The translations under genes were made by a program, and so were the position numbers. The notes beneath the pieces are model-generated. The model worked only from the letters and a program-made list of their open reading frames with translations. It was not told the DNA's origin and did no database searches. Positions 1 through 64,000 of a stretch of DNA of 64,000 nucleotides are shown one piece after another (the first letter of the stretch is position 1; each line of letters opens with the position of its first letter). The stretch comes from Campylobacteraceae bacterium (GTDB lineage Bacteria; Campylobacterota; Campylobacteria; Campylobacterales; Arcobacteraceae). The stretch spans positions 1-64,000 of the forward strand of contig JABXII010000003.1 of assembly GCA_013373175.1 (NCBI GenBank), read 5' to 3'.

Positions 1-1682
1 AAATTGATGAGCCAATTTTTGTAAAAGATATTGAACAAAAAGTATTAAGCTTAATCAAGCCCACTTATGACAAGTTAGCAAGTGTAAGTGAAAATATTAA
101 AATCGTTGTTGCAACATATTTTGAACACTCAAATGAAGCTACTAAAATATTAGTAAATACTCCTATTTATGCTTTAGCTTTAGATTTTTTATATGGTAAG
201 AAAAATATTGAAAGCTTAAGTATTATTGCAAAAAGTGACAAAAAACTTATTGCAGGAGTAGTTGATGGAAGAAATATTTGGAAAAATGATATTAAAAAAA
301 GTATCTTAACTTTAGAAGAGATTTCTAAAGAAGTAAAAAAAGATAATATTATAGTTTCTTCATCTTGCTCTTTACTTCACACACCTTTTACTTTAAGATA
401 TGAAGAAAAAATGAATAAAGAGATTAAATCTTGGCTAAGTTACGCAGAAGAAAAACTTGATGAGATTTATTTAATCACAAAACTATTTTTTAAAGGTCAA
501 AATGCTCTAAATGAGATTGAAGCAAAAGATTTAGAAAAAAATATAGAAGCAAATAAAAGTAGAAAAACTTCAACTGTTATTCACGATGAAAAAGTGAAAC
601 AAAGAGTGGAAACTTTTACTAAACTTTCAAGAGAAAAAGATTTTGAGCAAAGAATTAAAATACAAAAAGAGCTTTTAAAGTATGAAGATTTAGCAACAAC
701 AACTATTGGTTCTTTTCCTCAAACACCTGAGATTAGAAAAGCAAGAAGAGACTTCAAAAACAATGAAATCTCAAAAGAAGATTATGAAAAACAAATGAAA
801 CAATATATTGATGAGTGTATTGCTTTTCAAGAAGAGTGTGGAATTGAAGTTCTAGTTCATGGAGAGCCAGAAAGAAATGACATGGTTGAATACTTTGGAG
901 AACAATTAAACGGTTATGGTTTCTCTCAAAATGGTTGGGTTCAATCATATGGAAGTAGATGCGTAAAACCACCATTTATTTATGGAGATATCTCTAGACC
1001 AAAAGCTATGACTGTTGATTGGATTACTTATGCCCAAAGTAAAACAGATAAAATCATGAAAGGTATGTTAACAGGTCCAGTTACTATTTTAAACTGGTCA
1101 TTTGTTAGAGACGATAAACCAAGAGATGAAGTTTCAAAACAAATTGCTGTTGCTTTAAGTGATGAAATTGATGACTTACAAAAAAGTGGTATTAAAATAA
1201 TTCAAGTAGATGAAGCAGCATTTAAAGAAGGATACCCTTTAAGACAAGAGAATATTAAAGCTTATGAATCTTGGGCAACAAGAGACTTTAAAATCTCAGT
1301 GAGCTCAGCATATCCTCAAACTCAAATTCATACACACATGTGCTATAGTGAATTTAATGATATTATTAAAACTATTGAAGATATGGATGCAGATGTTATA
1401 TCAATTGAGACTGCAAGAAGTGGAAATGAGTTATTAAAAATATTTAAAGAAGTAGGATACAAACAAGAAGTAGGACCTGGAATTTATGATATTCATTCTC
1501 CTAGAATCCCAAGTGTTGAAGAGTTAAAAAAACAAATCAACCTTTTACTTGAAGTTCTTCCTAAAGAGCAATTATGGATAAACCCTGATTGTGGACTTAA
1601 AACAAGAAAATGGGAAGAAGTAATTCCAAGTCTAAAAAACATGGTACAAGCAGTAAAAGAAATAAGAGAAGAAAATAGATAG
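1..1682 (+). CDS. metE: Cobalamin-independent methionine synthase, 5'-truncated by the window edge
   Basis: Transfers a methyl group from 5-methyltetrahydropteroyl-triglutamate to homocysteine, the last step of methionine synthesis, without B12. The reading frame is open from base 3, so the internal ATG at 411 is not the start; about 559 codons are present and roughly 200 N-terminal residues lie outside the window. The end of the N-terminal half is recognisable (GVVDGRNIW near base 258, SCSLLHTPF near 363). In the catalytic C-terminal half the zinc ligands of the family are visible: HMC near 1335, a Glu in SIETARSGNE, and Cys in NPDCGLKTRKW near 1580. A strong terminator follows the stop codon, so ilvA is probably transcribed separately. 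Confidence 0.96.
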   Translation, partial: IDEPIFVKDIEQKVLSLIKPTYDKLASVSENIKIVVATYFEHSNEATKILVNTPIYALALDFLYGKKNIESLSIIAKSDKKLIAGVVDGRNIWKNDIKKSILTLEEISKEVKKDNIIVSSSCSLLHTPFTLRYEEKMNKEIKSWLSYAEEKLDEIYLITKLFFKGQNALNEIEAKDLEKNIEANKSRKTSTVIHDEKVKQRVETFTKLSREKDFEQRIKIQKELLKYEDLATTTIGSFPQTPEIRKARRDFKNNEISKEDYEKQMKQYIDECIAFQEECGIEVLVHGEPERNDMVEYFGEQLNGYGFSQNGWVQSYGSRCVKPPFIYGDISRPKAMTVDWITYAQSKTDKIMKGMLTGPVTILNWSFVRDDKPRDEVSKQIAVALSDEIDDLQKSGIKIIQVDEAAFKEGYPLRQENIKAYESWATRDFKISVSSAYPQTQIHTHMCYSEFNDIIKTIEDMDADVISIETARSGNELLKIFKEVGYKQEVGPGIYDIHSPRIPSVEELKKQINLLLEVLPKEQLWINPDCGLKTRKWEEVIPSLKNMVQAVKEIREENR

Positions 1683-1714
1683 AGCAATATGCTCTATCTA
1701 AAAAGAGTTTTTTT
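1677..1714 (+). terminator. Rho-independent terminator after metE
   Basis: A perfect 10-bp stem (AGATAGAGCA / TGCTCTATCT) with a 3-base loop overlaps the metE stop codon. A T-run follows at 1708-1714. A second small hairpin (CTAAAAA / TTTTTAG, 1721-1737) lies just downstream and may act as a backup. Confidence 0.8.
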
Positions 1715-1758
1715 ATGATTCTAAAAACTGTTTTTAGATAGTATTGCAAGGAAATTAA

Positions 1759-2982
1759 ATGAAAAGAAAAAATATGATTACGTTAGATAATATAAAAGAA
1801 GCAAAAGAAAATCTAAAAGATGTAGCACAAAATACACCTTTAACTTTAGCTCCTATCTTAAGTGAAACTTTTAGAAGTGAGATTTATTTTAAAAAAGAGA
1901 ATCTACAATTAACAGGAAGTTTTAAAGTAAGAGGGGCATATAATAGAATTGCTAATTTACCTCAAGATAAAAAAGACAAAGGTGTAGTTGCAGCAAGTGC
2001 TGGAAACCATGCACAGGGTTTAGCTTATGCAGCAAAACAGTTTGGATGTAATGCAACTATCTTTATGCCAGAAGCGACTCCTTTAACAAAAGTAAGTGGT
2101 GTTAAATCCCATGGAGCGAATGTTGTTCTTATTGGGGAAAACTTTGATGAAGCATATGCAGCAGCAATGAAATATAAAGAAGAAAATAATGTTGAATTTA
2201 TCCATCCATTTGCTGATGATGATGTAATTGCTGGACAAGGAACTATTTCTTTAGAAATACTAGAACAAATCCCTGATTTAAAACAGATTGTTGTGCCAAT
2301 TGGTGGTGGTGGACTAATTTCAGGTATTGCAATTGCTGCAAAAGCTATAAATCCAGATATAAAAGTAATTGGTGTAGTTGCAACAGGTGCAAGAGGTATG
2401 AAAGAGTCATATAAATCTCAAACTCCAATTGATAGTGCTAGTGTTAGAACTATTGCAGATGGAATAGCAGTACGTGATGTAACTCCAAAACTATTAGATA
2501 TCATTATTGATTATGTAGATCACATTGTTGAAGTAACTGATAATGAAATTGCAAATGCAATTTTATTTTTACTTGAAAAACACAAACTTGTGGTTGAAGG
2601 TGCTGGTGCTGTTGCAACTGCTGCTATTATGCATGATAAAATCGATAATATAGAAGACTCTAAAGTTTGTGCACTTATTAGTGGTGGAAATATTGATGTA
2701 ACTATGCTTTCTCAAATTATTGAAAAAGGTTTAGTTAAATCATATAGAAAAATGAATTTAATTATAAAACTTATGGATAAACCAGGTTCATTGACCCATT
2801 TAAGTGATATTTTCAAAGATTGTGGTGCAAATATTGTACAAATTGATTATGATAGAGATTCTGTTAAATTAGAGTTTGGCGAAGCTCAAATCACAATATC
2901 TGTTGAAACAAAAGGTGAAGAGCACCAAAAAACTATAAGTGAAAAATTGAAACAAAATGGTTATAGATTTAAACAAATTTAG
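1759..2982 (+). CDS. ilvA: Threonine ammonia-lyase (threonine deaminase)
   Basis: PLP enzyme that converts threonine to 2-oxobutyrate, the entry to isoleucine synthesis. The PLP lysine sits in GSFKVRGAYNR (about residues 53-63), followed by the ASAGNHAQG loop and the glycine-rich PIGGGGLISG phosphate-binding loop. The C-terminal 75 residues form an ACT-like regulatory domain (KLMDKPGSLTHLSDIF onward). At 407 residues it is the short form with a single ACT domain, as in catabolic-type and many biosynthetic bacterial enzymes, so the sequence alone does not settle the allosteric effector. The ATG at 1759 is preceded by AAGGA at 1749; an in-frame ATG five codons later is less well placed. Confidence 0.93.
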   Translation: MKRKNMITLDNIKEAKENLKDVAQNTPLTLAPILSETFRSEIYFKKENLQLTGSFKVRGAYNRIANLPQDKKDKGVVAASAGNHAQGLAYAAKQFGCNATIFMPEATPLTKVSGVKSHGANVVLIGENFDEAYAAAMKYKEENNVEFIHPFADDDVIAGQGTISLEILEQIPDLKQIVVPIGGGGLISGIAIAAKAINPDIKVIGVVATGARGMKESYKSQTPIDSASVRTIADGIAVRDVTPKLLDIIIDYVDHIVEVTDNEIANAILFLLEKHKLVVEGAGAVATAAIMHDKIDNIEDSKVCALISGGNIDVTMLSQIIEKGLVKSYRKMNLIIKLMDKPGSLTHLSDIFKDCGANIVQIDYDRDSVKLEFGEAQITISVETKGEEHQKTISEKLKQNGYRFKQI

Positions 2983-3023
2983 TTTTGTAATTAACATTTA
3001 TAAAATTTTTAGTAAACAAAATA

Positions 3024-3029
3024 TATAAT
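3024..3029 (+). promoter_or_regulatory. Predicted -10 element for atpB
   Basis: TATAAT in an AT-rich context about 40 bases before the atpB start, followed by TGTGCG. There is no obvious -35 box, as is usual for the main sigma factor of this phylum. Confidence 0.6.
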
Positions 3030-3070
3030 GTGCGATATATTTTAGTCACAAACGAAAAAAAAGGAAGAAA

Positions 3071-3757
3071 ATGGAAGGAAGATTGTTTACATTCTTGGGT
3101 GCGATCGGTGGTCACGGACAAGAGTGGATCATTTTATCACACTTTGTACTAGTAGTTGGAGTAATTTTTTTACTATCTAGAGCTGCAACTAGAAAAATGC
3201 AACTTGTTCCAACTGGTACACAAAATGTTTTAGAAGCATACATTCAAGGTGTTGTATCAATGGGTGCAGATACAATGGGAGAAGAAAATGCTAGAAGATA
3301 TTTACCATTAATTGGTGCTTTAGGTTTAGTAATTTTCATCAGTAATATGACAGGTGTTATTCCAGGTTTTGAATCACCAACAGCTAATATTAACTTCACT
3401 TTATCATTAGCGTTAATTGTATTTGTTTACTATAATTACTTAGGTATTAAGAAAAATGGTTTTGTAAACTATTTCAAACATTTTATGGGTCCTATGCCAA
3501 TCTTAGCTCCATTAATGTTCCCTATTGAAATTATTTCTCACTTATCAAGAATCGTTTCTTTATCATTCAGACTTTTCGGTTCTATTAGAGGTGATGATAT
3601 GTTCTTAATGGTACTTTTAATGTTAGTACCTTGGTTAGTTCCATTAGCTGGTTTCTTTATGTTAACTGCTTTTGGTTTCTTACAAGCATTTATTTTCATG
3701 ATTTTAACTTATGTATATATTGCAGGTTCAATCATGATGGAGCACGAAGACCACTAA
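3071..3757 (+). CDS. atpB: F0F1 ATP synthase subunit a
   Basis: Integral membrane subunit a of the F0 sector, forming the two proton half-channels beside the c-ring. The 228 residues contain about five or six hydrophobic segments. The conserved channel helix carries the essential arginine in SLSFRLFGSIRGDDM (about residues 162-176), and the last helices contain the family pattern QAFIFMILTYVYI. The gene stands alone between its own promoter and a strong terminator, away from the other atp genes. An isolated atpB is the usual arrangement in Campylobacterota. The ATG has AAGGAAG seven bases upstream. Confidence 0.96.
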   Translation: MEGRLFTFLGAIGGHGQEWIILSHFVLVVGVIFLLSRAATRKMQLVPTGTQNVLEAYIQGVVSMGADTMGEENARRYLPLIGALGLVIFISNMTGVIPGFESPTANINFTLSLALIVFVYYNYLGIKKNGFVNYFKHFMGPMPILAPLMFPIEIISHLSRIVSLSFRLFGSIRGDDMFLMVLLMLVPWLVPLAGFFMLTAFGFLQAFIFMILTYVYIAGSIMMEHEDH

Positions 3758-3805
3758 TCTATAATTGGTCTAAGAAGCACAAATTAATTTTCGTAAAACT
3801 TGAAA

Positions 3806-3838
3806 GGGGAAAGAGTTTATACTCTTTCCCCTTTTTTT
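3806..3838 (+). terminator. Rho-independent terminator after atpB
   Basis: An 11-bp perfect stem (GGGGAAAGAGT / ACTCTTTCCCC) with a 4-base loop, followed by seven T. It lies about 50 bases after the atpB stop. Confidence 0.92.
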
Positions 3839-3861
3839 GTTATATCAAAGGAATAAACAAA

Positions 3862-4428
3862 ATGAGAGAAGATTTGATTAGTTACTTAATAACTGATCCA
3901 AAATATTATTCAAATGATTTAATATTATTTAAAAAAAATCTAGAAAAAGCTTTAAAAACAAAAAAGGTTAATATGGCTTGTTTTAGAGACAAGACTTCAC
4001 AAAACCACAAAGAACTTGCAAAAGTATTTGTAGATACTTGTAAAGAGTTTGAAGTAGAATATATCTTACTTAGTGAACATTATAATCTAGCCTATGAGCT
4101 TGGAGCAAATGGAGTACACCTTACTTCTAATCAGTTTGATGATATACAAAAAGCAAAAGACTTAGACCTTTATACAGTTATTTCTTGCCATAACTTTACA
4201 GATATAGAGAATGCACAAAAAAAACATATTAATGCAATCACTTACTCTCCTATATTTGATACTCCTAATAAAGGTGAGCCTAAGGGAATATCAAAATTAA
4301 GAGAGATTATTAGGTCTTATGAAGACTTAGATGTAATTGCCCTTGGTGGAATTGTAAATGAAGATAATTTAAAACTTATTTCAAAAACTAAAGCCTATGG
4401 CTTTGCTTCAATTAGGTATTTTATTTAA
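3862..4428 (+). CDS. Thiamine-phosphate synthase-like protein (ThiE/TenI family)
   Basis: A 188-residue TIM-barrel protein of the ThiE/TenI family. ThiE joins the pyrimidine and thiazole halves of thiamine; TenI relatives aromatise the thiazole. Family landmarks are visible: GANGVHLTSNQFDD (about residue 83), ISCHNFTDIENA (about 105), YSPIFDTPNKGEPKG (about 126), and a terminal ALGGI phosphate loop. It is shorter than typical ThiE (about 210), and the pyrophosphate-binding side is not clearly preserved, so TenI-like activity cannot be excluded. The frame stays open upstream into atpB, but this ATG has AAAGGA nine bases before it and lies after the atpB terminator. The 3' end overlaps convergent addA by four bases. 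Confidence 0.75.
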   Translation: MREDLISYLITDPKYYSNDLILFKKNLEKALKTKKVNMACFRDKTSQNHKELAKVFVDTCKEFEVEYILLSEHYNLAYELGANGVHLTSNQFDDIQKAKDLDLYTVISCHNFTDIENAQKKHINAITYSPIFDTPNKGEPKGISKLREIIRSYEDLDVIALGGIVNEDNLKLISKTKAYGFASIRYFI

Positions 4429-7151
4429 ACCTTTTTAAGCTTAGCCATATCTTCATTTAAATAGACAATATAAGTATAAACTTCCTCAGAAGCCAAGATA
4501 TTTTTTATTGCTTCTTTATAATAACTTACTTGATAAATATGTTCTTCTAATTCAGCTTTAGTTGTTTTATAATCAAAGATAAAATACTTATTATCTTTTT
4601 CAACAAGTAAGTCAATAATCCTTAACTCATTTTTATAAATCAAAGATTGTTCTTTACTAAAATTACCCTCTTTTACTAAAGATATAAATTCACTATTTAA
4701 TAAAAGATTGTGAATTCTATTTTTAATATTTTCTATATCATTATCATCTAAATAGTTTGAATATCTATTTTTCACAAGATTGATACTCATATTTAATGAA
4801 CTTTCATCAAAACTATTCATCATCTCTAAGCAATAGTGTGTTGCAATACCAAAATATTTAGCATGTAAAGTATATTCGTCTTCATCATTTTCTACACTAA
4901 TTGGTTTATCTTGTTTTCCTAAATCAAGTGCTTGATAAGATACTTTAGTAACTTTATCATAGTTTTTAGTTTTGTTCTCACTTACAACTATTTGCCCTAG
5001 AATATTTGGTTTTAAATCCAATAAATCAAATACTGATTTTTCTGTTTTTTTAAATATAATCATATTCTTTTTTGCTCTTGTCATAGCAACATACAAAATA
5101 TTTAGTTCATCTTCAAACTCTAAAGACTTCTCTTTTTTTAAAGCCTCTTTATACTCAATACTATAATTATCTAAGCCACCAATTTTATAATAAATATTTT
5201 TTAAATTAACATCATCATACTCAAATAATAAAGAGTCTCTATTAGGTACTTTTTGTTTTATTCTATCAAGAAGTAAAACTGTATGAAACTCTAAACCTTT
5301 TGATTTAAAAATTGTAAGAATCTGTAGACCTATTTGTTCTGAGTTTTCTATTGAAGCATCTAATTCATCAATCTCATATACAAAGTCAACAATATTTTTA
5401 TATGAAGAACAAAGTTCTACAAATTTAATAACATTGTCATCAGTTACATTTAGAGTTTGCGCAATTTTTAATACTGATTCTTGCACACTTTTATATTTTA
5501 AATCAATATCTAAAGTAAAAGGAGTTTCAGGTTTCTTTCCTATAATTGCATTTAAATTTTCTTTATAAATTTTCTCTTTAAAATATAGATATTTTATTGC
5601 ATTTATTACAGCTTTTACATTCTCTTGATTTATTAGTTTAGATGTCATTTCAGTGCTAATTTTTAAACTTGGAAACATCTTTTTTAAATATGAATATAGA
5701 TTTAGTACATCATCATTTGTATAAGTTAATATTGCAATATCGTTACTATTAACTCCCTTTTGCATAAGCTCAGATATTTTTTTAGCTATATTTTCATATT
5801 TCTCTTCTTGAAGTAAAGCCTCATCTTCTACTACTTCCACATATCCATCTTTATGAATAGGCACTTGGTCATGATACTCATATGAAGATAACTTATTAAA
5901 AGAATCATTTACATAATTAACCACTTGTTCACATGACCTATAATTTGTATTTAAAACCTCAACATTTATCATAGGATTGGTGTTTAGAACATAATCAAAG
6001 AGTTCTCTTTTCCCACCTCTAAATCTATAAATTGATTGTTTTGTATCTCCCACATAAAAGAAGGTTTTAAATTCAGAACTTGAAAGTATCTCTTCTATTA
6101 AAGGTTGTAAGATTTTATATTGTAAAAGAGAAGTATCTTGGAACTCATCTATTAAAATATGAGAGAAATTAGAATCTAATCTAAAATATAAAAACTCTTT
6201 ATCAATCTTAGTACTTAATAACTCATAACAGATATTTGAGATATCATCAAAGTGCAGATAATTTTTTGAACTATTATATTTTCTTTTATAGTCTTTAAAA
6301 AGATGATATAACTCAAATAATCTACTTAATGAAAAAGCAGACCTTAATTTATAGTAATTACCTACTTGTTCTTTTGTTTTAGCAAAATATTGTTCCAATG
6401 TTTCATTAGCACACTTTTTAAAATAAGAATATTCCCCTGCACTATTTTTCTCTAGCCATTTTTTTGAAATTAGTTCCTCAAAAGTTTCATAATCAACAGC
6501 TTTAATAGCACTATTTGATGCATTTGGGCAGTTTTGAATAAACTCTTTTATCTTTAAACCTTCCGTTAAAGCCTCTTTTTTCTGTATTTCTATAAGAGAT
6601 AAATCAATATTTATAACATCAAGTGTTTCGCCTTTTTCAAAAATATTTTTAAATATTTCAAAAATAGAATTATATTTTTTATTTTCAAAGAGTGAGAAGT
6701 CTATTAATTTATCAAAGTTATCAATATCTAAAGATTGTAAAAACTTACTACTTAGTTTTTCAACATCATCTTCTTTGATTTCAAAATCATCATTAATACC
6801 TGCATAGCCACTAAACTCTCTTAAAATTTTATTCACAAATTTATCTATTGTAAAAATAGATAAAGAGGCATTAGAAAAGATATCTACAAGGTTTTCTTTT
6901 CTACTTAATATTTCTTCTTTTGAAAATCCAGATTGAGTTTGTATTGCACTTAAGTACCCTTCATCTTCACCTAAAGTTAAAAGTGTTTTATATATTCTTT
7001 CACTCATTTCATTTGCAGCTTTATTTGTAAATGTAAGAGTTAATATCTCTTTAGGAGTTGCACCTTTTAATAATAATGTTATATATCTTACTGTCAATGC
7101 AAAAGTTTTTCCACTTCCCGCACTTGCTTTTAATGCTAAATATTTTTTCAT
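4425..7151 (-). CDS. addA: AddA/RecB-like UvrD-family helicase-nuclease
   Basis: Subunit of a RecBCD/AddAB-type enzyme that resects double-strand breaks for recombination. The N-terminus has Walker A ASAGSGKT (about residues 10-17) and motif Ia TLTFTNKAANEM; the middle has the Walker B region LIDEFQDTS and the GDTKQSIYRFRGG motif; LYVAMTRAKKN is motif VI. The C-terminus has a PD-(D/E)XK nuclease signature (IIDLLVEKDNKYFIFDYKTTK). The probable partner, addB, lies 45 kb away at 49791-52142; separated addA and addB genes are known in Helicobacter. I start at the ATG that gives MKKYLALKASAG; a TTG five codons upstream (7166) has no better ribosome site. Confidence 0.88.
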   Translation of the reverse strand: MKKYLALKASAGSGKTFALTVRYITLLLKGATPKEILTLTFTNKAANEMSERIYKTLLTLGEDEGYLSAIQTQSGFSKEEILSRKENLVDIFSNASLSIFTIDKFVNKILREFSGYAGINDDFEIKEDDVEKLSSKFLQSLDIDNFDKLIDFSLFENKKYNSIFEIFKNIFEKGETLDVINIDLSLIEIQKKEALTEGLKIKEFIQNCPNASNSAIKAVDYETFEELISKKWLEKNSAGEYSYFKKCANETLEQYFAKTKEQVGNYYKLRSAFSLSRLFELYHLFKDYKRKYNSSKNYLHFDDISNICYELLSTKIDKEFLYFRLDSNFSHILIDEFQDTSLLQYKILQPLIEEILSSSEFKTFFYVGDTKQSIYRFRGGKRELFDYVLNTNPMINVEVLNTNYRSCEQVVNYVNDSFNKLSSYEYHDQVPIHKDGYVEVVEDEALLQEEKYENIAKKISELMQKGVNSNDIAILTYTNDDVLNLYSYLKKMFPSLKISTEMTSKLINQENVKAVINAIKYLYFKEKIYKENLNAIIGKKPETPFTLDIDLKYKSVQESVLKIAQTLNVTDDNVIKFVELCSSYKNIVDFVYEIDELDASIENSEQIGLQILTIFKSKGLEFHTVLLLDRIKQKVPNRDSLLFEYDDVNLKNIYYKIGGLDNYSIEYKEALKKEKSLEFEDELNILYVAMTRAKKNMIIFKKTEKSVFDLLDLKPNILGQIVVSENKTKNYDKVTKVSYQALDLGKQDKPISVENDEDEYTLHAKYFGIATHYCLEMMNSFDESSLNMSINLVKNRYSNYLDDNDIENIKNRIHNLLLNSEFISLVKEGNFSKEQSLIYKNELRIIDLLVEKDNKYFIFDYKTTKAELEEHIYQVSYYKEAIKNILASEEVYTYIVYLNEDMAKLKKV

Positions 7152-7179
7152 AAATGAATAATACAAAAATAATCATTTA

Positions 7180-7223
7180 TATCTATATAACTATAAGTTT
7201 TTTTATAATTATATAGATATAAT
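7180..7223. promoter_or_regulatory. Palindromic divergent promoter region
   Basis: Two 16-base arms (7180-7195 and 7204-7219) are inverted copies with one mismatch. The right arm runs into TATAAT at 7218-7223 for the cyclase gene; the left arm ends beside TATAAA on the minus strand (7176-7181), facing addA. Confidence 0.5.
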
Positions 7224-7259
7224 ATATTTAAAGATTATTATCAAGAAAGAAATTAATCA

Positions 7260-9083
7260 ATGCAAACAAAAAATAAGATTATTCTCCTAGTTATTTCAAT
7301 CATCTCTTTTACATTTTTTCTAATTACTATTGACATGATATATAATTTTAGAAACTACGGTATTAAATCAATTGATGACAAAGCAAAAGCTATTGCAAAA
7401 ACAGTAGAACACTCATTAACATCACAAATGGTAAGTGGTGTTATTGATGATAGAGAACTTTTTTTAAGTCAATTAAAAAATATCCCAAATATTGATAAAA
7501 TATGGCTAAGTAGAGGTCAAAAAGTAATTGACATGTATGGAAAAGGCTTTAACAATGAAATCCCAAGAGATGAAGTTGATAAACAAGTATTAAAAACAGG
7601 GGAAACAAAAAAGATTGTAAATGATAAACTTTTTTCTCAAAGTACTTATAGAATTACCATTCCATATAATGCTACAAATAAAGGCAAAATAAATTGTATG
7701 TCATGTCACACTAATGCCCAAGAAGGTGACACTTTAGGTGCAATTTCAATTGAAATGTCAATTGATGATTCTAAGCAAATTGGAATTAGAACTATTACTG
7801 ATACACTATTAATTGCATCTGTATTAATGGTAGTAATTATAATATTACTGAACCTTATTATTTCTCCTTTCTTATCACTATTTGATTCAATTAAAAGAGT
7901 AATGAACAAAGCCCAACAAGGTGACTACTCATATAGAATTCAAAATCCAAAAGGTAAAGAAGCAAAAGATGTTGCTTTATGGATTAATGGATTACTTGAA
8001 AAACTTGAAATCACACTTGAAGCAATTGATTCAAAAATATCAATATTCTTATCTGAACATCATAAAGTTACAGATAAAGACCATTTAATCAATGTAAAAA
8101 ATACAGTTGATAGATTATCAGATGTATATAAATTTAGAAAAACAATTGAATATGATGAAACTATTGATGATGTATATAATAGACTTGCTGAAGTTTTAAA
8201 AATAAAAATAGGAATCACCAAATTTAACTTCTTTGAAGTAAGTACACTTACAAATGAAATTAATCTAGTGCATAGTGAAGCAAAAGTTATTTGTAATATT
8301 ATTGAAGAAGGTTGTAGAGCAGATAGAACAAATACTACCATTGATTCTACGCAGTTTAGAAATATATGTTCTTCGTGTACTTCATGCGAAAAAACAAATT
8401 ATTTCTGTGTTCCTTATGCAATATCAAATGAACTAGATTTAATTGTTTCTATTTATACTGATACTGTTAATCAAACAATTGAAGTAAGAGAAATGATTCC
8501 TTATATTCAAGATTATGTAGATGCAGCTAAAACTGTAATTATAAGTAAAAAACTAATGAATATCTTAGAACATAATGCACAAACTGATGCATTAACAGGA
8601 TTAAAAAATAGAAAATATTTAGAGGATGCAATTCCAAATATCACTTCACAAACTAAACGTTCTGGAATAGCTTATGGGGTTTTACTTTTAGACATAGACT
8701 TCTTTAAAATGGTAAATGATACTTATGGTCATGATATTGGCGATAATGCCATAAAAATAGTTTCGCAAACACTAAATGAAAATATTAGAGAATCTGATAC
8801 TGCTGTAAGATATGGTGGAGAAGAGTTTATTGTTTTACTATATAATTGTGATGAAAAAGGTGCAATGAATGTTGCAGAAAAGATAAGAGAAAATTTTGCT
8901 AAAAAAGAGATTCCAACAGGTGGAACTACAATCTTACAAAAAACTATGAGTATCGGTGTTTCAATGTTCCCTGAAGATACAGAAGATTTAGAAGAAGCAA
9001 TCAAATACTCTGACCTTGCACTATATAAAGCTAAAAATAGTGGTAGAAATAAAGTAATTAGATTCAATAAGAGTTTCCTATAA
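7260..9083 (+). CDS. Membrane diguanylate cyclase with c-type haem motif and cysteine-rich sensor
   Basis: Predicted to make cyclic di-GMP in response to a redox or gas signal. Order: TM1 (about 7-28); a periplasmic domain with the haem-attachment motif CMSCH at 146-150; TM2 (about 181-203); HAMP (about 203-255); a GAF-like region with cysteines at 345, 352, 370, 373, 376 and 383; then GGDEF. The catalytic motif is GGEEF (519-523), with an allosteric I-site RESD (510-513) at the normal five-residue spacing, so the cyclase looks active and product-inhibited. Covalent haem in periplasmic sensor domains is known in other bacteria. That this CXXCH carries haem, and that the cytoplasmic cysteines bind a metal or cluster, are inferences. 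Confidence 0.85.
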   Translation: MQTKNKIILLVISIISFTFFLITIDMIYNFRNYGIKSIDDKAKAIAKTVEHSLTSQMVSGVIDDRELFLSQLKNIPNIDKIWLSRGQKVIDMYGKGFNNEIPRDEVDKQVLKTGETKKIVNDKLFSQSTYRITIPYNATNKGKINCMSCHTNAQEGDTLGAISIEMSIDDSKQIGIRTITDTLLIASVLMVVIIILLNLIISPFLSLFDSIKRVMNKAQQGDYSYRIQNPKGKEAKDVALWINGLLEKLEITLEAIDSKISIFLSEHHKVTDKDHLINVKNTVDRLSDVYKFRKTIEYDETIDDVYNRLAEVLKIKIGITKFNFFEVSTLTNEINLVHSEAKVICNIIEEGCRADRTNTTIDSTQFRNICSSCTSCEKTNYFCVPYAISNELDLIVSIYTDTVNQTIEVREMIPYIQDYVDAAKTVIISKKLMNILEHNAQTDALTGLKNRKYLEDAIPNITSQTKRSGIAYGVLLLDIDFFKMVNDTYGHDIGDNAIKIVSQTLNENIRESDTAVRYGGEEFIVLLYNCDEKGAMNVAEKIRENFAKKEIPTGGTTILQKTMSIGVSMFPEDTEDLEEAIKYSDLALYKAKNSGRNKVIRFNKSFL

Positions 9084-9150
9084 AATTAAAACCTTAAGAT
9101 TATTTTAGGTAAAATAATTGCCTTAAAAATAATAATGTTAGGGAACTTCT

Positions 9151-10056
9151 ATGCAAAAAAAACAACATAAGGTACAAACCCTTCTTGATGCAATACCTCA
9201 TATTAAAAAATTCTATGGAAAGACTATTGTTATTAAATATGGTGGTTCAGCACAAACAAGTCCTGAATTAAAAGAAAAATTTGCAGAAGATATCGTTCTT
9301 CTATCTCTTGTAGGAATTAAGCCAGTTATTGTACATGGTGGTGGAGCTAGAATTTCTGAACTTCTTGATAAATTAGAAATACACTCAGAGTTCATTGATG
9401 GACATAGAGTAACATCAGAAGAGACTATGAGAGTAGTTGAAATGGTACTTAGTGGTGAAATTAATAAAAATATTACTTCACTTTTAAATCATCACGGTGC
9501 AAAAGCAATTGGTATTTCAGGAAAAGATTCTGCAATTATAAAAGCTACACCAAAAGAAAATGGAAAGTTTGGATATACAGGTGTTATTACTGAAATAAAT
9601 GGCACTTTAATTAACAATCTTATTAAAGAGGGATTCATTCCTGTTATTGCACCTATTGCAGATAGTGCAAAACCAAATCACCCAGGATACAATATCAATG
9701 CTGACGTTGCGGCTTCTAAAGTAGCTCAAGCAATTGGAGCTCAAAAAGTTCTATTTTTAACTGATACAATTGGTGTTTTAGATAAACAAGGAGAACTTTT
9801 AAACTCTTTAGATAAAAGTGATGTTGATGGATACAAAGCAGATGGAACAATTGCAGGGGGAATGATTCCTAAAGTTGATTCATGCATAGATGCAATTTAT
9901 AATGGGGTTAACAAAGCCCACATTATTGATGGAAGGGTTGAGCATTCAATTTTATTAGAACTATTTACTAGTGATGGAATTGGTACGCAATTTCTTAGGA
10001 AAGACAATCCCAATAATGGTATAGATATGGAAAGATTATTAAACGATGAAGAATAA
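9151..10056 (+). CDS. argB: Acetylglutamate kinase
   Basis: Phosphorylates N-acetylglutamate, the second step of arginine synthesis. This is an amino-acid-kinase fold of 301 residues with the nucleotide loop KYGGSAQ (about 28-34), the substrate loop IVHGGGARIS (about 60-69), and the conserved NINADVAASKVA and GGMIPKV segments. There is no N-acetyltransferase fusion. AGGGAA lies before the ATG. The next gene, thrC, follows after nine bases and is probably cotranscribed, although the two pathways differ. Confidence 0.96.
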   Translation: MQKKQHKVQTLLDAIPHIKKFYGKTIVIKYGGSAQTSPELKEKFAEDIVLLSLVGIKPVIVHGGGARISELLDKLEIHSEFIDGHRVTSEETMRVVEMVLSGEINKNITSLLNHHGAKAIGISGKDSAIIKATPKENGKFGYTGVITEINGTLINNLIKEGFIPVIAPIADSAKPNHPGYNINADVAASKVAQAIGAQKVLFLTDTIGVLDKQGELLNSLDKSDVDGYKADGTIAGGMIPKVDSCIDAIYNGVNKAHIIDGRVEHSILLELFTSDGIGTQFLRKDNPNNGIDMERLLNDEE

Positions 10057-10065
10057 GGAAATATA

Positions 10066-11544
10066 ATGAATTTTATTGAAACAAGAGGGAATGATGGTAT
10101 TAAACCACAAGAAGTTAGCTTCTCAGATGCAATCTTAAGTCCAAGTGCGTCTTTTGGTGGATTATATGTACCAAAACAGCTACCAAAATTAGAAGATAAT
10201 TTTTTACAAAATCATATTAACTCTTCATATAAAGAGCTTGCATATGATATTTTAAAAGCATTTGAAATTGATATTGAAGAAGAGGAAATCAAAAAAGCAC
10301 TTGATCTTTATGATAACTTTGATGATGCAGCAAACCCTTGCCCAGTAGTAAAAGTAAAAGATGATTTATTTGTGCATGAACAATATCATGGACCAACAAG
10401 AGCATTCAAAGATATGGCTTTACAACCTTTTGGTTCAATTCTTTCTTCTATTGCTAAAAAAAGAGATGAAAAATATTTAATCCTTGCAGCAACTTCAGGA
10501 GACACAGGTCCAGCAGCACTTGATACATTTAAAAATAAAGAGAATATTCAAATTGCTTGTATGTATCCAGATGGTGGGACATCAGATGTTCAAAGACTTC
10601 AAATGGTATGTGAAGACGGAGTTAACCAAAAAGTTATTGGGATTAAAGGTAACTTTGATGATGCACAAACTGCATTAAAAAACCTTCTTAGTTCACAGTC
10701 TTTTAAAGATGAATTAGAAAATGATGGTATCAAACTAAGTGCAGCAAATTCAGTAAATTTTGGAAGAATTATCTTCCAAATTATTTACCACTTCTGGTCA
10801 TATATCCAACTTCTTAAACAAGAAGAAATCAAATTTGGAGAAAAAATCTATTTAGTTGTTCCTTCTGGTAATTTTGGAAATGTACTTGGTGGATTCTATG
10901 CAAAACATATGGGTGTACCAATTGAAAAACTTTTAGTTGCTTCAAATGAAAACAATATCTTAACTGAATGGATTAATACAGGTATTTACGATATTAGAGA
11001 CAAAGAACTAGTTCTTACAAATTCTCCAGCAATGGATATTTTAAAATCTTCAAATATTGAAAGAGTTATGTTCTCTTTATTTGGAGCACAAAGAACAAAA
11101 GAACTATTTGATAACTTAAATGACAATAATATCTTCACACTAACAAAAGATGAAACAAAACTTTTACAAGAAGAGTTTTCTGCTATCAATTCTGATGATG
11201 CATATGGTGCAAAAATCATAAAATCATACTTAGATGATGGATATTTAATGGATCCTCATACTGCTACTTGTATAAAAGCATATGAAAACTTAAGAAATGA
11301 AAATCTAAAAACTGTAATTTATTCAACTGCTGAGTGGACAAAGTTCTCTCCTACTGTATTAAATGCTTTAAAAGAAGACAATAAAACTTATCCTGATAAA
11401 GAAGCATTAGAAGAAATATCTTCAAAATATAATGCTAATTTACCTCAATCAATCTCAGCTCTTTTTGAATCAAAAATCAACCATAATACTGTTATTGAAA
11501 AAGAAGATATTGAGCAAGAAATAGTAAAATTTATTAGAAAGTAA
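10066..11544 (+). CDS. thrC: Threonine synthase
   Basis: PLP enzyme that turns O-phosphohomoserine into threonine. The 492 residues fit the long (class I) form. Visible landmarks are the N-terminal STRG-like ETRGNDG, the PLP-lysine segment HGPTRAFKDMALQ (about 107-119), AATSGDTGPAA, SANSVNFGRI and VVPSGNFGNVLGG. With thrB at 37558 and ilvA at 1759, the window holds three consecutive steps from homoserine towards isoleucine, although the genes are scattered. AAGGA lies just upstream of the ATG. Confidence 0.95.
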   Translation: MNFIETRGNDGIKPQEVSFSDAILSPSASFGGLYVPKQLPKLEDNFLQNHINSSYKELAYDILKAFEIDIEEEEIKKALDLYDNFDDAANPCPVVKVKDDLFVHEQYHGPTRAFKDMALQPFGSILSSIAKKRDEKYLILAATSGDTGPAALDTFKNKENIQIACMYPDGGTSDVQRLQMVCEDGVNQKVIGIKGNFDDAQTALKNLLSSQSFKDELENDGIKLSAANSVNFGRIIFQIIYHFWSYIQLLKQEEIKFGEKIYLVVPSGNFGNVLGGFYAKHMGVPIEKLLVASNENNILTEWINTGIYDIRDKELVLTNSPAMDILKSSNIERVMFSLFGAQRTKELFDNLNDNNIFTLTKDETKLLQEEFSAINSDDAYGAKIIKSYLDDGYLMDPHTATCIKAYENLRNENLKTVIYSTAEWTKFSPTVLNALKEDNKTYPDKEALEEISSKYNANLPQSISALFESKINHNTVIEKEDIEQEIVKFIRK

Positions 11545-11566
11545 TATAAAAATAATAAGTATACCT

Positions 11567-11598
11567 TATAATTCTAGTGTGTAGTTTAACTACACACT
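11567..11598. promoter_or_regulatory. TATAAT followed by a 23-base palindrome
   Basis: TATAAT at 11567-11572 is followed by an inverted repeat (AGTGTGTAG / CTACACACT, 11576-11598). It has no T-run on either side, so it is not a standard terminator. It may be an operator or a 5'-end hairpin of a transcript running into petA. Confidence 0.4.
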
Positions 11599-11654
11599 TC
11601 TCAATAAATCCCCTCTTTTTGACCACAATCATAATTTTTTAAGAAAATTAACTA

Positions 11655-11660
11655 TATAAT
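11655..11660 (+). promoter_or_regulatory. Predicted -10 element for petABC
   Basis: TATAAT about 33 bases before petA, followed by GTGTAG. Its context (ACTATATAATGTG) closely resembles those of atpB and the second porin. Confidence 0.6.
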
Positions 11661-11692
11661 GTGTAGATTTAATTTTAAAATAAGGAAGCTAA

Positions 11693-12196
11693 ATGTCTAA
11701 CGATACAAATAGACGGGATTTTCTAGGTTATACATTTGCAGCTGTTGCGGCAGTTGGTGGAGCTGCCTCGCTTGTTGGTATGAAACGAGCGTGGGATCCA
11801 TTACCAAGTGTATTAGCTAGTGGGTTCACGAATGTTGAACTTAGTGGAATAAAAGCTGGTGAACCAATCACAGTAATGTGGAGAGGTAAACCTATTTTTG
11901 TTCTTAAAAAGACTGCAGAGATGGAATCATCTGAAAGAGACTTAATTGTTGGTGAAGATAGATATACTGTTGCAATCGGTCTTTGTACTCACTTAGGTTG
12001 TATTCCAGCATGGAAAAAAACTCAGTGGAAATGTGCATGTCACGGTGGTGAGTTTAATGCAAGTGGTAAACAAACTTTTGGACCTCCTCCAAGACCTCTT
12101 GATTTACCTCCATTCGCAGTTAAAGGTTCTGAACTTGTTCTTGGTGAAGAAGGACCTGAATACAAAAAAATCGCTGGCGCGATGGCTACGGCATAA
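11693..12196 (+). CDS. petA: Rieske iron-sulfur subunit of the bc1 complex
   Basis: Carries electrons from quinol at the Qo site to the cytochrome c subunit. The 167-residue protein begins with a twin-arginine signal (NRRDFLGYTFAA, RR at 7-8) and a hydrophobic anchor at about 12-30. The cluster boxes are CTHLGC (98-103) and CACHGGEF (114-121): by analogy with known Rieske proteins C98, H100, C114 and H117 hold the [2Fe-2S] cluster, and C103 and C116 form the disulfide. The second box has G instead of the usual S after HG. It is the first gene of the petABC operon, with AAGGA at 11682. Confidence 0.96.
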   Translation: MSNDTNRRDFLGYTFAAVAAVGGAASLVGMKRAWDPLPSVLASGFTNVELSGIKAGEPITVMWRGKPIFVLKKTAEMESSERDLIVGEDRYTVAIGLCTHLGCIPAWKKTQWKCACHGGEFNASGKQTFGPPPRPLDLPPFAVKGSELVLGEEGPEYKKIAGAMATA

Positions 12197-12206
12197 GGAG
12201 TAGTTT

Positions 12207-13454
12207 ATGGCAAAATTTGAAAAAGCTAACTCTGTAGGTGAGTGGTTAGACCAAAGACTTAATACTACAGCATTAACTAAAGTTTTAATGACTGAGTATT
12301 GGATTCCAAAAGATATTAACTTCTTATGGGCAATGGGTGTTCTTTTAGCAGTTACGTTTAAAATTCTTATAATCTCAGGTTTATTCCTAATGATGTATTA
12401 TAAACCAGATGTAAACTTAGCATTTGATTCTGTAAACTACACAATCATGCAAGAAGTTGCTTATGGTTGGCTATTTAGACATATGCATGGTGTTGCAGCT
12501 TCTGTTGTATTCTTAATTATCTATATTCACATGTTTACTGGAATCTATTATGGTTCTTATAAGCAAGGTAGAGAAATGATTTGGATTTCTGGTATGTTAT
12601 TATTTATGACATTCTCAGCTGCTGGATTCTCTGGATATATGTTACCATGGGGACAAATGTCTTACTGGGCTGCAATGGTTATTACAAACTTATTTGGTGG
12701 TGTTCCTGTTATTGGTGATGCATTAGTTGTATGGATTAGAGGTGACTTTAACGTTGCTGATGCTACATTAACAAGATTCTTCATGTTACACGTATTCTTA
12801 TTACCAATTGTTATTATGGGTATTATTGGATTACACTTCTATACATTAAGAATTCCTCACGTTAATAACCAAGAGGGTGCAGATATTGATTATGATGCAG
12901 AAGCAGAAAAATATTTATCTGGAAATAAAAAAGAAGCAAAAGTTATTCCTTTCTGGCCAATCTTTATTTCTAAAGACTTTGCTATTTTAGGTATTTTCTT
13001 AATTTTCTATTTCTACTTAGTATTCTTCCACTATAACTTTGCAATGGACCCAGTTAACTTCGATCCTGCTGATAACATGGTAACTCCTGCGCATATTTAT
13101 CCAGAGTGGTATTTCTTATGGTCATATGAAGTATTAAGAGGGTTCTTCTTTGATGTTGGTCCTATTAAAGCATTTGATATTGGTTTAGCAGCATTTGGTT
13201 TTGCAAATGTTATTTTCTTAGTATTACCATGGTTAGATAGAGATCCTGCAATTTTACCAGCTCACAAAAGACCTGGATTTAGAGTATGGTTCTGGATTTT
13301 AATGGTTGACTTAATTGTATTAACTGTTTATGGTAAATTACCACCAACAGGTATTAATGCTTGGGTTGGATTTGCTGCAGCTACACTATTTATTTTATTA
13401 TTTGTAGCATTACCATTTATTACGAAATCAGATGCTAAAAAGAGAGGTGCATAA
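12207..13454 (+). CDS. petB: Cytochrome b of the bc1 complex
   Basis: Dihaem membrane core of the quinol:cytochrome c oxidoreductase. At 415 residues it is full length and includes the C-terminal part that is a separate subunit IV in b6f complexes. About eight hydrophobic helices are visible. The Qo-site PEWY motif is present (YPEWYFLWSYEVLRG, about residue 299), as are the histidine-bearing helices with RHMHGVAAS and MLHVFLLP. GGAG precedes the ATG, and the stop codon overlaps the next start by one base. Confidence 0.96.
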   Translation: MAKFEKANSVGEWLDQRLNTTALTKVLMTEYWIPKDINFLWAMGVLLAVTFKILIISGLFLMMYYKPDVNLAFDSVNYTIMQEVAYGWLFRHMHGVAASVVFLIIYIHMFTGIYYGSYKQGREMIWISGMLLFMTFSAAGFSGYMLPWGQMSYWAAMVITNLFGGVPVIGDALVVWIRGDFNVADATLTRFFMLHVFLLPIVIMGIIGLHFYTLRIPHVNNQEGADIDYDAEAEKYLSGNKKEAKVIPFWPIFISKDFAILGIFLIFYFYLVFFHYNFAMDPVNFDPADNMVTPAHIYPEWYFLWSYEVLRGFFFDVGPIKAFDIGLAAFGFANVIFLVLPWLDRDPAILPAHKRPGFRVWFWILMVDLIVLTVYGKLPPTGINAWVGFAAATLFILLFVALPFITKSDAKKRGA

Positions 13455-14338
13455 TGAGAGAATTAAAAATTTTAGCAGTTGTAGTAGCATTAACTCTTGT
13501 TACTTACTGGGGTGTTGAGCCATTCGCTCACTCTCAGATGCATCCACATGTAGCAGATGCGGATTACGAATTCACTGATGTAAAAGAAGATGTAAAAGAT
13601 GTTGATTCTTTAATTGGAAATGCTCAAAATGGTGCAGGATTAGTACAAGCAAACTGTACAGCTTGTCACTCTATTGAGAAAGAAGGTTTCCCTCAATTAA
13701 TGGATGATGTTAGCGCTGCTGCTGCTTATGGTGTTGTTCCACCAGATTTATCTTCTGCTGGTAAAATTTATAATGCAGATTATTTAGCTGCATTTATAAA
13801 AAACCCAGTTAAAGCTTCTAAAGTAGAACACAAATTCCAAGATGGAAGAGTTCATCCAATGCCAGCTTATGGTTGGATGCAACCACAAGAGATTGCAGAT
13901 ATGGTAGCATATTTAAAATCTATTGCTCCTACTGAAATGAGTAATAAAGAAGTATTTGTTGATGCTTGTCAAAGATGTCATGGTATTAAATATGGAGATA
14001 TGAAAGGTGGTTCTATGGCTGCTAAAACTCCAAATGAAAATATCAAAGCATATATGGGTAAACTTCCTCCAGATTTATCACAATATATTAGATCAAGAGG
14101 TGAGCACTACCTGCATACATTTATTAATGATCCTCAAAAACACTTAGAGGGTACAGCTATGCCTAGAGTTGGATTAACTGAAGAAGCACAAGATCAAGTG
14201 ATTGCATATATGGAAGAAGTTGGTGATTCTAAAAAAGCTGAAAGAGAAGCTTTAGGACCTAAATTCTTAATATATCTAGTTATTTTCGCAATTTTCGCTT
14301 GGTTATGGAAAGCAAGTAAATGGAGAGAAGTTCACTAA
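13454..14338 (+). CDS. petC: Dihaem cytochrome c subunit of the bc1 complex
   Basis: Accepts electrons from the Rieske protein. Two haem-attachment motifs are seen, CTACH (about residue 67) and CQRCH (about 172), so this is the tandem dihaem form typical of Campylobacterota rather than mitochondrial cytochrome c1. An uncleaved hydrophobic N-terminus and a C-terminal membrane anchor (about 275-290) bracket the periplasmic part. Possible methionine ligands are in HPMPAYG and GTAMPRVG. The start overlaps the petB stop (TAATG). Confidence 0.94.
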   Translation: MRELKILAVVVALTLVTYWGVEPFAHSQMHPHVADADYEFTDVKEDVKDVDSLIGNAQNGAGLVQANCTACHSIEKEGFPQLMDDVSAAAAYGVVPPDLSSAGKIYNADYLAAFIKNPVKASKVEHKFQDGRVHPMPAYGWMQPQEIADMVAYLKSIAPTEMSNKEVFVDACQRCHGIKYGDMKGGSMAAKTPNENIKAYMGKLPPDLSQYIRSRGEHYLHTFINDPQKHLEGTAMPRVGLTEEAQDQVIAYMEEVGDSKKAEREALGPKFLIYLVIFAIFAWLWKASKWREVH

Positions 14339-14375
14339 GAACTTCTTTCTTTAATAAACTCATAGGAGAGGCTTA

Positions 14376-14771
14376 ATGAAATTATTAAAAATTTTAGCAG
14401 CAGTAGCACTTACAGTAAGTATTTCTTCTGCTCAAGATGTTATGCAAAAATCAATGAATATCATGGAAGAAGGTATGAGTGAGATTCAAAAAGGTTTTTT
14501 AAATAACTCTGTAGAACTAATTAAAAGTGGTACAAGCAAAGTTATTGAAGGTAATAAACTTTTTTCTGATAAAAAAGTAATTGCTCAATATTTACCTGAG
14601 CATAAAAAACATATGGTAAATATTGCAGAAAACGCAGCTCAAAGAATTAAACTTGATGCTAACGTTTTAGAATTAAATCTAGATAACAAAGCATACATTG
14701 ATGCAGCAAATGCATATTCAGATATGATGAATGCATGTGCTAGATGTCACTCAATTGTTAGATCTTGGTAA
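14376..14771 (+). CDS. Small periplasmic cytochrome c with C-terminal haem motif
   Basis: A 131-residue exported protein: signal peptide about 1-19 (AVALTVSISSA), a mostly helical middle, and CARCH only six residues from the end. A C-terminal CXXCH on the last helix is the layout of class II (cytochrome c'-like) proteins; assignment to that class is an inference. It follows petC by 37 bases with AGGAG before the start and no terminator between, so it is probably part of the bc1 operon and could shuttle electrons or bind a gas. Confidence 0.75.
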   Translation: MKLLKILAAVALTVSISSAQDVMQKSMNIMEEGMSEIQKGFLNNSVELIKSGTSKVIEGNKLFSDKKVIAQYLPEHKKHMVNIAENAAQRIKLDANVLELNLDNKAYIDAANAYSDMMNACARCHSIVRSW

Positions 14772-14779
14772 TTTAAAAT

Positions 14780-14809
14780 AAAAAGATAAACTTAATAGTT
14801 TATCTTTTT
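14780..14809. terminator. Bidirectional terminator between the bc1 operon and rsmE
   Basis: A 13-bp perfect inverted repeat (AAAAAGATAAACT / AGTTTATCTTTTT) with a 4-base loop. It has A-rich and T-rich flanks, so it can serve both converging transcripts. Confidence 0.85.
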
Positions 14810-14817
14810 ATTAAACT

Positions 14818-15489
14818 TTAAATAATAACTTTAGATACTGCACTAATAGCAGCTGTTTCACTTCTTAAAATCAAATTCGAATTAAATCCAACTATTTTAC
14901 TAGAATCAAATTTTTCTCTTTCTTCTTTTGAAAAGCCACCTTCGCATCCTAATAATAAAGTTTCAATTTTATCTTTTTTAGTTTCAATATTTTGTTGTGA
15001 AAAATCTAATAAATGTACATTTTTATTTGAAGATAAAAACTCATCTAAACAATTACAAATTTCAAGTTTTATAATAGAACTTCTTCCACACTGAGAAGAA
15101 GAGTTAAGCAAAATTTTTTCTAATTTTTCAAGATTTATTTTAAAGTTTTTTTGTGAATATTCACAATATATAAATGTAATCTTTTCTAACCCTAATTCAT
15201 TTAAAGAAGCAATATTCTTTTCAACTGTTTTAGGATCAACAACACACCAACCTAGGTGCAACTTTTTATTGTTTTCAACAATCTTTTCTTCAAAAGATAC
15301 AAGCTGTAATCTTGCATCTTTTCTATTTATTTCAATAACTTTATAAAGATAGATATTTTTATCATCTAAATTTCTAAAATATATTTCATCTTCTATTTTA
15401 TGACGTCTTGCTTTAAATAGATATTTATAAGTTTCATTATCAACACTTAAAAACTCTTGTGAAGCTTCTTGATGATAAGTAAATTGCAT
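14818..15489 (-). CDS. rsmE: 16S rRNA (uracil-1498-N3)-methyltransferase
   Basis: SPOUT-fold methyltransferase that modifies U1498 of 16S rRNA. The 223 residues show an N-terminal PUA-like part (RRHKIEDEIYFRNLDD) and the C-terminal knot with LGCEGGFSKEEREKF (about 174-188) and NLILRSETAAISAVS (about 204-218), where most relatives have GPEGGFS and RILRTETA. Its ATG directly abuts the stop codon of the upstream membrane protein, so the two are cotranscribed. Confidence 0.92.
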   Translation of the reverse strand: MQFTYHQEASQEFLSVDNETYKYLFKARRHKIEDEIYFRNLDDKNIYLYKVIEINRKDARLQLVSFEEKIVENNKKLHLGWCVVDPKTVEKNIASLNELGLEKITFIYCEYSQKNFKINLEKLEKILLNSSSQCGRSSIIKLEICNCLDEFLSSNKNVHLLDFSQQNIETKKDKIETLLLGCEGGFSKEEREKFDSSKIVGFNSNLILRSETAAISAVSKVII

Positions 15490-15894
15490 CTAAAATATCT
15501 TTGAAATTATATATACTGAAATTAAAACAGCTATTTCAATAGTATATATTTTTTTAGCATATACCATAAACTCTTCTTGTAACTTTGTATCTGTTGTTTT
15601 AATAACTCTCATTTTTTTATATCTTTTTATTTCAATTACCAATAAAAATATTGATGCTGCAATCATAATAACAACAGTAAATGAAAAGTGTTGAGCATAG
15701 GCAGATACAATTGCACCTGTATACATTACAATTGCATTTGTAAGATGATATAAAGGAGTCATTATCTTTAATCTTTTTGCTAAGGGGACAAACTTTTTTG
15801 CAGTTGATACTGAATATAAATTGAATAGCATTACTGCTAAAAAGAAATATACTGCAAATACGTGTGTGACTACGGCATCACTCATTAATTCCAT
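15490..15894 (-). CDS. Conserved small integral membrane protein of unknown function
   Basis: A 134-residue protein with four hydrophobic helices (about 7-25, 45-65, 68-86, 112-131) separated by short basic loops. I recognise no catalytic motif and give no function. It is translationally linked to rsmE with zero spacing. A histidine early in helix 1 (VVTHVFAVYFFLAVMLFN) and one in loop-helix 2 (PLYHLTNAIVMYTGA) could be ligands, but this is speculative. Confidence 0.75.
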   Translation of the reverse strand: MELMSDAVVTHVFAVYFFLAVMLFNLYSVSTAKKFVPLAKRLKIMTPLYHLTNAIVMYTGAIVSAYAQHFSFTVVIMIAASIFLLVIEIKRYKKMRVIKTTDTKLQEEFMVYAKKIYTIEIAVLISVYIISKIF

Positions 15895-15966
15895 GTTAAA
15901 CTCACTTTTAAAAAATTTGGGTATTATAGCTTAATTGTCATAAGGTATTAGTAAAAAAGGATCTCC

Positions 15967-17193
15967 ATGGCATTAAGCGTAAATAATGCATTAAAAATAA
16001 TCTCAGAATTACCAGTAAATCCAAAGTTAGAAATCATTCCAATTGAAGAATCAATTAATAGAATCTGTGCCCAAAACATAAAAGCAAAACTTGCACTGCC
16101 TAGATTTAATAACTCTGCAATGGACGGCTATGGCTTCAAACTTGAAGATATAGAAAAACAACTTAAAGTTATAGATACAGTTTTTGCAGGGGACAATAAA
16201 GATATAACCCTTGAAGAAGCATGCTGTATCAAAATCATGACAGGAGCTGTTGTTCCAGATGATGTTAATGTTATAGTTCCTAAAGAAAACTGCAAAGTCT
16301 TAGAAAATGGAAATATTCTTGTAGAAGATAAAACCTTAAAAGAGTATTCACATATAAGATTTGTAGGCGAAGATGTTAATATTGCAGATAAAATATTAAG
16401 TAAAGGGGATGAAATAAACTTTGCTAATGTAACTTTACTTAGTTCACAAGGAATTTCATATATTAATGTTTATAGAAGACCAAAAGTAGTTGTTTTTTCA
16501 AGTGGTGAAGAGTTAAAGCTTCATTATGAAAAAATAGAAGACCACCAAATATATAACTCTAATACCCCTACTTTTTTAACAAGATGCAAAGAGCTTAACT
16601 GTGATGTAACATTTATTGGACAAGCTAGAGATTCAATTGAATCCCTTGAAGAGTTAATAACAAACTCTCTTGATGCAGATTTAATTATCACATCAGGTGG
16701 TGTTTCAGTTGGAGATGCAGACTTTACAAATGAAGCATTTTTAAATTTAGGCTTTGAAGAAATATTCAAAGGCATAGAGATAAAACCAGGAAAACCAACA
16801 ATTTTTGGAAAAATACAAAATACTTATATTTTAAATTTACCAGGTAACCCTCTTGCTTCAGCTTTAATTTTTGAACTTTTTGGAAAAGTTCTAGTTCAAA
16901 AACTATTAGGTTCTAATTTAATACATCATAGAACAATAAATGGGAAATTAGGAACTACTTTAAAAAATAAAAAAGGAAGAATTACTATAATTCCAGGTTT
17001 ATTTGATGGAGAGTATTTCTTTCCAGAAGACAAAAGACTTCCAGGAATGGTATCAACTTTAAGTAAAAGTAACTGCATGATAGCTCTTAGTGAAGATATT
17101 TCATCTTTAGAAAAAGAAGCAGAAGTTAAACTTTTACCAATAAATTGGAAGTTTTTTAGAAAAGATTATAAGGATTTTTTAACATATGAATAG
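15967..17193 (+). CDS. moeA: Molybdopterin molybdotransferase
   Basis: Inserts molybdate into adenylated molybdopterin. The 408 residues show the expected four-domain order: RFNNSAMDGYGF (about 50-61) in domain 1, the MTGAVVP segment, and the MoaB-like domain with ITSGGVSVGDADFT (about 239-252) and LPGNPLASALIFE (about 297-309). Strong AAAAAGGA lies before the ATG. It opens a four-gene overlapping set with queC, queD and queE (8-base overlap with queC), combining two unrelated pterin-type pathways. Confidence 0.95.
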   Translation: MALSVNNALKIISELPVNPKLEIIPIEESINRICAQNIKAKLALPRFNNSAMDGYGFKLEDIEKQLKVIDTVFAGDNKDITLEEACCIKIMTGAVVPDDVNVIVPKENCKVLENGNILVEDKTLKEYSHIRFVGEDVNIADKILSKGDEINFANVTLLSSQGISYINVYRRPKVVVFSSGEELKLHYEKIEDHQIYNSNTPTFLTRCKELNCDVTFIGQARDSIESLEELITNSLDADLIITSGGVSVGDADFTNEAFLNLGFEEIFKGIEIKPGKPTIFGKIQNTYILNLPGNPLASALIFELFGKVLVQKLLGSNLIHHRTINGKLGTTLKNKKGRITIIPGLFDGEYFFPEDKRLPGMVSTLSKSNCMIALSEDISSLEKEAEVKLLPINWKFFRKDYKDFLTYE

Positions 17194-17863
17194 CAAAACA
17201 AAAAAAGCAGTTTGTATTTTAAGTGGAGGAATGGACTCTACTTTAGCTTCATATATAGCGAAAAATGATGGATATGAAATTATTGCAGTTCATTTTAATT
17301 ATGGGCAAAGAACTGAAAAAAGAGAACTTCAAGCTTTTAGAGATATTTGTGAAGATTTAGAAATTAAAGAAAAATACGAAATTGATATTCCTTTCTTCAC
17401 TCAAATTGGAGCAAGTGCTCTTACTGATAATAGTATTGATATTCCAACTGATGGAGTAGAAGAAGGCGTTCCTGTAACTTATGTACCTTTTAGAAATGGG
17501 ATTTTCCTTTCTATTGCAAGTGCTATAGCAGAAAAAGAAGAAGCAAGTGCTTTATATATTGGTGTAGTGGAAGAAGATAGTTCTGGTTATCCAGATTGTA
17601 CTGATGAGTTTATTTCAAAAATGACTAGTGCTATTAATCAAGGAACAAAAGAGTCTACTAAAATAGAGATAAAAACGCCTCTTGTTCATCTAATGAAAGA
17701 TGAAATTGTAAAAAAATCTTTAGAATTGGATGTACCATTAAAACATACTTGGTCTTGCTACAAAGAAGAAGAAGCTGCTTGTGGAGTATGTGATTCATGT
17801 AGATTAAGATTAAATGGGTTTAAAAAAGCTAATGCAACTGACCCAATAAAGTACAAGGGATAA
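17186..17863 (+). CDS. queC: 7-cyano-7-deazaguanine (preQ0) synthase
   Basis: Makes preQ0 from 7-carboxy-7-deazaguanine with ATP and ammonia, on the route to queuosine in tRNA. The PP-loop SGGMDSTLA (about 13-21) is intact, and the C-terminal zinc site is visible as CYKEEEAACGVCDSCRLR (cysteines about 192, 200, 203, 206). The 225 residues match the family. The start overlaps moeA by eight bases, and queD follows after three bases. Confidence 0.96.
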   Translation: MNSKTKKAVCILSGGMDSTLASYIAKNDGYEIIAVHFNYGQRTEKRELQAFRDICEDLEIKEKYEIDIPFFTQIGASALTDNSIDIPTDGVEEGVPVTYVPFRNGIFLSIASAIAEKEEASALYIGVVEEDSSGYPDCTDEFISKMTSAINQGTKESTKIEIKTPLVHLMKDEIVKKSLELDVPLKHTWSCYKEEEAACGVCDSCRLRLNGFKKANATDPIKYKG

Positions 17864-17866
17864 ATT

Positions 17867-18400
17867 TTGACTTGGAAAATTTCAAAATCATTTGATTTTT
17901 GTTATGGACATAGGGTTTGGTCTCAAACTTTAGATAGTGAGTACTCACTTGACCCTTGTTTAAAATGTAGGCACTTACATGGACATCAAGGTAAAATTGT
18001 AATCTTTTTAGAAGCTCAAAAATTAAAAGATGGAATGGTTACAGACTTTAAACACTTAAATTGGTTTAAACAATTTTTAGATGATGTATTGGACCATAAA
18101 TTTATTCTTGATATAAATGATCCCCTTTACCCTACTTTGCTTCCTCATATAAAAAAAGAGGATTTAATCCATTTTGAAGAGGGTTATTATATTCCAGATA
18201 TGAATAAAATCAAAGATGAAGAGACTCATATTAAAGAGATGTATGAAGGGTATGTTATAGTTGATTTTGTACCTACAAGTGAGAACTTATCTGCTTGGTT
18301 TTTAGAAATTGCAAGTAAAAAAATGCAAAATCTTGGAGTAAAAGTTTCAAGTGTAGAGTTTGCAGAAACTCCAAAAAGCAAAAGTCATGTCTTTGCTTGA
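17867..18400 (+). CDS. queD: 6-carboxy-tetrahydropterin synthase family protein
   Basis: Converts dihydroneopterin triphosphate to 6-carboxy-5,6,7,8-tetrahydropterin, the first committed queuosine step. Zinc-site histidines are in FCYGHR (about residue 12) and LHGHQGK (about 40-46); a cysteine sits just before in DPCLKCRH. TDFKHLNW and the terminal SSVEFAETPKS carry the further conserved acids and His. The 177 residues are longer than E. coli QueD (about 120) because of an insert at about 85-125. The start is TTG, supported by AAGGGA seven bases upstream and by sitting right after queC. Confidence 0.92.
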   Translation: MTWKISKSFDFCYGHRVWSQTLDSEYSLDPCLKCRHLHGHQGKIVIFLEAQKLKDGMVTDFKHLNWFKQFLDDVLDHKFILDINDPLYPTLLPHIKKEDLIHFEEGYYIPDMNKIKDEETHIKEMYEGYVIVDFVPTSENLSAWFLEIASKKMQNLGVKVSSVEFAETPKSKSHVFA

Positions 18401-19142
18401 AGTTAATGAAATCTTTGGTCCAACTATTCAAGGTGAAGGGAAATTAGTTGGAACACCTTCTATTTTTATAAGGTTTGGAAAGTGCAACTTTAAATGTGAA
18501 GGTTTTAATGTAGAATACGAAACTCCAAGTGGTGTAAAAAAATGTTCATGTGATTCATATTATGCAGTTGATATGGCATTTAAAGACCAATGGCAAAAAA
18601 TGACTGCGCAAGATGTAATAAATGATGTTTTACAACTTGAACCAAACTATAAAATTGATATTGTTATTACTGGTGGAGAACCACTTTTATACTGGAAAAA
18701 TGAAGAGTTTCAAAAACTATTAAAATATTATGTGCAGAATAATTATAAAGTAACTATTGAAACTAATGGCTCACTAAATATAGATTTAAATGAAATTTAT
18801 CAGAAACAAATACTATTTTCTATGAGTGTGAAATTATCAAATTCACTAGAACCTTTAAAGAAAAGAATCAACATAAATACACTTACAAAAATCATTAATG
18901 AAACAGATGGTTCATACTTAAAGTTTGTAATAGATGAAGGCTTTAAAGAACAAGCTAGTTATGAGATAAAAGAGCTTATAGCCCAACTTCCTAAAGTGGA
19001 TGTTTTCTTAATGCCTATGGGTGATACAGCTAAACAAATAAATGAAAATAGTGAGGCAGTTATTAACTTAGCAATTGAAAATGGATATAAGTATTGTGAT
19101 AGACTTCATATAAGAGTTTGGGACAATAAAAGAGGTGTTTAA
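18387..19142 (+). CDS. queE: 7-carboxy-7-deazaguanine synthase (radical SAM) with atypical cluster loop
   Basis: Radical-SAM enzyme that contracts 6-carboxy-tetrahydropterin to 7-carboxy-7-deazaguanine. The N-terminal EIFGPTIQGEGK and TGGEPLLYW motifs identify QueE. The [4Fe-4S] cysteines are C33 and C37 (CNFKC); the third is most likely C55 in CDSYYA, giving CX3CX17C instead of the usual CX3CX2C, with an extra C53. The ATG at 18387 gives 251 residues starting MSLLEVNEIFGPT; an upstream in-frame ATG (18360) would lie inside queD and add nothing conserved. It overlaps queD by 14 bases. Confidence 0.93.
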   Translation: MSLLEVNEIFGPTIQGEGKLVGTPSIFIRFGKCNFKCEGFNVEYETPSGVKKCSCDSYYAVDMAFKDQWQKMTAQDVINDVLQLEPNYKIDIVITGGEPLLYWKNEEFQKLLKYYVQNNYKVTIETNGSLNIDLNEIYQKQILFSMSVKLSNSLEPLKKRININTLTKIINETDGSYLKFVIDEGFKEQASYEIKELIAQLPKVDVFLMPMGDTAKQINENSEAVINLAIENGYKYCDRLHIRVWDNKRGV

Positions 19143-19153
19143 AATATTTTAGA

Positions 19154-19227
19154 TATAATCGTCGTTCAATATTAAAGAACAATTCGTTGTTCCCTTTTAA
19201 TTGGGGAACAATTAAAAGGACATATTT
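19154..19227 (+). promoter_or_regulatory. fabG promoter and candidate Shine-Dalgarno switch
   Basis: TATAAT at 19154-19159 in TTTTAGATATAATC. The leader can form hairpin 0 (GAACAA 19177-19182 with TTGTTC 19187-19192, TTCG loop), hairpin A (TTGTTCCC 19187-19194 with GGGAACAA 19204-19211) and hairpin B (CCTTTTAATT 19193-19202 with AATTAAAAGG 19210-19219). B buries the ribosome site AAAAGGA (19214-19220). A excludes both 0 and B, whereas 0 and B can coexist. Confidence 0.6.
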
Positions 19228-19971
19228 ATGAATTTTACAGGTTCTAATGTATTAGTTACAGGTGCTAGTAGAGGAATTGGAGCAGAAATTGCAAAAACTC
19301 TTGCAAGTTTTGGTTTAAAGGTTTGGATTAACTATAGAAGTGGAGCCGAAGCTGCTGAAAAAATCAAAGAAGAGATTGAAACTGCTGGTGGAAAAGCTGC
19401 AATTGTTAAAGCAGATGTAACAAAAGAAGATGAATTTACTGCTGCAATTAAAACAATTGTTGATGCAGATGGAGAACTTTCATATTTAGTTAATAATGCA
19501 GGTATCACAAAAGATAAATTAGCATTAAGAATGTCAGTTGAAGATTTCAATGACGTTATTGCTGCAAACTTAACATCTGCATTTATTGGTTGTAAAGGTG
19601 CTTTAAAAGCTATGGGTAAAAAGAAGTTTGGTTCTATTGTTAATATCTCTTCAATTGTTGGTGAGATGGGTAACCCGGGACAAACTAATTATTCAGCTTC
19701 TAAAGGTGGATTAAATGCGATGACTAAATCTTTTGCTAAAGAAGCAGCTGCTAGAGGTATTAGATACAATGCTGTAACTCCAGGGTTTATTCAAACAGAT
19801 ATGACTGATGAATTAAAAGATGAAGTTAAAGCTGAATATGAGAGAAATATTCCATTAAGTAGATTTGGTCAACCAAAAGAAATAGCGGATGCAGTAGCAT
19901 TTTTGTTAAGTGATCACTCATCGTATATTACGGGTGAAATACTAAAAGTAAATGGTGGATTATACGTTTAA
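19228..19971 (+). CDS. fabG: 3-oxoacyl-ACP reductase
   Basis: NADPH-dependent reduction of 3-oxoacyl-ACP in fatty-acid elongation. The 247-residue short-chain dehydrogenase has the cofactor loop TGASRGIG (about 11-18), NNAG (about 89-92), catalytic Ser in NISSIVG (about 140) and YSASKGG (about 153-159). The C-terminus SSYITGEILKVNGG is typical of FabG. It heads the fabG-acpP-fabF-accA cluster but has its own terminator. Its leader carries alternative hairpins that could control translation. Confidence 0.96.
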   Translation: MNFTGSNVLVTGASRGIGAEIAKTLASFGLKVWINYRSGAEAAEKIKEEIETAGGKAAIVKADVTKEDEFTAAIKTIVDADGELSYLVNNAGITKDKLALRMSVEDFNDVIAANLTSAFIGCKGALKAMGKKKFGSIVNISSIVGEMGNPGQTNYSASKGGLNAMTKSFAKEAAARGIRYNAVTPGFIQTDMTDELKDEVKAEYERNIPLSRFGQPKEIADAVAFLLSDHSSYITGEILKVNGGLYV

Positions 19972-19993
19972 AAAAGATTTATTAAATCTTTTT
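19971..19993 (+). terminator. Terminator after fabG
   Basis: A 10-bp stem (AAAAAGATTT / AAATCTTTTT) with a 3-base loop begins at the fabG stop codon. It lies immediately upstream of the acpP -10 element. Confidence 0.75.
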
Positions 19994-19997
19994 ATGG

Positions 19998-20003
19998 TAT
20001 AAT
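19998..20003 (+). promoter_or_regulatory. Predicted extended -10 for acpP
   Basis: TATAAT preceded by TGG, an extended -10. Transcription would begin near 20010. This rules out the in-frame ATG-like start at 20004 and supports the start at 20034. Confidence 0.65.
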
Positions 20004-20033
20004 TTGGCGATAATTTTAAAAAAGGAAAAGAAT

Positions 20034-20264
20034 ATGGCATTATTTGATGATGTAAAAGAAGTAGTAGTTGAGCAACTAGATTGTGATCCTGCAGAAGTTA
20101 AAGAAGAGTCTAAATTTATTGAAGATTTAGGTGCTGACTCATTAGACGTTGTTGAATTAGTTATGGCGTTAGAAGAGAAGTTCGATATCGAGATTCCAGA
20201 CGAAGATGCAGAGGGTATCTTAACTGTTGCTGATGCTATCAAATACATCGAAGATAACGCGTAA
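20034..20264 (+). CDS. acpP: Acyl carrier protein
   Basis: Carries growing acyl chains on a phosphopantetheine arm. The 76 residues are acidic with the attachment serine in [18 protein letters not shown] (DSL motif, about residue 38). AAAGGA at 20021-20026 precedes this ATG. The frame is open further upstream, but that part contains the promoter and ribosome site. Own promoter and strong terminator: expressed as a monocistronic high-copy gene, as expected for ACP. Confidence 0.97.
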
Positions 20265-20287
20265 TTAATACGCTATTCTTATAACTT

Positions 20288-20316
20288 AAGCCAGTATTTT
20301 ATACTGGCTTTTTTTT
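20288..20316 (+). terminator. Terminator after acpP
   Basis: A 10-bp perfect stem (AAGCCAGTAT / ATACTGGCTT) with a TTT loop, followed by six T. Confidence 0.93.
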
Positions 20317-20400
20317 AATATTTTTTATTTTAATTGTTGAATTTTTAATAATTATTTTAAGAATTGAATTATTTAAATACTTATTTTTGGAGCATATTTA

Positions 20401-21657
20401 ATGAAAAGAGTTGTTATAACAGGTTTAGGAACAATTAATTCAGTAGGTCATAATGTAGAGGATTCTTTCAAAGCCGTAGTTGACGGGAAATGTGGAATCA
20501 ATGAGATTACACTTTTTGATGCTAGTGAATATTCTGTTCAATTTGCAGGAGAGGTTAAAGATTTTGACCCAACTACTGTAATGGATAAAAAAGAAGTTAA
20601 AAAAGCTGATAGATTTATTCAATTAGGAATAAAAGCAGCTTATGAAGCGATGGATGATGCAGGATACATCAGTGCGGAAGATAAAAGAGTTAATGAATCT
20701 ATTTCTGAAAGATTTGGAGTTATTTCAGCTTCAGGAATCGGTGGATTATCAACAATTGAGAAAAACTCAGTAACTTGTGCTAACAGAGGACCAAAAAGAA
20801 TTTCACCATTCTTTATTCCTTCTTCATTAGTAAATATGTTAGGTGGATTTATTTCAATTGAGCATGGACTAAAAGGTCCTTCATTATCTCACGTAACAGC
20901 TTGTGCAGCTTCAACACACGCTTTAGCTGATGCAGTTAAAACTATTGCAACAAATGGTGCCGATAGAGTACTAGTTGTTGGTGCTGAAAGTGCTATTTGT
21001 GGTGCTGGAATTGGTGGATTTGCTGCAATGAAAGCATTATCAACAAGAAATGATGACCCACAAAGTGCTTCAAGACCATTTGATAAAGATAGAGATGGAT
21101 TTGTTATGGGTGAAGGTGCTGGTGCACTTGTACTTGAAACATTAGAGTCAGCACAAGAAAGAGGTGCTAAAATCTATTGTGAAGTAATTGGATTTGGTGA
21201 GTCTGCTGATGCAAACCACATTACAGCTCCTGTTATGGATGGTCCATTAAGATCAATGAAAGCTGCTTTAGCAATGGCAAAAGCACACACTGGTGAAGAC
21301 ATTAAAATTGATTATATCAATGCTCATGGTACTTCTACACCTGTTGGAGATGTAAATGAGTCAAAAGCTATTGTTGAGTTATTTGATGGACTTGAAAATT
21401 GTCCTCCTGTAACTTCTACAAAAGGTCAAGTTGGTCACTGTTTAGGTGCTGCTGGTGCAATTGAAGCAATTTTCACAATTAAAGCATTAAATGAAGGAAT
21501 CATTCCTCCAACAATTAATATTCAAAACCAAGATGAAGAGTGTAAATTAGACTATGTTCCAAATGGTGCTAGAAAAGCAGAGTTAAAAACTGTAATGAGT
21601 AATAACTTTGGTTTCGGTGGAACTAACGGTTCTATTATATTCAAAAAATTAGATTAG
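20401..21657 (+). CDS. fabF: 3-oxoacyl-ACP synthase II
   Basis: Condensing enzyme that elongates acyl-ACP with malonyl-ACP. The 418 residues contain the catalytic Cys in TACAASTHAL (about residue 168), the first His in NAHGTSTPVGD (about 308) and the second in GQVGHCLGAAG (about 345). The C-terminal NNFGFGGTNGSI is also typical. GGAG lies upstream of the ATG. No clear promoter is visible in the 84 bases after the acpP terminator, although that stretch is AT-rich. accA follows after 31 bases. Confidence 0.97.
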   Translation: MKRVVITGLGTINSVGHNVEDSFKAVVDGKCGINEITLFDASEYSVQFAGEVKDFDPTTVMDKKEVKKADRFIQLGIKAAYEAMDDAGYISAEDKRVNESISERFGVISASGIGGLSTIEKNSVTCANRGPKRISPFFIPSSLVNMLGGFISIEHGLKGPSLSHVTACAASTHALADAVKTIATNGADRVLVVGAESAICGAGIGGFAAMKALSTRNDDPQSASRPFDKDRDGFVMGEGAGALVLETLESAQERGAKIYCEVIGFGESADANHITAPVMDGPLRSMKAALAMAKAHTGEDIKIDYINAHGTSTPVGDVNESKAIVELFDGLENCPPVTSTKGQVGHCLGAAGAIEAIFTIKALNEGIIPPTINIQNQDEECKLDYVPNGARKAELKTVMSNNFGFGGTNGSIIFKKLD

Positions 21658-21688
21658 AGTTTAAACACTTTTTCAAAAAGGAAATTAT

Positions 21689-22627
21689 TTGGCGACTTAC
21701 TTAGATTTTGAAGACAAGATAAAGAAAATTGAAGAAGATATCACAGTTGCAAAAACAAAAAATGACGAGCATGCAGTAGAAATACTGGATAAAAAGTTAG
21801 AAAAAGAGGTTGAAAAGACATTTAAAAACCTTAGTGATTATCAAAAACTTCAATTAGCTAGACACCCTGATAGACCATATGCGATGGATTATATCAAAGG
21901 TCTTATGACTGATTACTATGAAATTCATGGTGATAGACACTTCGATGACGACAATGCTATTGTATGTTTCCTTGGTTATATTGGAAATGAAAAAGTAGTA
22001 GTTATTGGAGAACAAAAAGGTAGAGGTACAAAAGATAAGTTAAAAAGAAACTTTGGTATGCCAAGTCCTGAAGGTTATAGAAAAGCTTTAAGAGCGGCTA
22101 AATTAGCTGAAAAGTTTAATTTACCGATTCTTATGCTTGTGGACACTCCGGGTGCATATCCAGGAATTGGAGCTGAAGAAAGAAATCAATCTGAAGCTAT
22201 TGCTAGAAACCTTTATGAGTTTTCTGAACTTAAAACACCTACAGTTTCTATTGTAATTGGAGAAGGTGGTTCAGGTGGAGCTTTAGCTATTTCTGTTGCT
22301 GATAAATTAGCAATGATGAGATATTCTGTTTATGCAGTTATTTCACCAGAAGGTTGTTCTGCAATTTTATGGAATGACCCAGCAAAAGTTGAAACAGCAG
22401 CTAATGCACTAAAAATTACAGCTGAGTCTTTAAAAGATTTAGGTTTAGTTGATGATGTAATTAAAGAGCCACTAATTGGTGCTCATAGAAAGAAAGAAGA
22501 TGCTATTAAAGCATTAGGTGATTATTTCTTAAGTTCACTAGCTGAATTAAAACAATTAACACCTGCACAAAGATATGAGAAGAAGTATGAAAAACTTATG
22601 AACTTAGGGAAGTTCGAAGGAAATTAA
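21689..22627 (+). CDS. accA: Acetyl-CoA carboxylase carboxyltransferase subunit alpha
   Basis: Alpha half of the carboxyltransferase that makes malonyl-CoA, the substrate used by FabF downstream in the pathway. The 312 residues carry the N-terminal helical region, ELARHP-like [10 protein letters not shown] (about 57-66) and the crotonase-fold core with GGSGGALAI and [10 protein letters not shown]. The start codon is TTG, chosen because AAAAGGA (21676-21682) is correctly spaced and the product [11 protein letters not shown] matches family N-termini. It is the last gene of the cluster, and accD is not in the window. Confidence 0.95.
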
Positions 22628-22635
22628 TCTTCTTT

Positions 22636-22662
22636 AAAAGTTGTAGAAAACCTACAACTTTT
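22636..22662. terminator. Bidirectional terminator between accA and hinT
   Basis: An 11-bp perfect stem (AAAAGTTGTAG / CTACAACTTTT) with a 5-base loop, overlapping the hinT stop codon. Confidence 0.85.
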
Positions 22663-22993
22663 AATCTCTAACTAACCTACCTACTGGCTCTCCACCAATC
22701 ATATGAAAATGTAAATGATTAACTTCTTGCCCACCATCATCACCAATATTAGTGATTAATCTATATCCACTTTCTCGAATACCTAGTTTAGATGCAACTT
22801 TTTGCATAAACTCAGTCATACCTGCCATTATTTTTGGAGGGACTACATCAAATGAAGCATAGTGTTCTTTAGGGATAATAAGAACATGAATTTTTCTAGC
22901 TGGATTTATATCATTAAAAGCTAAGAAGTTTTCATCCTCTAGGATAGTTTGATTAGGAATTTCACCCTTAACTATTTTACAAAAAATACACAT
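22661..22993 (-). CDS. HIT-family (HINT-like) purine nucleotide-binding protein
   Basis: A 110-residue histidine-triad hydrolase. The N-terminal CIFCKIVKGEIP (with a CXXC), IPKEHYASF, and the active-site triad NHLHFHMIGG (about 93-102) are present. HINT proteins hydrolyse purine nucleoside phosphoramidates; the physiological substrate is not evident here. It is monocistronic, with its own minus-strand TATAAT at 23021-23026, divergent from pheS. Confidence 0.94.
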   Translation of the reverse strand: MCIFCKIVKGEIPNQTILEDENFLAFNDINPARKIHVLIIPKEHYASFDVVPPKIMAGMTEFMQKVASKLGIRESGYRLITNIGDDGGQEVNHLHFHMIGGEPVGRLVRD

Positions 22994-23020
22994 ATATTGA
23001 CCTTTTTTAGTTTAAAAAAT

Positions 23021-23026
23021 ATTATA
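23021..23026 (-). promoter_or_regulatory. Predicted -10 for the HIT gene
   Basis: TATAAT on the minus strand in GGTTATAATATT, 28 bases before the ATG. Confidence 0.55.
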
Positions 23027-23050
23027 ACCAAACTCTAATAAATTTTAAAG

Positions 23051-23056
23051 TATAAT
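23051..23056 (+). promoter_or_regulatory. Predicted -10 for pheST-aroA
   Basis: TATAAT in AAAGTATAATCC, about 36 bases before the pheS GTG. Confidence 0.6.
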
Positions 23057-23091
23057 CCAAACCTTTATAAATAAACAACAGGAGAATAAAA

Positions 23092-24084
23092 GTGAAAGAA
23101 TGGCTTGATAAAATTAGTAATGCTGATTCACTTGAAGTTCTAGAGAATTTAAGAATTGAAACTTTAGGTAAAAAAGGTATTATCCCTGCACAATTTGCAA
23201 AAATGAAAGATATTCCAGGACCGGAAAAGAAAGCTTTTGCAGAGAATTTAAATACGCAGAAAACTCAAATCACTGAGGCACTTGAAGCTAAAAAAGAGAT
23301 TTTAGAACAACAAGCATTAGAAGAAAAACTAAAAGAAGAAAAGATTGATGTAACAAAATTCAACAATGAATTAACATGTGGTGCAGCACACCCTGTTTCT
23401 TTAACAATGGATAGAATTATTCAATACTTCCAAAACCTTAACTTTGCAGTAGAAGAAGGTCCATTAGTAGAAGATGATTTTCATAACTTTGAAGCATTAA
23501 ACCTTCCAAAATATCACCCTGCAAGAGATATGCAAGACACATTCTATAATAAAGATTATACTTTATTAAGAACACACACTTCTCCTGTACAAATTAGAAC
23601 AATGTTAAGTCAACAAACGCCAATTAGAATGATTGCACCAGGTACAGTATTTAGAAGAGATTTTGATTTAACTCACACTCCAATGTTCCACCAAATTGAA
23701 GCACTAGTAGTTGATGATGCAGATAAGATTTCATTTGCAAACTTAAAACATGTACTTGTAGAGTTCTTACACCATATGTTTGGTGACGTTGATGTTAGAT
23801 TTAGACCATCTTTCTTCCCATTCACAGAGCCAAGTGCTGAAGTTGATATTTCGTGTGTATTCTGTAAAGGTGATGGATGTAGAGTTTGCTCACATACAGG
23901 ATGGCTAGAAGTACTTGGATGTGGTGTAGTAGATCAAAATGTATTCAAAGCAGTTGGATATGAAAATAAATCAGGATATGCCTTTGGACTAGGTGTTGAA
24001 AGATTTGCAATGCTAATTCATAATATTGGTGATTTAAGATCTCTATTTGAGAGTGATTTAAGATTATTAGGACAGTTCAAATGA
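23092..24084 (+). CDS. pheS: Phenylalanyl-tRNA synthetase alpha subunit
   Basis: Catalytic subunit of the alpha2-beta2 enzyme that charges tRNA-Phe. An N-terminal coiled coil (about 1-85) precedes the class II core: motif 1 near [20 protein letters not shown], motif 2 with [19 protein letters not shown] (about 183-201), and motif 3 [10 protein letters not shown] (about 303-312). The 330 residues are normal. It starts with GTG, supported by AGGAG at 23080. It overlaps pheT by four bases (ATGA), so translation is coupled. Confidence 0.97.
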
Positions 24085-26396
24085 TAATAACAAGATCGTG
24101 GATACAAGAATATATAGATATATCAAATATTACTACTGAAGATATTTGTAAAACTTTAAATGCTATTGGCTTAGAAGTAGATAGTGTTGAAGAACAAAGA
24201 ATACCTTCTAAAGTTGTAGTTGGTAAAGTTTTAGAAAAAGAAAAACACCCTGATGCTGATAAATTAAATATTTGTCAAGTTGATATTGGAAGTGAAACTG
24301 TTCAAATTGTTTGTGGTGCAAAAAATGTTGATGCAGGACAATTTGTTCCTGTTGCAGTTGTTGGTTGTAACTTAGGTGAAGGTTTCAAAATTAAAAGAGC
24401 AAAACTAAGAGGTGTAGAATCAAATGGTATGATTTGTTCTTCAACTGAAATAGGTCTGCCAAAATTAAATGACGGTATTTTAGAACTTGATGACTCAATT
24501 GGAAAACTAGAAATAGGAAAAGAACTTAAAGATTATCCATTTTTAAATGATGATATTATTGAAATTGAGTTAACTGCAAATAGAGGTGACTGCCTAAGTA
24601 TCAATGGAGTTGCTAGAGAGTTATCAGCATTTTATTCAATTGCTTTTAAAGAACAAGAATTTAATATCAACTATAATGATTTAGGAATTGGACAAATTTT
24701 AGAAGTTGAAAGTTTAAGTACTATTGAATCTACATATATTTATACAGTAATCAATTCTGAAAACTTTACTCTGCCAGTATTACAAAAATTAAGAGTTGGT
24801 GCTATTGATAAATTTAAAGCACAAGACTTAGTTGATTCTTTAACATACATAACTCACTCTACAGGTGTGATTTTAAATGCATATGCTAAAAAAGATGCTG
24901 AAGATGTAAAAGGTTTAGCAACAATTCATATTCAAAAAGACAAACAAGGTTTTGATGTTATTATTGGCGACAAGAAATTAAGCACTGTAGGTGTTGAACA
25001 TTGTGAAGTTAGCCAAGACAATGAATATATTATTGAAGCTTCATATATTAATCCAGAACTTTTAGCAAAAAAAGTTTTTGAAACTAAAAAAGAGACTGGT
25101 GATATTTACTACAGAAGTTCAAGGGGAAGTGAACCAGATATTGAAACGGGTATGAAATCTTTTTGTTCTTTAATTTCTAAAAGCGGTGCAGAAGTTTACA
25201 ATGGAAATGAAGCACTAGTAGATTATCAAGAAAAAACTACTATTGATGTAAGTGTTAAAAAAGTTAATGCAATTATAGGTCAAGATGTAGAAAAAGCACA
25301 TATTGATAATATTTTAAGTGGTTTAGGATTTGAAGTAAAAGATAACTCTTCTGATGTTTTATCTATTAAAGTTCCTCATTATAGACATGATATTAAAAAT
25401 ATTGCAGATGTAACAGAAGAAGTTGTAAGAATTATTGGTATTGACAATATCAAAGCAAAACCTTTAGCAATAGATGAAGTAAATAGAGTAAATAAAACTT
25501 CATATGATTTAGTAAAGAAAAATAAATTAAGAGCAAAAGCAATTGAAAATGGTTTCTTTGAAACTGTTACTTATGTTTTTGCAGATAGAGAAAAGTTAAG
25601 TAAATACTCTCTTCCAACAGTTAAAGAAAGTTTAGACTTATTAAATCCTATCGTTAAAGAACTTGATACTTTTAGAACAACTATTTCATTAAATCTAATT
25701 GAAGCTTGTTCAAATAATGCTAAGCTTGGATTTAAATCAGCTGCTTTTTTTGAAATTGGGAAAATATTTGATTTAAATAGAGAAGAGAAAACTGTAGTAT
25801 CATTTGTATTCTCAGGACAAAAAGAGTTTGAAGAGATTACAAATGCTGGAAAACCAGAAAATATTGATTTCTTCTCTTTCTCTAAAAAAGTATTAAATAC
25901 AGTTGGAAAATTTGATTTAGAACCAATGAATAAAATCTCTAATGATTTAATTCACCCATATCAAAGTGCAAATGTAATTGTTGATGGTCAAGTTGTAGGA
26001 TTCATTTCAAAACTACACCCAAGTGTTGCTTCTGAATATGACTTATCAGATACATTTATCGCTGAGATTGATTTTGAAACAATTGCAAACAATTTAATCA
26101 AAGTAGAAAGTTACTCTAAATTCCAAGCTTCTAAAAAAGACTTAAGTCTTATTGTTCCACAAGATATGGAATTTAAGAAAATTAAAGATGTAATTAACTC
26201 TTTAGAGAATAAAACAATTAAACAATATAATCTAATAGATATCTATAAAGATGAAAACTTAGGTGAGAATGAAAGTTTAACTATTAGATTTGTTCTTCAA
26301 AATGATGAGAAAACACTTGAAGAAGAAGATATTACTTCTACAATGAATAGTATTTTAGAAGCATTAAAAGAAAAATTGAATATTGAATTAAGATAA
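24081..26396 (+). CDS. pheT: Phenylalanyl-tRNA synthetase beta subunit
   Basis: Non-catalytic subunit with the tRNA-binding and editing parts. Order: EMAP-like tRNA-binding domain (about 40-150, including [14 protein letters not shown]), a divergent B3/4 editing region in the middle, the B5 domain (about 395-470), a catalytic-like core (about 480-670), and a C-terminal anticodon-binding FDX-ACB domain (about 680-771, [15 protein letters not shown]). The 771 residues are slightly shorter than in E. coli. The segment at about 215-330, where B3/4 should lie, is weakly conserved. Confidence 0.95.
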
Positions 26397-26406
26397 GGAA
26401 ATAAAA

Positions 26407-27687
26407 GTGGAAACGTTTGACATTAAAAAACTATCTAAGCCTTTTGACATAGAAATTGACTCAATTGCAAGTGATAAATCAATATCACATAGATGTGCAA
26501 TGTTTTCACTATTTTCTAATGAAACTTCATATATTAAAAATTACCTTACAGCAGAAGACACATTAAATACTTTAAGTATAGTAGAACAATTAGGTGCTAA
26601 AATCACACGAGATGGTTCTACTGTAGAAATTACACCAACTAATAAGCTAACTGAACCAAAAGATATTCTTGATTGTGGTAACTCAGGAACTGCAATGAGA
26701 CTGTTTTGTGGACTATTAGCTTCTATTGATGGTGCATTCACTTTAACTGGTGATAAATACCTTAAAGAGCGACCAATGAAAAGAGTGGCAGACCCACTAA
26801 GAAGTATTGGTGCAAATATTGATGGTAGAGAAGAAGGTAATAAAGCTCCTTTATTTATTAGAGGAGTAAAAGAATTAAAACCTTTTACTTATATTTCGCC
26901 TGTTGATTCTGCACAAGTAAAATCAGCAATGATACTTGCAGCTTTAAGAGCTAATGGTGTATCAAAGTATAAAGAGAATGAACTAACAAGAGACCATACG
27001 GAAAGAATGTTAAAAGGTATGGGAGCTAAGTTAGAAACAGATGAAGAAGGGTTTATAAATATTCATCCTTTAAAGGGTCTTTTAAAGCCATTAAAGATTA
27101 CAGTTCCAACGGATCCTAGTTCTGGATTCTTTTTTGCAGTTGCTGCTGCAATTACAAAAGACTCAAGAGTTGTAATAAAAAATGTATCTTTAAACCCAAC
27201 AAGAATTGAAGCATACCAAGTTTTAAAAAGAATGGGTGCAGAGGTTAACTTTATTGAAAAAGAGAATATTTATGAGCCTATTGGAGATATTGAAGTAAAA
27301 CACAAAGAGCTAAATGGTGTTGTTGTTGAAGATAATATCTCTTGGTTAATTGATGAGCTTCCAGCACTTTCAATTGCTATGTCAATTGCAAATGGAAAAT
27401 CATTAGTAAAAAATGCAAAAGAGTTAAGAGTAAAAGAGTCAGATAGAATTAAAGCTGTTGTTTCAAACCTTGAAAAATGTGGGGTAACTTACACTGAATT
27501 TGAAGATGGTTATGAAATAATAGGTGGCACTATCAATAAAGCCTCTATTGACTCTCATGGAGACCATAGAATTGCTATGAGCTTTGCAATAGCTGGTACT
27601 TTATGTGATATGGAAATAAATGATGTTGATTGTATTTTAACTTCATTTCCAAACTTCAAAGAAATCCTTGACTCTTTATATTATTAA
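26407..27687 (+). CDS. aroA: 5-enolpyruvylshikimate-3-phosphate synthase
   Basis: Sixth step of the shikimate pathway. The 426 residues include [13 protein letters not shown] (about 20-32), [18 protein letters not shown] (about 88-105), LKERPM, and the C-terminal LRVKESDRI and [13 protein letters not shown] motifs. The glyphosate-region loop reads GNSGTAMR, so it is the sensitivity-type loop by pattern (inference). GTG start with AAGGA upstream; it follows pheT by ten bases. Confidence 0.96.
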
Positions 27688-27755
27688 AAGTAACTCGTTA
27701 CTCTCTTTAGAGTTTGCTTCTTTAATCAAGATTTACTTTTGATGTTAAAAGAAGA

Positions 27756-27806
27756 TATAAAATTTGGTTCCCTTTAAAATGGGAACATTTTTAAAGGATA
27801 ATACTT
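27756..27806 (+). promoter_or_regulatory. ispH promoter and candidate Shine-Dalgarno switch
   Basis: TATAAAAT at 27756-27763 puts the transcript start near 27767, so the RNA would begin with GGTTCCC. Hairpin A pairs GTTCCC (27767-27772) with GGGAAC (27781-27786). Hairpin B pairs CCTTTAAAA (27771-27779) with TTTTAAAGG (27789-27797), burying AAAGGA (27793-27798). A and B exclude each other, the same design as the fabG leader. Confidence 0.6.
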
Positions 27807-28640
27807 ATGAAAGTAAAACTAGCATCAAGCTATGGCTTCTGCTTTGGAGTAAAAAGGGCAATTGAAATTGCTCAAAAATATGAAAATTCTGCAACAATGG
27901 GTCCATTGATTCATAATCAAAATGAAATTGATAGACTAAAAACTGACTATAATGTAGGTTTATATAACAATCTAACAGATGTTAAACCAGATGATACAAT
28001 CATTATTAGAACACATGGTATTCCTAAAAATGACTTAAAAGATTTAAGAAAAAAAGATGCAAAAGTTATAAATGCTACCTGTCCATTTGTTACAACTCCA
28101 CAGCAAATAGTAAAGAAAATGTCAAAAGAAAATTACTCTATTTTAATCTTTGGAGACCAAGATCATCCAGAAGTAAAAGGTGTAAAATCTTATGGTGAAG
28201 ACCAAGATGATGTACATGTAATTTTAACTGCTGAAGAACTAGATAATTTAAACTTTAAATATGACAAAATTGCTACTGTTGCACAAACAACAAGAAAAAA
28301 AGAGATTTACTTAGAGATTGTAAATAAACTTATTCTTAAAAATAAAGAAGTTAGAGTATTTAATACAATTTGTGATGCAACATTTGAAAACCAAGATGCA
28401 GCAAGAGAACTATCAAAAGAAGTTGATGTTATGGTAATTATTGGAGGTAAAAACTCTTCAAATACTAAGCAATTACACCATATTTGTGTAGAAAACTGTA
28501 AGGATTCATACCTAATAGAAAATGCCAAAGAACTTGATTCTGCATGGTTTAAAAACAAGAACCTTTGTGGTATTACAGCAGGGGCTAGTACTCCTGATTG
28601 GATTATTCAACAAGTAGTTGATGAAATAGAAAAATATTAA
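27807..28640 (+). CDS. ispH: 4-hydroxy-3-methylbut-2-enyl diphosphate reductase
   Basis: Last step of the non-mevalonate isoprenoid pathway, making IPP and DMAPP with a [4Fe-4S] cluster. Cluster cysteines are in YGFCFGVKRA (Cys 12), NATCPFVT (about 93) and FNTICDATFENQ (about 192). The conserved IRTHGIP, GDQDHPEVKG and GITAGASTPDWII motifs are present. The 277 residues are slightly shorter than E. coli IspH. IspE of the same pathway is at 57605. The leader contains alternative hairpins over the ribosome site. Confidence 0.96.
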   Translation: MKVKLASSYGFCFGVKRAIEIAQKYENSATMGPLIHNQNEIDRLKTDYNVGLYNNLTDVKPDDTIIIRTHGIPKNDLKDLRKKDAKVINATCPFVTTPQQIVKKMSKENYSILIFGDQDHPEVKGVKSYGEDQDDVHVILTAEELDNLNFKYDKIATVAQTTRKKEIYLEIVNKLILKNKEVRVFNTICDATFENQDAARELSKEVDVMVIIGGKNSSNTKQLHHICVENCKDSYLIENAKELDSAWFKNKNLCGITAGASTPDWIIQQVVDEIEKY

Positions 28641-28665
28641 GCGAGTTGTTTAAGTAAAATTTAGA

Positions 28666-28671
28666 TATAAT
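28666..28671 (+). promoter_or_regulatory. Predicted -10 for rpsA
   Basis: TATAAT in TTTAGATATAATC, the same 13-base context as the fabG promoter. A second TATAAT lies at 28682-28687. Confidence 0.55.
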
Positions 28672-28712
28672 CATAGCCATTTATAATAAAACGGTTAATA
28701 CGAAGGAATAAA

Positions 28713-30365
28713 ATGGGTATCGATGATATTGAATTAGGTGAAGACTTTGATTTTGAGAAAATGCTTAATGAGTCTTTTGAGAATGCTGAAAATAACTCTG
28801 TAGTTGATGGTGTAATTGTAGAAATTACTAATGATAGTGTACTTGTTGATGTTGGACAAAAGATTGAAGGTAGATTAAACCTTTCAGAAATCACAATTGG
28901 TGGTGAAGTTCAATTTAAAGCTGGTGATACAATCTCTGTTATGTTAATGGGAAATAAAGGTGAAAGACCAAATATTTCTTACAAAAAAGTTTTACAAAAA
29001 GAAAAATTTGATAACTTTGTAAAAGAACATGGTGAGAATGTTGAAGATGTAACAATTGAAGGTAAAATCATTTCTGTTAAAAACAGAGGTGGATTTATTA
29101 TTGAAGATGATTCAGGATTAGAATACTTCATGCCAATGGCACAATCTTACTTAAAAACTCACGGAGCAATTGGTAAAAAAGTTAAAGCTAAAGTTTTAAA
29201 AGTAAACGAAGCTCAAAACTCAATCATTGTTTCTAGAAAAAAACTTATTGAAGAATCTAAAGAGCAAAAAGATTCTAAAGTAAATGAAATCTTAGAGAAA
29301 AACGAACCAGTAAACGGTATCGTTAAAAAAATCACTTCTTATGGTATGTTTATTGATTTAGGTGGAATTGATGGTTTAGTAAACTACAATGAAATCTCTT
29401 ACAAAGGGCCTGTTAACCCTGCAAATTACTATGACGAAGGTGATGAAGTATCTGTTGTTGTATTATCTTACGATAAAGCAAAACAACACTTATCATTATC
29501 TATCAAAGCTGCGTTACCAAATCCTTGGGACGAGATCAAAGACGAATTAGAAGTTGGTGATACAATTACTGTTACTGTTTCTAACTTTGAATCTTATGGT
29601 GCATTTGTTGATTTAGGAAATGATATTGAAGGTTTACTACATATCTCTGAAATTTCTTGGAACAAAAACTTAAAAAATCCAAAAGATTTATTAACATTAG
29701 GTGAAGAAGTTAATGTTGAAGTTATTGAACTAGATGTTGATAAAAAAAGATTAAGAGTATCTTTAAAAAACCTACAAGAAAAACCATTTGCTAAATTTGT
29801 AAAAGAGAACAAAGTTGGTGATGTTATTCAAGGTAAAGTTGCTACATTAACTGATTTTGGTGCTTTCGTTACAATTGGTGAAGTAGATGGACTATTACAC
29901 AATGAAGAAGCTTCTTGGGAATCAAATGCTAAATGTAAATCACTTTATAAAAAAGGTGACGAAGTTGAAGTTAAGATTATCAAAATTGATAGAGAAAAAG
30001 AGAACATCTCTTTATCTATTAAAGAAATTTCTGAATCTCCAGCTAAAAAATTCCAAAATGAACACAAAATTGGAGACATCGTAAAAGGTGCTGTTAAAGA
30101 TAAAAAAGATTTCGGAATTTTCATTAAATTAGATGACAACTTAGATGGTCTAATCAGAAATGAAGACTTTGGTCCATTAAATGTTGAAGAAGTTAATGTT
30201 GGTGACGAATTAGAAGCAGTAGTAGTAAATATCGACACTAAGAAAAATAGAGTAAGATTATCTGTAAAAAGATTAGAGCAACAACAAGAAAGAGAAGTTC
30301 TAAAAGCAGTTAATGATGATACGTCTATGACATTAGGTGATTTACTAAAAGACCAAATTAAATAA
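28713..30365 (+). CDS. rpsA: 30S ribosomal protein S1
   Basis: mRNA-binding protein needed to start translation of weakly structured messages. The 550 residues hold six S1-type OB-fold repeats (about 22-87, 105-170, 195-263, 280-350, 365-437, 450-523), each with the G-x-V/I-x5-G-x-F/Y-V/I-D/x-L-G pattern, for example KKITSYGMFIDLGGIDGLV and SNFESYGAFVDLGNDIEGLL. The upstream spacer has two TATAAT boxes, so it can be expressed apart from ispH. serA follows after 12 bases. Confidence 0.95.
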   Translation: MGIDDIELGEDFDFEKMLNESFENAENNSVVDGVIVEITNDSVLVDVGQKIEGRLNLSEITIGGEVQFKAGDTISVMLMGNKGERPNISYKKVLQKEKFDNFVKEHGENVEDVTIEGKIISVKNRGGFIIEDDSGLEYFMPMAQSYLKTHGAIGKKVKAKVLKVNEAQNSIIVSRKKLIEESKEQKDSKVNEILEKNEPVNGIVKKITSYGMFIDLGGIDGLVNYNEISYKGPVNPANYYDEGDEVSVVVLSYDKAKQHLSLSIKAALPNPWDEIKDELEVGDTITVTVSNFESYGAFVDLGNDIEGLLHISEISWNKNLKNPKDLLTLGEEVNVEVIELDVDKKRLRVSLKNLQEKPFAKFVKENKVGDVIQGKVATLTDFGAFVTIGEVDGLLHNEEASWESNAKCKSLYKKGDEVEVKIIKIDREKENISLSIKEISESPAKKFQNEHKIGDIVKGAVKDKKDFGIFIKLDDNLDGLIRNEDFGPLNVEEVNVGDELEAVVVNIDTKKNRVRLSVKRLEQQQEREVLKAVNDDTSMTLGDLLKDQIK

Positions 30366-30377
30366 GGATTTGTAGTA

Positions 30378-31961
30378 ATGAGTAAACATACAATCGTAGT
30401 TTGTGATCACATTCATGAAGATGGTTTAAACATTTTACAAAACACTGAAGATATCAACTATGTATATGCAGCAGACATTGATAAAGTAGCACTTTTAGAT
30501 GTTATTAAAGATGCAGATGTTGCAATTACTAGATCTTCAACTGATGTTGATGAAAAATTTTTAAATGCAGCAACTAATCTTAAAGCGATTATTAGAGCTG
30601 GTGTAGGATACGATAACGTAGATATGGAAGGTTGTAGCAAAAGAGGAATCATTGCTATGAACGTTCCTACTGCTAATACAATTGCAGCAGTTGAGCTTAC
30701 TATGGCTCATATGCTGTCTTGTATGAGAAAATTCCCTTATGCACATAACCAATTAAAACAAGATAGAATCTGGAAAAGAGAAGATTGGTATGGTAATGAA
30801 CTTTATGGTAAAAAACTTGGTGTTATCGGATTTGGTAACATTGGACATAGAGTTGCATTAAGAGCTAAATCTTTTGAAATGGATGTAGTTACATACGATC
30901 CTTATATTCCTTCAACAAAAGCAACTGATTTAGGTATTAATTATACAACAAACTTTGATGATATCTTAGCTTGTGATATTATTACTATTCATACTCCAAA
31001 AAATCAAGAAACACTTGACATGATTGGGGAAGAAGAAATTGCTAAAATGAAAGATGGTGTTATTTTAATTAACTGTGCTAGAGGTGGTTTATACAACGAA
31101 GAAGCATTAGTTAATAACTTAAAATCTGGAAAAATTGCAATGGCTGGTATTGATGTATTCAAAAAAGAGCCTGCAACTGACCACCCACTTTTAGATTTAG
31201 ACAATGTAACTGTAACTGCACACTTAGGTGCAAATACAAAAGAATCTCAAAAGAAAATTGCTACTCAAGCAGCAGAAAATGCAATTGAGTCTGCAAGAGG
31301 AATTGCATATCCAAATGCTCTTAACTTACCAATTGATGAGAGTAAAATTCCTACATTTGTAAAACCATACATTGAGTTAACTCAAAAAATGGCATTCCTT
31401 GCTGCACAATTAGATAAATCTGCAATTAGATCTATCTCTGTTTGCGCTCATGGTGAAATAAAAGATTACCTTGACTCTTTAGCTACATTTGCTACAGTTG
31501 GAGCTTTAGCTGTTTCTGCAGGTGATGAAATTAACTATGTGAATGCAAAGTTTATTGCTGAAGAAAAAGGTATTAAATTTGATACTTGTGAAGTAAATCA
31601 TTGTTCTGGGTATAACAATAAAGTTACAATCAAAATCACTACAGAAAAAAGAGTTAATACTATCTCTGGTACTGTATTTGATGAAGATGTGCAAAGAATT
31701 GTTGAACTTGATGGATTTGATTTTGATATTGAACCAAAAGGTAAGATGATACTTATGAGAAACAACGATGTTCCTGGTGTAATTGGAGAAGTTGGTAAAC
31801 TATTAGGTGATAACAAAATTAATATCTCTGACTTTAGATTAGCAAGAGGAAAAGATTCTGCATTAGCAGTTATCTTAGTAGATGAATCTGTTAATCATAA
31901 GATATTAGATCAAATTAAAACTTTAGAAGCTGCAATTTCTGTAGCTTATGCAGAAGTATAA
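30378..31961 (+). CDS. serA: D-3-phosphoglycerate dehydrogenase
   Basis: First step of serine synthesis, oxidising 3-phosphoglycerate. The 527-residue long form has the NAD-binding [13 protein letters not shown] (about 146-158), catalytic Arg in [13 protein letters not shown], a Glu in [10 protein letters not shown] and His in [12 protein letters not shown], an intervening domain (about 320-450) and a C-terminal ACT domain ([17 protein letters not shown] onward). This long form is typical of many bacteria outside the enterics. It sits between translation genes, with AAGGA before the ATG. Confidence 0.95.
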
Positions 31962-31972
31962 AAGGAATAACC

Positions 31973-32536
31973 ATGGCAAATATTTCAATGAGTGAATTAA
32001 AAAAAGGTTTAAAAATTGAGATTGATGGTGTTCCTTATAAAATCACTGAATACCAACATGTAAAACCTGGTAAAGGTGCTGCATTTGTAAGATGTAAAAT
32101 TAAATCATTCCTAAATGGAAAAGTTATTGAAAAAACTTTCCATGCAGGAGACAAATGTACTACTCCAGATTTACAACAAAAAACTATGCAATACCTTTAT
32201 GATGATGGTGAAATGCTACAATTCATGGATGCAAACACATACGAACAAATTGGTTTAACATATGACCAAGTTGGTGATGCAGAAAAATGGATTATTGATG
32301 GAATGAATGTTGATATGATGTTCTTTAATGGTAATGCAATTACTGTTGAACCACCAATGACTGTTGAACTTAAAATTGTAGAAACTCCACCTAACTTCAA
32401 AGGTGACTCACAAGGTGGTAAAAAACCTGCTACTTTAGAAAGTGGAGCTGTTGTACAGATTCCTTTCCACCTAGTAGAAGGTGATGTTATCAAAGTTGAT
32501 ACTAGAACAGGTGAGTACTTAGAGAAAGTTAAATAG
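31973..32536 (+). CDS. efp: Elongation factor P
   Basis: Relieves ribosome stalling at consecutive prolines. The 187 residues form three beta domains. The tip loop reads [12 protein letters not shown] with Lys34, the residue that is beta-lysylated in bacteria with EpmA; no modifying enzyme is in the window, so its state is unknown. The C-terminal [18 protein letters not shown] is standard. It is the last gene of the rpsA-serA-efp run and is followed by a terminator. Confidence 0.97.
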
Positions 32537-32541
32537 CGTTA

Positions 32542-32566
32542 AAAAGAGTGAATAATTTCACTCTTT
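32542..32566 (+). terminator. Terminator after efp
   Basis: An 11-bp stem (AAAAGAGTGAA / TTCACTCTTTT) with a TAAT loop. Confidence 0.85.
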
Positions 32567-32587
32567 TAGCTATTTAAGCTGAGTATT

Positions 32588-32690
32588 TGTTTTCTAAGAG
32601 AAAACATACGAAGCCGATGTGAACTAGCTCGCTAGAGCGTATTGTCGAAGCTGAGTGAAACGAATCAAGACATTGTGAGATGAACTATCT
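32588..32690. repeat. Intergenic repeat-like element between efp and ribD
   Basis: A hairpin (TGTTTTCT / AGAAAACA, 32588-32606) is followed by a less AT-rich stretch with two related units, CGAAGCCGATGTGAAC (from 32609) and CGAAGCTGAGTGAAAC (from 32646). Related segments each end in ATTGT. No ORF or RNA family is recognised. The style resembles REP-like intergenic elements; copy number was not checked. Confidence 0.45.
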
Positions 32691-32733
32691 AAAAATTGTA
32701 GTAGTAAAAATCATTTAAAAGTTGGCTTTTATT

Positions 32734-33741
32734 CTAGCCTTTTCTTTTTAGATAGATAATTTTCTCTTCACCTATATAATTCTCATGCACTATCTCAAAA
32801 TCCATATCAATATCATTTAATGCATTTACACCATTTCTAATTTTAGGACTTACAAGTAAAACAATATAATCAATCTTCTCTTTTAACTTGTCCATCAAAT
32901 TATAAGTACCCTCAATCATTACAAATTTATAATCCAATAGTTTAAATAAATCATCACTAATAATTACATCTCTATTTGGTATTTTAAAAAGTGGGATATT
33001 ATTATCAAAAACTTTGTTTTTTGTATATATCATGATATTTGGAGCTCGTCCAGCAATATATCTTGCATCCAAGGTTGGTTTATCAGTTCTAATTGTATTG
33101 CCACCAATAAGCATTAAATCAATTTTATCTCTAATTGCATGAACATATGCCTTTGCAGCATTTGATGAAATACTTCCATCAATACATCCATTTAATGTTT
33201 GTGCCATTTTGTAGAATATAAAAGTTCCATTTGTCCATTTAATAAATGGATATAAAAGGTCTCTTGCTTCTTTATTCATACACCCAAGGTTTACATCGAT
33301 ATTAGCTTGTTTTAGTGTCTCTAGACCGCCAGATGCTTCTTTATTTATATCTTCGTGGGCTACTACTACTTTTTTAGGTTTAATCACTTTTAATAAATTT
33401 GCACAAGCAGGAGTTTTTCCTATATGATTACAAGGTTCTAAAGTAACATAAATAGTGCAATCTTCAAAAAAACCTTTATGATTTTTTGTTAGATACTCAT
33501 GTATGTCATGACTTGAACTTTTTGTTTTTAATATATCATTAGGATATTTTTTTAAATATGCAGCTTTTAAAGCATTTACTTCAGCATGAGGCATTCCAGC
33601 TTCTTTGTGAGCTTCAATAGAAAGAATCTCTCCATCTTTTACAACAACACACCCTACAGCTGGATTTGGATAAGTAAGCAACTGATATTTCCATGCTTCA
33701 TCAATTGCAAGTTTCATATAAAAGTTATCATCTATTTTCAT
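32734..33741 (-). CDS. ribD: Bifunctional riboflavin biosynthesis protein RibD
   Basis: Deaminates and then reduces the pyrimidine intermediate of riboflavin synthesis. The N-terminal deaminase carries the zinc motif HAEVNAL (about 52-58) and PCNHIGKTPACANLL (about 103-117). The C-terminal reductase starts near residue 150 (FIFYKMAQTLNGCIDG, IGGNTIRTDKPTLDAR). The 335 residues are shorter than E. coli RibD (367), mainly in the reductase. It stands alone, beyond the probable terminator of the infB operon. Confidence 0.94.
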   Translation of the reverse strand: MKIDDNFYMKLAIDEAWKYQLLTYPNPAVGCVVVKDGEILSIEAHKEAGMPHAEVNALKAAYLKKYPNDILKTKSSSHDIHEYLTKNHKGFFEDCTIYVTLEPCNHIGKTPACANLLKVIKPKKVVVAHEDINKEASGGLETLKQANIDVNLGCMNKEARDLLYPFIKWTNGTFIFYKMAQTLNGCIDGSISSNAAKAYVHAIRDKIDLMLIGGNTIRTDKPTLDARYIAGRAPNIMIYTKNKVFDNNIPLFKIPNRDVIISDDLFKLLDYKFVMIEGTYNLMDKLKEKIDYIVLLVSPKIRNGVNALNDIDMDFEIVHENYIGEEKIIYLKRKG

Positions 33742-33762
33742 TGTTCTCTTTTCTAAAGTAAA

Positions 33763-33796
33763 AAAAAAGGAAGCTGAAAAATCAACTCCCTTTTTA
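33763..33796 (-). terminator. Probable terminator after rimP
   Basis: Read on the minus strand, an interrupted stem (AAAGGGAGTTG with CAGCTTCCTTT, two mismatches) is followed by a run of eight T. Confidence 0.5.
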
Positions 33797-33815
33797 GTTT
33801 ATATTTTAATTTATT

Positions 33816-34244
33816 CTACCATTCAAAATATGTAGATGCTGAAGATATTTCATCATATGAAACTATCTCTTCACCACTTTCTGTTTTGATTTTGATTGCA
33901 TTATCATCAGCTGTTAATAACTCACCTTTAATAATATTTTTCTCAAAATCTTTTATTTTGATTTTTTCACCAATTGACGCCTTAAAGTGTCTTGGATTTT
34001 TTAGTTTTCTTTCTATTCCAGGTGAGCTAACTTCTAAGTTATATTTACCATTCATAGGCTCATCTAAATCTAAGATAGGTGATATCATTCTAGAAATTTC
34101 TGCACATTTATCAAGGTTAATTCCCTCTTGTGATGTAACATAAACTCTAAAAATATTCATATCATTCTCTTTTAAAGATACAATATCATAAACTTCTGCA
34201 CCACAACCTTGTACTGCAATTTCAATTGATTCTTCTAAATTCAC
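33816..34244 (-). CDS. rimP: Ribosome maturation factor RimP
   Basis: Helps assemble the 30S subunit. The 142 residues show the family motif [15 protein letters not shown] (about 63-77) and a C-terminal Sm-like barrel. It starts with GTG, overlapping the rbfA stop by four bases (GTGA). It is the last gene of the ylxR-infB-rbfA-rimP operon; the order matches other Campylobacterota, whereas E. coli begins with rimP. Confidence 0.92.
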
Positions 34245-34600
34245 GATTCACTCTTTTTATCTTTTTCAATTTTTCTAAATAAATCTTCAATATTTTTTGA
34301 CTTTTCTAAAGATTTATCATTTTCAAATTTAAAGTTTGGACATTTATACCAACCAGTTGCACTTAAAACATATGATTTAATTCTACCACTTGCTTTAGTT
34401 AACGCAGAAACTACACCTGGTATTTCTTTGTCCTCAAAATCACTTCCATCAAAATAAACAATTGCATCATATTTTCCATTTTTGCAATTTACACCAGTTA
34501 TTGGAAGTGATCGGATTCTATCATCATTCATACTTGATAGAGCTTCAGGTACAAGCTCCATCAGTAATGATTCAGTTCTTTGAAGATTAATACTTTTCAT
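34241..34600 (-). CDS. rbfA: 30S ribosome-binding factor A
   Basis: KH-fold protein for late 30S maturation. The 119-residue product contains [15 protein letters not shown] (about 9-23) and [17 protein letters not shown]. The ATG at 34600 is preferred over the adjacent TTG at 34603 because AAAGG upstream is better spaced. It starts 13 bases after infB and overlaps rimP by four. Confidence 0.88.
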
Positions 34601-34612
34601 CAAGCTGCCTTT

Positions 34613-37255
34613 TTACAGTTCAATTTCTCTTTTTTCTTCAATTTGAATAAATGTTTCAATGAAGTCTCCAACTTTGATATCGTTGAATTTCTCAAAGATA
34701 ATACCACACTCGTATCCATTTGATACTTCTTTAACATCATCTTTAAATCTTTTAAGAGATGCGATTTTACCAGTATAAGTTACAACACCATCTCTAATAA
34801 TTCTAGCATGACCACCTCTGATAACTTTACCATCAGTTACAAAACATCCTGCAACTGTTCCAACTTTTGGAACAACAAATGTATCTCTAACTTCTGCTTG
34901 TCCAGTATTTTCTTCTCTAATAACTGCACTCATCATACCAGAAAGTGTATCTTTAATATCATCAATTAAGTCATAAATGATAGAGTAAGTATTAATTGTA
35001 ATACCATCAGCTTTTGCTTTATTTTTAACAGCACCAGTTGGTCTTACATTAAATCCTAAAATAATACACCCTTCAGATGCACCAGCAAGAATTAAGTCAG
35101 ACTCAGTAATTCCACCAACACCAGCGTGAACTACTTTAACTTTTACTTCTTCATTTTGGATTTTTTCTAATGAACCTTTAATTGCTTCTAATGAACCACC
35201 AACATCAGTTTTAATAATAACTGGTAGTTGTTTGATTTTACCTTCTGCAATTAATCCACTCATTTCTTCTAAAGAAACTTTTGTAGATTTTGATAATTCT
35301 TTAGCTCTTGCATGTTCTGCTCTAGTTGTAGCAATTTCTCTTGCTTCTTTGTCAGTATCTTGTGCTACTAAAATTGAACCAGCTGCTGGAACTTCATTTA
35401 GTCCTAAAACTGAACCAGTTTCAGATAATCCTAAAGATTTTACTTGTTTACCCATATCATTAGTGATTGCTTTAACTCTACCAAATGTAGTGTCACAAAC
35501 AATATTATCACCAACTCTTAAGATACCATTTTGAACAATAACAGTTGCAACTGGTCCTCTACCTTTTTCTAAAGATGATTCAACAACAGTTGCTTTTGCT
35601 TTTGCAGTTGGGTCAGCTTTAAGCTCTAAAATTTCAGATTGTAAAAGAATATTTTCTAATAAATCATCAATTCCTTCTCCTGTTTTTGCAGATACACCAA
35701 TGAACTCAATATCTCCACCCCAATCAACAGGAGTCATTTCTCTCTCTGCCATTTGAGCTTTAACCATATCCATGTTTGCTGCTTCTTTATCAATTTTATT
35801 AACGGCTACAATAATAGGACAACCAGAAGCTTTTGCATGAGAAATAACTTCTTCAGTTTGTTGCTTAACACCATCATCAGCTGCAACAACAATAATTACA
35901 ACATCAGTAACTTCTGCACCTCTTGCTCTCATAGCTGAGAATGCGGCGTGACCTGGAGTATCTACAAAAGTGATTTTTTGATTATTTTGTTCAATTGTAT
36001 AAGCAGAAATATGTTGAGTAATTCCACCTGCTTCACCTGAAGCAATTTTAGATGATCTAATTTTATCTAATAATGAAGTTTTACCATGGTCAACGTGTCC
36101 CATAATAGTAACAACAGGAGGTCTAGTTTCAAAGTTACTTTCATCAATTTCTTCATCTTGATAATCTTCAACATAGTTCGCATCTTCTAATGCATCTTTA
36201 ACAGTTACTTCAATTCCAAACTCTTCACCAAGAATCTCTAATTCATCTTGTTTTAAGAAGTCATTTTTAGTAACCATCATTCCAAGACTGAATAATACTG
36301 TGATTACTTCTGATGCAGATTTTCCACAAGCTTCAGCAAACTCATAAACCCTTACATCTTCAGGAATAGTTACTTCAGTAATTTCAACTTCTTCTTCAGT
36401 TCTTTTAATTCTTTTCTTTCTTTTCTTTCTTTTTAAACCTTGTGGTCTATTACCAAAGGCTGCAGGTCTAGAAGATCTAGTTTGTTTTTTATTGTTCTCT
36501 TTAGGTTTATTGTCTTCTAAGAATTTTGAAGGATCAGATAAATCCATATCTAATAAAACAACTTCTTCCCCAAGTAATGACTCATCACTTGCATTAGAGA
36601 AATCTGATTGAGAACTTCTTTCTAACTCAATAACTTTACCATGGTCTTGTGCTTTAGGAGGTTGTTTCTTTTTTTCTTTTTTTCTAGCTGCTTTTTGAGC
36701 TTGAGTCTCTTTTTTATCTTCTTGCTTATCATTTCCACCTAAAATCTCACTAAGTGATTTCATTGCTTTTTTAGGTTGACCATCAATAGCTGAAGAAGAA
36801 GTTTCGATTTGCTCTTTTGGCTCTTCTCTTGGCTTCTTCTTCTTAATAATTTTTAGCCCTCTTCTCTTAGGAACAACTCTTTTAGGAGCCACACTTTTAA
36901 CGCTTTCTTCTTTTGGCTCTTCTTCTTTTTTTGGTTCTTCTTCTTTTACTTCTTTTTCTTTAGAAACCTCAATTTCTTTTGGCTCTTCTTCTTTTTTTGC
37001 TTCTTCTTTAGTAGACTCAGTATCTTCTTTAACTGGCTCTTTTTTCTTTACTACTTTTTTAGCTGCTGGTTTTTTAGCAAGTTTCGAACTTTTACCAGTC
37101 ATTATGTAGTTTGCTATCTCTTCTGCATCTTCAAAAGAAACTGCTGTTTGAGGTGATTTAAGTTCTATCCCTAAATCTTTAGCTTTAGCAATCACTTCTG
37201 TGCTGCTAGCTCCTGCTTCTTCAGCAATTTCATATACTCTTACGTTATCTGACAT
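34613..37255 (-). CDS. infB: Translation initiation factor IF-2
   Basis: GTPase that places initiator tRNA on the 30S subunit. Order: a first IF2_N module (about 1-55), a long Lys/Glu-rich low-complexity linker (about 55-295), a second IF2_N module (about 300-355, EDVRVYEFAEACGKSASEVI), the G domain with GHVDHGKTSLLDKIR (about 386-400), DTPGHAAFSAM and NKIDK, then the beta-barrel and C1/C2 domains. The 880 residues are typical. The linker has a strong purine bias at the DNA level. AGGAG precedes the ATG; the start overlaps ylxR by 11 bases. Confidence 0.97.
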   Translation of the reverse strand: MSDNVRVYEIAEEAGASSTEVIAKAKDLGIELKSPQTAVSFEDAEEIANYIMTGKSSKLAKKPAAKKVVKKKEPVKEDTESTKEEAKKEEEPKEIEVSKEKEVKEEEPKKEEEPKEESVKSVAPKRVVPKRRGLKIIKKKKPREEPKEQIETSSSAIDGQPKKAMKSLSEILGGNDKQEDKKETQAQKAARKKEKKKQPPKAQDHGKVIELERSSQSDFSNASDESLLGEEVVLLDMDLSDPSKFLEDNKPKENNKKQTRSSRPAAFGNRPQGLKRKKRKKRIKRTEEEVEITEVTIPEDVRVYEFAEACGKSASEVITVLFSLGMMVTKNDFLKQDELEILGEEFGIEVTVKDALEDANYVEDYQDEEIDESNFETRPPVVTIMGHVDHGKTSLLDKIRSSKIASGEAGGITQHISAYTIEQNNQKITFVDTPGHAAFSAMRARGAEVTDVVIIVVAADDGVKQQTEEVISHAKASGCPIIVAVNKIDKEAANMDMVKAQMAEREMTPVDWGGDIEFIGVSAKTGEGIDDLLENILLQSEILELKADPTAKAKATVVESSLEKGRGPVATVIVQNGILRVGDNIVCDTTFGRVKAITNDMGKQVKSLGLSETGSVLGLNEVPAAGSILVAQDTDKEAREIATTRAEHARAKELSKSTKVSLEEMSGLIAEGKIKQLPVIIKTDVGGSLEAIKGSLEKIQNEEVKVKVVHAGVGGITESDLILAGASEGCIILGFNVRPTGAVKNKAKADGITINTYSIIYDLIDDIKDTLSGMMSAVIREENTGQAEVRDTFVVPKVGTVAGCFVTDGKVIRGGHARIIRDGVVTYTGKIASLKRFKDDVKEVSNGYECGIIFEKFNDIKVGDFIETFIQIEEKREIEL

Positions 37256-37523
37256 GCGTTAAAATCTCCTTAAGTTGTCCTATGTAGTTATCTTTGTTTT
37301 TACACTCTCTAAAAAGTGCCTTTTCAAGTTTTTTTAAATTTTTAGAATTAATGTCTTCATCTTCTAAAAATGAAATACACTCTTTACAGATATAAAAACT
37401 TCGTCCCATATTGTCAAAGGCTTGAAGTTTCTTATCTTTACATTTAAATCTTAGCAATAAGTTTTGTTCAAATTTACCTCTACAAACAATACACGTTCTA
37501 ATGGGCTTTTTCAAAATAGTCAA
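37245..37523 (-). CDS. YlxR-like (DUF448) RNA-binding protein
   Basis: A small 92-residue protein with the family signature IRTCIVCRGKFEQNLLLRFKC (CXXC at about 11-14) and a second CXXC (YICKEC). YlxR proteins bind nucleic acid and sit upstream of infB in many bacteria; a role in RNase P or gene regulation has been suggested for the family. The start is TTG with AGG eight bases upstream; no ATG fits the conserved N-terminus. Confidence 0.87.
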   Translation of the reverse strand: MTILKKPIRTCIVCRGKFEQNLLLRFKCKDKKLQAFDNMGRSFYICKECISFLEDEDINSKNLKKLEKALFRECKNKDNYIGQLKEILTHVR

Positions 37524-37557
37524 TATAATACCTAATTTTTACTTAAACTTATTATTT

Positions 37558-38439
37558 TTAATCTTCTACTCTAACACCATCATTGTCAAAATTCCTTGAT
37601 AGAACTTTAAAGTGAGGGAACCTCTTTTTAAGCTCTGACTCAATTCTTTGACAATCTTCTCTTAAACACATAGAGAAAAGTGTTGAACCTGAACCTGATA
37701 AAGTACTCATTAAAGCACCATGTTTAAGTGCAGTTTTTTGTACATCAAATAATTCTGGCATCTGTTTCATTCTATATTTCTGATGAACCTTATCTAGTGA
37801 TGCAGTTCTTAACATATCCCAATTTTCAGTCATAAATGCTGCTGTTAATAAAGATGAATGAGAGATATTAAAAACAGTATCTTCTTTAGAATATTTAAAA
37901 GGTAAAGCTTTTCTTGCAAGCTGTGTTGAAATTGGTCTATTTGGAATTACTACAATAGCTTTTAAAGATTTTGGTAAAGTTTTTCTTATGAATTTAACTT
38001 CATTATCTTGAACAGTTGCAACATTAAATCCACCCATTACAGCTGGTGTAATATTATCTGGATGATTTTCATAAGCTAAGGCAAGATTTAAAAGTTTTTG
38101 TTTTTCAAGTTTTATACCTTCTATTGCATAAGCACTTGCAATTGCTGAAACAATTACAGCTGATGAACTTCCTAATCCTCTTGATAATGGAACTTCATTT
38201 GTAAATTCAAATCTAAAATGTCTTTTTTTTCTAGATAAATTATGATAAAAATCATTAAAAATAGCAATAAACATATTGTTATCTTTTAATACAGGGTTAT
38301 TTGACCCTTCCCCTCTTAATGACACACTGTGAAATTTTGAAGGTCTAATTGTTACTTGATTGTGTAACGATATTGCTAATCCTAGAGTATCAAACCCTGG
38401 TCCTAAATTAGCACTTGTTGCTGGAACACTAATTCTCAA
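37558..38439 (-). CDS. thrB: Homoserine kinase
   Basis: GHMP kinase that phosphorylates homoserine, feeding threonine synthase. [14 protein letters not shown] (about 9-22) and the ATP loop [20 protein letters not shown] (about 83-102) are visible, plus the C-terminal [11 protein letters not shown] motif. The 293 residues are normal. The start codon is TTG with AAAGGA upstream; no nearby ATG gives the conserved [13 protein letters not shown]. It follows the TsaB-like gene by 12 bases. Confidence 0.95.
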
Positions 38440-38451
38440 TCTTATTTCCTT

Positions 38452-38904
38452 TTATACCGCAGGTAAATTATATATTGGCAAAGTCTCTTCACTGAAAGTA
38501 ATACTTTCTAGCTGCTTTGGCAATTTAAAGTCTGCAATTTTAGTATCTTTATCTAAAAAGTCTACTTTAATACCTTCATTTGAGTTTATGAAGTATTTTT
38601 TTCCCAATGCTTTTATGGGACTATTTTCATTAAACTCAAAGCCACTACAAGCTCTAAGTTCAATGTTTTTAGTTATTGTTAATGTCTTTAAAAATACATA
38701 TGCAACTTTAATAGCCATATATGAACCAGGTGTATTAACATAATTAATTCGACTTATTTCATACTCATTAATTATTTTTTCAAAAGTTATAGGTAAAACA
38801 TCAGAAGTTAGACCTTCTATATTTAACTCTTTTATTAACTCTTTATCTTCATAAATACCTATTAAAAGAGGATTGGAAATACTAATAACTAAAACTTCTG
38901 TCAA
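38452..38904 (-). CDS. Short TsaB-like protein (tRNA t6A synthesis)
   Basis: A 150-residue protein with the ASKHA-type N-terminal fold of TsaB/YeaZ. TsaB is a non-catalytic partner of TsaD in making threonylcarbamoyl-adenosine at A37 of tRNA. The family motif GPGSFTGLRIG appears weakly as NTPGSYMAIKVAY (about 56-68). It is much shorter than E. coli TsaB (231) and lacks most of the second lobe. The start is TTG, overlapping the lpxC stop (TTGA). The assignment rests on this one motif, the fold-like pattern and context. Confidence 0.68.
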   Translation of the reverse strand: MTEVLVISISNPLLIGIYEDKELIKELNIEGLTSDVLPITFEKIINEYEISRINYVNTPGSYMAIKVAYVFLKTLTITKNIELRACSGFEFNENSPIKALGKKYFINSNEGIKVDFLDKDTKIADFKLPKQLESITFSEETLPIYNLPAV

Positions 38905-39806
38905 GCTTGAACCTTAGAATATGCCATTTCAAATACTTGTGCTTCTTCATTTGCTTCTTCTAAATCTAGAATCTCGTAGTTTTCTTCACTTTCATATACT
39001 TTTTTTGTAAGTAAGTGATTTAAATAATGACTACCTGCATGAGCACCATATTCACCAACTAAAGTATAACCAAGAAGTGCCATATCACCAATTGCATCTA
39101 AAATTTTATGTCTAACAAATTCATCACTATATCTTAAACCTTCAGGATTAAGAACTTTTGATTGGTCAAGTACAATTGCATTTTCTAAACTTCCACCTTG
39201 TGCTAAACCTTGACTTCTTAAATACTGAACTTCATGTAAAAAACCAAAAGTTCTAGCTCTTGAGATATTCTCTTTATACTCTTCAATTGAATAATCAAAT
39301 CTAAATTCTTGCTCACCAATAACTGGATGATCAAAATCAATTGAAAAATCATAGATAATGTGATTAGATGGTTTAAGTGCAACCTTTTTCCCATCTTCTG
39401 TTGTAATCTCAACATCTCTTTTTATTTTAATTGCTTTTTTAGATGCTGATAATTCTTTTATCCCTGCTTCTTCTATAAGCATACAATATCCAGATGAACT
39501 TCCATCAAGAACAGGAACCTCATCATTATCAATAATAACACGTAAATTGTCAATACCATAGGCATAAACAGCAGATAAAAGATGTTCAATAGTAGAAATA
39601 ACAATGCCATCTTTACCAATTACAGTTGCCATTTTTGTATCTACTACATTCTCTATTTTAAGAGGAATAGTAACACCTTCATCTTCCCTGTAGAAAACTA
39701 TTCCCATATCAGAATCTAAAGGTTCTAACTTCATTTTTACAGGAACACCTTTATGAAGTCCTATTCCAACAATTTCTACACTATTTGCTATTGTTCGTTG
39801 TTTCAT
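38901..39806 (-). CDS. lpxC: UDP-3-O-acyl-N-acetylglucosamine deacetylase
   Basis: Zinc enzyme for the committed step of lipid A synthesis; it shows the cell has lipopolysaccharide or lipooligosaccharide. Zinc ligands are in STIEHLLSAVYAYGIDN (His about 79) and HKILDAIGDMALLG (His about 233, Asp about 237). GIGLHKG at the N-terminus and the catalytic His near AHAGSHYLNH fit. The 301 residues are normal. It overlaps the upstream peptidase gene by four bases (ATGA). Confidence 0.96.
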   Translation of the reverse strand: MKQRTIANSVEIVGIGLHKGVPVKMKLEPLDSDMGIVFYREDEGVTIPLKIENVVDTKMATVIGKDGIVISTIEHLLSAVYAYGIDNLRVIIDNDEVPVLDGSSSGYCMLIEEAGIKELSASKKAIKIKRDVEITTEDGKKVALKPSNHIIYDFSIDFDHPVIGEQEFRFDYSIEEYKENISRARTFGFLHEVQYLRSQGLAQGGSLENAIVLDQSKVLNPEGLRYSDEFVRHKILDAIGDMALLGYTLVGEYGAHAGSHYLNHLLTKKVYESEENYEILDLEEANEEAQVFEMAYSKVQA

Positions 39807-41176
39807 TTTTTACTACTTTTAATTGCATAATCTGCTTCTTGAAGTATATTTGAAATTCTTGTTTTAATCCAATTTCTATCCATCCACTCTAAAGGATTTA
39901 CTTCAATTCCTTGAACTAAAACTCCAAAGTGTAAATGATCTCCAAATACAGCTCCAGTACTTCCTGTAGTAGCAATCTTATCCCCTGCTCTTACATTTTC
40001 ACTATCTTGCACAAAAGATTTGCTTGTATGAGCATATAAAGATTGTACTCCAAAACCATGGTCAATAATTAAAGTATTTCCATAGATTCCTAAATAATCA
40101 TTAAAAATAACTCTACCATCATTTGATACTTTAATTGTAGCATGTTTTATACTTGCCCAGTCCATACCTAAGTGCCAAGCTTCATCAATCTTTTCACCTT
40201 CATAGTAATAATGTCTTCTTTCTGCAAAGCCTGCGAAAGTTTTAGAACCACTAAGTCTTCTAAATGGTTTTAAATCAAATTTTCCAACCATTTCCTTAGA
40301 CATGTTTTCTAAACTAGCTTTTCTAATAGTTGAGACATTATTAACTCTTAAGTCTCTATTTTGTTTTACAAAAATATCAACATCTGATGTTGGAACTTCA
40401 AAATCACTTTTTTGTAATACTGGAATTGATTTTCTTTCTATAAAGTTTTTACTGATTTTAATTTTATCATTTTTGATTTTTAAATCTTTTATGTATAAAG
40501 GAACTTTTGCGATTGTTGTGTTATTTGCTTTATCAACTGCAACTAGATTTACTCTTGAGAAATCCTCTTCCCAAACAGGCCAAGCAATAATTGCAACATA
40601 AAAATTCTCTTTTTTGTATGGAATTAGTTCAAATCTATATTCATTATTAAAAGTGATATATTTATCACTTAAATTTTCATCTCTTACTTCTACAACAACA
40701 GCGGCACTTCCACCTTTTCTTATATTGTAAGAATTTGTAATAACATTTGCAATTGGTCTTTTTCTATCAACATCTAAAATAAACTCTTTTGAAACAGTAT
40801 TACCTTGAAATAAATTCCAGTTACTTCTATCTGTCGCTTCTACAATAATCTTTACACTTTTAGCATTTGGGTTTAATCTAATATCGCCTAAATTAAAAGT
40901 CACATTTGTTTGCTTTGAAGATATTTTTTGACTATTAATTACTACTGGTCCATTATTTCCAACATAATATGCACTATACTCTTTGATTCCACTCTCATCT
41001 GATAAAGAGATTGTTAACTTATCTTTTCCATTCCAAAACAAACTACTTTCTGATACAATCTTTGGAGCTTGTTTCTCAAACTGTGGAGATAAAAATACAA
41101 ATACTGCTGCCGCTGCTACAATTGCTAAAACTAAAAAGATAACAATTTTTCCAAAACTATTTTTTTGTCGTCTCAA
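39803..41176 (-). CDS. M23-family peptidoglycan endopeptidase
   Basis: A membrane-anchored periplasmic metallopeptidase of the lysostaphin/LytM type. One N-terminal TM (about 11-29) is followed by beta-rich modules (about 40-230) and the C-terminal catalytic domain: HLGMD (about 332-336), YAHTSK (about 384) and DHLHFGV (about 418-424) are the zinc and catalytic motifs and are intact. Related Campylobacterota enzymes such as Helicobacter Csd proteins trim cross-links to set helical shape; which one this matches is not decided. TTG start with AAAGGAAG upstream; it overlaps the DHH gene by 20 bases. Confidence 0.86.
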   Translation of the reverse strand: MRRQKNSFGKIVIFLVLAIVAAAAVFVFLSPQFEKQAPKIVSESSLFWNGKDKLTISLSDESGIKEYSAYYVGNNGPVVINSQKISSKQTNVTFNLGDIRLNPNAKSVKIIVEATDRSNWNLFQGNTVSKEFILDVDRKRPIANVITNSYNIRKGGSAAVVVEVRDENLSDKYITFNNEYRFELIPYKKENFYVAIIAWPVWEEDFSRVNLVAVDKANNTTIAKVPLYIKDLKIKNDKIKISKNFIERKSIPVLQKSDFEVPTSDVDIFVKQNRDLRVNNVSTIRKASLENMSKEMVGKFDLKPFRRLSGSKTFAGFAERRHYYYEGEKIDEAWHLGMDWASIKHATIKVSNDGRVIFNDYLGIYGNTLIIDHGFGVQSLYAHTSKSFVQDSENVRAGDKIATTGSTGAVFGDHLHFGVLVQGIEVNPLEWMDRNWIKTRISNILQEADYAIKSSKK

Positions 41177-42146
41177 AAACTTCCTTTAAAACTTTTTTTC
41201 TGGCTTTTTCTATATCTGTTGTATCTAAAGTACAACCTGCTGCATTAAAATGGCCGCCACCTCCAAATTTTCCTGCAACTTTTGATACATCAATTTTCCC
41301 TTTAGACCTTAATGAGATTCTTGATACACCATTTACTTCCCTTACAAAAAAGGCAACCCTTACAATATGCATACTCATTATCATGTCAAGAGCATCTTCA
41401 CAATCTCTATTGTGAGCACCTGTTTCTTTGAACCACTTTGTTTTTGCATAAATTGAAGCAATCTCACCTTCTTGATAAAGTTCAAGACTTTCTAAAACTT
41501 TTGGAATAATTCTATATTTTGCTAAAGAATCTCTTCTTAAAAGTTTATTTGCTATTTCAGAAGGACTTGCTCCAAATTCAACAAGGTGATTAACTTTATC
41601 AAAGGTTAACTCATCACATCTTCCTAAAGAAAATGCCAAAGAATCATCATAGATACCTACATAAAGTGCTGTTGCACTTGCCTTTGTAATATAAAGACCA
41701 TTATGCTTGAAAAAATCATAAACAATCTCTGCTGTTGAACTTTTCATTGGGTCAACAATATTTATTTTTCCAAAACCATTGTTTGACTGATGATGATCAA
41801 AATTAATAATTGGAATATCTTTTGGTACATCAAATCCAAGTCTTGCATAAGTTCCACAATCACAAGAGATAACCAAATCATAAAATTTTGGAAGTTGGTC
41901 TGTGATTTTGTCAAACCTTGGAATAAAATCTAAATTTTGTGGAAGATCAGAACTAACATTATATACTTTATGCTTGATTTTATTTTCCTGCAAAAAATTT
42001 GACAGTGCTAATGCTGAACCAATTGAATCTGGGTCTGGGTTTACGTGAGTAACTATTAATATATATCTACTCTTTTCAATAAGTTCTAATGCTTTGGCAT
42101 AATCTGTCATATTGATTTTATTATTAAGGATAAAGTCTTTTTTCAT
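41157..42146 (-). CDS. DHH-family phosphoesterase (NrnA-like)
   Basis: A 329-residue DHH-DHHA1 protein. Metal-binding motifs are visible: THVNPDPDSIGSALAL (about 34-49), an Asp in VISCDCGTYARLG, and NFDHHQSNNGF (about 116-126). The DHHA1 part ends in GKFGGGGHFNAAGC (about 289-302). The size and single-domain layout fit NrnA-type oligoribonucleases/pAp phosphatases rather than RecJ. It probably clears short RNAs, but c-di-AMP-type activity cannot be excluded. Confidence 0.87.
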   Translation of the reverse strand: MKKDFILNNKINMTDYAKALELIEKSRYILIVTHVNPDPDSIGSALALSNFLQENKIKHKVYNVSSDLPQNLDFIPRFDKITDQLPKFYDLVISCDCGTYARLGFDVPKDIPIINFDHHQSNNGFGKINIVDPMKSSTAEIVYDFFKHNGLYITKASATALYVGIYDDSLAFSLGRCDELTFDKVNHLVEFGASPSEIANKLLRRDSLAKYRIIPKVLESLELYQEGEIASIYAKTKWFKETGAHNRDCEDALDMIMSMHIVRVAFFVREVNGVSRISLRSKGKIDVSKVAGKFGGGGHFNAAGCTLDTTDIEKARKKVLKEVFETTKK

Positions 42147-42185
42147 GTTTGCTACTATACTCTTAAACTGTTAACAAATAGTAAA

Positions 42186-43007
42186 TTAGTCAAATTTCAT
42201 TGAGAAATCAAGCCAAGTTGCTTGGTGAATGATACTTCCTGAACTTAAAGCATCAACTCCTGTTAAAGCATAATCCCTAACCGTATCAAGATTGATATTT
42301 CCACTAGCTTCTAATAAAACATGAGGATGTTCTCCATCTCTAAACTTAACTACTTCTTTTATCTGTGTTGGGTCCATATTATCACACATAATAATATCAG
42401 CTCCTGCTTCCATAGCAGTTTTTACTTGTTCAAAAGTTTCACACTCAATCTCTATTTTTGTAACCCAAGAGATTCTTTTTCTTGCTTTTTTAATAAACTC
42501 ACTTAAGTCAATAATAGTTCTCATGTGAGTATCTTTAATCATTAAACAATCATCTAGTCCAAGTCTATGGTTAATAGCTCCACCTATTCTACTTGCATAC
42601 TTTTCAAAATCTCTAAGTTGTGGTCTTGTTTTTCTAGTATCTAATAATGCTACATCTAAATCTTCAATTTTACTTGCAAATTTATTTGCCATAGTTGCAA
42701 TTCCAGAGGCATGTTGAAGCATATTTAAAAAAGTTCGCTCACTTGATAAAAGAATTGAAGCTTTTCCTTCAAGTTTTGCTATAACATCACCTTTTTTTAA
42801 AACATCACCATCATGTTTTAAAAACTTACAATCAAACTTTTCTGTTTTTGCTAATGCCTTTGCATAAAGTTCACCTGCTAATATTCCATCATCTTTTGCG
42901 ATAGCTTTTGCTGTAAACTTACCCTTAGGAGCTACATCAAAGAATAAGTCCCCTCTTCCATTATCTTCTATAATGGCATTTTTAACAAACTTCTTAATAT
43001 TTATCAT
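42186..43007 (-). CDS. nadC: Quinolinate phosphoribosyltransferase
   Basis: Converts quinolinate and PRPP to nicotinate mononucleotide. Motifs: ERTFLNMLQHASGIAT (about 90-105), LDTRKTRPQLRDFEKYA (about 117-133), HRLGLDDCLMIKDTH (about 146-160) and the DNM segment IMCDNMDP. The 273 residues are normal. It overlaps nadA by four bases (ATGA), forming a de novo NAD pair; nadB is not in the window. Confidence 0.96.
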   Translation of the reverse strand: MINIKKFVKNAIIEDNGRGDLFFDVAPKGKFTAKAIAKDDGILAGELYAKALAKTEKFDCKFLKHDGDVLKKGDVIAKLEGKASILLSSERTFLNMLQHASGIATMANKFASKIEDLDVALLDTRKTRPQLRDFEKYASRIGGAINHRLGLDDCLMIKDTHMRTIIDLSEFIKKARKRISWVTKIEIECETFEQVKTAMEAGADIIMCDNMDPTQIKEVVKFRDGEHPHVLLEASGNINLDTVRDYALTGVDALSSGSIIHQATWLDFSMKFD

Positions 43008-44005
43008 ACTTCAAGCATCCTCTGTAGAGCAACTCTTGCCCATTTAATTGTTTCATCATTTACTTTAATTAATGTCTCTTCACTAATATTATTGTCTTTT
43101 ATAGATTTCAGTGTTTTATAAACATCCTCTAATGTTGTTTCATTCATTGTTGGACACTCTGGTTTGGTAGAACTTAAAATATAAGTATTCTTTTCTCTAA
43201 GTCTATTAACCATATTAAACTCAGTTCCTACAACAACTTTTTGATCAAGAGGTAAATCTTTGATATATTGAATCAGTTGAGAAGTAGAACCAACAAAATC
43301 AGCTGCATCACAAACACTTGGATCACACTCTGGGTGAACTGCAACTAAAATATCTGGATATTTTTCTCTATAAAACTCTACATCATCCACAGTAAATAGC
43401 TGATGTACAGAACAAAAACCGTTATAGCAAATAATATCTGCTTGCTTTAAATCACTCCCATCACCAACAACTGATGATTTTAGATTCATCTGTTTTGCAA
43501 AATTTTGACCAAGGCATCTATCTGGTACAAAGAAAATCTTCTTTCCAGACTCTAAACCTTTTTCAATAATTTTATACGCATTTGAAGAAGTACAAACCAT
43601 ACCACCCATTTCACCAACTTTTGCTTTTACTGCTGCACTTGAGTTGATATAAGTAATTGGTAGAATATCTTCATTTGGTATTCCTGCTTCATTGATTTGT
43701 TTTAGGTTTTGTTCATAATAACCTTCATCAATCATTCTTGCCATTGCACAACATGCAATTTTTGGCATCAATACTGTTTTTTCAGGAGATAAAACTTTTA
43801 CACTCTCTCCCATAAAACCTACACCACAAAATACTACATACTTTGAGTCTGTTTGTTTTGCTTTTCTTGCTAGTTCTAAAGAGTCCCCTGTAATATCAGC
43901 TAATTCAAAAACTTCATCTCTTTGATAAAAGTGCGCAACTAAAGTTACATCTAACTCTTCTTTTAGTTTTAAGATTTCTTCTTTTAAATCCATTTTTAAG
44001 TTCAA
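43004..44005 (-). CDS. nadA: Quinolinate synthase
   Basis: [4Fe-4S] enzyme condensing iminoaspartate with dihydroxyacetone phosphate. Conserved features: VAHFYQRDEVFELAD (about 22-36), CGVGFMGESVKVLSPEKTV, the cluster cysteines in MVCTSSNAY and ECPTMNETTLE, and VHPECDPSVCDAAD (about 222-235). The 333 residues match the family. I keep the TTG at 44005 because AAAAGG is six bases before it; an ATG four codons later is too far from that site. A palindrome lies upstream at 44035. Confidence 0.94.
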   Translation of the reverse strand: MNLKMDLKEEILKLKEELDVTLVAHFYQRDEVFELADITGDSLELARKAKQTDSKYVVFCGVGFMGESVKVLSPEKTVLMPKIACCAMARMIDEGYYEQNLKQINEAGIPNEDILPITYINSSAAVKAKVGEMGGMVCTSSNAYKIIEKGLESGKKIFFVPDRCLGQNFAKQMNLKSSVVGDGSDLKQADIICYNGFCSVHQLFTVDDVEFYREKYPDILVAVHPECDPSVCDAADFVGSTSQLIQYIKDLPLDQKVVVGTEFNMVNRLREKNTYILSSTKPECPTMNETTLEDVYKTLKSIKDNNISEETLIKVNDETIKWARVALQRMLEV

Positions 44006-44034
44006 CTTTTGCCTTTTATTTTATCTATATATAT

Positions 44035-44051
44035 CACTAAATAATTTAGTG
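44035..44051. promoter_or_regulatory. Palindrome upstream of nadA
   Basis: A perfect 7-bp inverted repeat, CACTAAA / TTTAGTG with a TAA spacer, 30 bases before the nadA start and between divergent nadA and plsY. It is a candidate operator; no regulator is known to me. Confidence 0.4.
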
Positions 44052-44112
44052 GGAATATATCAAAATTTTTGTTATAACTTATTAAAGTAAAAATGATTAA
44101 ACAAACTTTAGG

Positions 44113-44118
44113 TATAAT
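44113..44118 (+). promoter_or_regulatory. Predicted -10 for plsY
   Basis: TATAAT in CTTTAGGTATAATTC, about 31 bases before the ATG. Confidence 0.6.
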
Positions 44119-44148
44119 TCAGCTTCAAATTTAATTTCAAGGTTTTTA

Positions 44149-44772
44149 ATGGATTTTCTATTTAATTTTAATATTCTATTTTATATTGTGGCTTATTTGG
44201 CTGGTTCTATTCCCTTTGGACTTCTACTTGCAAAAGTTTTTGCAGATGTAAATATCAAAGAACATGGTAGTAAATCAATTGGTGCAACAAATGTATTAAG
44301 AGTAGTAAAAGAAACAAATCCTTCATTAGCAAAAAAGCTAAGTGTGGCAACTGTTATTTTAGATGCACTAAAAGGAACTATTGTTCTTTTAATAGCAATG
44401 ATGCTTGATGCAAGTGCTTCAACACTTTGGGCTATTGCTGTTTTAGCTATTTTAGGTCACTGTTACTCTATCTTTTTAGGATTAGAAGGTGGTAAAGGTG
44501 TTGCTACAGGACTTGGAGTATTTTTAGTTCTTATTCCAATTCCTACACTTATAGGTGCTGTAGTTTGGATTTTTTGTGCCAAAGTTTTAAAAGTATCATC
44601 TTTATCTTCATTATTAGGATTAACTGCAGTTGTAATAGCAGCACTATTTTTAAATAATGGATTAGAAGTTGGAAGTAATGCGCCAATGTATTTAATTGCA
44701 TTTATTATTTATTATAAACATATTCCAAATATTGTAAGATTAATCAAAGGCAAAGAGAGTAAAGTTATCTAA
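44149..44772 (+). CDS. plsY: Acyl-phosphate:glycerol-3-phosphate acyltransferase
   Basis: Integral membrane enzyme that makes lysophosphatidate from acyl phosphate. The three PlsY motifs are clear: GSIPFGLLLAK (about 19-29), the loop with GSKSIGATNVLRVV (about 40-53), and GHCYSIFLGLEGGKGVATGLGV, which starts at about residue 103. About five TM helices in 207 residues. It acts downstream of the FabG/FabF pathway. folB follows after 60 bases. Confidence 0.95.
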   Translation: MDFLFNFNILFYIVAYLAGSIPFGLLLAKVFADVNIKEHGSKSIGATNVLRVVKETNPSLAKKLSVATVILDALKGTIVLLIAMMLDASASTLWAIAVLAILGHCYSIFLGLEGGKGVATGLGVFLVLIPIPTLIGAVVWIFCAKVLKVSSLSSLLGLTAVVIAALFLNNGLEVGSNAPMYLIAFIIYYKHIPNIVRLIKGKESKVI

Positions 44773-44810
44773 ATATAAGTTTACTCTTCTGTTTATTCTT
44801 AAATTTACTT

Positions 44811-44830
44811 AAGGTTACAAAAAGGTTACA
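44811..44830 (+). repeat. Tandem AAGGTTACA repeat at the folB ribosome site
   Basis: AAGGTTACA occurs at 44811-44819 and 44822-44830, an 11-base period. The second copy contains the ribosome site just before the folB ATG. Confidence 0.5.
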
Positions 44831-44832
44831 TC

Positions 44833-45147
44833 ATGAAAATATCAATAGAAAAACTGACATTCGATTGTATAATTGGAATACTAGATTTTGAAAGAGATAA
44901 TGAACAAAAAGTTGTTATAGACATCTCTTTTGAATATGATTTTTTAAATGAAGAAAATTTTATTGATTACTCTAAAATTTCTTCAGAAGTAGAAAAACTT
45001 ATGAAAGAAAAAAAGTTTGAACTACTTGAAAATGCAGTAATTGAAGTAGATAAATACTTAAATAAGAATTATCCTATAAAGAACTTAAAAATAAAAATTT
45101 CTAAACCAGATATCTTAAAAAATTGTATAGTTTCTATTGAACATTAA
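44833..45147 (+). CDS. folB: Dihydroneopterin aldolase-like protein
   Basis: A 104-residue T-fold protein. FolB removes glycolaldehyde from dihydroneopterin in folate synthesis. The N-terminal IEKLTFDCIIGILDFERDNEQ matches the family pattern (substrate-binding Glu at residue about 16, then E...QKVVIDISFEYDF), and the C-terminal IKNLKIKISKPDIL contains the conserved lysine. It is at the short end of the family. The duplicated AAGGTTACA just upstream gives two possible ribosome sites. Confidence 0.83.
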   Translation: MKISIEKLTFDCIIGILDFERDNEQKVVIDISFEYDFLNEENFIDYSKISSEVEKLMKEKKFELLENAVIEVDKYLNKNYPIKNLKIKISKPDILKNCIVSIEH

Positions 45148-45165
45148 ATATAATTTTACAAGATG

Positions 45166-45379
45166 TATAATAATTATTTTTCAAAAAAATATATAATTTT
45201 TTTATGTATTTGAAATTAAGCTTAAATTTACCATCATAAGGTCAATAAAAGACCAATTTAAGAAAACTTTTATTTTTAGTGCAGTAAAATTTGTCCAACG
45301 GTCATCCGGAAAGAGTCTACTTGTAGATTGTTCGCGCGTCCGGTTAGCTGATTACAAATTTGTAAACTTAGGAGACAAA
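45166..45379 (+). promoter_or_regulatory. Promoter and long structured leader of the first porin
   Basis: Two TATAAT boxes (45166-45171 and 45192-45197) imply a leader of about 175-205 bases. Within it AAATTTGT (from 45288) pairs with ACAAATTT (from 45354), enclosing a G+C-rich core with CCGGA / TCCGG and TCTA / TAGA pairing. AGGAG at about 45371 is the ribosome site, just outside this stem. No ORF is seen here. Confidence 0.5.
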
Positions 45380-46531
45380 ATGAAAAAATTCGCAAAAATG
45401 AGTTTAGTAGCTGCATTAGCTGTAGCTGGAACTGCTGCATCTGCACAACCTTTAGCAGAAGCTATTAAAAATGTTGACGTATCTGGTACAGTTGTATATA
45501 GATATGATGATAGAGATAGAGATGACAATGCAGCTGATACAAGCTTAAATAACTACAAAATTGGTTTAACTGCTAAATCTAAAGTAAATGATGATGTTAC
45601 TGCTGTTACTAGATTTTTAGTTGCTGGTGCTGATGGTGGTTTCGCTGCTAATGGATTAAACTACACTAACGATGGAGATGCTAACCCATCTGTTACTTTA
45701 AATCAAGTTTATTTCTCATACACTGGAATTGCTAACACTACTGTTAATGTAGGTAAACAAGGTTTAACTACTCCATGGACTGTAGCTGTTGATGCTGATT
45801 CAAATGAGCAAAATGGTACTGGTATCTTAGCTTTAACTAATGTTGGACCTGTTACTTTAGCTGGTGCATATTTTAACCAACACAACCTTGATGACTCTGG
45901 TGCAGGAACTGCATTATTAAATGGTGATGAAAATATTATTACTGTAGGTGCAATGGCTAATATTGGTCCTGTTGCATTAGACGGTTGGTATTTAGATATG
46001 CAAGATACATTTGATTCATTTACAATTGGAGCTGCTGCAAACTTCGATTTCGATGCAGTTAAATTATCTTTAGGTGCTAGACACACTGATTTAGATTTAG
46101 ATGGAAGTTCTGATGATAATGAATTAACAAAAGTTGAAGCTGGTCTTAAAGCTGGAATCTTTGGTGCAAACGTTGGATATGGTTGGACTGATAATGATGG
46201 TGGTTTAGCAGCATTAGATGCAGATGCTAAATCAGGTTTCCAAGGGTGGACTTTAGACTTAAATGGAAAAGCTGATGCTGATTTATTAAAACTTAATGTA
46301 AATGCACAAGTTTTACCATCATTAAACTTAGCACTTAACTATAACATTTTAGATCAAGATGCAGCAGAAGATACAAAAGATACTGAATTATATCTTCAAG
46401 CTACATACAAAATGTCTAAAAACTTCGGTGGATACATTAGATTTGGTCAAGCTGACTTAGAAGATGAAGCAGTTGACGGTGATGATGTAGATAGAACTAT
46501 CGGAAGATTACAAGTACAATACTCTTTCTAA
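45380..46531 (+). CDS. Major outer membrane porin, Campylobacter MOMP type (copy 1)
   Basis: A 383-residue exported beta-barrel: signal peptide about 1-22 ending ASA, then alternating amphipathic strands rich in Asp, Gly and Asn, and a C-terminal strand ending QVQYSF with the terminal Phe needed for outer-membrane insertion. The N-terminus (MKKFAKMSLVAALAVAG) and the internal GTGILALTNVGPVTLAGAYF are shared with the porin at 48502. Acidic loops (DDRDRDDN, DQDAAEDTKDTE) suggest cation preference, an inference. The long structured leader is unique to this copy. Confidence 0.88.
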   Translation: MKKFAKMSLVAALAVAGTAASAQPLAEAIKNVDVSGTVVYRYDDRDRDDNAADTSLNNYKIGLTAKSKVNDDVTAVTRFLVAGADGGFAANGLNYTNDGDANPSVTLNQVYFSYTGIANTTVNVGKQGLTTPWTVAVDADSNEQNGTGILALTNVGPVTLAGAYFNQHNLDDSGAGTALLNGDENIITVGAMANIGPVALDGWYLDMQDTFDSFTIGAAANFDFDAVKLSLGARHTDLDLDGSSDDNELTKVEAGLKAGIFGANVGYGWTDNDGGLAALDADAKSGFQGWTLDLNGKADADLLKLNVNAQVLPSLNLALNYNILDQDAAEDTKDTELYLQATYKMSKNFGGYIRFGQADLEDEAVDGDDVDRTIGRLQVQYSF

Positions 46532-46558
46532 TAAGAAAGTTTAATATACTTTTTTCTT

Positions 46559-46591
46559 AAAGCTAGAGAGTTTTTCTCTAGCTTTTTTTTT
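46559..46591 (+). terminator. Terminator after porin copy 1
   Basis: An 11-bp stem (AAAGCTAGAGA / TCTCTAGCTTT) with a 5-base loop and a run of T. Confidence 0.92.
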
Positions 46592-46622
46592 ACCTTAAAA
46601 TTATTATTTATCTTATCTTTGC

Positions 46623-46628
46623 TATAAT
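46623..46628 (+). promoter_or_regulatory. Predicted -10 for the cytochrome c gene
   Basis: TATAAT in TTTGCTATAATATCC, 27 bases before the start. Confidence 0.6.
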
Positions 46629-46654
46629 ATCCTCAATTTAATAAAAGGATATAA

Positions 46655-47305
46655 ATGAAACTTCTATCTAGCATTGCATTAACTTCTATTTTAACTGCTA
46701 CTATCGCTACTGCTCAAACAACAATGTGTTTTAAAGAAAACCACAAATCAATGACTACTATTGAAACTACTGCATTAAGTGGTGGAGAATGTAAAAATCA
46801 AAAATCAGTTCAAGATATGAAAAAAGAGGGTTGGTCTGTTGTAGACATAAATATAGATAAAACTGAAAATGGCACAAACTATATTTATATATTTAAAAAA
46901 GAGGAAGCTAACTTATCATCAATTAATGAAAAAGCTTTAGAAGAGAAAATTTTAAATAGACTTGAAGAAAGAAAAAAACAAGAAATTGCAACAAAGAAAA
47001 AAGAAGCTTATCTTAGAAAAAGTAAATCTGGTGAAAAACTTTATAATGATAAATGTATTTCATGTCATGGTAAAAATGGTGAGCTTAAAGCAAAAGGTGT
47101 TTCAAGACCAATTAATAGTTTAAATCTCCAAGACTTTATGCTTTCAATTCAAGGCTATAATAATGGTGATTACGATAGAGGTATGGCATTTGTTATGAGA
47201 CCTTATGCAACTTTAATGACCAAAAAAGATATAAAAAATGTATATGTTTATTTAAGAAGCTTAAAAAATAAAAAAGAAGAAAATCCTGCAGAGGAAAATA
47301 AATAA
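46655..47305 (+). CDS. Periplasmic monohaem cytochrome c with N-terminal extra domain
   Basis: A 216-residue exported protein. The signal peptide ends near residue 20 (TATIATA). The N-terminal part (about 21-75) has two cysteines ([15 protein letters not shown]) and no family I recognise. A charged helix, probably coiled coil, spans about 85-125. The C-terminal class I cytochrome domain has [10 protein letters not shown] (about 134-143) and a possible Met ligand in [10 protein letters not shown]. prfB starts five bases after the stop, so the two are probably cotranscribed. The electron partner is unknown. Confidence 0.78.
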
Positions 47306-47309
47306 TTAT

Positions 47310-48404
47310 ATGGATAATTATGAATACTCTGAATTACTAAAACTTCTTAATACAAAATTAGAAAATATTAAAAATATTTTAAAACCAGAAGAGTTAGAAA
47401 ATAGAATTAAAGAAATAGAAGAATTAGAAGCAGACCAAAACTTTTGGTCTGATGTAGAAAATGCTACAAAAATAGGAATTGAAAAAAATAGAATATTAAG
47501 TAATTTAAGTAAATTCAATAAAGCAAATGACGCTCTAAGTGGTAGTAATGAACTTTTTGAATTAGCAAATGAAGAAAATGATGAAGATACTTTTGAACTT
47601 CTATTTGAAGAAGCGAAGGAACTTGAACAGTTAGTAAAATCAACTGAAATTACTGTAATGTTAAGTTCTCCTGATGATTCTTCAAATGCTATTGTTTCTA
47701 TTCATCCTGGAGCTGGTGGTACTGAATCACAAGACTGGGCTAGTATGCTCTATAGAATGTATTTAAGATGGGCTGAGAGACAAAACTTTAAAATAGAACT
47801 ACTTGACTATCAAGATGGAGAAGAAGCTGGAATAAAAGATGTCTCTTTTATTATTAAAGGTGAAAATGCTTATGGTTATTTAAAAGCTGAAAATGGAATA
47901 CATAGACTTGTAAGAATTTCTCCCTTTGATTCAAATGCCAAAAGACACACCTCTTTTGCTTCTGTTATGGTAAGTCCAGAGATTGATGATAATATTGATA
48001 TAGAGATTGAAGATAAAGATATAAGAATTGATACATATAGAGCAAGTGGAGCTGGTGGTCAACATGTAAATAAAACTGAAAGTGCCATTAGAATAACTCA
48101 TATTGAATCAGGTATTGTTGTTCAATGTCAAAATGACAGATCTCAACACAAAAATAAAGCTAGTGCTATGAAAATGCTTAAATCAAGACTTTATGAGTTA
48201 GAACTAGAAAAACAACAAGCTGAAAAAAATGGTATAGAAAAAAGTGAAATAGGCTGGGGCCATCAAATTAGATCTTATGTTTTACAACCCTATCAACAAG
48301 TAAAAGATACTAGAAGCAATATTGGTTATTCTAATGTGGATGCAATACTTGATGGGGACATCACAAAAATTATAGAAGATGTCTTAATATCTCAAAAAAG
48401 TTAA
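47310..48404 (+). CDS. prfB: Peptide chain release factor 2
   Basis: Releases the peptide at UGA and UAA stops. The anticodon-like tripeptide is SPF (in [12 protein letters not shown]), which marks RF2, and the catalytic GGQ is in [16 protein letters not shown] (about 246-261). The 364 residues run in one frame from the start; the programmed +1 frameshift used by E. coli and many others to autoregulate prfB is absent. The ATG at 47310 lies five bases after the cytochrome stop and has only a weak ribosome site (GAGG in the upstream gene). Confidence 0.95.
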
Positions 48405-48430
48405 CAAACTGTTAACTGTATATTTTTTTT
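48399..48430 (+). terminator. Weak terminator after prfB
   Basis: An 8-bp AT-rich stem (AGTTAACA / TGTTAACT) overlapping the stop codon, followed by eight T from 48423. Confidence 0.55.
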
Positions 48431-48480
48431 ACAACTTTTTAACACTTTTTTAATAACTTTTCTATATAATGTAAGTTCAT
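48423..48480 (+). promoter_or_regulatory. Porin copy 2 promoter with phased T-tracts
   Basis: TATAAT at 48475-48480 is preceded by four T-tracts (48423-48430, 48436-48440, 48446-48451, 48458-48461). Their centres are about 11 bases apart, which predicts bent DNA in place of a -35 box. Confidence 0.65.
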
Positions 48481-48501
48481 TTAACACAAAAAGGGATAAA
48501 A

Positions 48502-49653
48502 ATGAAAAAATTCGTAAAAATGAGTTTAGTAGCTGCATTAGCAGTAACTGGAACTGTTGCATCTGCACAACCATTAGCAGAAGCTATTAAAAATGTAGAT
48601 GTATCTGGTACAGTTGCATATAGATATAATGACTATGAAGAAACTACTGGTGGACAAGATGATAGTGCATCTTCAAACAATTATAAAATTGCTGTTAACT
48701 TAAAATCAAAAGTTAATGATGATGTTACTGCAAATACTAGATTTATTATTGGTGCTGCTGGCGGAGACGCTGTTTCATTAAATAATCATGATGAAGGTGA
48801 TGCAAATCCAAGCGTTACTCTTTCTGAAGTAAACTTTACTTATACAGGTATTGCAAATACTGCAATTACTGTTGGTAAACAAGGTTTAGCTACTCCATTT
48901 ACTCTACATAGAGATGCAATGGGTAATGAACAAGTTGGTACTGGTATCTTAGCTCTTACTAATGTTGGACCTGTTACTTTAGCTGGTGCTTATTTCAACC
49001 AAACAAACTTAGATACTGATGTTAATGAAATGAGTAATGATTTAGGTCTAGCAGGTGACGAAAATGTTATCGTTGCTGGTGCTATTTTAAATATTGCTGG
49101 TATTACTGCTGATGTATGGTATGCAGACTTACAAGATACTTTTGATGCATATACAATTGGTTTAGCTGCATCTTATGATATTTCTGATGTAAACTTAGCT
49201 CCATATGCTAGATATACTTCTTTAGACTTAGACAACTCTTCGGCAGATAATAAATTATGGAAAATTGGTATGAGAGCACAAATGGGAATCTTTGGAGCTC
49301 ATTTAGGTTACGGTCAAACTGATGACGAAGGTGGAGTTACATCTTTAGATTATAGTGCAGCAACTGGTTATGATGAGCACTGGAGAGTTACTCTTTCTGG
49401 TCAAACTGATGCAGATGTTATTTATGCAGACGTAAATGCACAAGTTACTGATACTGTAAACTTATCATTAAATTACTCTGATTTAGATAATGATTCAACT
49501 AATACTGATGAAACTGAAATTTATGGTCAAGTAAAATATGACATGAGTAAAAACTTCTACACATTTGTTAGAATTGGTCAATATGAAGTTGATCAAACTG
49601 GTGATGACATCGATTCAACAATCGGTAGAGTTCACGTACAATACTCTTTCTAA
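48502..49653 (+). CDS. Major outer membrane porin, Campylobacter MOMP type (copy 2)
   Basis: A paralogue of the porin at 45380 with the same 383-residue length. Signal peptide about 1-22, barrel strands through the protein, and a C-terminal RVHVQYSF. The first 45 residues differ from copy 1 at only a few positions, and GTGILALTNVGPVTLAGAYFNQ is shared exactly, while the acidic loops are diverged. It has a short simple leader and a strong bent-DNA-type promoter, so it is probably regulated differently from copy 1. The A-rich spacer AAAAAGGGATAAAA carries the ribosome site. Confidence 0.88.
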   Translation: MKKFVKMSLVAALAVTGTVASAQPLAEAIKNVDVSGTVAYRYNDYEETTGGQDDSASSNNYKIAVNLKSKVNDDVTANTRFIIGAAGGDAVSLNNHDEGDANPSVTLSEVNFTYTGIANTAITVGKQGLATPFTLHRDAMGNEQVGTGILALTNVGPVTLAGAYFNQTNLDTDVNEMSNDLGLAGDENVIVAGAILNIAGITADVWYADLQDTFDAYTIGLAASYDISDVNLAPYARYTSLDLDNSSADNKLWKIGMRAQMGIFGAHLGYGQTDDEGGVTSLDYSAATGYDEHWRVTLSGQTDADVIYADVNAQVTDTVNLSLNYSDLDNDSTNTDETEIYGQVKYDMSKNFYTFVRIGQYEVDQTGDDIDSTIGRVHVQYSF

Positions 49654-49678
49654 TCATTTAGAGAATTTTAAAACAAAT

Positions 49679-49713
49679 AAAAAAGGCTTTGGTTTAAACC
49701 AAAGCCTTTTTTT
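49679..49713. terminator. Bidirectional terminator between porin 2 and addB
   Basis: A nearly perfect palindrome with 14-bp arms (A-run, GGCTTTGG / CCAAAGCC, T-run) and a TTTAAA loop. It is usable from both strands. Confidence 0.9.
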
Positions 49714-49790
49714 ATGTCAAATTTGTAAACTTAAGAGACTTATATTTTATCAGTAAATCACAAATAATATATTACTAAACTGTATAAAAA

Positions 49791-52142
49791 CTATTCTTTA
49801 TCACAAATTGCCTTATAAATACAGTATTGGCAAGTTTGATTATTATCACACTTTTCAAAATTTACACTTGACGTTTTAAACTCTGAAAATATATTTTTAA
49901 GTAATTCTAACTTTTCATTTAATACTACTTCTTCTAGCAGTTTCATATTATGTAAATCATAATAAAAGGTATTTATATTATTAGAGTTATATAAACTTTC
50001 AACACCTAAAAAATAAAACTCTAGTTGGAAATCAACTGCTTTTTCATAAGTTCTTTTTGTACTAACTTTTAAATTAGATGATGTCTTATAATCTAATACA
50101 AAATATTCATCATTTAAAATATCAATTCTATCAATCTTTCCTTGAAGTTTTATTCCTTCATATTCACAGAAAAATGGTTTTTCTAAAGCCAATACCTTAA
50201 AACCTTTTTCAAACCTTTTATCTTCTAATTGTACAAAATCTTTTAATTTTTTCTTCCAAATCTCTAAATCAAGATTTAAAAATGGATTTTCACTTCTATT
50301 TTTATTAAAAATATCAAGTAATACTTCATAGGCTCTTTTATCTTGATTATAATACTCTTCTAAAGTATTATGAATGATATTACCTAATTCATAGCCTTTT
50401 GGCTTTATAGAGATATCATGCTCTTTTATTTTAAGTATATGATTTAAATAATATTTCCTTTTGCATTCTAAAAACTCTTTTAAAGAACTTGCACTCCATA
50501 CTAATTTTGAAAGGTCAATATCTAAAACTATTTTTTCATTAAAATGCTTTAATCTATTTTGAGAATATAAAATATGTTTATATTCATTGTCATATAGTTT
50601 TTCATCAATTTTTATATCAAAAAGTTTATTTGCAAATCTAGATATCTGATCAGAATCATTTTTTACATATGAAATAGCTATATTTTTAGAGTTTGAAATT
50701 AATCTCTTGTAATAATATTTTTGTAAATCTTCTCTATCATTTGAAGTAGGTAAATTTACTTTTTGTTTTAAGGCTGTTGATAGAAACTTATCCTTCAAAC
50801 TTCTTTTTGGAATAAGTGACTCATTAAAATCACAAATTATTACAGCTTCAAAGTTTATAAGTCTACTTTCAAGTAATCCCATTACAGTGATTTTACCAGA
50901 GTTAATATCATCTAAAGTGATAGAAGATACTTTTTGAAAGAAAATCTTCATTGCATCTTTTAAAAGTATTGGTTCTTCTTGAGAAAAGACAAGTTTTTCA
51001 TACCTAAAGCAAACTTCATCAAACTTTTCAAGTAATTCATTATCATCTTCAAGACTTTTAAGATATTCACATATTTTATTAAACTTTTCTTTTGTTAAAT
51101 ATGCTTTAGAAACATTGGAAAAGACCTCTTTATAAAAATTTTCATCAATTTCAAGATATTCTATATTTTTAAATACTTTTATTTCATCATCGAAAAGTGA
51201 AGTATTTATTGCATCAAGAGCTTTATAAAGTTTTGAAGTTTTAATATCAATACCCATAGCGTAGTTAAAATAGCCTTCACAATCAAAAAGTCTTAGCAAG
51301 TTAGCAAAATCTTCATCAGGTAAAACAAGTGCTATTTTTGAAGGATTTAATCCCTTAGTTATAAAGTTTACAATTGAAGCTTTTATAAAAGCTATTTGAT
51401 TTATTCTAGAAGAAAAACCTTTTATCTCTATACTATCAAGATACTCTTCTAAAATGTTTTCTTCAATTATTATTTTTGAACTTAAATTTATATTATATTT
51501 TCGACCCTTTTCAAGGCTGAAACCATAATCAATAAACTTTTTTATAGATTTTGTATTATATTCATTATAAATAAACTCTAACTCTAAATCTATAAGTTTT
51601 GAAACCTCTTTTATTATCTCAAACTCAAACTGAGTAAAATATCCTTCAAAATATAATTTAATATTTTTGTATCTGCTTATAAAATCTTTATTTATTTTAA
51701 AATGTAAATGCATATTTATTCTATCAATTGCATTATTCTTTTCTAAAATATTTAAATAATTTCTATATATTTGAATAAGAATCTCTAAATGTTCTTCATA
51801 ATAAGAGTATGTATCTGCTGTAATTATTGATTCTATACTTACATTTTCACTTGCAATTTCTAAAAAAAATCTATATATATAATCACTTTGTTTTAAAAAA
51901 GCATTAAAACTAGAAGAGATACCAAGAGCTGAAAGATTTACATTTTTAACAGCTTCATTAAGATATAAAAATCTTTGTTCTTCATCTATTATTTTTTTAT
52001 TTTCAAAAAAAAGTGATTTCTTAAAAAATTCGTCTATTGTAGTGATTGTAGGAAGAAGAGTATTAGATAGATTATCTTTATCTAAATACTCTCTTATTGA
52101 TCTAGAAGTGGGGAATACTAATAGTTTATTGCTCTTTAGCAT
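49791..52142 (-). CDS. addB: AddB-like nuclease/helicase subunit
   Basis: Likely partner of the AddA-type gene at 4425 in double-strand-break resection. The 783 residues start with a degenerate P-loop (VFPTSRSIREYL), continue with an inactive helicase-like core, and end in a PD-(D/E)XK nuclease (GNIIHNTLEEY, GKIDRIDI, FVLDYKTSS, about 610-700). The AddB [4Fe-4S] staple is visible: one Cys in FLECKRKYYL (about 560) and three in CDNNQTCQYCIYKAIC near the C-terminus. It overlaps fixH by 17 bases and is the last gene of the cbb3 run. Confidence 0.84.
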   Translation of the reverse strand: MLKSNKLLVFPTSRSIREYLDKDNLSNTLLPTITTIDEFFKKSLFFENKKIIDEEQRFLYLNEAVKNVNLSALGISSSFNAFLKQSDYIYRFFLEIASENVSIESIITADTYSYYEEHLEILIQIYRNYLNILEKNNAIDRINMHLHFKINKDFISRYKNIKLYFEGYFTQFEFEIIKEVSKLIDLELEFIYNEYNTKSIKKFIDYGFSLEKGRKYNINLSSKIIIEENILEEYLDSIEIKGFSSRINQIAFIKASIVNFITKGLNPSKIALVLPDEDFANLLRLFDCEGYFNYAMGIDIKTSKLYKALDAINTSLFDDEIKVFKNIEYLEIDENFYKEVFSNVSKAYLTKEKFNKICEYLKSLEDDNELLEKFDEVCFRYEKLVFSQEEPILLKDAMKIFFQKVSSITLDDINSGKITVMGLLESRLINFEAVIICDFNESLIPKRSLKDKFLSTALKQKVNLPTSNDREDLQKYYYKRLISNSKNIAISYVKNDSDQISRFANKLFDIKIDEKLYDNEYKHILYSQNRLKHFNEKIVLDIDLSKLVWSASSLKEFLECKRKYYLNHILKIKEHDISIKPKGYELGNIIHNTLEEYYNQDKRAYEVLLDIFNKNRSENPFLNLDLEIWKKKLKDFVQLEDKRFEKGFKVLALEKPFFCEYEGIKLQGKIDRIDILNDEYFVLDYKTSSNLKVSTKRTYEKAVDFQLEFYFLGVESLYNSNNINTFYYDLHNMKLLEEVVLNEKLELLKNIFSEFKTSSVNFEKCDNNQTCQYCIYKAICDKE

Positions 52143-52695
52143 CAGACTTTATATATATGTAACCCACATCAATTGAAGTTTTGAAATTTCCAGTAACATT
52201 CCAATTACCTTTTAATGGTAAGTCAAAATACATAACGTATTTTCCATCTTCAAGTTTGAAATCAGCTGTTTTAAAATCCATTGTAAACTTATGATTTGTT
52301 GGTCTAGATATTCTAAGATTGATATCTAAATCCTTAACAACATTTCCTGCTTTATCTTTTGCAAGTATTTCTACTTTATTTTTACCTTTGATAAAACTTT
52401 TTTTGTGAGCTGAAGTTTTTTCAATAACTCTTTGCCCTTTAAACATATCATCAATTACTAATCCAAACTCTTTTTTATCATTAAATACAATTTTAAAATC
52501 ATATTTTGATAAGAAAGCTTTATTTGAAGTAACTACATCATTATAATGTTCATCTAAATATTGATATTTTTTTAAAAAAGTTTCATCTTCATGTACTGGT
52601 GTATTTACTGCTGAGTAAATAGTCCAAACAATCATTGCAAATGTAAATGAAAAAATACTAATAAAAAGTAATGGCCAAAAATTTCTTTTTTTCAT
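52126..52695 (-). CDS. fixH: FixH/CcoH-like oxidase assembly protein
   Basis: A 189-residue membrane-anchored protein with one N-terminal TM after KKRNFWPLLFI (about 7-28) and a periplasmic beta-rich domain with LRISRPTNHKFTMDF and a GNWNV turn, the pattern of FixH. FixH/CcoH is needed to assemble cbb3 oxidase. Its position downstream of ccoNOQP supports this. There is no FixG, FixI or FixS (CcoG, CcoI, CcoS) in the window. Confidence 0.8.
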   Translation of the reverse strand: MKKRNFWPLLFISIFSFTFAMIVWTIYSAVNTPVHEDETFLKKYQYLDEHYNDVVTSNKAFLSKYDFKIVFNDKKEFGLVIDDMFKGQRVIEKTSAHKKSFIKGKNKVEILAKDKAGNVVKDLDINLRISRPTNHKFTMDFKTADFKLEDGKYVMYFDLPLKGNWNVTGNFKTSIDVGYIYIKSDAKEQ

Positions 52696-52707
52696 AAATT
52701 AGTTATC

Positions 52708-53334
52708 CTATTTTTTTCTTCTAAGTACTGCATAAACATATAATAAAAGTCCTATCACTATTAATGAATACATAAAGACTTTCCAAATTGTTCCTGCTAC
52801 TTTACCTGAGCTTCCTATGCTACTTTCAAGTTTGATATTTTTTGATTCTGCGATAGTATCTGCAATAGCTGCATATCCATTTAAAATAGCTGCACTTGCT
52901 TTTGCAAAAGTAGAGTTTTTATCCTTTGACGCTAGTAATGGTACAACATAACTATTCAAAATATCATTCTTATCAACAGTGTCTTTCAAACTTGAAGATA
53001 CAATTAAATTTACATGAGTATCTTCAATTGCCATTGTAAGTAAAACATAAGGCTTGTGTAATGCTTGTGTAATTTCAGCCTCATACTCTTTTATATATTT
53101 AATTTTATCTTTTGTTGAGATATTTGGGTCAAGTCCTAAAGTACTTTTTGCATATACATATATGTTTACACCTAATTTTGATGATGTTTCATTACCAATT
53201 TCATCTATTTTTCCAATAGCTCTTTGATCAATTAATCCATCAGAACTTAAAACAAATTTGCTTGCATATAAATTTGAAGATAAGAAAAGTAGCAGTGAGA
53301 ACACTGCTACTTTAATAAAGTTTAACTTTTTCAT
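52708..53334 (-). CDS. TPM-domain membrane-anchored periplasmic protein
   Basis: A 208-residue protein with a signal peptide (about 1-24, ending LYASK), a TPM-type domain (about 28-165; LSSDGLIDQRAIGKIDEIG followed by LGVNIYVYAKSTLG) and a C-terminal TM (about 183-202) with a basic tail. TPM domains occur in photosystem repair and phosphatase-like proteins; no activity can be assigned here. Its start overlaps the stop of the upstream 30-codon gene by one base (TAATG), so it belongs to the cbb3 run. Confidence 0.72.
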   Translation of the reverse strand: MKKLNFIKVAVFSLLLFLSSNLYASKFVLSSDGLIDQRAIGKIDEIGNETSSKLGVNIYVYAKSTLGLDPNISTKDKIKYIKEYEAEITQALHKPYVLLTMAIEDTHVNLIVSSSLKDTVDKNDILNSYVVPLLASKDKNSTFAKASAAILNGYAAIADTIAESKNIKLESSIGSSGKVAGTIWKVFMYSLIVIGLLLYVYAVLRRKK

Positions 53335-53426
53335 TAACCTACGTAAATTCTTGCAGAATCAAAGAAAGATAAATATGCAGATAACGCAGCCGAAGCTAAT
53401 AGTAATATTCCTATAATTTTATCCAT
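53334..53426 (-). CDS. 30-residue single-TM protein in the cbb3 cluster
   Basis: An ORF too short for usual gene finders. It encodes 30 residues beginning MDKIIGILLLASAALSAYL and ending DSARIYVG: one hydrophobic helix (about 4-21) and a short polar tail. A strong ribosome site (AGGAGAG) sits seven bases before the ATG, and the stop overlaps the TPM gene start. The oxidase context suggests a small cbb3 subunit or assembly peptide such as CcoM, but there is no recognisable sequence match. Confidence 0.65.
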   Translation of the reverse strand: MDKIIGILLLASAALSAYLSFFDSARIYVG

Positions 53427-53437
53427 TTTATCTCTCC

Positions 53438-53683
53438 TTACTGAGGTTTACCAACAAGATTATAATGTTTGTTATTATCAGCACTATTTGCTTCTAATCC
53501 ATCTAAATCTTGATTGATTTTATAAAAGTTTGTAGATTCATTTTGTTGAACTACAATCGCTCCGTATGTTAATACTCCTAAAATTGTTAGAAGTAAAACT
53601 GTAGCAATTAACATTCCTGTGATACCATGAAGAAGAGAAAAAAGCCCTCTTTCATTTTCGTTCATTTGTGAATTTCCTGCCAT
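53438..53683 (-). CDS. DUF4006 family small membrane protein
   Basis: An 81-residue protein with one TM (about 20-45, MLIATVLLLTILGVLTYGAIVV) and a polar C-terminal tail. Genes of this kind follow ccoP in Campylobacterota, and I match it to DUF4006 on that position and the N-terminal ENERGLFSLLHGITGMLIA. A role in cbb3 function is likely from context only. It begins two bases after ccoP. Confidence 0.78.
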   Translation of the reverse strand: MAGNSQMNENERGLFSLLHGITGMLIATVLLLTILGVLTYGAIVVQQNESTNFYKINQDLDGLEANSADNNKHYNLVGKPQ

Positions 53684-53684
53684 C

Positions 53685-54578
53685 TTACTCTCCTAAACTT
53701 CTAATATAAGCAGCTACTGCTTTTTCTTGAGTAGGATTTAGTCTACCTTTAAATGAAGGCATCATACCAATTGTACCTTTTTTACCATTTTCTAAAACAG
53801 TAGATACGATTGCATTATCATACTCAACAATGTTTGGACCAACGTAAGGCATACCTTTACCATCTGCTCCGTGACAAGAAGCACATACTGCATATGATGC
53901 TGGTTGTTCACCTTTGAACCCACCTGCCACATATGAAGATACTGCATCAATATCTGCTTGATCAGTTAACATCATTGGTGGCATTCCTGCTGGATATGCT
54001 TCAGTGAAGTTATTTGCACCATTTTTAATTACATACTCAACTTGATTCTTAGCAATTCTATTTGTTAAGTTATGAGCTTTACCATTAATACCTTCAGCAT
54101 CAACACCATGACAAGGTGCACACTGTACTAGGTATGTAGATTCACCCATTGCAACTAGAGTATCTTGAGATGGGTTTTCCCATTTTGAAGAGAATCTTGA
54201 GTTATACTCATTTACTTCTTCATTATATTGTCCAATTTGTGAAAATCCGTTAGTTGGGTAACCGATTGTCCAGTACCAAAACAACCAAACTAAAGTACCA
54301 ATAAATGCTAATCCCCAACCAGTTGGGATAGGATTTTTATATTCACCAATTCCATCCCAGTTATCTTCTGCTAATTCACCGCTAGCAGTATCATTTTTCA
54401 TTTGGTTAACATACTTAAGTGCAACAAATACTGTAATAGTAATAATTGCAACTGCAGCTAACATTGTAAGGTCATTAATATAATCCTCACCAAAGCTAAA
54501 AGCATCACCAGCAACATAATATGTTCCTGACATTAAAGCAATGATAAGAATAATACCACCTATTACCATAGATTTCAT
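53685..54578 (-). CDS. ccoP: cbb3 oxidase dihaem subunit CcoP
   Basis: Brings electrons from periplasmic cytochromes to the oxidase. Two N-terminal TMs (about 3-24, 35-55) and a further hydrophobic stretch near 88-108 (WGLAFIGTLVWLFWYW) precede two cytochrome c domains with CAPCHGVDAEG (about 152) and CASCHGADGKG (about 232). Met ligands are likely in GMPPMMLT and GMMPSFKG. The 297 residues are normal. Confidence 0.96.
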   Translation of the reverse strand: MKSMVIGGIILIIALMSGTYYVAGDAFSFGEDYINDLTMLAAVAIITITVFVALKYVNQMKNDTASGELAEDNWDGIGEYKNPIPTGWGLAFIGTLVWLFWYWTIGYPTNGFSQIGQYNEEVNEYNSRFSSKWENPSQDTLVAMGESTYLVQCAPCHGVDAEGINGKAHNLTNRIAKNQVEYVIKNGANNFTEAYPAGMPPMMLTDQADIDAVSSYVAGGFKGEQPASYAVCASCHGADGKGMPYVGPNIVEYDNAIVSTVLENGKKGTIGMMPSFKGRLNPTQEKAVAAYIRSLGE

Positions 54579-54579
54579 A

Positions 54580-54804
54580 TTATTTCTCCTTCTCTTTATT
54601 CTTTTCTTCTTTATTTATATTTTCGAGAGGATCTGACTCTATTGTGTCATCATGAACTAAATTCGAATATTTTTCAAAATCTCTTTCACCTTTTTTGTCT
54701 CTTCTATAAATAGAAAAAGCATACGAATAAAACACAACAAATACTGCCAAGATTAGGAAAAATTTCGCGTAACCTTGGATAGTAAGAAGAGTCTCTTGAT
54801 CCAT
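54580..54804 (-). CDS. ccoQ: cbb3 oxidase subunit CcoQ
   Basis: A 74-residue protein with one TM (about 11-30, KFFLILAVFVVFYSYAFSIY) followed by a highly charged tail ending in KEKEK. CcoQ stabilises the oxidase core. Assignment rests on size, single helix with YR(R)DKKGERDFEKY after it, and its place between ccoO and ccoP. Confidence 0.92.
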   Translation of the reverse strand: MDQETLLTIQGYAKFFLILAVFVVFYSYAFSIYRRDKKGERDFEKYSNLVHDDTIESDPLENINKEEKNKEKEK

Positions 54805-54813
54805 TTTAACCTC

Positions 54814-55497
54814 TTATTTTAAAGAATTTAAATATGCAATTAATGCAACAATTTCAGGAACTTGACCGTTTGCAACGGCATCTTTTACAGCTTGGTTTTT
54901 CATATCAGCTGCGATTGCTTTTGCTTCTTCTTTAGCTTTTGCAATTGCACTTTCATAATCACCTAACTCTACGTCAACTTTTCCATCACCATCTAGATCT
55001 TGATCATATGGTGTTTTGAATACAGTTTTAACTGTATATGCTTCTGCGTATGCAGTATCTAAATCAGCAATATTTGTAAACTGATGTGGATATGCTGGCA
55101 TAACTGTTCCAGGTACAACTGAAGAAGGATTCATCATATGTGATTCATGCCAATCAGTTGTTCTATAATTACCAACTCTCATTAAATCTGGTCCAGTTCT
55201 TTTTGATCCCCATAAGAATGGTCTATCATAAGCATACTCTCCAGATAAAGAGTACATACCATATCTATCAGTTTCTGATTTAAATGGTCTAATTAATTGT
55301 GAGTGACAAGCATTACATGAATCTTTAATATATACATGTCTACCTGCTAACTCTAACACACTGTATGGTTTTGTACCAACAGTTGGTCTACTTTGTTTTG
55401 CGAAATCAGGAATAACTTCGATAATCCCTGCAAATGCAATAAATATAAATACTAATACCGCAAAGAAAAACGGTCTTTGTTCAAACCAATGAAACAT
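54814..55497 (-). CDS. ccoO: cbb3 oxidase monohaem subunit CcoO
   Basis: Membrane-bound cytochrome c subunit. One N-terminal TM (about 10-28) and the haem motif CNACHSQLIRPF (about 57). The likely Met ligand is in PGTVMPAYPHQF, and LIAYLNSLK closes the domain. An Asp/Lys-rich insert (DLDGDGKVDVELGDYE, about 167-182) resembles a calcium-binding loop, consistent with calcium sites known in cbb3 enzymes, but this is an inference. Confidence 0.96.
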   Translation of the reverse strand: MFHWFEQRPFFFAVLVFIFIAFAGIIEVIPDFAKQSRPTVGTKPYSVLELAGRHVYIKDSCNACHSQLIRPFKSETDRYGMYSLSGEYAYDRPFLWGSKRTGPDLMRVGNYRTTDWHESHMMNPSSVVPGTVMPAYPHQFTNIADLDTAYAEAYTVKTVFKTPYDQDLDGDGKVDVELGDYESAIAKAKEEAKAIAADMKNQAVKDAVANGQVPEIVALIAYLNSLK

Positions 55498-55513
55498 TAT
55501 TACACCCTCCTTC

Positions 55514-56980
55514 TTAAGCCGCTACTGGTGTAGCATTTACTGGTTCTTTATCAAGTACTCTACCTGCTGTTGCAGTTTTGTACATGTTATATGCAAACAT
55601 AAAGAATCCGATTAGATACAATAATCCACCAACAGCTCTAATTGTGTAGTATGGTTGTAAAACAGTTACAGTATCAATGAATGAGTATACTAATGAACCA
55701 TATTCATCATATGCTCTCCACATCATACCTTGAGTAATACCAGCAATCCACATTGAAGTAAAGTATAATACAATACCAGTTGTTTGTAACCAGAATTGCG
55801 TATCCATTAACGACTTAGAGTATAATTCTCTTCCATACATTCTTGGTGCCATGTGGTATAGTGCTGCCATAATCATAAATACAACCCATCCTAAAACACC
55901 ATCGTGTACGTGACCTGGAATCCAATCAGTAAAGTGAGCAATCGCATTTACAGATTTAATAGACTGAATTGGTCCTTCGATTGTAGATAACATATAGAAT
56001 GTTGATGCTAAAATCATGAACTTAATCAGAGTATTTGTTTGTAATTGTTGCCATTCACCTTTCATAGTTAATAGCATATTAATTGCTGATCCCCATGATG
56101 GTAAAATTAATACTACTGACATTACAGAACCCATTGTTTGCATCCAATCTGGAACAGTAGAATAAATTAAGTGGTGTCCACCTGCCCATAAATATACAAA
56201 CATTAATCCCCAGAATGCTAGGATTGATAATTTATATGAATAAACATTTTGTCCAGACTCTTTTGGTAAGAAATAATAAATCATTGCAATAATTGGAACT
56301 GTAAATACAAATCCAACTGCATTATGTCCATACCACCATTGTACTAGTGCATCATTTGAACCAGAGTACATTGAAACAGAGTGAATCCATGAACCATATC
56401 CAGATACAAAATAAGTTGGAACTTCCATATTATTAAATAGGTATAACATTGCAACAGCTAAGAAACCAGCTATGAAATACCAAATTGAGATATATAAAGT
56501 TCTTTCTCTTCTAATTCCGATTAAACCGAAAATAGAGATACCGTATAATACCCACCAAACAACAACTAAGATATCTAAAGGCCATTCTAACTCAGCATAC
56601 TCTTTAGAAGTCGTAATACCCATAAATAATGTTACTACTGCTAAAAGAATAGTGATGAAGTAAAGTACAAAGTGTAACTTTGCTACTCCCATTAAAAATG
56701 GAGACTCTTTTAAAGATACTTTTAAAACTCTTTGCCCAATGTAATACCATGTTGCAAAGATACCACTAAGAGTAAAACCAAAAGCAACACCGTTTGTGTG
56801 TAAAGGTCTTAATCTACTGAAAGTACCATATTCACCTGCTAGGTTATTTAAACCTGGGAACGCAAGTTGAAACGCTAGTACAACACCAATAGTCATACCA
56901 ATGATACCAAACAGAATTGTTGCAAATGTAAAGGCTTTTGCAATTGAGTAATCATACTCGATTTGTGCACCGTTTTGCAT
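55514..56980 (-). CDS. ccoN: cbb3 oxidase catalytic subunit CcoN
   Basis: Haem-copper core of a high-affinity terminal oxidase, reducing oxygen to water and pumping protons. About 12 TM helices in 488 residues. Metal ligands: His in RPLHTNGVAFGF (low-spin haem), His in WYGHNAVGF and the pair in GGHHLIYS (copper B), and HVHDGVLGWV (haem histidines). The ATG at 56980 is chosen over the TTG one codon before because GGAGGA is well spaced. It heads the operon ccoNOQP-DUF4006-microprotein-TPM-fixH-addB. Confidence 0.96.
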   Translation of the reverse strand: MQNGAQIEYDYSIAKAFTFATILFGIIGMTIGVVLAFQLAFPGLNNLAGEYGTFSRLRPLHTNGVAFGFTLSGIFATWYYIGQRVLKVSLKESPFLMGVAKLHFVLYFITILLAVVTLFMGITTSKEYAELEWPLDILVVVWWVLYGISIFGLIGIRRERTLYISIWYFIAGFLAVAMLYLFNNMEVPTYFVSGYGSWIHSVSMYSGSNDALVQWWYGHNAVGFVFTVPIIAMIYYFLPKESGQNVYSYKLSILAFWGLMFVYLWAGGHHLIYSTVPDWMQTMGSVMSVVLILPSWGSAINMLLTMKGEWQQLQTNTLIKFMILASTFYMLSTIEGPIQSIKSVNAIAHFTDWIPGHVHDGVLGWVVFMIMAALYHMAPRMYGRELYSKSLMDTQFWLQTTGIVLYFTSMWIAGITQGMMWRAYDEYGSLVYSFIDTVTVLQPYYTIRAVGGLLYLIGFFMFAYNMYKTATAGRVLDKEPVNATPVAA

Positions 56981-57000
56981 CAATCTCCTCCTACTAATTT

Positions 57001-57027
57001 TTTATACAAGTCACTTTTTTGTCACTT
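57001..57027 (-). promoter_or_regulatory. ccoN promoter region with GTCACTT direct repeat
   Basis: On the plus strand GTCACTT occurs at 57010-57016 and 57021-57027, a 7-base repeat with an 11-base period, as in OmpR/PhoB-family sites. It lies just upstream of a minus-strand TATAAA (57001-57006) that could be the -10. Confidence 0.45.
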
Positions 57028-57147
57028 ATCTTCAAATATTAGCTAAAGGGCTATAAAATTAAGCTTAAGATTTTAGTTTTTTTTTTAAGTTTGCTTTAAT
57101 TTTGCAAAACTTTTAATTGCATAATGATATTGATTATTGAAGCAGCA

Positions 57148-57618
57148 TTAAAAGTTGTTTTTTAATGCCTGTAAGGCTTCTTTTTTTAAAGTCTTTTGTT
57201 TTAGGTCTTCTCTTTTGTCATGTAGCTTTTTACCACGAGCAACTGCTACTTGAATCTTAACCATATTTTTAGAATTAAAATATAGTTTTGTAGGGATTAA
57301 AGTGAACCCATCTTTACTAACTTTTTCATGGAGTTTATTAATCTCTTTTCTATGTAATAGAAGTTTTCTGCTTCTTCTTTCATCAGGTCTATAAGTCGTG
57401 TGGGCAGTACTTAGATGAGTAATATGCATATTTAAAACATATACTTCATTTTTAATAATTCTTACGTGAGAATCTTTTAAGTTTACCCTGCTATCTCTTA
57501 TTGATTTAACTTCACTACCTTGTAAAGCAATACCTGCTTCTAAAGTATCTAATATTTCATAATCATGATATGCTTTTTTATTCTTAAATGTTAAATTTTT
57601 TTCTTTAGTTTTTGCCAT
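57148..57618 (-). CDS. smpB: SsrA-binding protein SmpB
   Basis: Binds tmRNA and brings it to stalled ribosomes. The 156 residues show [10 protein letters not shown] (about 13-22), the core [21 protein letters not shown] (motif from about residue 32) and the basic tail [14 protein letters not shown]. The tmRNA gene is not in the window. It overlaps ispE by 14 bases and is the last gene of uvrD-truB-ispE-smpB. Confidence 0.97.
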
Positions 57619-58381
57619 TATTTACCTTAAAAAAAGAGCTGCCACTTCCACTGAAAAACCAACCATTTTTTTCAAATTTTTCTAGTTCATTTTCGATTGA
57701 TTTTGCAGGCTTATATAAATCATTTGCTGTGCTTATGCTATGCTCTTTCATGATTTCTGTTGATTTTAAGCTAAAAAGCTTAAGTATTTCTTCATCAGTC
57801 TCTTCTTTATAAAACTTTTCTCTAAATGCCTTAAAAATCAGTCCTGTATCACATTTTATCTTTGGTGTTACTACTTCTATATCTAAAATTTCTTCATCAA
57901 ATTTTTCAATTTTTTCGCCTATTCCTGATACATTTGCACTATCATATTCATAAACAAAAAATGGAACATCAGCACCAATTTTTACTGCTAGCTTACACAA
58001 TTCATCTTTTGTAAGCCCTAGTTTACACTCTTCATTTACCATAAGCATAAAAGTAGCAGCATTAGAACTTCCACCACCAAGACCAGCAAACTCTGGAATA
58101 TTTTTGTCAACTTTTACTTTTTTATTTTTAAAGTACTCTTCTACTTTTGGCGATACTTCTTTTAAAAGTAAATAAGCTTTATAAATAGTATTTTTATTTA
58201 ACGCACATCCAAAGTCTCCTTCTAAAGTAAACTCTTTGCAAACCTCATCTATAAATGAAACAGTATCATATAAAGAGTGTACTCGTACAAACCTAGAAGC
58301 TAATTCATGGTAGTTATCTCTTTTCCCTACTATTTTTAAAAAGATATTAACTTTTGCATAAGACTTTTTTGTAACCGTCAA
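57605..58381 (-). CDS. ispE: 4-diphosphocytidyl-2-C-methyl-D-erythritol kinase
   Basis: GHMP kinase of the non-mevalonate isoprenoid pathway, the same route as IspH at 27807. [20 protein letters not shown] (start of the protein) and the ATP loop [17 protein letters not shown] (about 94-110) are intact, with GADVPFF following and a terminal SGSGSSFF. The 258 residues are slightly short. TTG start, overlapping the truB stop by four bases (TTGA); smpB begins before its end. Confidence 0.94.
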
Positions 58382-59226
58382 AGTTTCACCTTATTTAGAA
58401 GATATTTAACTTCATTATCAATAATTTGGATTATACTAAAAAACTCTTCAAACTTAACTATATATGAGCCTTCTTCTTTATTTTCTAAAAATTCTAAAGA
58501 TATCTTTTTTCCATCTTCAAAAAAGCTTTTATCCCCAGTATAAATATTCTGCTTTAAATCAATAAAATCTATAGGGTTTAAATCTTTTTCATTTTCGTAA
58601 AAAAACATTCCTTCATTTAATCTATTTAAATAAGAAAGAGTTCCTTTAACATTTAATTTTTCAAGTAAGATTTGAGCTAAACTTCTAATATATGAACCTT
58701 CACTAACAGTTGCTTCAAAGGTTATAAAAGGATGATTATAAGAAACAAACTTTGTAGTAAAGATTTCCATAGAAGATTTTTTCATCTTCACTTCTTTTCC
58801 TTCCCTTGCTAAATTATAAGCTCTTTTGCCATCAATTTTCTTAGCAGAAAACTTAGGAGGATAATATTCATGTGTTCCAATTAAATTTTTAATTTCTTCT
58901 TTTATTAAAGATTCATCAACTCTTTTTTCATCTTCTATTGAAATTATATTTTCAATATCTAATGATTCAGAAGTAGTGCCTAACCAAATAACAGCTCTAT
59001 AAGTCTTAGGAGTTTTTTTAATATAGTTAAATAGTTTAGAATATTGTCCAAAAGCAACAATTAAACATCCACAAGCAAAAGGGTCAAGGGTTCCAGAGAA
59101 ACCTGCTTTTTTATTTCTATATTTTCTTTTTATTTTGTTTAAATATGTGTTTGAGCTAACAAACATAGGTTTGTTTACAACAAATAACTTATTTAATGGT
59201 TCTTTATCGTATAATCTTTTTTGCAT
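58378..59226 (-). CDS. truB: tRNA pseudouridine-55 synthase
   Basis: Makes pseudouridine at position 55 in the T-loop. The catalytic Asp is in GFSGTLDPFACGCLIVAFG (about 38-56), followed by KTYRAVIWLG and the substrate-contact segment EGSYIRSLAQIL. The 282 residues lack a clear C-terminal PUA domain of the longer E. coli type. It sits eight bases after uvrD and overlaps ispE. Confidence 0.94.
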   Translation of the reverse strand: MQKRLYDKEPLNKLFVVNKPMFVSSNTYLNKIKRKYRNKKAGFSGTLDPFACGCLIVAFGQYSKLFNYIKKTPKTYRAVIWLGTTSESLDIENIISIEDEKRVDESLIKEEIKNLIGTHEYYPPKFSAKKIDGKRAYNLAREGKEVKMKKSSMEIFTTKFVSYNHPFITFEATVSEGSYIRSLAQILLEKLNVKGTLSYLNRLNEGMFFYENEKDLNPIDFIDLKQNIYTGDKSFFEDGKKISLEFLENKEEGSYIVKFEEFFSIIQIIDNEVKYLLNKVKL

Positions 59227-59234
59227 TATTTATA

Positions 59235-61289
59235 TTAAATCTTCTCTACAAAACTAGATAATATATCTCTTCTTGTTCCACCAAAGTTAATCGTTAATTT
59301 ATAATCTTTTCCAGCTTTATTTGCTTTTTGAACTCTTCCCATTCCAAAAATTTTGTGCTGAACTAAATCACCTTTTCTATATGATGAAGTTTTCTCTATT
59401 GTTAAACTTCCTTTAATAAGTCCACTTTCACTTAAAAATCTACTTTTAAGTAATGAAGCTCTTTTACCTTTATAAAATCTTGAATGAACAAAAGACAAAG
59501 TTAAAGTATCCATTGCTCTTGTAATTGCAACATAACCTAATCTTCTTTCCTCTTCTATATCACTTCCATCACCAATAATAGGGAAGAAACCTTCTTCCAT
59601 ACCAATAATAAATAAATGTTTGTACTCTAAACCTTTTGAAGAGTGAATACTCATCATTGAAACAGCCTGATCTGTTAATTCACTTTGTTCTGATTCAAGG
59701 GCAATTTCATTTAAAAAATCGTCTAAGTTTTGGTGTGGGTTTTGAATAAAGTAGTCTCTTATATATCCATAAAACTCGTCAATATTTGCCTGTCTATCAA
59801 AACCATCTGGAACATTATCATAAGAAGCTCTATAATCAAAAGTATCTTCAAAGGCATCTAAAAACTTCATTTTAGACTCTTCTAAAGTATCTCTTAAGTC
59901 CATTATTGAAGCCATAAATACTTTTAGTGTTCTTGAATTCTTTTTACCAACTACAGCACTAAGTTCTTCTGGTTCAAAATCTTCAATAATATTAAAAATA
60001 GGTCTTTTTAGTTCTATTGATTTTGCATCAAGTTTATCAATTGTTGTTTTACCTATACCTCTTTTTGGTTTATTTACAATTCTTTTAAAAGAGAAATTAT
60101 CAGTTGTATTTGTTAAAACTCTAAAATAAGCAATCAAATCTTTGATTTCTGCTCTTTCGTAGAATTTCATACCACCAATAAGTCTATAGTTAAGTCCTGC
60201 TTTGTTAAAGCCTTCTTCTAGAGACCTTGAAAGTGCATTTACTCTAAATAAAATAGCAATATCTCTTGCACTCTCACCACTTGCAATTAGTTTTTTAATA
60301 TCATCAGTGATTTTTCTTGTCTCTTCATTTTCATCAGAAGATTCATAGACTCTTACACTATCACCTTCTTTTCTTGTTCCAATTAGTTTTTTACCAAGTC
60401 TATCTCTATTGTGTTCTATTAGTTGGTTTGCATGATTTAAAATTGTATTAGTTGATCTATAGTTGTTTTCAAGTTTTACAATCTTTGTTCCCTCAAAATG
60501 TTCGTGGAAGTTTAGGATGTTTTTAATTGTAGCACCTCTCCAGCCATAAATTGATTGGTCATCATCACCAACAACACAAAGATTGTCATGTGTTGAACAA
60601 AGTTTTCTTAAAAGTTTATATTGTAATTCATTTGTATCTTGATACTCATCTACCATCACATATTGATACTTTTGACTAATTTCTTTAGCTAGTTCTTCAT
60701 TTTGCTTTAAAATTTTATATGGAAGTAATAATAAGTCATCAAAATCTACAAGGTTATTTTTTAATAAATATGCCTCATATTTTTCATATACATCTGCTAT
60801 TTGTTGATAGATTTTTAATTGTGCTGAAGCTTTTGCTTCTGTTGGAGTAATCAAAGTATTTTTGTATTTTGAAATCTCACTAACTAATAAAGAAGTAGTT
60901 ATCTCTTTATCTATTGATTTAATTATTCTTTTCTTATCATCTGTATCTATGATTATAAAGTTATTTTTTCTATTTAATTGGCTCATATGGAATTTTAAAA
61001 AAAGAAGTCCAAATTTATGGAAAGTACAAAGTAAAGGAGGAGTATTTACAATTGTTGTATCAATCATAGAGTAAGCTCTTTCTCTCATCTCAGTTGCAGC
61101 TTTATTTGTAAATGTTAGAGTTAAAATTGAGCTAGGATCAATTCCTATAGAAATAAGATAAGCAAGCCTTGTTGTAATAGTTTTTGTTTTACCTGAACCT
61201 GCCCCAGCAAGAATAAGTAAAGAACCATCAATATGCTGTGCAGCTTCCCTTTGAGACTCATTTAACGATGATAAAGAATTTTCTAACAT
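59235..61289 (-). CDS. uvrD: UvrD/Rep/PcrA-type DNA helicase
   Basis: A 3'-5' helicase for nucleotide excision and mismatch-type repair or replication restart. Motifs in order: LNESQREAA (Q-motif), AGAGSGKTKTITTRLAYL (about 29-46), TLTFTNKAATEMRERA, VMVDEYQDTNELQ, GDDDQSIYGWRGA, NYRSTNTIL, MSIHSSKGLEYKHLFI and YVAITRAMDTLTL. At 684 residues with a C-terminal HKIFGMGRV Tudor-like module, it fits UvrD/PcrA better than Rep. It has its own minus-strand TATAAT at 61364-61369. Confidence 0.94.
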   Translation of the reverse strand: MLENSLSSLNESQREAAQHIDGSLLILAGAGSGKTKTITTRLAYLISIGIDPSSILTLTFTNKAATEMRERAYSMIDTTIVNTPPLLCTFHKFGLLFLKFHMSQLNRKNNFIIIDTDDKKRIIKSIDKEITTSLLVSEISKYKNTLITPTEAKASAQLKIYQQIADVYEKYEAYLLKNNLVDFDDLLLLPYKILKQNEELAKEISQKYQYVMVDEYQDTNELQYKLLRKLCSTHDNLCVVGDDDQSIYGWRGATIKNILNFHEHFEGTKIVKLENNYRSTNTILNHANQLIEHNRDRLGKKLIGTRKEGDSVRVYESSDENEETRKITDDIKKLIASGESARDIAILFRVNALSRSLEEGFNKAGLNYRLIGGMKFYERAEIKDLIAYFRVLTNTTDNFSFKRIVNKPKRGIGKTTIDKLDAKSIELKRPIFNIIEDFEPEELSAVVGKKNSRTLKVFMASIMDLRDTLEESKMKFLDAFEDTFDYRASYDNVPDGFDRQANIDEFYGYIRDYFIQNPHQNLDDFLNEIALESEQSELTDQAVSMMSIHSSKGLEYKHLFIIGMEEGFFPIIGDGSDIEEERRLGYVAITRAMDTLTLSFVHSRFYKGKRASLLKSRFLSESGLIKGSLTIEKTSSYRKGDLVQHKIFGMGRVQKANKAGKDYKLTINFGGTRRDILSSFVEKI

Positions 61290-61363
61290 TTTTACTCCAT
61301 TTACCCAAAAAAAATAGTATATTTCTAAATATTGATTATTAATTTAGTAAGGTAATATATTAG

Positions 61364-61369
61364 ATTATA
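61364..61369 (-). promoter_or_regulatory. Predicted -10 for uvrD
   Basis: TATAAT on the minus strand in GCTATAATCT, about 75 bases before the uvrD start. Confidence 0.5.
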
Positions 61370-61428
61370 GCATAATTTGTTTAAATTAATTACACTTCTT
61401 AATATTTTTATTTATAAATAAATGTTAT

Positions 61429-61434
61429 TATAAT
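61429..61434 (+). promoter_or_regulatory. Predicted -10 for the LysR gene
   Basis: TATAAT in GTTATTATAATCATT, 27 bases before the ATG. AAAGG lies between them. Confidence 0.55.
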
Positions 61435-61460
61435 CATTAAATTTTTTAAAGGCAACAAGA

Positions 61461-62360
61461 ATGTTAACTGATTTTGCGAAACTTGAAACTTTTTTAACAG
61501 TCGTTAGAGAGAAGTCATTTTCAAAGGCTTCAGCCAAGTTAGGTATTTCTCAACCAGCTGTTACTCAACAAATGAAGTTCATTGAAGAATATCTAGATGT
61601 GCAAGTAGTTGATAGAAAAAAGAATGGAATTAGACTTACAAAAGAAGGTCAAATGCTTTATTCTATTGCACAGAAAATCGAGAGATGTGTAAACAATGGA
61701 GAAAAAGAATTATTAAAAATTATGAATAAAGATGTAACTTTTTTATTCGGTGCTTCATTTATTATTGGAAACTATATTCTTCCAAGATTTTTAAATAACT
61801 TAAAAGAGAATATTAACAATGATGTTTCTATCAATGTTTCTGTTTCTCATAAAGCAATTGAAGACTTATTAGATAAAAAAATTGATATGGCATTAGTTGA
61901 AAACTATATTCCAGATGATGATATTATTTATAGAGAGTGGATGGATGATGAGATTGTAATTTTCTCAAACCAAAAACTTCCTGCAAAAGCAAAAGCTAGT
62001 GATTTATTATCATATAAATGGGTATGTAGAAACCCAGATTCTCATACTAGATTAATTTTTAAAGAGTCTTTAGAAAGAGCTAACTATCCAGACTGTGATA
62101 CATTTGATGTAACTAGTGAAGTTACAAGTGCTACTACTATTGTACAAACTGTTTTACATTCAGATAAAAATGAAACTCCAACTGTTTCTATTGTATCTAG
62201 AAATGCAATTGAATCACTACTTAAAGCAGGTGCTTTATATGAGTCAAGAATTGGAAATCACAAAATGTCTAGAAAGTTATACATTGCATATAGAAAAGAT
62301 AGAAAGCATGATGCATTTATAGAAAATGTAGTTGACTATCTACTTAAAATAAAAGGATAA
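61461..62360 (+). CDS. LysR-family transcriptional regulator
   Basis: A 299-residue regulator. The winged helix-turn-helix is at about 5-63 (FLTVVREKSFSKASAKLGISQ, then AVTQQMKFIEEYLDVQVVDR), followed by a linker helix and a periplasmic-binding-like effector domain (about 90-290). LysR proteins often regulate a divergent neighbour, here uvrD, but nothing in that gene suggests regulation by a small molecule. The effector and targets are unknown. No LysR box (T-N11-A) stands out among the many AT-rich matches. Confidence 0.88.
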   Translation: MLTDFAKLETFLTVVREKSFSKASAKLGISQPAVTQQMKFIEEYLDVQVVDRKKNGIRLTKEGQMLYSIAQKIERCVNNGEKELLKIMNKDVTFLFGASFIIGNYILPRFLNNLKENINNDVSINVSVSHKAIEDLLDKKIDMALVENYIPDDDIIYREWMDDEIVIFSNQKLPAKAKASDLLSYKWVCRNPDSHTRLIFKESLERANYPDCDTFDVTSEVTSATTIVQTVLHSDKNETPTVSIVSRNAIESLLKAGALYESRIGNHKMSRKLYIAYRKDRKHDAFIENVVDYLLKIKG

Positions 62361-62385
62361 ACCTTAAGATTTAATCTTAAAGTTT
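62359..62385. terminator. Weak hairpin between the LysR gene and yhcC
   Basis: An inverted repeat TTAAGAT / ATCTTAA extended by AAAC / GTTT, at the 3' ends of two convergent genes. There is no strong T-run, so its activity as a terminator is uncertain. Confidence 0.4.
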
Positions 62386-62388
62386 ATC

Positions 62389-63390
62389 TTAATACTTCAA
62401 TCCCTCTTTTAATAAAGCTTTTCTTATTTTACTTATTTGTTGATGTTTGTTTTTACACCATATAGGAGATAATAAAGTACTATCATCTATTCCTGCTGTT
62501 ACTCTTTGAACAGAGATGTTCTCAGGCATTCTTTTTATTGATTCAACTACTGTTTGTATATATAAATCTTCTGAAATAGGAGTAAAATCTCCTCTTTTAA
62601 AATCTTTTGTTAGAAGAGTATTTTTAACCACATACAAAGGGTGAAACTTTATAGAATCAACATTTAAAGCAATTGTTTCATCTAAAGTTTGTAACATCAT
62701 CTCTTTATTTTCATCAGGTAATCCATAGATTAAATGCCCACAAACTTTAAGGCCTTTTTCTTTAGTTCTTTTTATCCAATACCTCATATTTGAAGCATCA
62801 TCACCACGATTTATTTTTTCTAATGTTTTATCATAAAAAGATTGAATCCCATACTCAACCCAAATCTCTTTATCAGCACTTAACTCTTTTAAAAAATCAA
62901 GAATTTCATCAGTCATACAATCTGTTCTTGTACCTATTGAAAGTCCAATTACATTATCAAAAGATAAAGCTTTTGTATAAAGAGCTTTTAAAGTCTCTAA
63001 GGGAGCATAAGTATTGGTAAAAGATTGAAAGTAAACAATATATTTTTTAACACCAAACTTATTATTTAATCTAACTTTAGTAGCTTCAAATTGCATTTCA
63101 AGCTGTTTTAATTGATTCTCTAAGAAAGGATTTTCTTTTACATTAGGATTTAGTTTAAACTTTGGTTTTCTCTCAGTTAGATTAGGAGAAAAAGAGTCAT
63201 TTTCACAAAAGGTGCAACCACCTTTTGCTACTGTTCCATCAATATTTGGACAAGTAAAACCACCTATAGAAATAGGTACTTTATAAACTTTATGTCCAAA
63301 CTTATTTTTAAAGTATCTTCCAATAGTTAATACTTCTTTATTTTCATATTTGATTTTATTTTTTTTATTTTGTAACGAAATAGTCACCAT
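62389..63390 (-). CDS. YhcC-type radical SAM protein (TIGR01212 family)
   Basis: A 333-residue radical SAM enzyme of unknown substrate. The N-terminal FTCPNIDGTVAKGGCTFCEND (from about residue 46) contains the three cluster cysteines in the family's extended spacing. YGIQSFYDKTLEKINRG and VCGHLIYGLPDE are further family marks. The ATG at 63390 is used; the TTG before it is equally placed but less likely. It overlaps the end of purF by 26 bases, so translation may be coupled. No other cofactor site is obvious. Confidence 0.86.
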   Translation of the reverse strand: MVTISLQNKKNKIKYENKEVLTIGRYFKNKFGHKVYKVPISIGGFTCPNIDGTVAKGGCTFCENDSFSPNLTERKPKFKLNPNVKENPFLENQLKQLEMQFEATKVRLNNKFGVKKYIVYFQSFTNTYAPLETLKALYTKALSFDNVIGLSIGTRTDCMTDEILDFLKELSADKEIWVEYGIQSFYDKTLEKINRGDDASNMRYWIKRTKEKGLKVCGHLIYGLPDENKEMMLQTLDETIALNVDSIKFHPLYVVKNTLLTKDFKRGDFTPISEDLYIQTVVESIKRMPENISVQRVTAGIDDSTLLSPIWCKNKHQQISKIRKALLKEGLKY

Positions 63391-64000
63391 CAAAGCTTTC
63401 TAGGGCATAATTAGTACCTTTACCAATTGATTGTGTTAAGTCTTCAATTGATAAATACTCTAAAGTATCTGCCTCTATATATTCACAAATTTCTTCTTTT
63501 GTCATTCTATGAGAGATTAACTCCTCTTGGTTTGGAGTATCAATCCCATAATAACAAGGGAATTTAATTTCAGGAGAAGCAACTCTAAAGTGTACTTCTT
63601 TTGCACCTGCGTCTTTTAGCATTTTAACAATTCTTTTAGAAGTTGTACCTCTAACAATAGAATCATCAATTACTAATAAGGATTTTCCTTCAATTAAAGA
63701 CCTCATTGGAGAAAGTTTCATTTTAACTTTCATATTTCTCATCTCTTGAGTTGGTTCAATAAATGTTCTTCCAACATAGTGATTTCTAATAATCCCATAT
63801 TCAAAAGGAATCTTACTTTGTGCTGCATAACCAAGCGCAGCAGGAACTCCTGAATCAGGAACAGGAATAACCATATCTACTTTGATAGTTGAATCTTTAT
63901 CATTTTTAGCAAGGGCTCTACCCATATTTTCTCTAGTTCTATATACATTTTTACCATCAATAACAGAATCAGGTCTTGCAAAATATACATATTCAAAAGC
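63365..64000 (-). CDS. purF: Amidophosphoribosyltransferase, N-terminal part cut by the window edge
   Basis: First committed step of purine synthesis. The frame is open to base 64000 (AFEYVYFARPDSVIDG at the edge), so about 211 C-terminal residues are present. The PRPP loop LVIDDSIVRGTTSKRIV is intact, and IPVPDSGVPAALGYA and HYVGRTFIEPTQEMR are typical. The glutaminase half is outside the window. The C-terminal cysteines used for a cluster in Bacillus-type PurF are not evident, apart from Cys in FPCYYGIDTP. Confidence 0.95.
   Translation of the reverse strand, partial: AFEYVYFARPDSVIDGKNVYRTRENMGRALAKNDKDSTIKVDMVIPVPDSGVPAALGYAAQSKIPFEYGIIRNHYVGRTFIEPTQEMRNMKVKMKLSPMRSLIEGKSLLVIDDSIVRGTTSKRIVKMLKDAGAKEVHFRVASPEIKFPCYYGIDTPNQEELISHRMTKEEICEYIEADTLEYLSIEDLTQSIGKGTNYALESFDGDYFVTK

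Follow-up and report, generated by a model that had tools for sequence, protein, structure and literature searches.

Translational riboswitches are built on an anti-SD/anti-anti-SD platform, in which two exclusive hairpins compete, one of them hides the Shine-Dalgarno (SD) sequence, and a conserved structured domain lies upstream. The leader of ispH in a 64,000-nt stretch of Arcobacteraceae DNA (hereafter the window; source genome of 2.76 Mb in 38 contigs) has the same layout. However, a genome contains about 10-30 copies of this element, most of them intercistronic, and the genes behind them are unrelated; the element has no known aptamer and no Rfam match. Short hairpin-rich repeats next to genes, such as Correia/NEMIS, ERIC, BOX and RUP, are occasionally tandem or nested and can affect mRNA, as in our case. 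Unlike these repeats, the element is oriented in sense with respect to the following gene and contains the SD, and it has diverged in sequence with compensated pairing and no recent burst. RNA thermometers also use an AU-rich SD-hiding hairpin, and dnaK and dnaJ-like genes are among those behind our element, but here a stable competing hairpin is conserved and the genes are mostly not heat-shock genes. In the nut sites (boxB-boxA) of rrn operons, a hairpin is likewise followed by a CUUUA-type single strand; however, our element resembles the boxA consensus only partly, and ordinary rrn leaders of relatives carry other sites.

The one relative of these bacteria to have been fully analysed was said to possess few types of ncRNA. 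Arcobacter sp. L was examined by Stav et al. 2019 (PMC6429828), who reported novel motifs and gave no name to some that were confined to Arcobacter. Our element may be one of them. In the open-access literature searched, no published description of the element was found. With Rfam 15, the window gave no match at the gathering cutoff, and seven element loci gave only sub-threshold matches at chance level, none of which overlapped an element. A position inside operons, an SD of its own and a nearly balanced, covarying two-state fold are a combination known for few multi-copy RNA elements. Should the element act as a switch, dozens of genes within operons would have their expression set by one factor; should it be a domesticated repeat instead, it would show clearly how a repeat family came to control ribosome binding sites.

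Anatomy of the ispH and fabG copies

The element before ispH consists of an upstream module, M1, and a downstream module, M2 (Table 1). Its 5' end overlaps the stop codon of aroA (27685-27687) and its 3' end coincides with the ispH start. M1 comprises two covarying hairpins, H1 and H2, with CUUUAGRRUUUG between them, and extends 86 nt upstream of M2. This longer element was recognised from ispH leaders of relatives and from other GTTCCC matches before unrelated genes. The columns of CUUUAGRRUUUG are mostly 96-100% conserved in 108 copies, with G41 at 89% and both R positions variable. In H2, the lower stem is paired in 98.7% of cells with double changes at 5/7 pairs, and the upper helix in 98.9% with double changes at 5/5 pairs.

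Table 1. Features of the ispH and fabG copies and of adjacent genes, in window coordinates
Feature	Position	Strand	Basis or detail
Whole element before ispH, M1 + M2, ~127 nt	27681-27807	+	covariance model (CM) R1 match, 121.1 bits, E=1.6e-21
H1 hairpin, AGTAA-CTCG-TTACT	27689-27702	+	98% of cells paired and double compensatory changes at 7/7 modelled pairs, over 107 distinct copies
Near-invariant single strand, CTTTAGAGTTTG; family consensus CUUUAGRRUUUG	27705-27716	+	column conservation, 108 copies
H2 hairpin	27717-27754	+	lower stem CTTCTTT 27717-27723 / AAAGAAG 27748-27754
H2 upper helix, variable	27725-27729 / 27739-27743	+	ATCAA / TTGAT
A-rich linker joining M1 to M2	27755-27765	+	column frequencies
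Hairpin A, SD-free state	27767-27786	+	GTTCCC/GGGAAC, 8-nt loop; 88% of cells paired across family
Hairpin B, SD-hidden state	27771-27797	+	CCTTTAAAA 27771-27779 with TTTTAAAGG 27789-27797; mutually exclusive with A
SD of ispH, AAAGGA, 3' arm of B	27793-27798	+	GG-to-start 6-10 nt in most copies
ispH, 4-hydroxy-3-methylbut-2-enyl diphosphate reductase	27807-28640	+	NCBIfam TIGR00216, 315 bits
S1-domain protein, rpsA-like, 3' of ispH	28713-30365	+	four S1 domains
H1-like hairpin at fabG, GAACAATTCGTTGTTC, joined straight to M2, H2 absent	19177-19192	+	sequence
M2 at fabG	19189-19221	+	A 19189-19194/19204-19209; B 19193-19203/19209-19219, SD inside B; CM R2, E=4.4e-5, whole genome
fabG	19228-19971	+	Pfam PF13561

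A first, sequence-only reading of this DNA had pointed to GTTCCC-N8-GGGAAC before ispH and GTTCCC-N9-GGGAAC before fabG, each followed by paired SD arms, and both sites and their pairing were confirmed. They are the sole such sites in the window (27767-27786 and 19189-19209), with 0 expected in shuffles, and a search for GTTCCC-N5-15-GGGAAC palindromes through the entire 2.76-Mb genome returned these two only. In the fabG copy, the B arm CCTTTTAATT(G) pairs with (C)AATTAAAAGG. Judged from sequence, this reduced copy looks like a full element from which H2 was lost when the GTTC motifs of H1 and M2 were joined; in another genus (L165), fabG is preceded by the full element. The gene before fabG (18360-19142) is by eye a queE-like radical-SAM protein, and a queD-like frame lies 5' of it.

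Two other readings of the leader were tried and rejected. A conserved promoter between H2 and the M2 hairpin was dropped, as column frequencies across family copies showed no conserved -10 hexamer in the linker between M1 and M2 and a generic promoter scan gave weak matches only. A short upstream ORF in M1 (UUG CUU CUU UAR) would have AGGA too near to UUG, and on reading its frame is broken in several variants.

A family before unrelated genes

The covariance model R1, built from 12 element copies, found 10 copies in the source genome at E<1e-7 and matched 44 of 61 Arcobacteraceae genomes, with 0-29 copies per genome among related genomes. Over 150 genomes drawn from the order, matches were restricted to the source genome, nine other Arcobacteraceae and eight genomes of other families. 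The sequence-only reading had named a genome-wide search against a control as its test, and the pattern GTCCCN{8,10}GGGACN{5,10}AAGGA gave ~97 matches in 16 genus genomes versus 0 with the pattern reversed. Its second test, loss of pairing in arm B of relatives, likewise did not refute the design: B is retained in most relatives in which the element is present, though in some the element itself or a portion of B has gone.

Of the 108 copies, 104 are followed immediately by the start of an ORF in sense orientation, whose SD forms the 3' arm of B. Automatic assignment gave 97 of these; five rubredoxins that fell below the length cut-off, together with two frames that are short or broken, make up the rest. 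Two of the other four copies are internal tandem copies. In most copies, 6-10 nt separate GG from the start codon. Since a same-strand gene lies upstream of 96/108 copies, and 52/108 start no more than 15 nt from its stop codon, most copies are probably intercistronic. These counts, together with a linker that has no conserved -10 hexamer, do not agree with the earlier expectation of a hairpin right at the 5' terminus of the transcript, at least as a rule for the family.

In the source genome, the full element precedes ispH, a dnaJ-like gene, a HIT protein gene, mnmG, cysK, an aldehyde dehydrogenase gene, hisH, sufC, an exoX-like exonuclease gene and dnaK, and M2 only or a reduced element precedes genes for a Mrp-type P-loop NTPase and a trxA-type thioredoxin, ddl and fabG. 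The element or its 3' module thus stands before ~14 unrelated genes in this genome alone, and the proposal that it coordinates fatty-acid and isoprenoid synthesis is not supported. In other genomes, the N-termini encoded downstream, named by eye and not by profile, include those of nif, urease, hydrogenase, P-II, rubredoxin, prs and folA products and more.

The two modules also occur apart. In a different family of the order, M2 stands without M1 before rpmA, which encodes ribosomal protein L27 (L272, L273 and L352; G187 and G116), and M1 alone precedes adk in another genome. Searches with M2 beyond Arcobacteraceae gave few convincing matches (rpmA and nifU-like in g35; hflK-like in G038), the others being weak. 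An M1-like module of hairpin, CTTTAGTATTTG and hairpin lies immediately 5' of 16S rRNA in all three rrn copies of G131, from another family (L270, L284). Ordinary 16S leaders of relatives have no M1 and carry TCTTTAA/TTCTTTAA sites instead; G131 is the only genome with M1 before 16S. In addition, M1 without M2 forms dispersed repeats in G112 and G125, again of another family (L252, L254-L269), with 8 and 19 R1 matches, mostly not before genes and within longer repeated sequence.

Covariation and balance of the two folds

Across 107 distinct copies, the four helices have 96.2% of cells paired and a covariation score of 0.585, compared with 0.170 after shuffling and ~0.06-0.11 when slid. For B, the score is 0.295 versus 0.067 shuffled (gap-free set, 29 M2 sequences). 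We also re-dealt the 3' arms of B among copies (58 distinct pairs, 2000 permutations). Own arms pair at 7.07/8 positions beyond CC/GG, whereas exchanged arms pair at 5.75 (sd 0.13, maximum 6.28), and B weakens from -9.0 kcal/mol with own arms to -4.6 kcal/mol with exchanged ones. AT-rich arms, on which the sequence-only reading had cautioned that they give some pairing by chance, raise B pairing somewhat, as the baseline of 5.75/8 shows.

Orthologous leaders give the same picture. Before exoX, the arms are CCCTAAAAAAATAG/CTAATTTTTTAAGG in the source genome and CCCTTTAAATTGG/CCAATTTAAAGG in G004, entirely different in sequence and paired in both; before ispH, CCTTTAAAATG/CATTTTTAAAGG in the source genome is replaced by CCTTTTTTGATG/CATCAAAAAAGG in G004 with pairing kept. 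The suggestion that arms which differ and yet pair reflect covariation is upheld by these leaders and by the exchange test, and so is a two-state SD-hiding design common to ispH and fabG with compensatory changes in its arms. Single-sequence folding energies are unremarkable (z = -1.7 and -2.1 for the two sites), and some copies have a recurrent C-U mismatch, or worse, in B. It is the comparative evidence, namely the pattern count, the arm exchange and the orthologous leaders, rather than single-sequence thermodynamics, that is decisive for the reality of the SD-hiding design. Moreover, the compensatory changes imply long-term constraint on the element.

In 40 distinct copies of standard geometry, A has an energy of -8.1 +/- 0.5 and B of -9.0 +/- 2.1 kcal/mol, and B is the more stable in 19/40. 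The values are -12.1 (A) and -11.8 (B) kcal/mol for the exoX copy and -13.6 (A) and -12.7 (B) kcal/mol for the fabG copy. Hairpin A is not universal across the family (Table 1). At dnaK, three genomes have lost A and retained B, an indication that the constant function is to hide the SD.

The element thus has two conserved folds that exclude each other, and in one of them the SD is hidden, as in a translational switch; we consider that the ispH hairpin is probably part of an unnamed Arcobacteraceae family of cis-acting structured RNAs controlling translation of the next gene. At the level of sequence, comparison among copies establishes the structure, the competition between A and B and the fixed site before start codons. 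M2 is a two-state hairpin. In state A, GGUYCC pairs with GGGAC(C) and leaves the SD free; in state B, CCUU and the loop of A pair with the AAGGA arm, and the SD is hidden. Switching in cells, its direction and the role of M1 we infer as follows. During transcription A would be completed first, and B would become possible once the SD arm is made. Because A and B are nearly equal in energy, even a slight input might tip the balance. M1, with H1, CUUUAGRRUUUG and H2, would be the conserved part most likely to receive this input. The downstream genes share no pathway, and hence a general factor acting through M1, for example an RNA-binding protein or the ribosome itself, seems more plausible than a pathway metabolite. 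M1 need not be a translational sensor, since it is also found without M2, in dispersed repeats and before 16S rRNA. More tentatively, the family may represent a new class of bistable intercistronic module, in which, across Arcobacteraceae, one general signal acting via CUUUAGRRUUUG resets translation of single operon genes (chaperones, Fe-S assembly, nif, tRNA modification).

Other explanations

The strongest competitor of translational control is mRNA processing or stability: a nuclease would cut H1/H2 between genes, and the 5' end so created on the downstream transcript would be shielded by hairpin A. An intercistronic element that begins at the upstream stop codon, with a long H2 stem and with M1 directly before 16S rRNA in G131, would suit this function, and RNase III cleavage has been documented for Correia elements (review PMC10969869). 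However, processing leaves both the covariation of the SD arm with the 5' side and the occurrence of M2 without M1 unexplained, and we regard it as an unlikely, although serious, alternative.

A mobile or recombining intercistronic repeat of the MITE, REP, Correia or BOX type might survive through its own SD, with structures that serve spread or are tolerated. Copy number from 0 to 29 across related genomes, tandem copies with a 109-112 bp period, dispersal of M1 alone in another family and hairpin inserts within some copies speak for such a repeat. Insertion in both orientations, as in MITEs, is not what we see: the copies that were read are all in sense to the next gene, 104/108 of them directly before a start codon. 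Reading of the copies revealed no terminal inverted repeats or target duplications. Copies within one genome (identity 0.65) are hardly more alike than copies elsewhere (0.63), but orthologous copies are closer (0.72, and up to 0.94 between genera for the HIT gene), so that a recent burst did not take place, and the compensatory changes show long-term constraint. Mobility as the main explanation is rather improbable.

The order of boxB and boxA in rrn operons is resembled by that of hairpin and UCUUUAGRRUUU in M1. M1 could then be a nut/boxA-like antitermination site protecting long operons, and M2 a separate SD hairpin; an intercistronic site, with one copy before 16S rRNA, would be in line with this. 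We find it very improbable, as the ordinary 16S leaders of relatives have other sites in place of M1, short two-gene operons carry M1 too, and CUUUAGRR deviates from the boxA consensus, CUUUAGRRUUUG resembling the UGCUCUUUAAC-type core only partly. The processing, mobile-repeat and antitermination explanations could be partly true together.

Transcription attenuation, with hairpin A as an intrinsic terminator, has very little to recommend it. Hairpin A of ispH followed by ATTTTT scores terminator-like, but a GC stem with a U-run is not found in all copies: at least 5 T in the 8 nt after A occur in only 46/98, and the sequence after A varies with the B arm and may contain few T, for example ATCAAAAAAGG at ispH of G004. 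Least credible of all is a pathway-specific fatty-acid/isoprenoid switch, or autoregulation by the S1-like product of the gene behind ispH; both window copies do precede lipid-precursor genes and the rpsA-like gene does lie 3' of ispH, but the element also stands before dnaK, sufC, mnmG, cysK, hisH and ddl here and before nif, urease and hydrogenase genes elsewhere, and S1 autoregulation as a family function was rejected because the downstream genes are unrelated.

Some features of individual copies may be added. Genes of nif type lie behind many copies, several of them within a few kb (L136, L163, L176, L180, L181, L186, L204 and L217, in G001, G005, G021, G072, G078 and G082). Tandem copies with a period of ~109-112 bp occur at L099/L353/L359 (ispH of G015), L213 (G006) and L181 (G082), and their internal copies were without an intact SD where read. 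Finally, hairpin inserts of ~30-40 nt are present in the M2 loop at L095, L040, L172, L198, L199 and L205; several of them end in GGCACC, and they apparently form another small nested repeat family.
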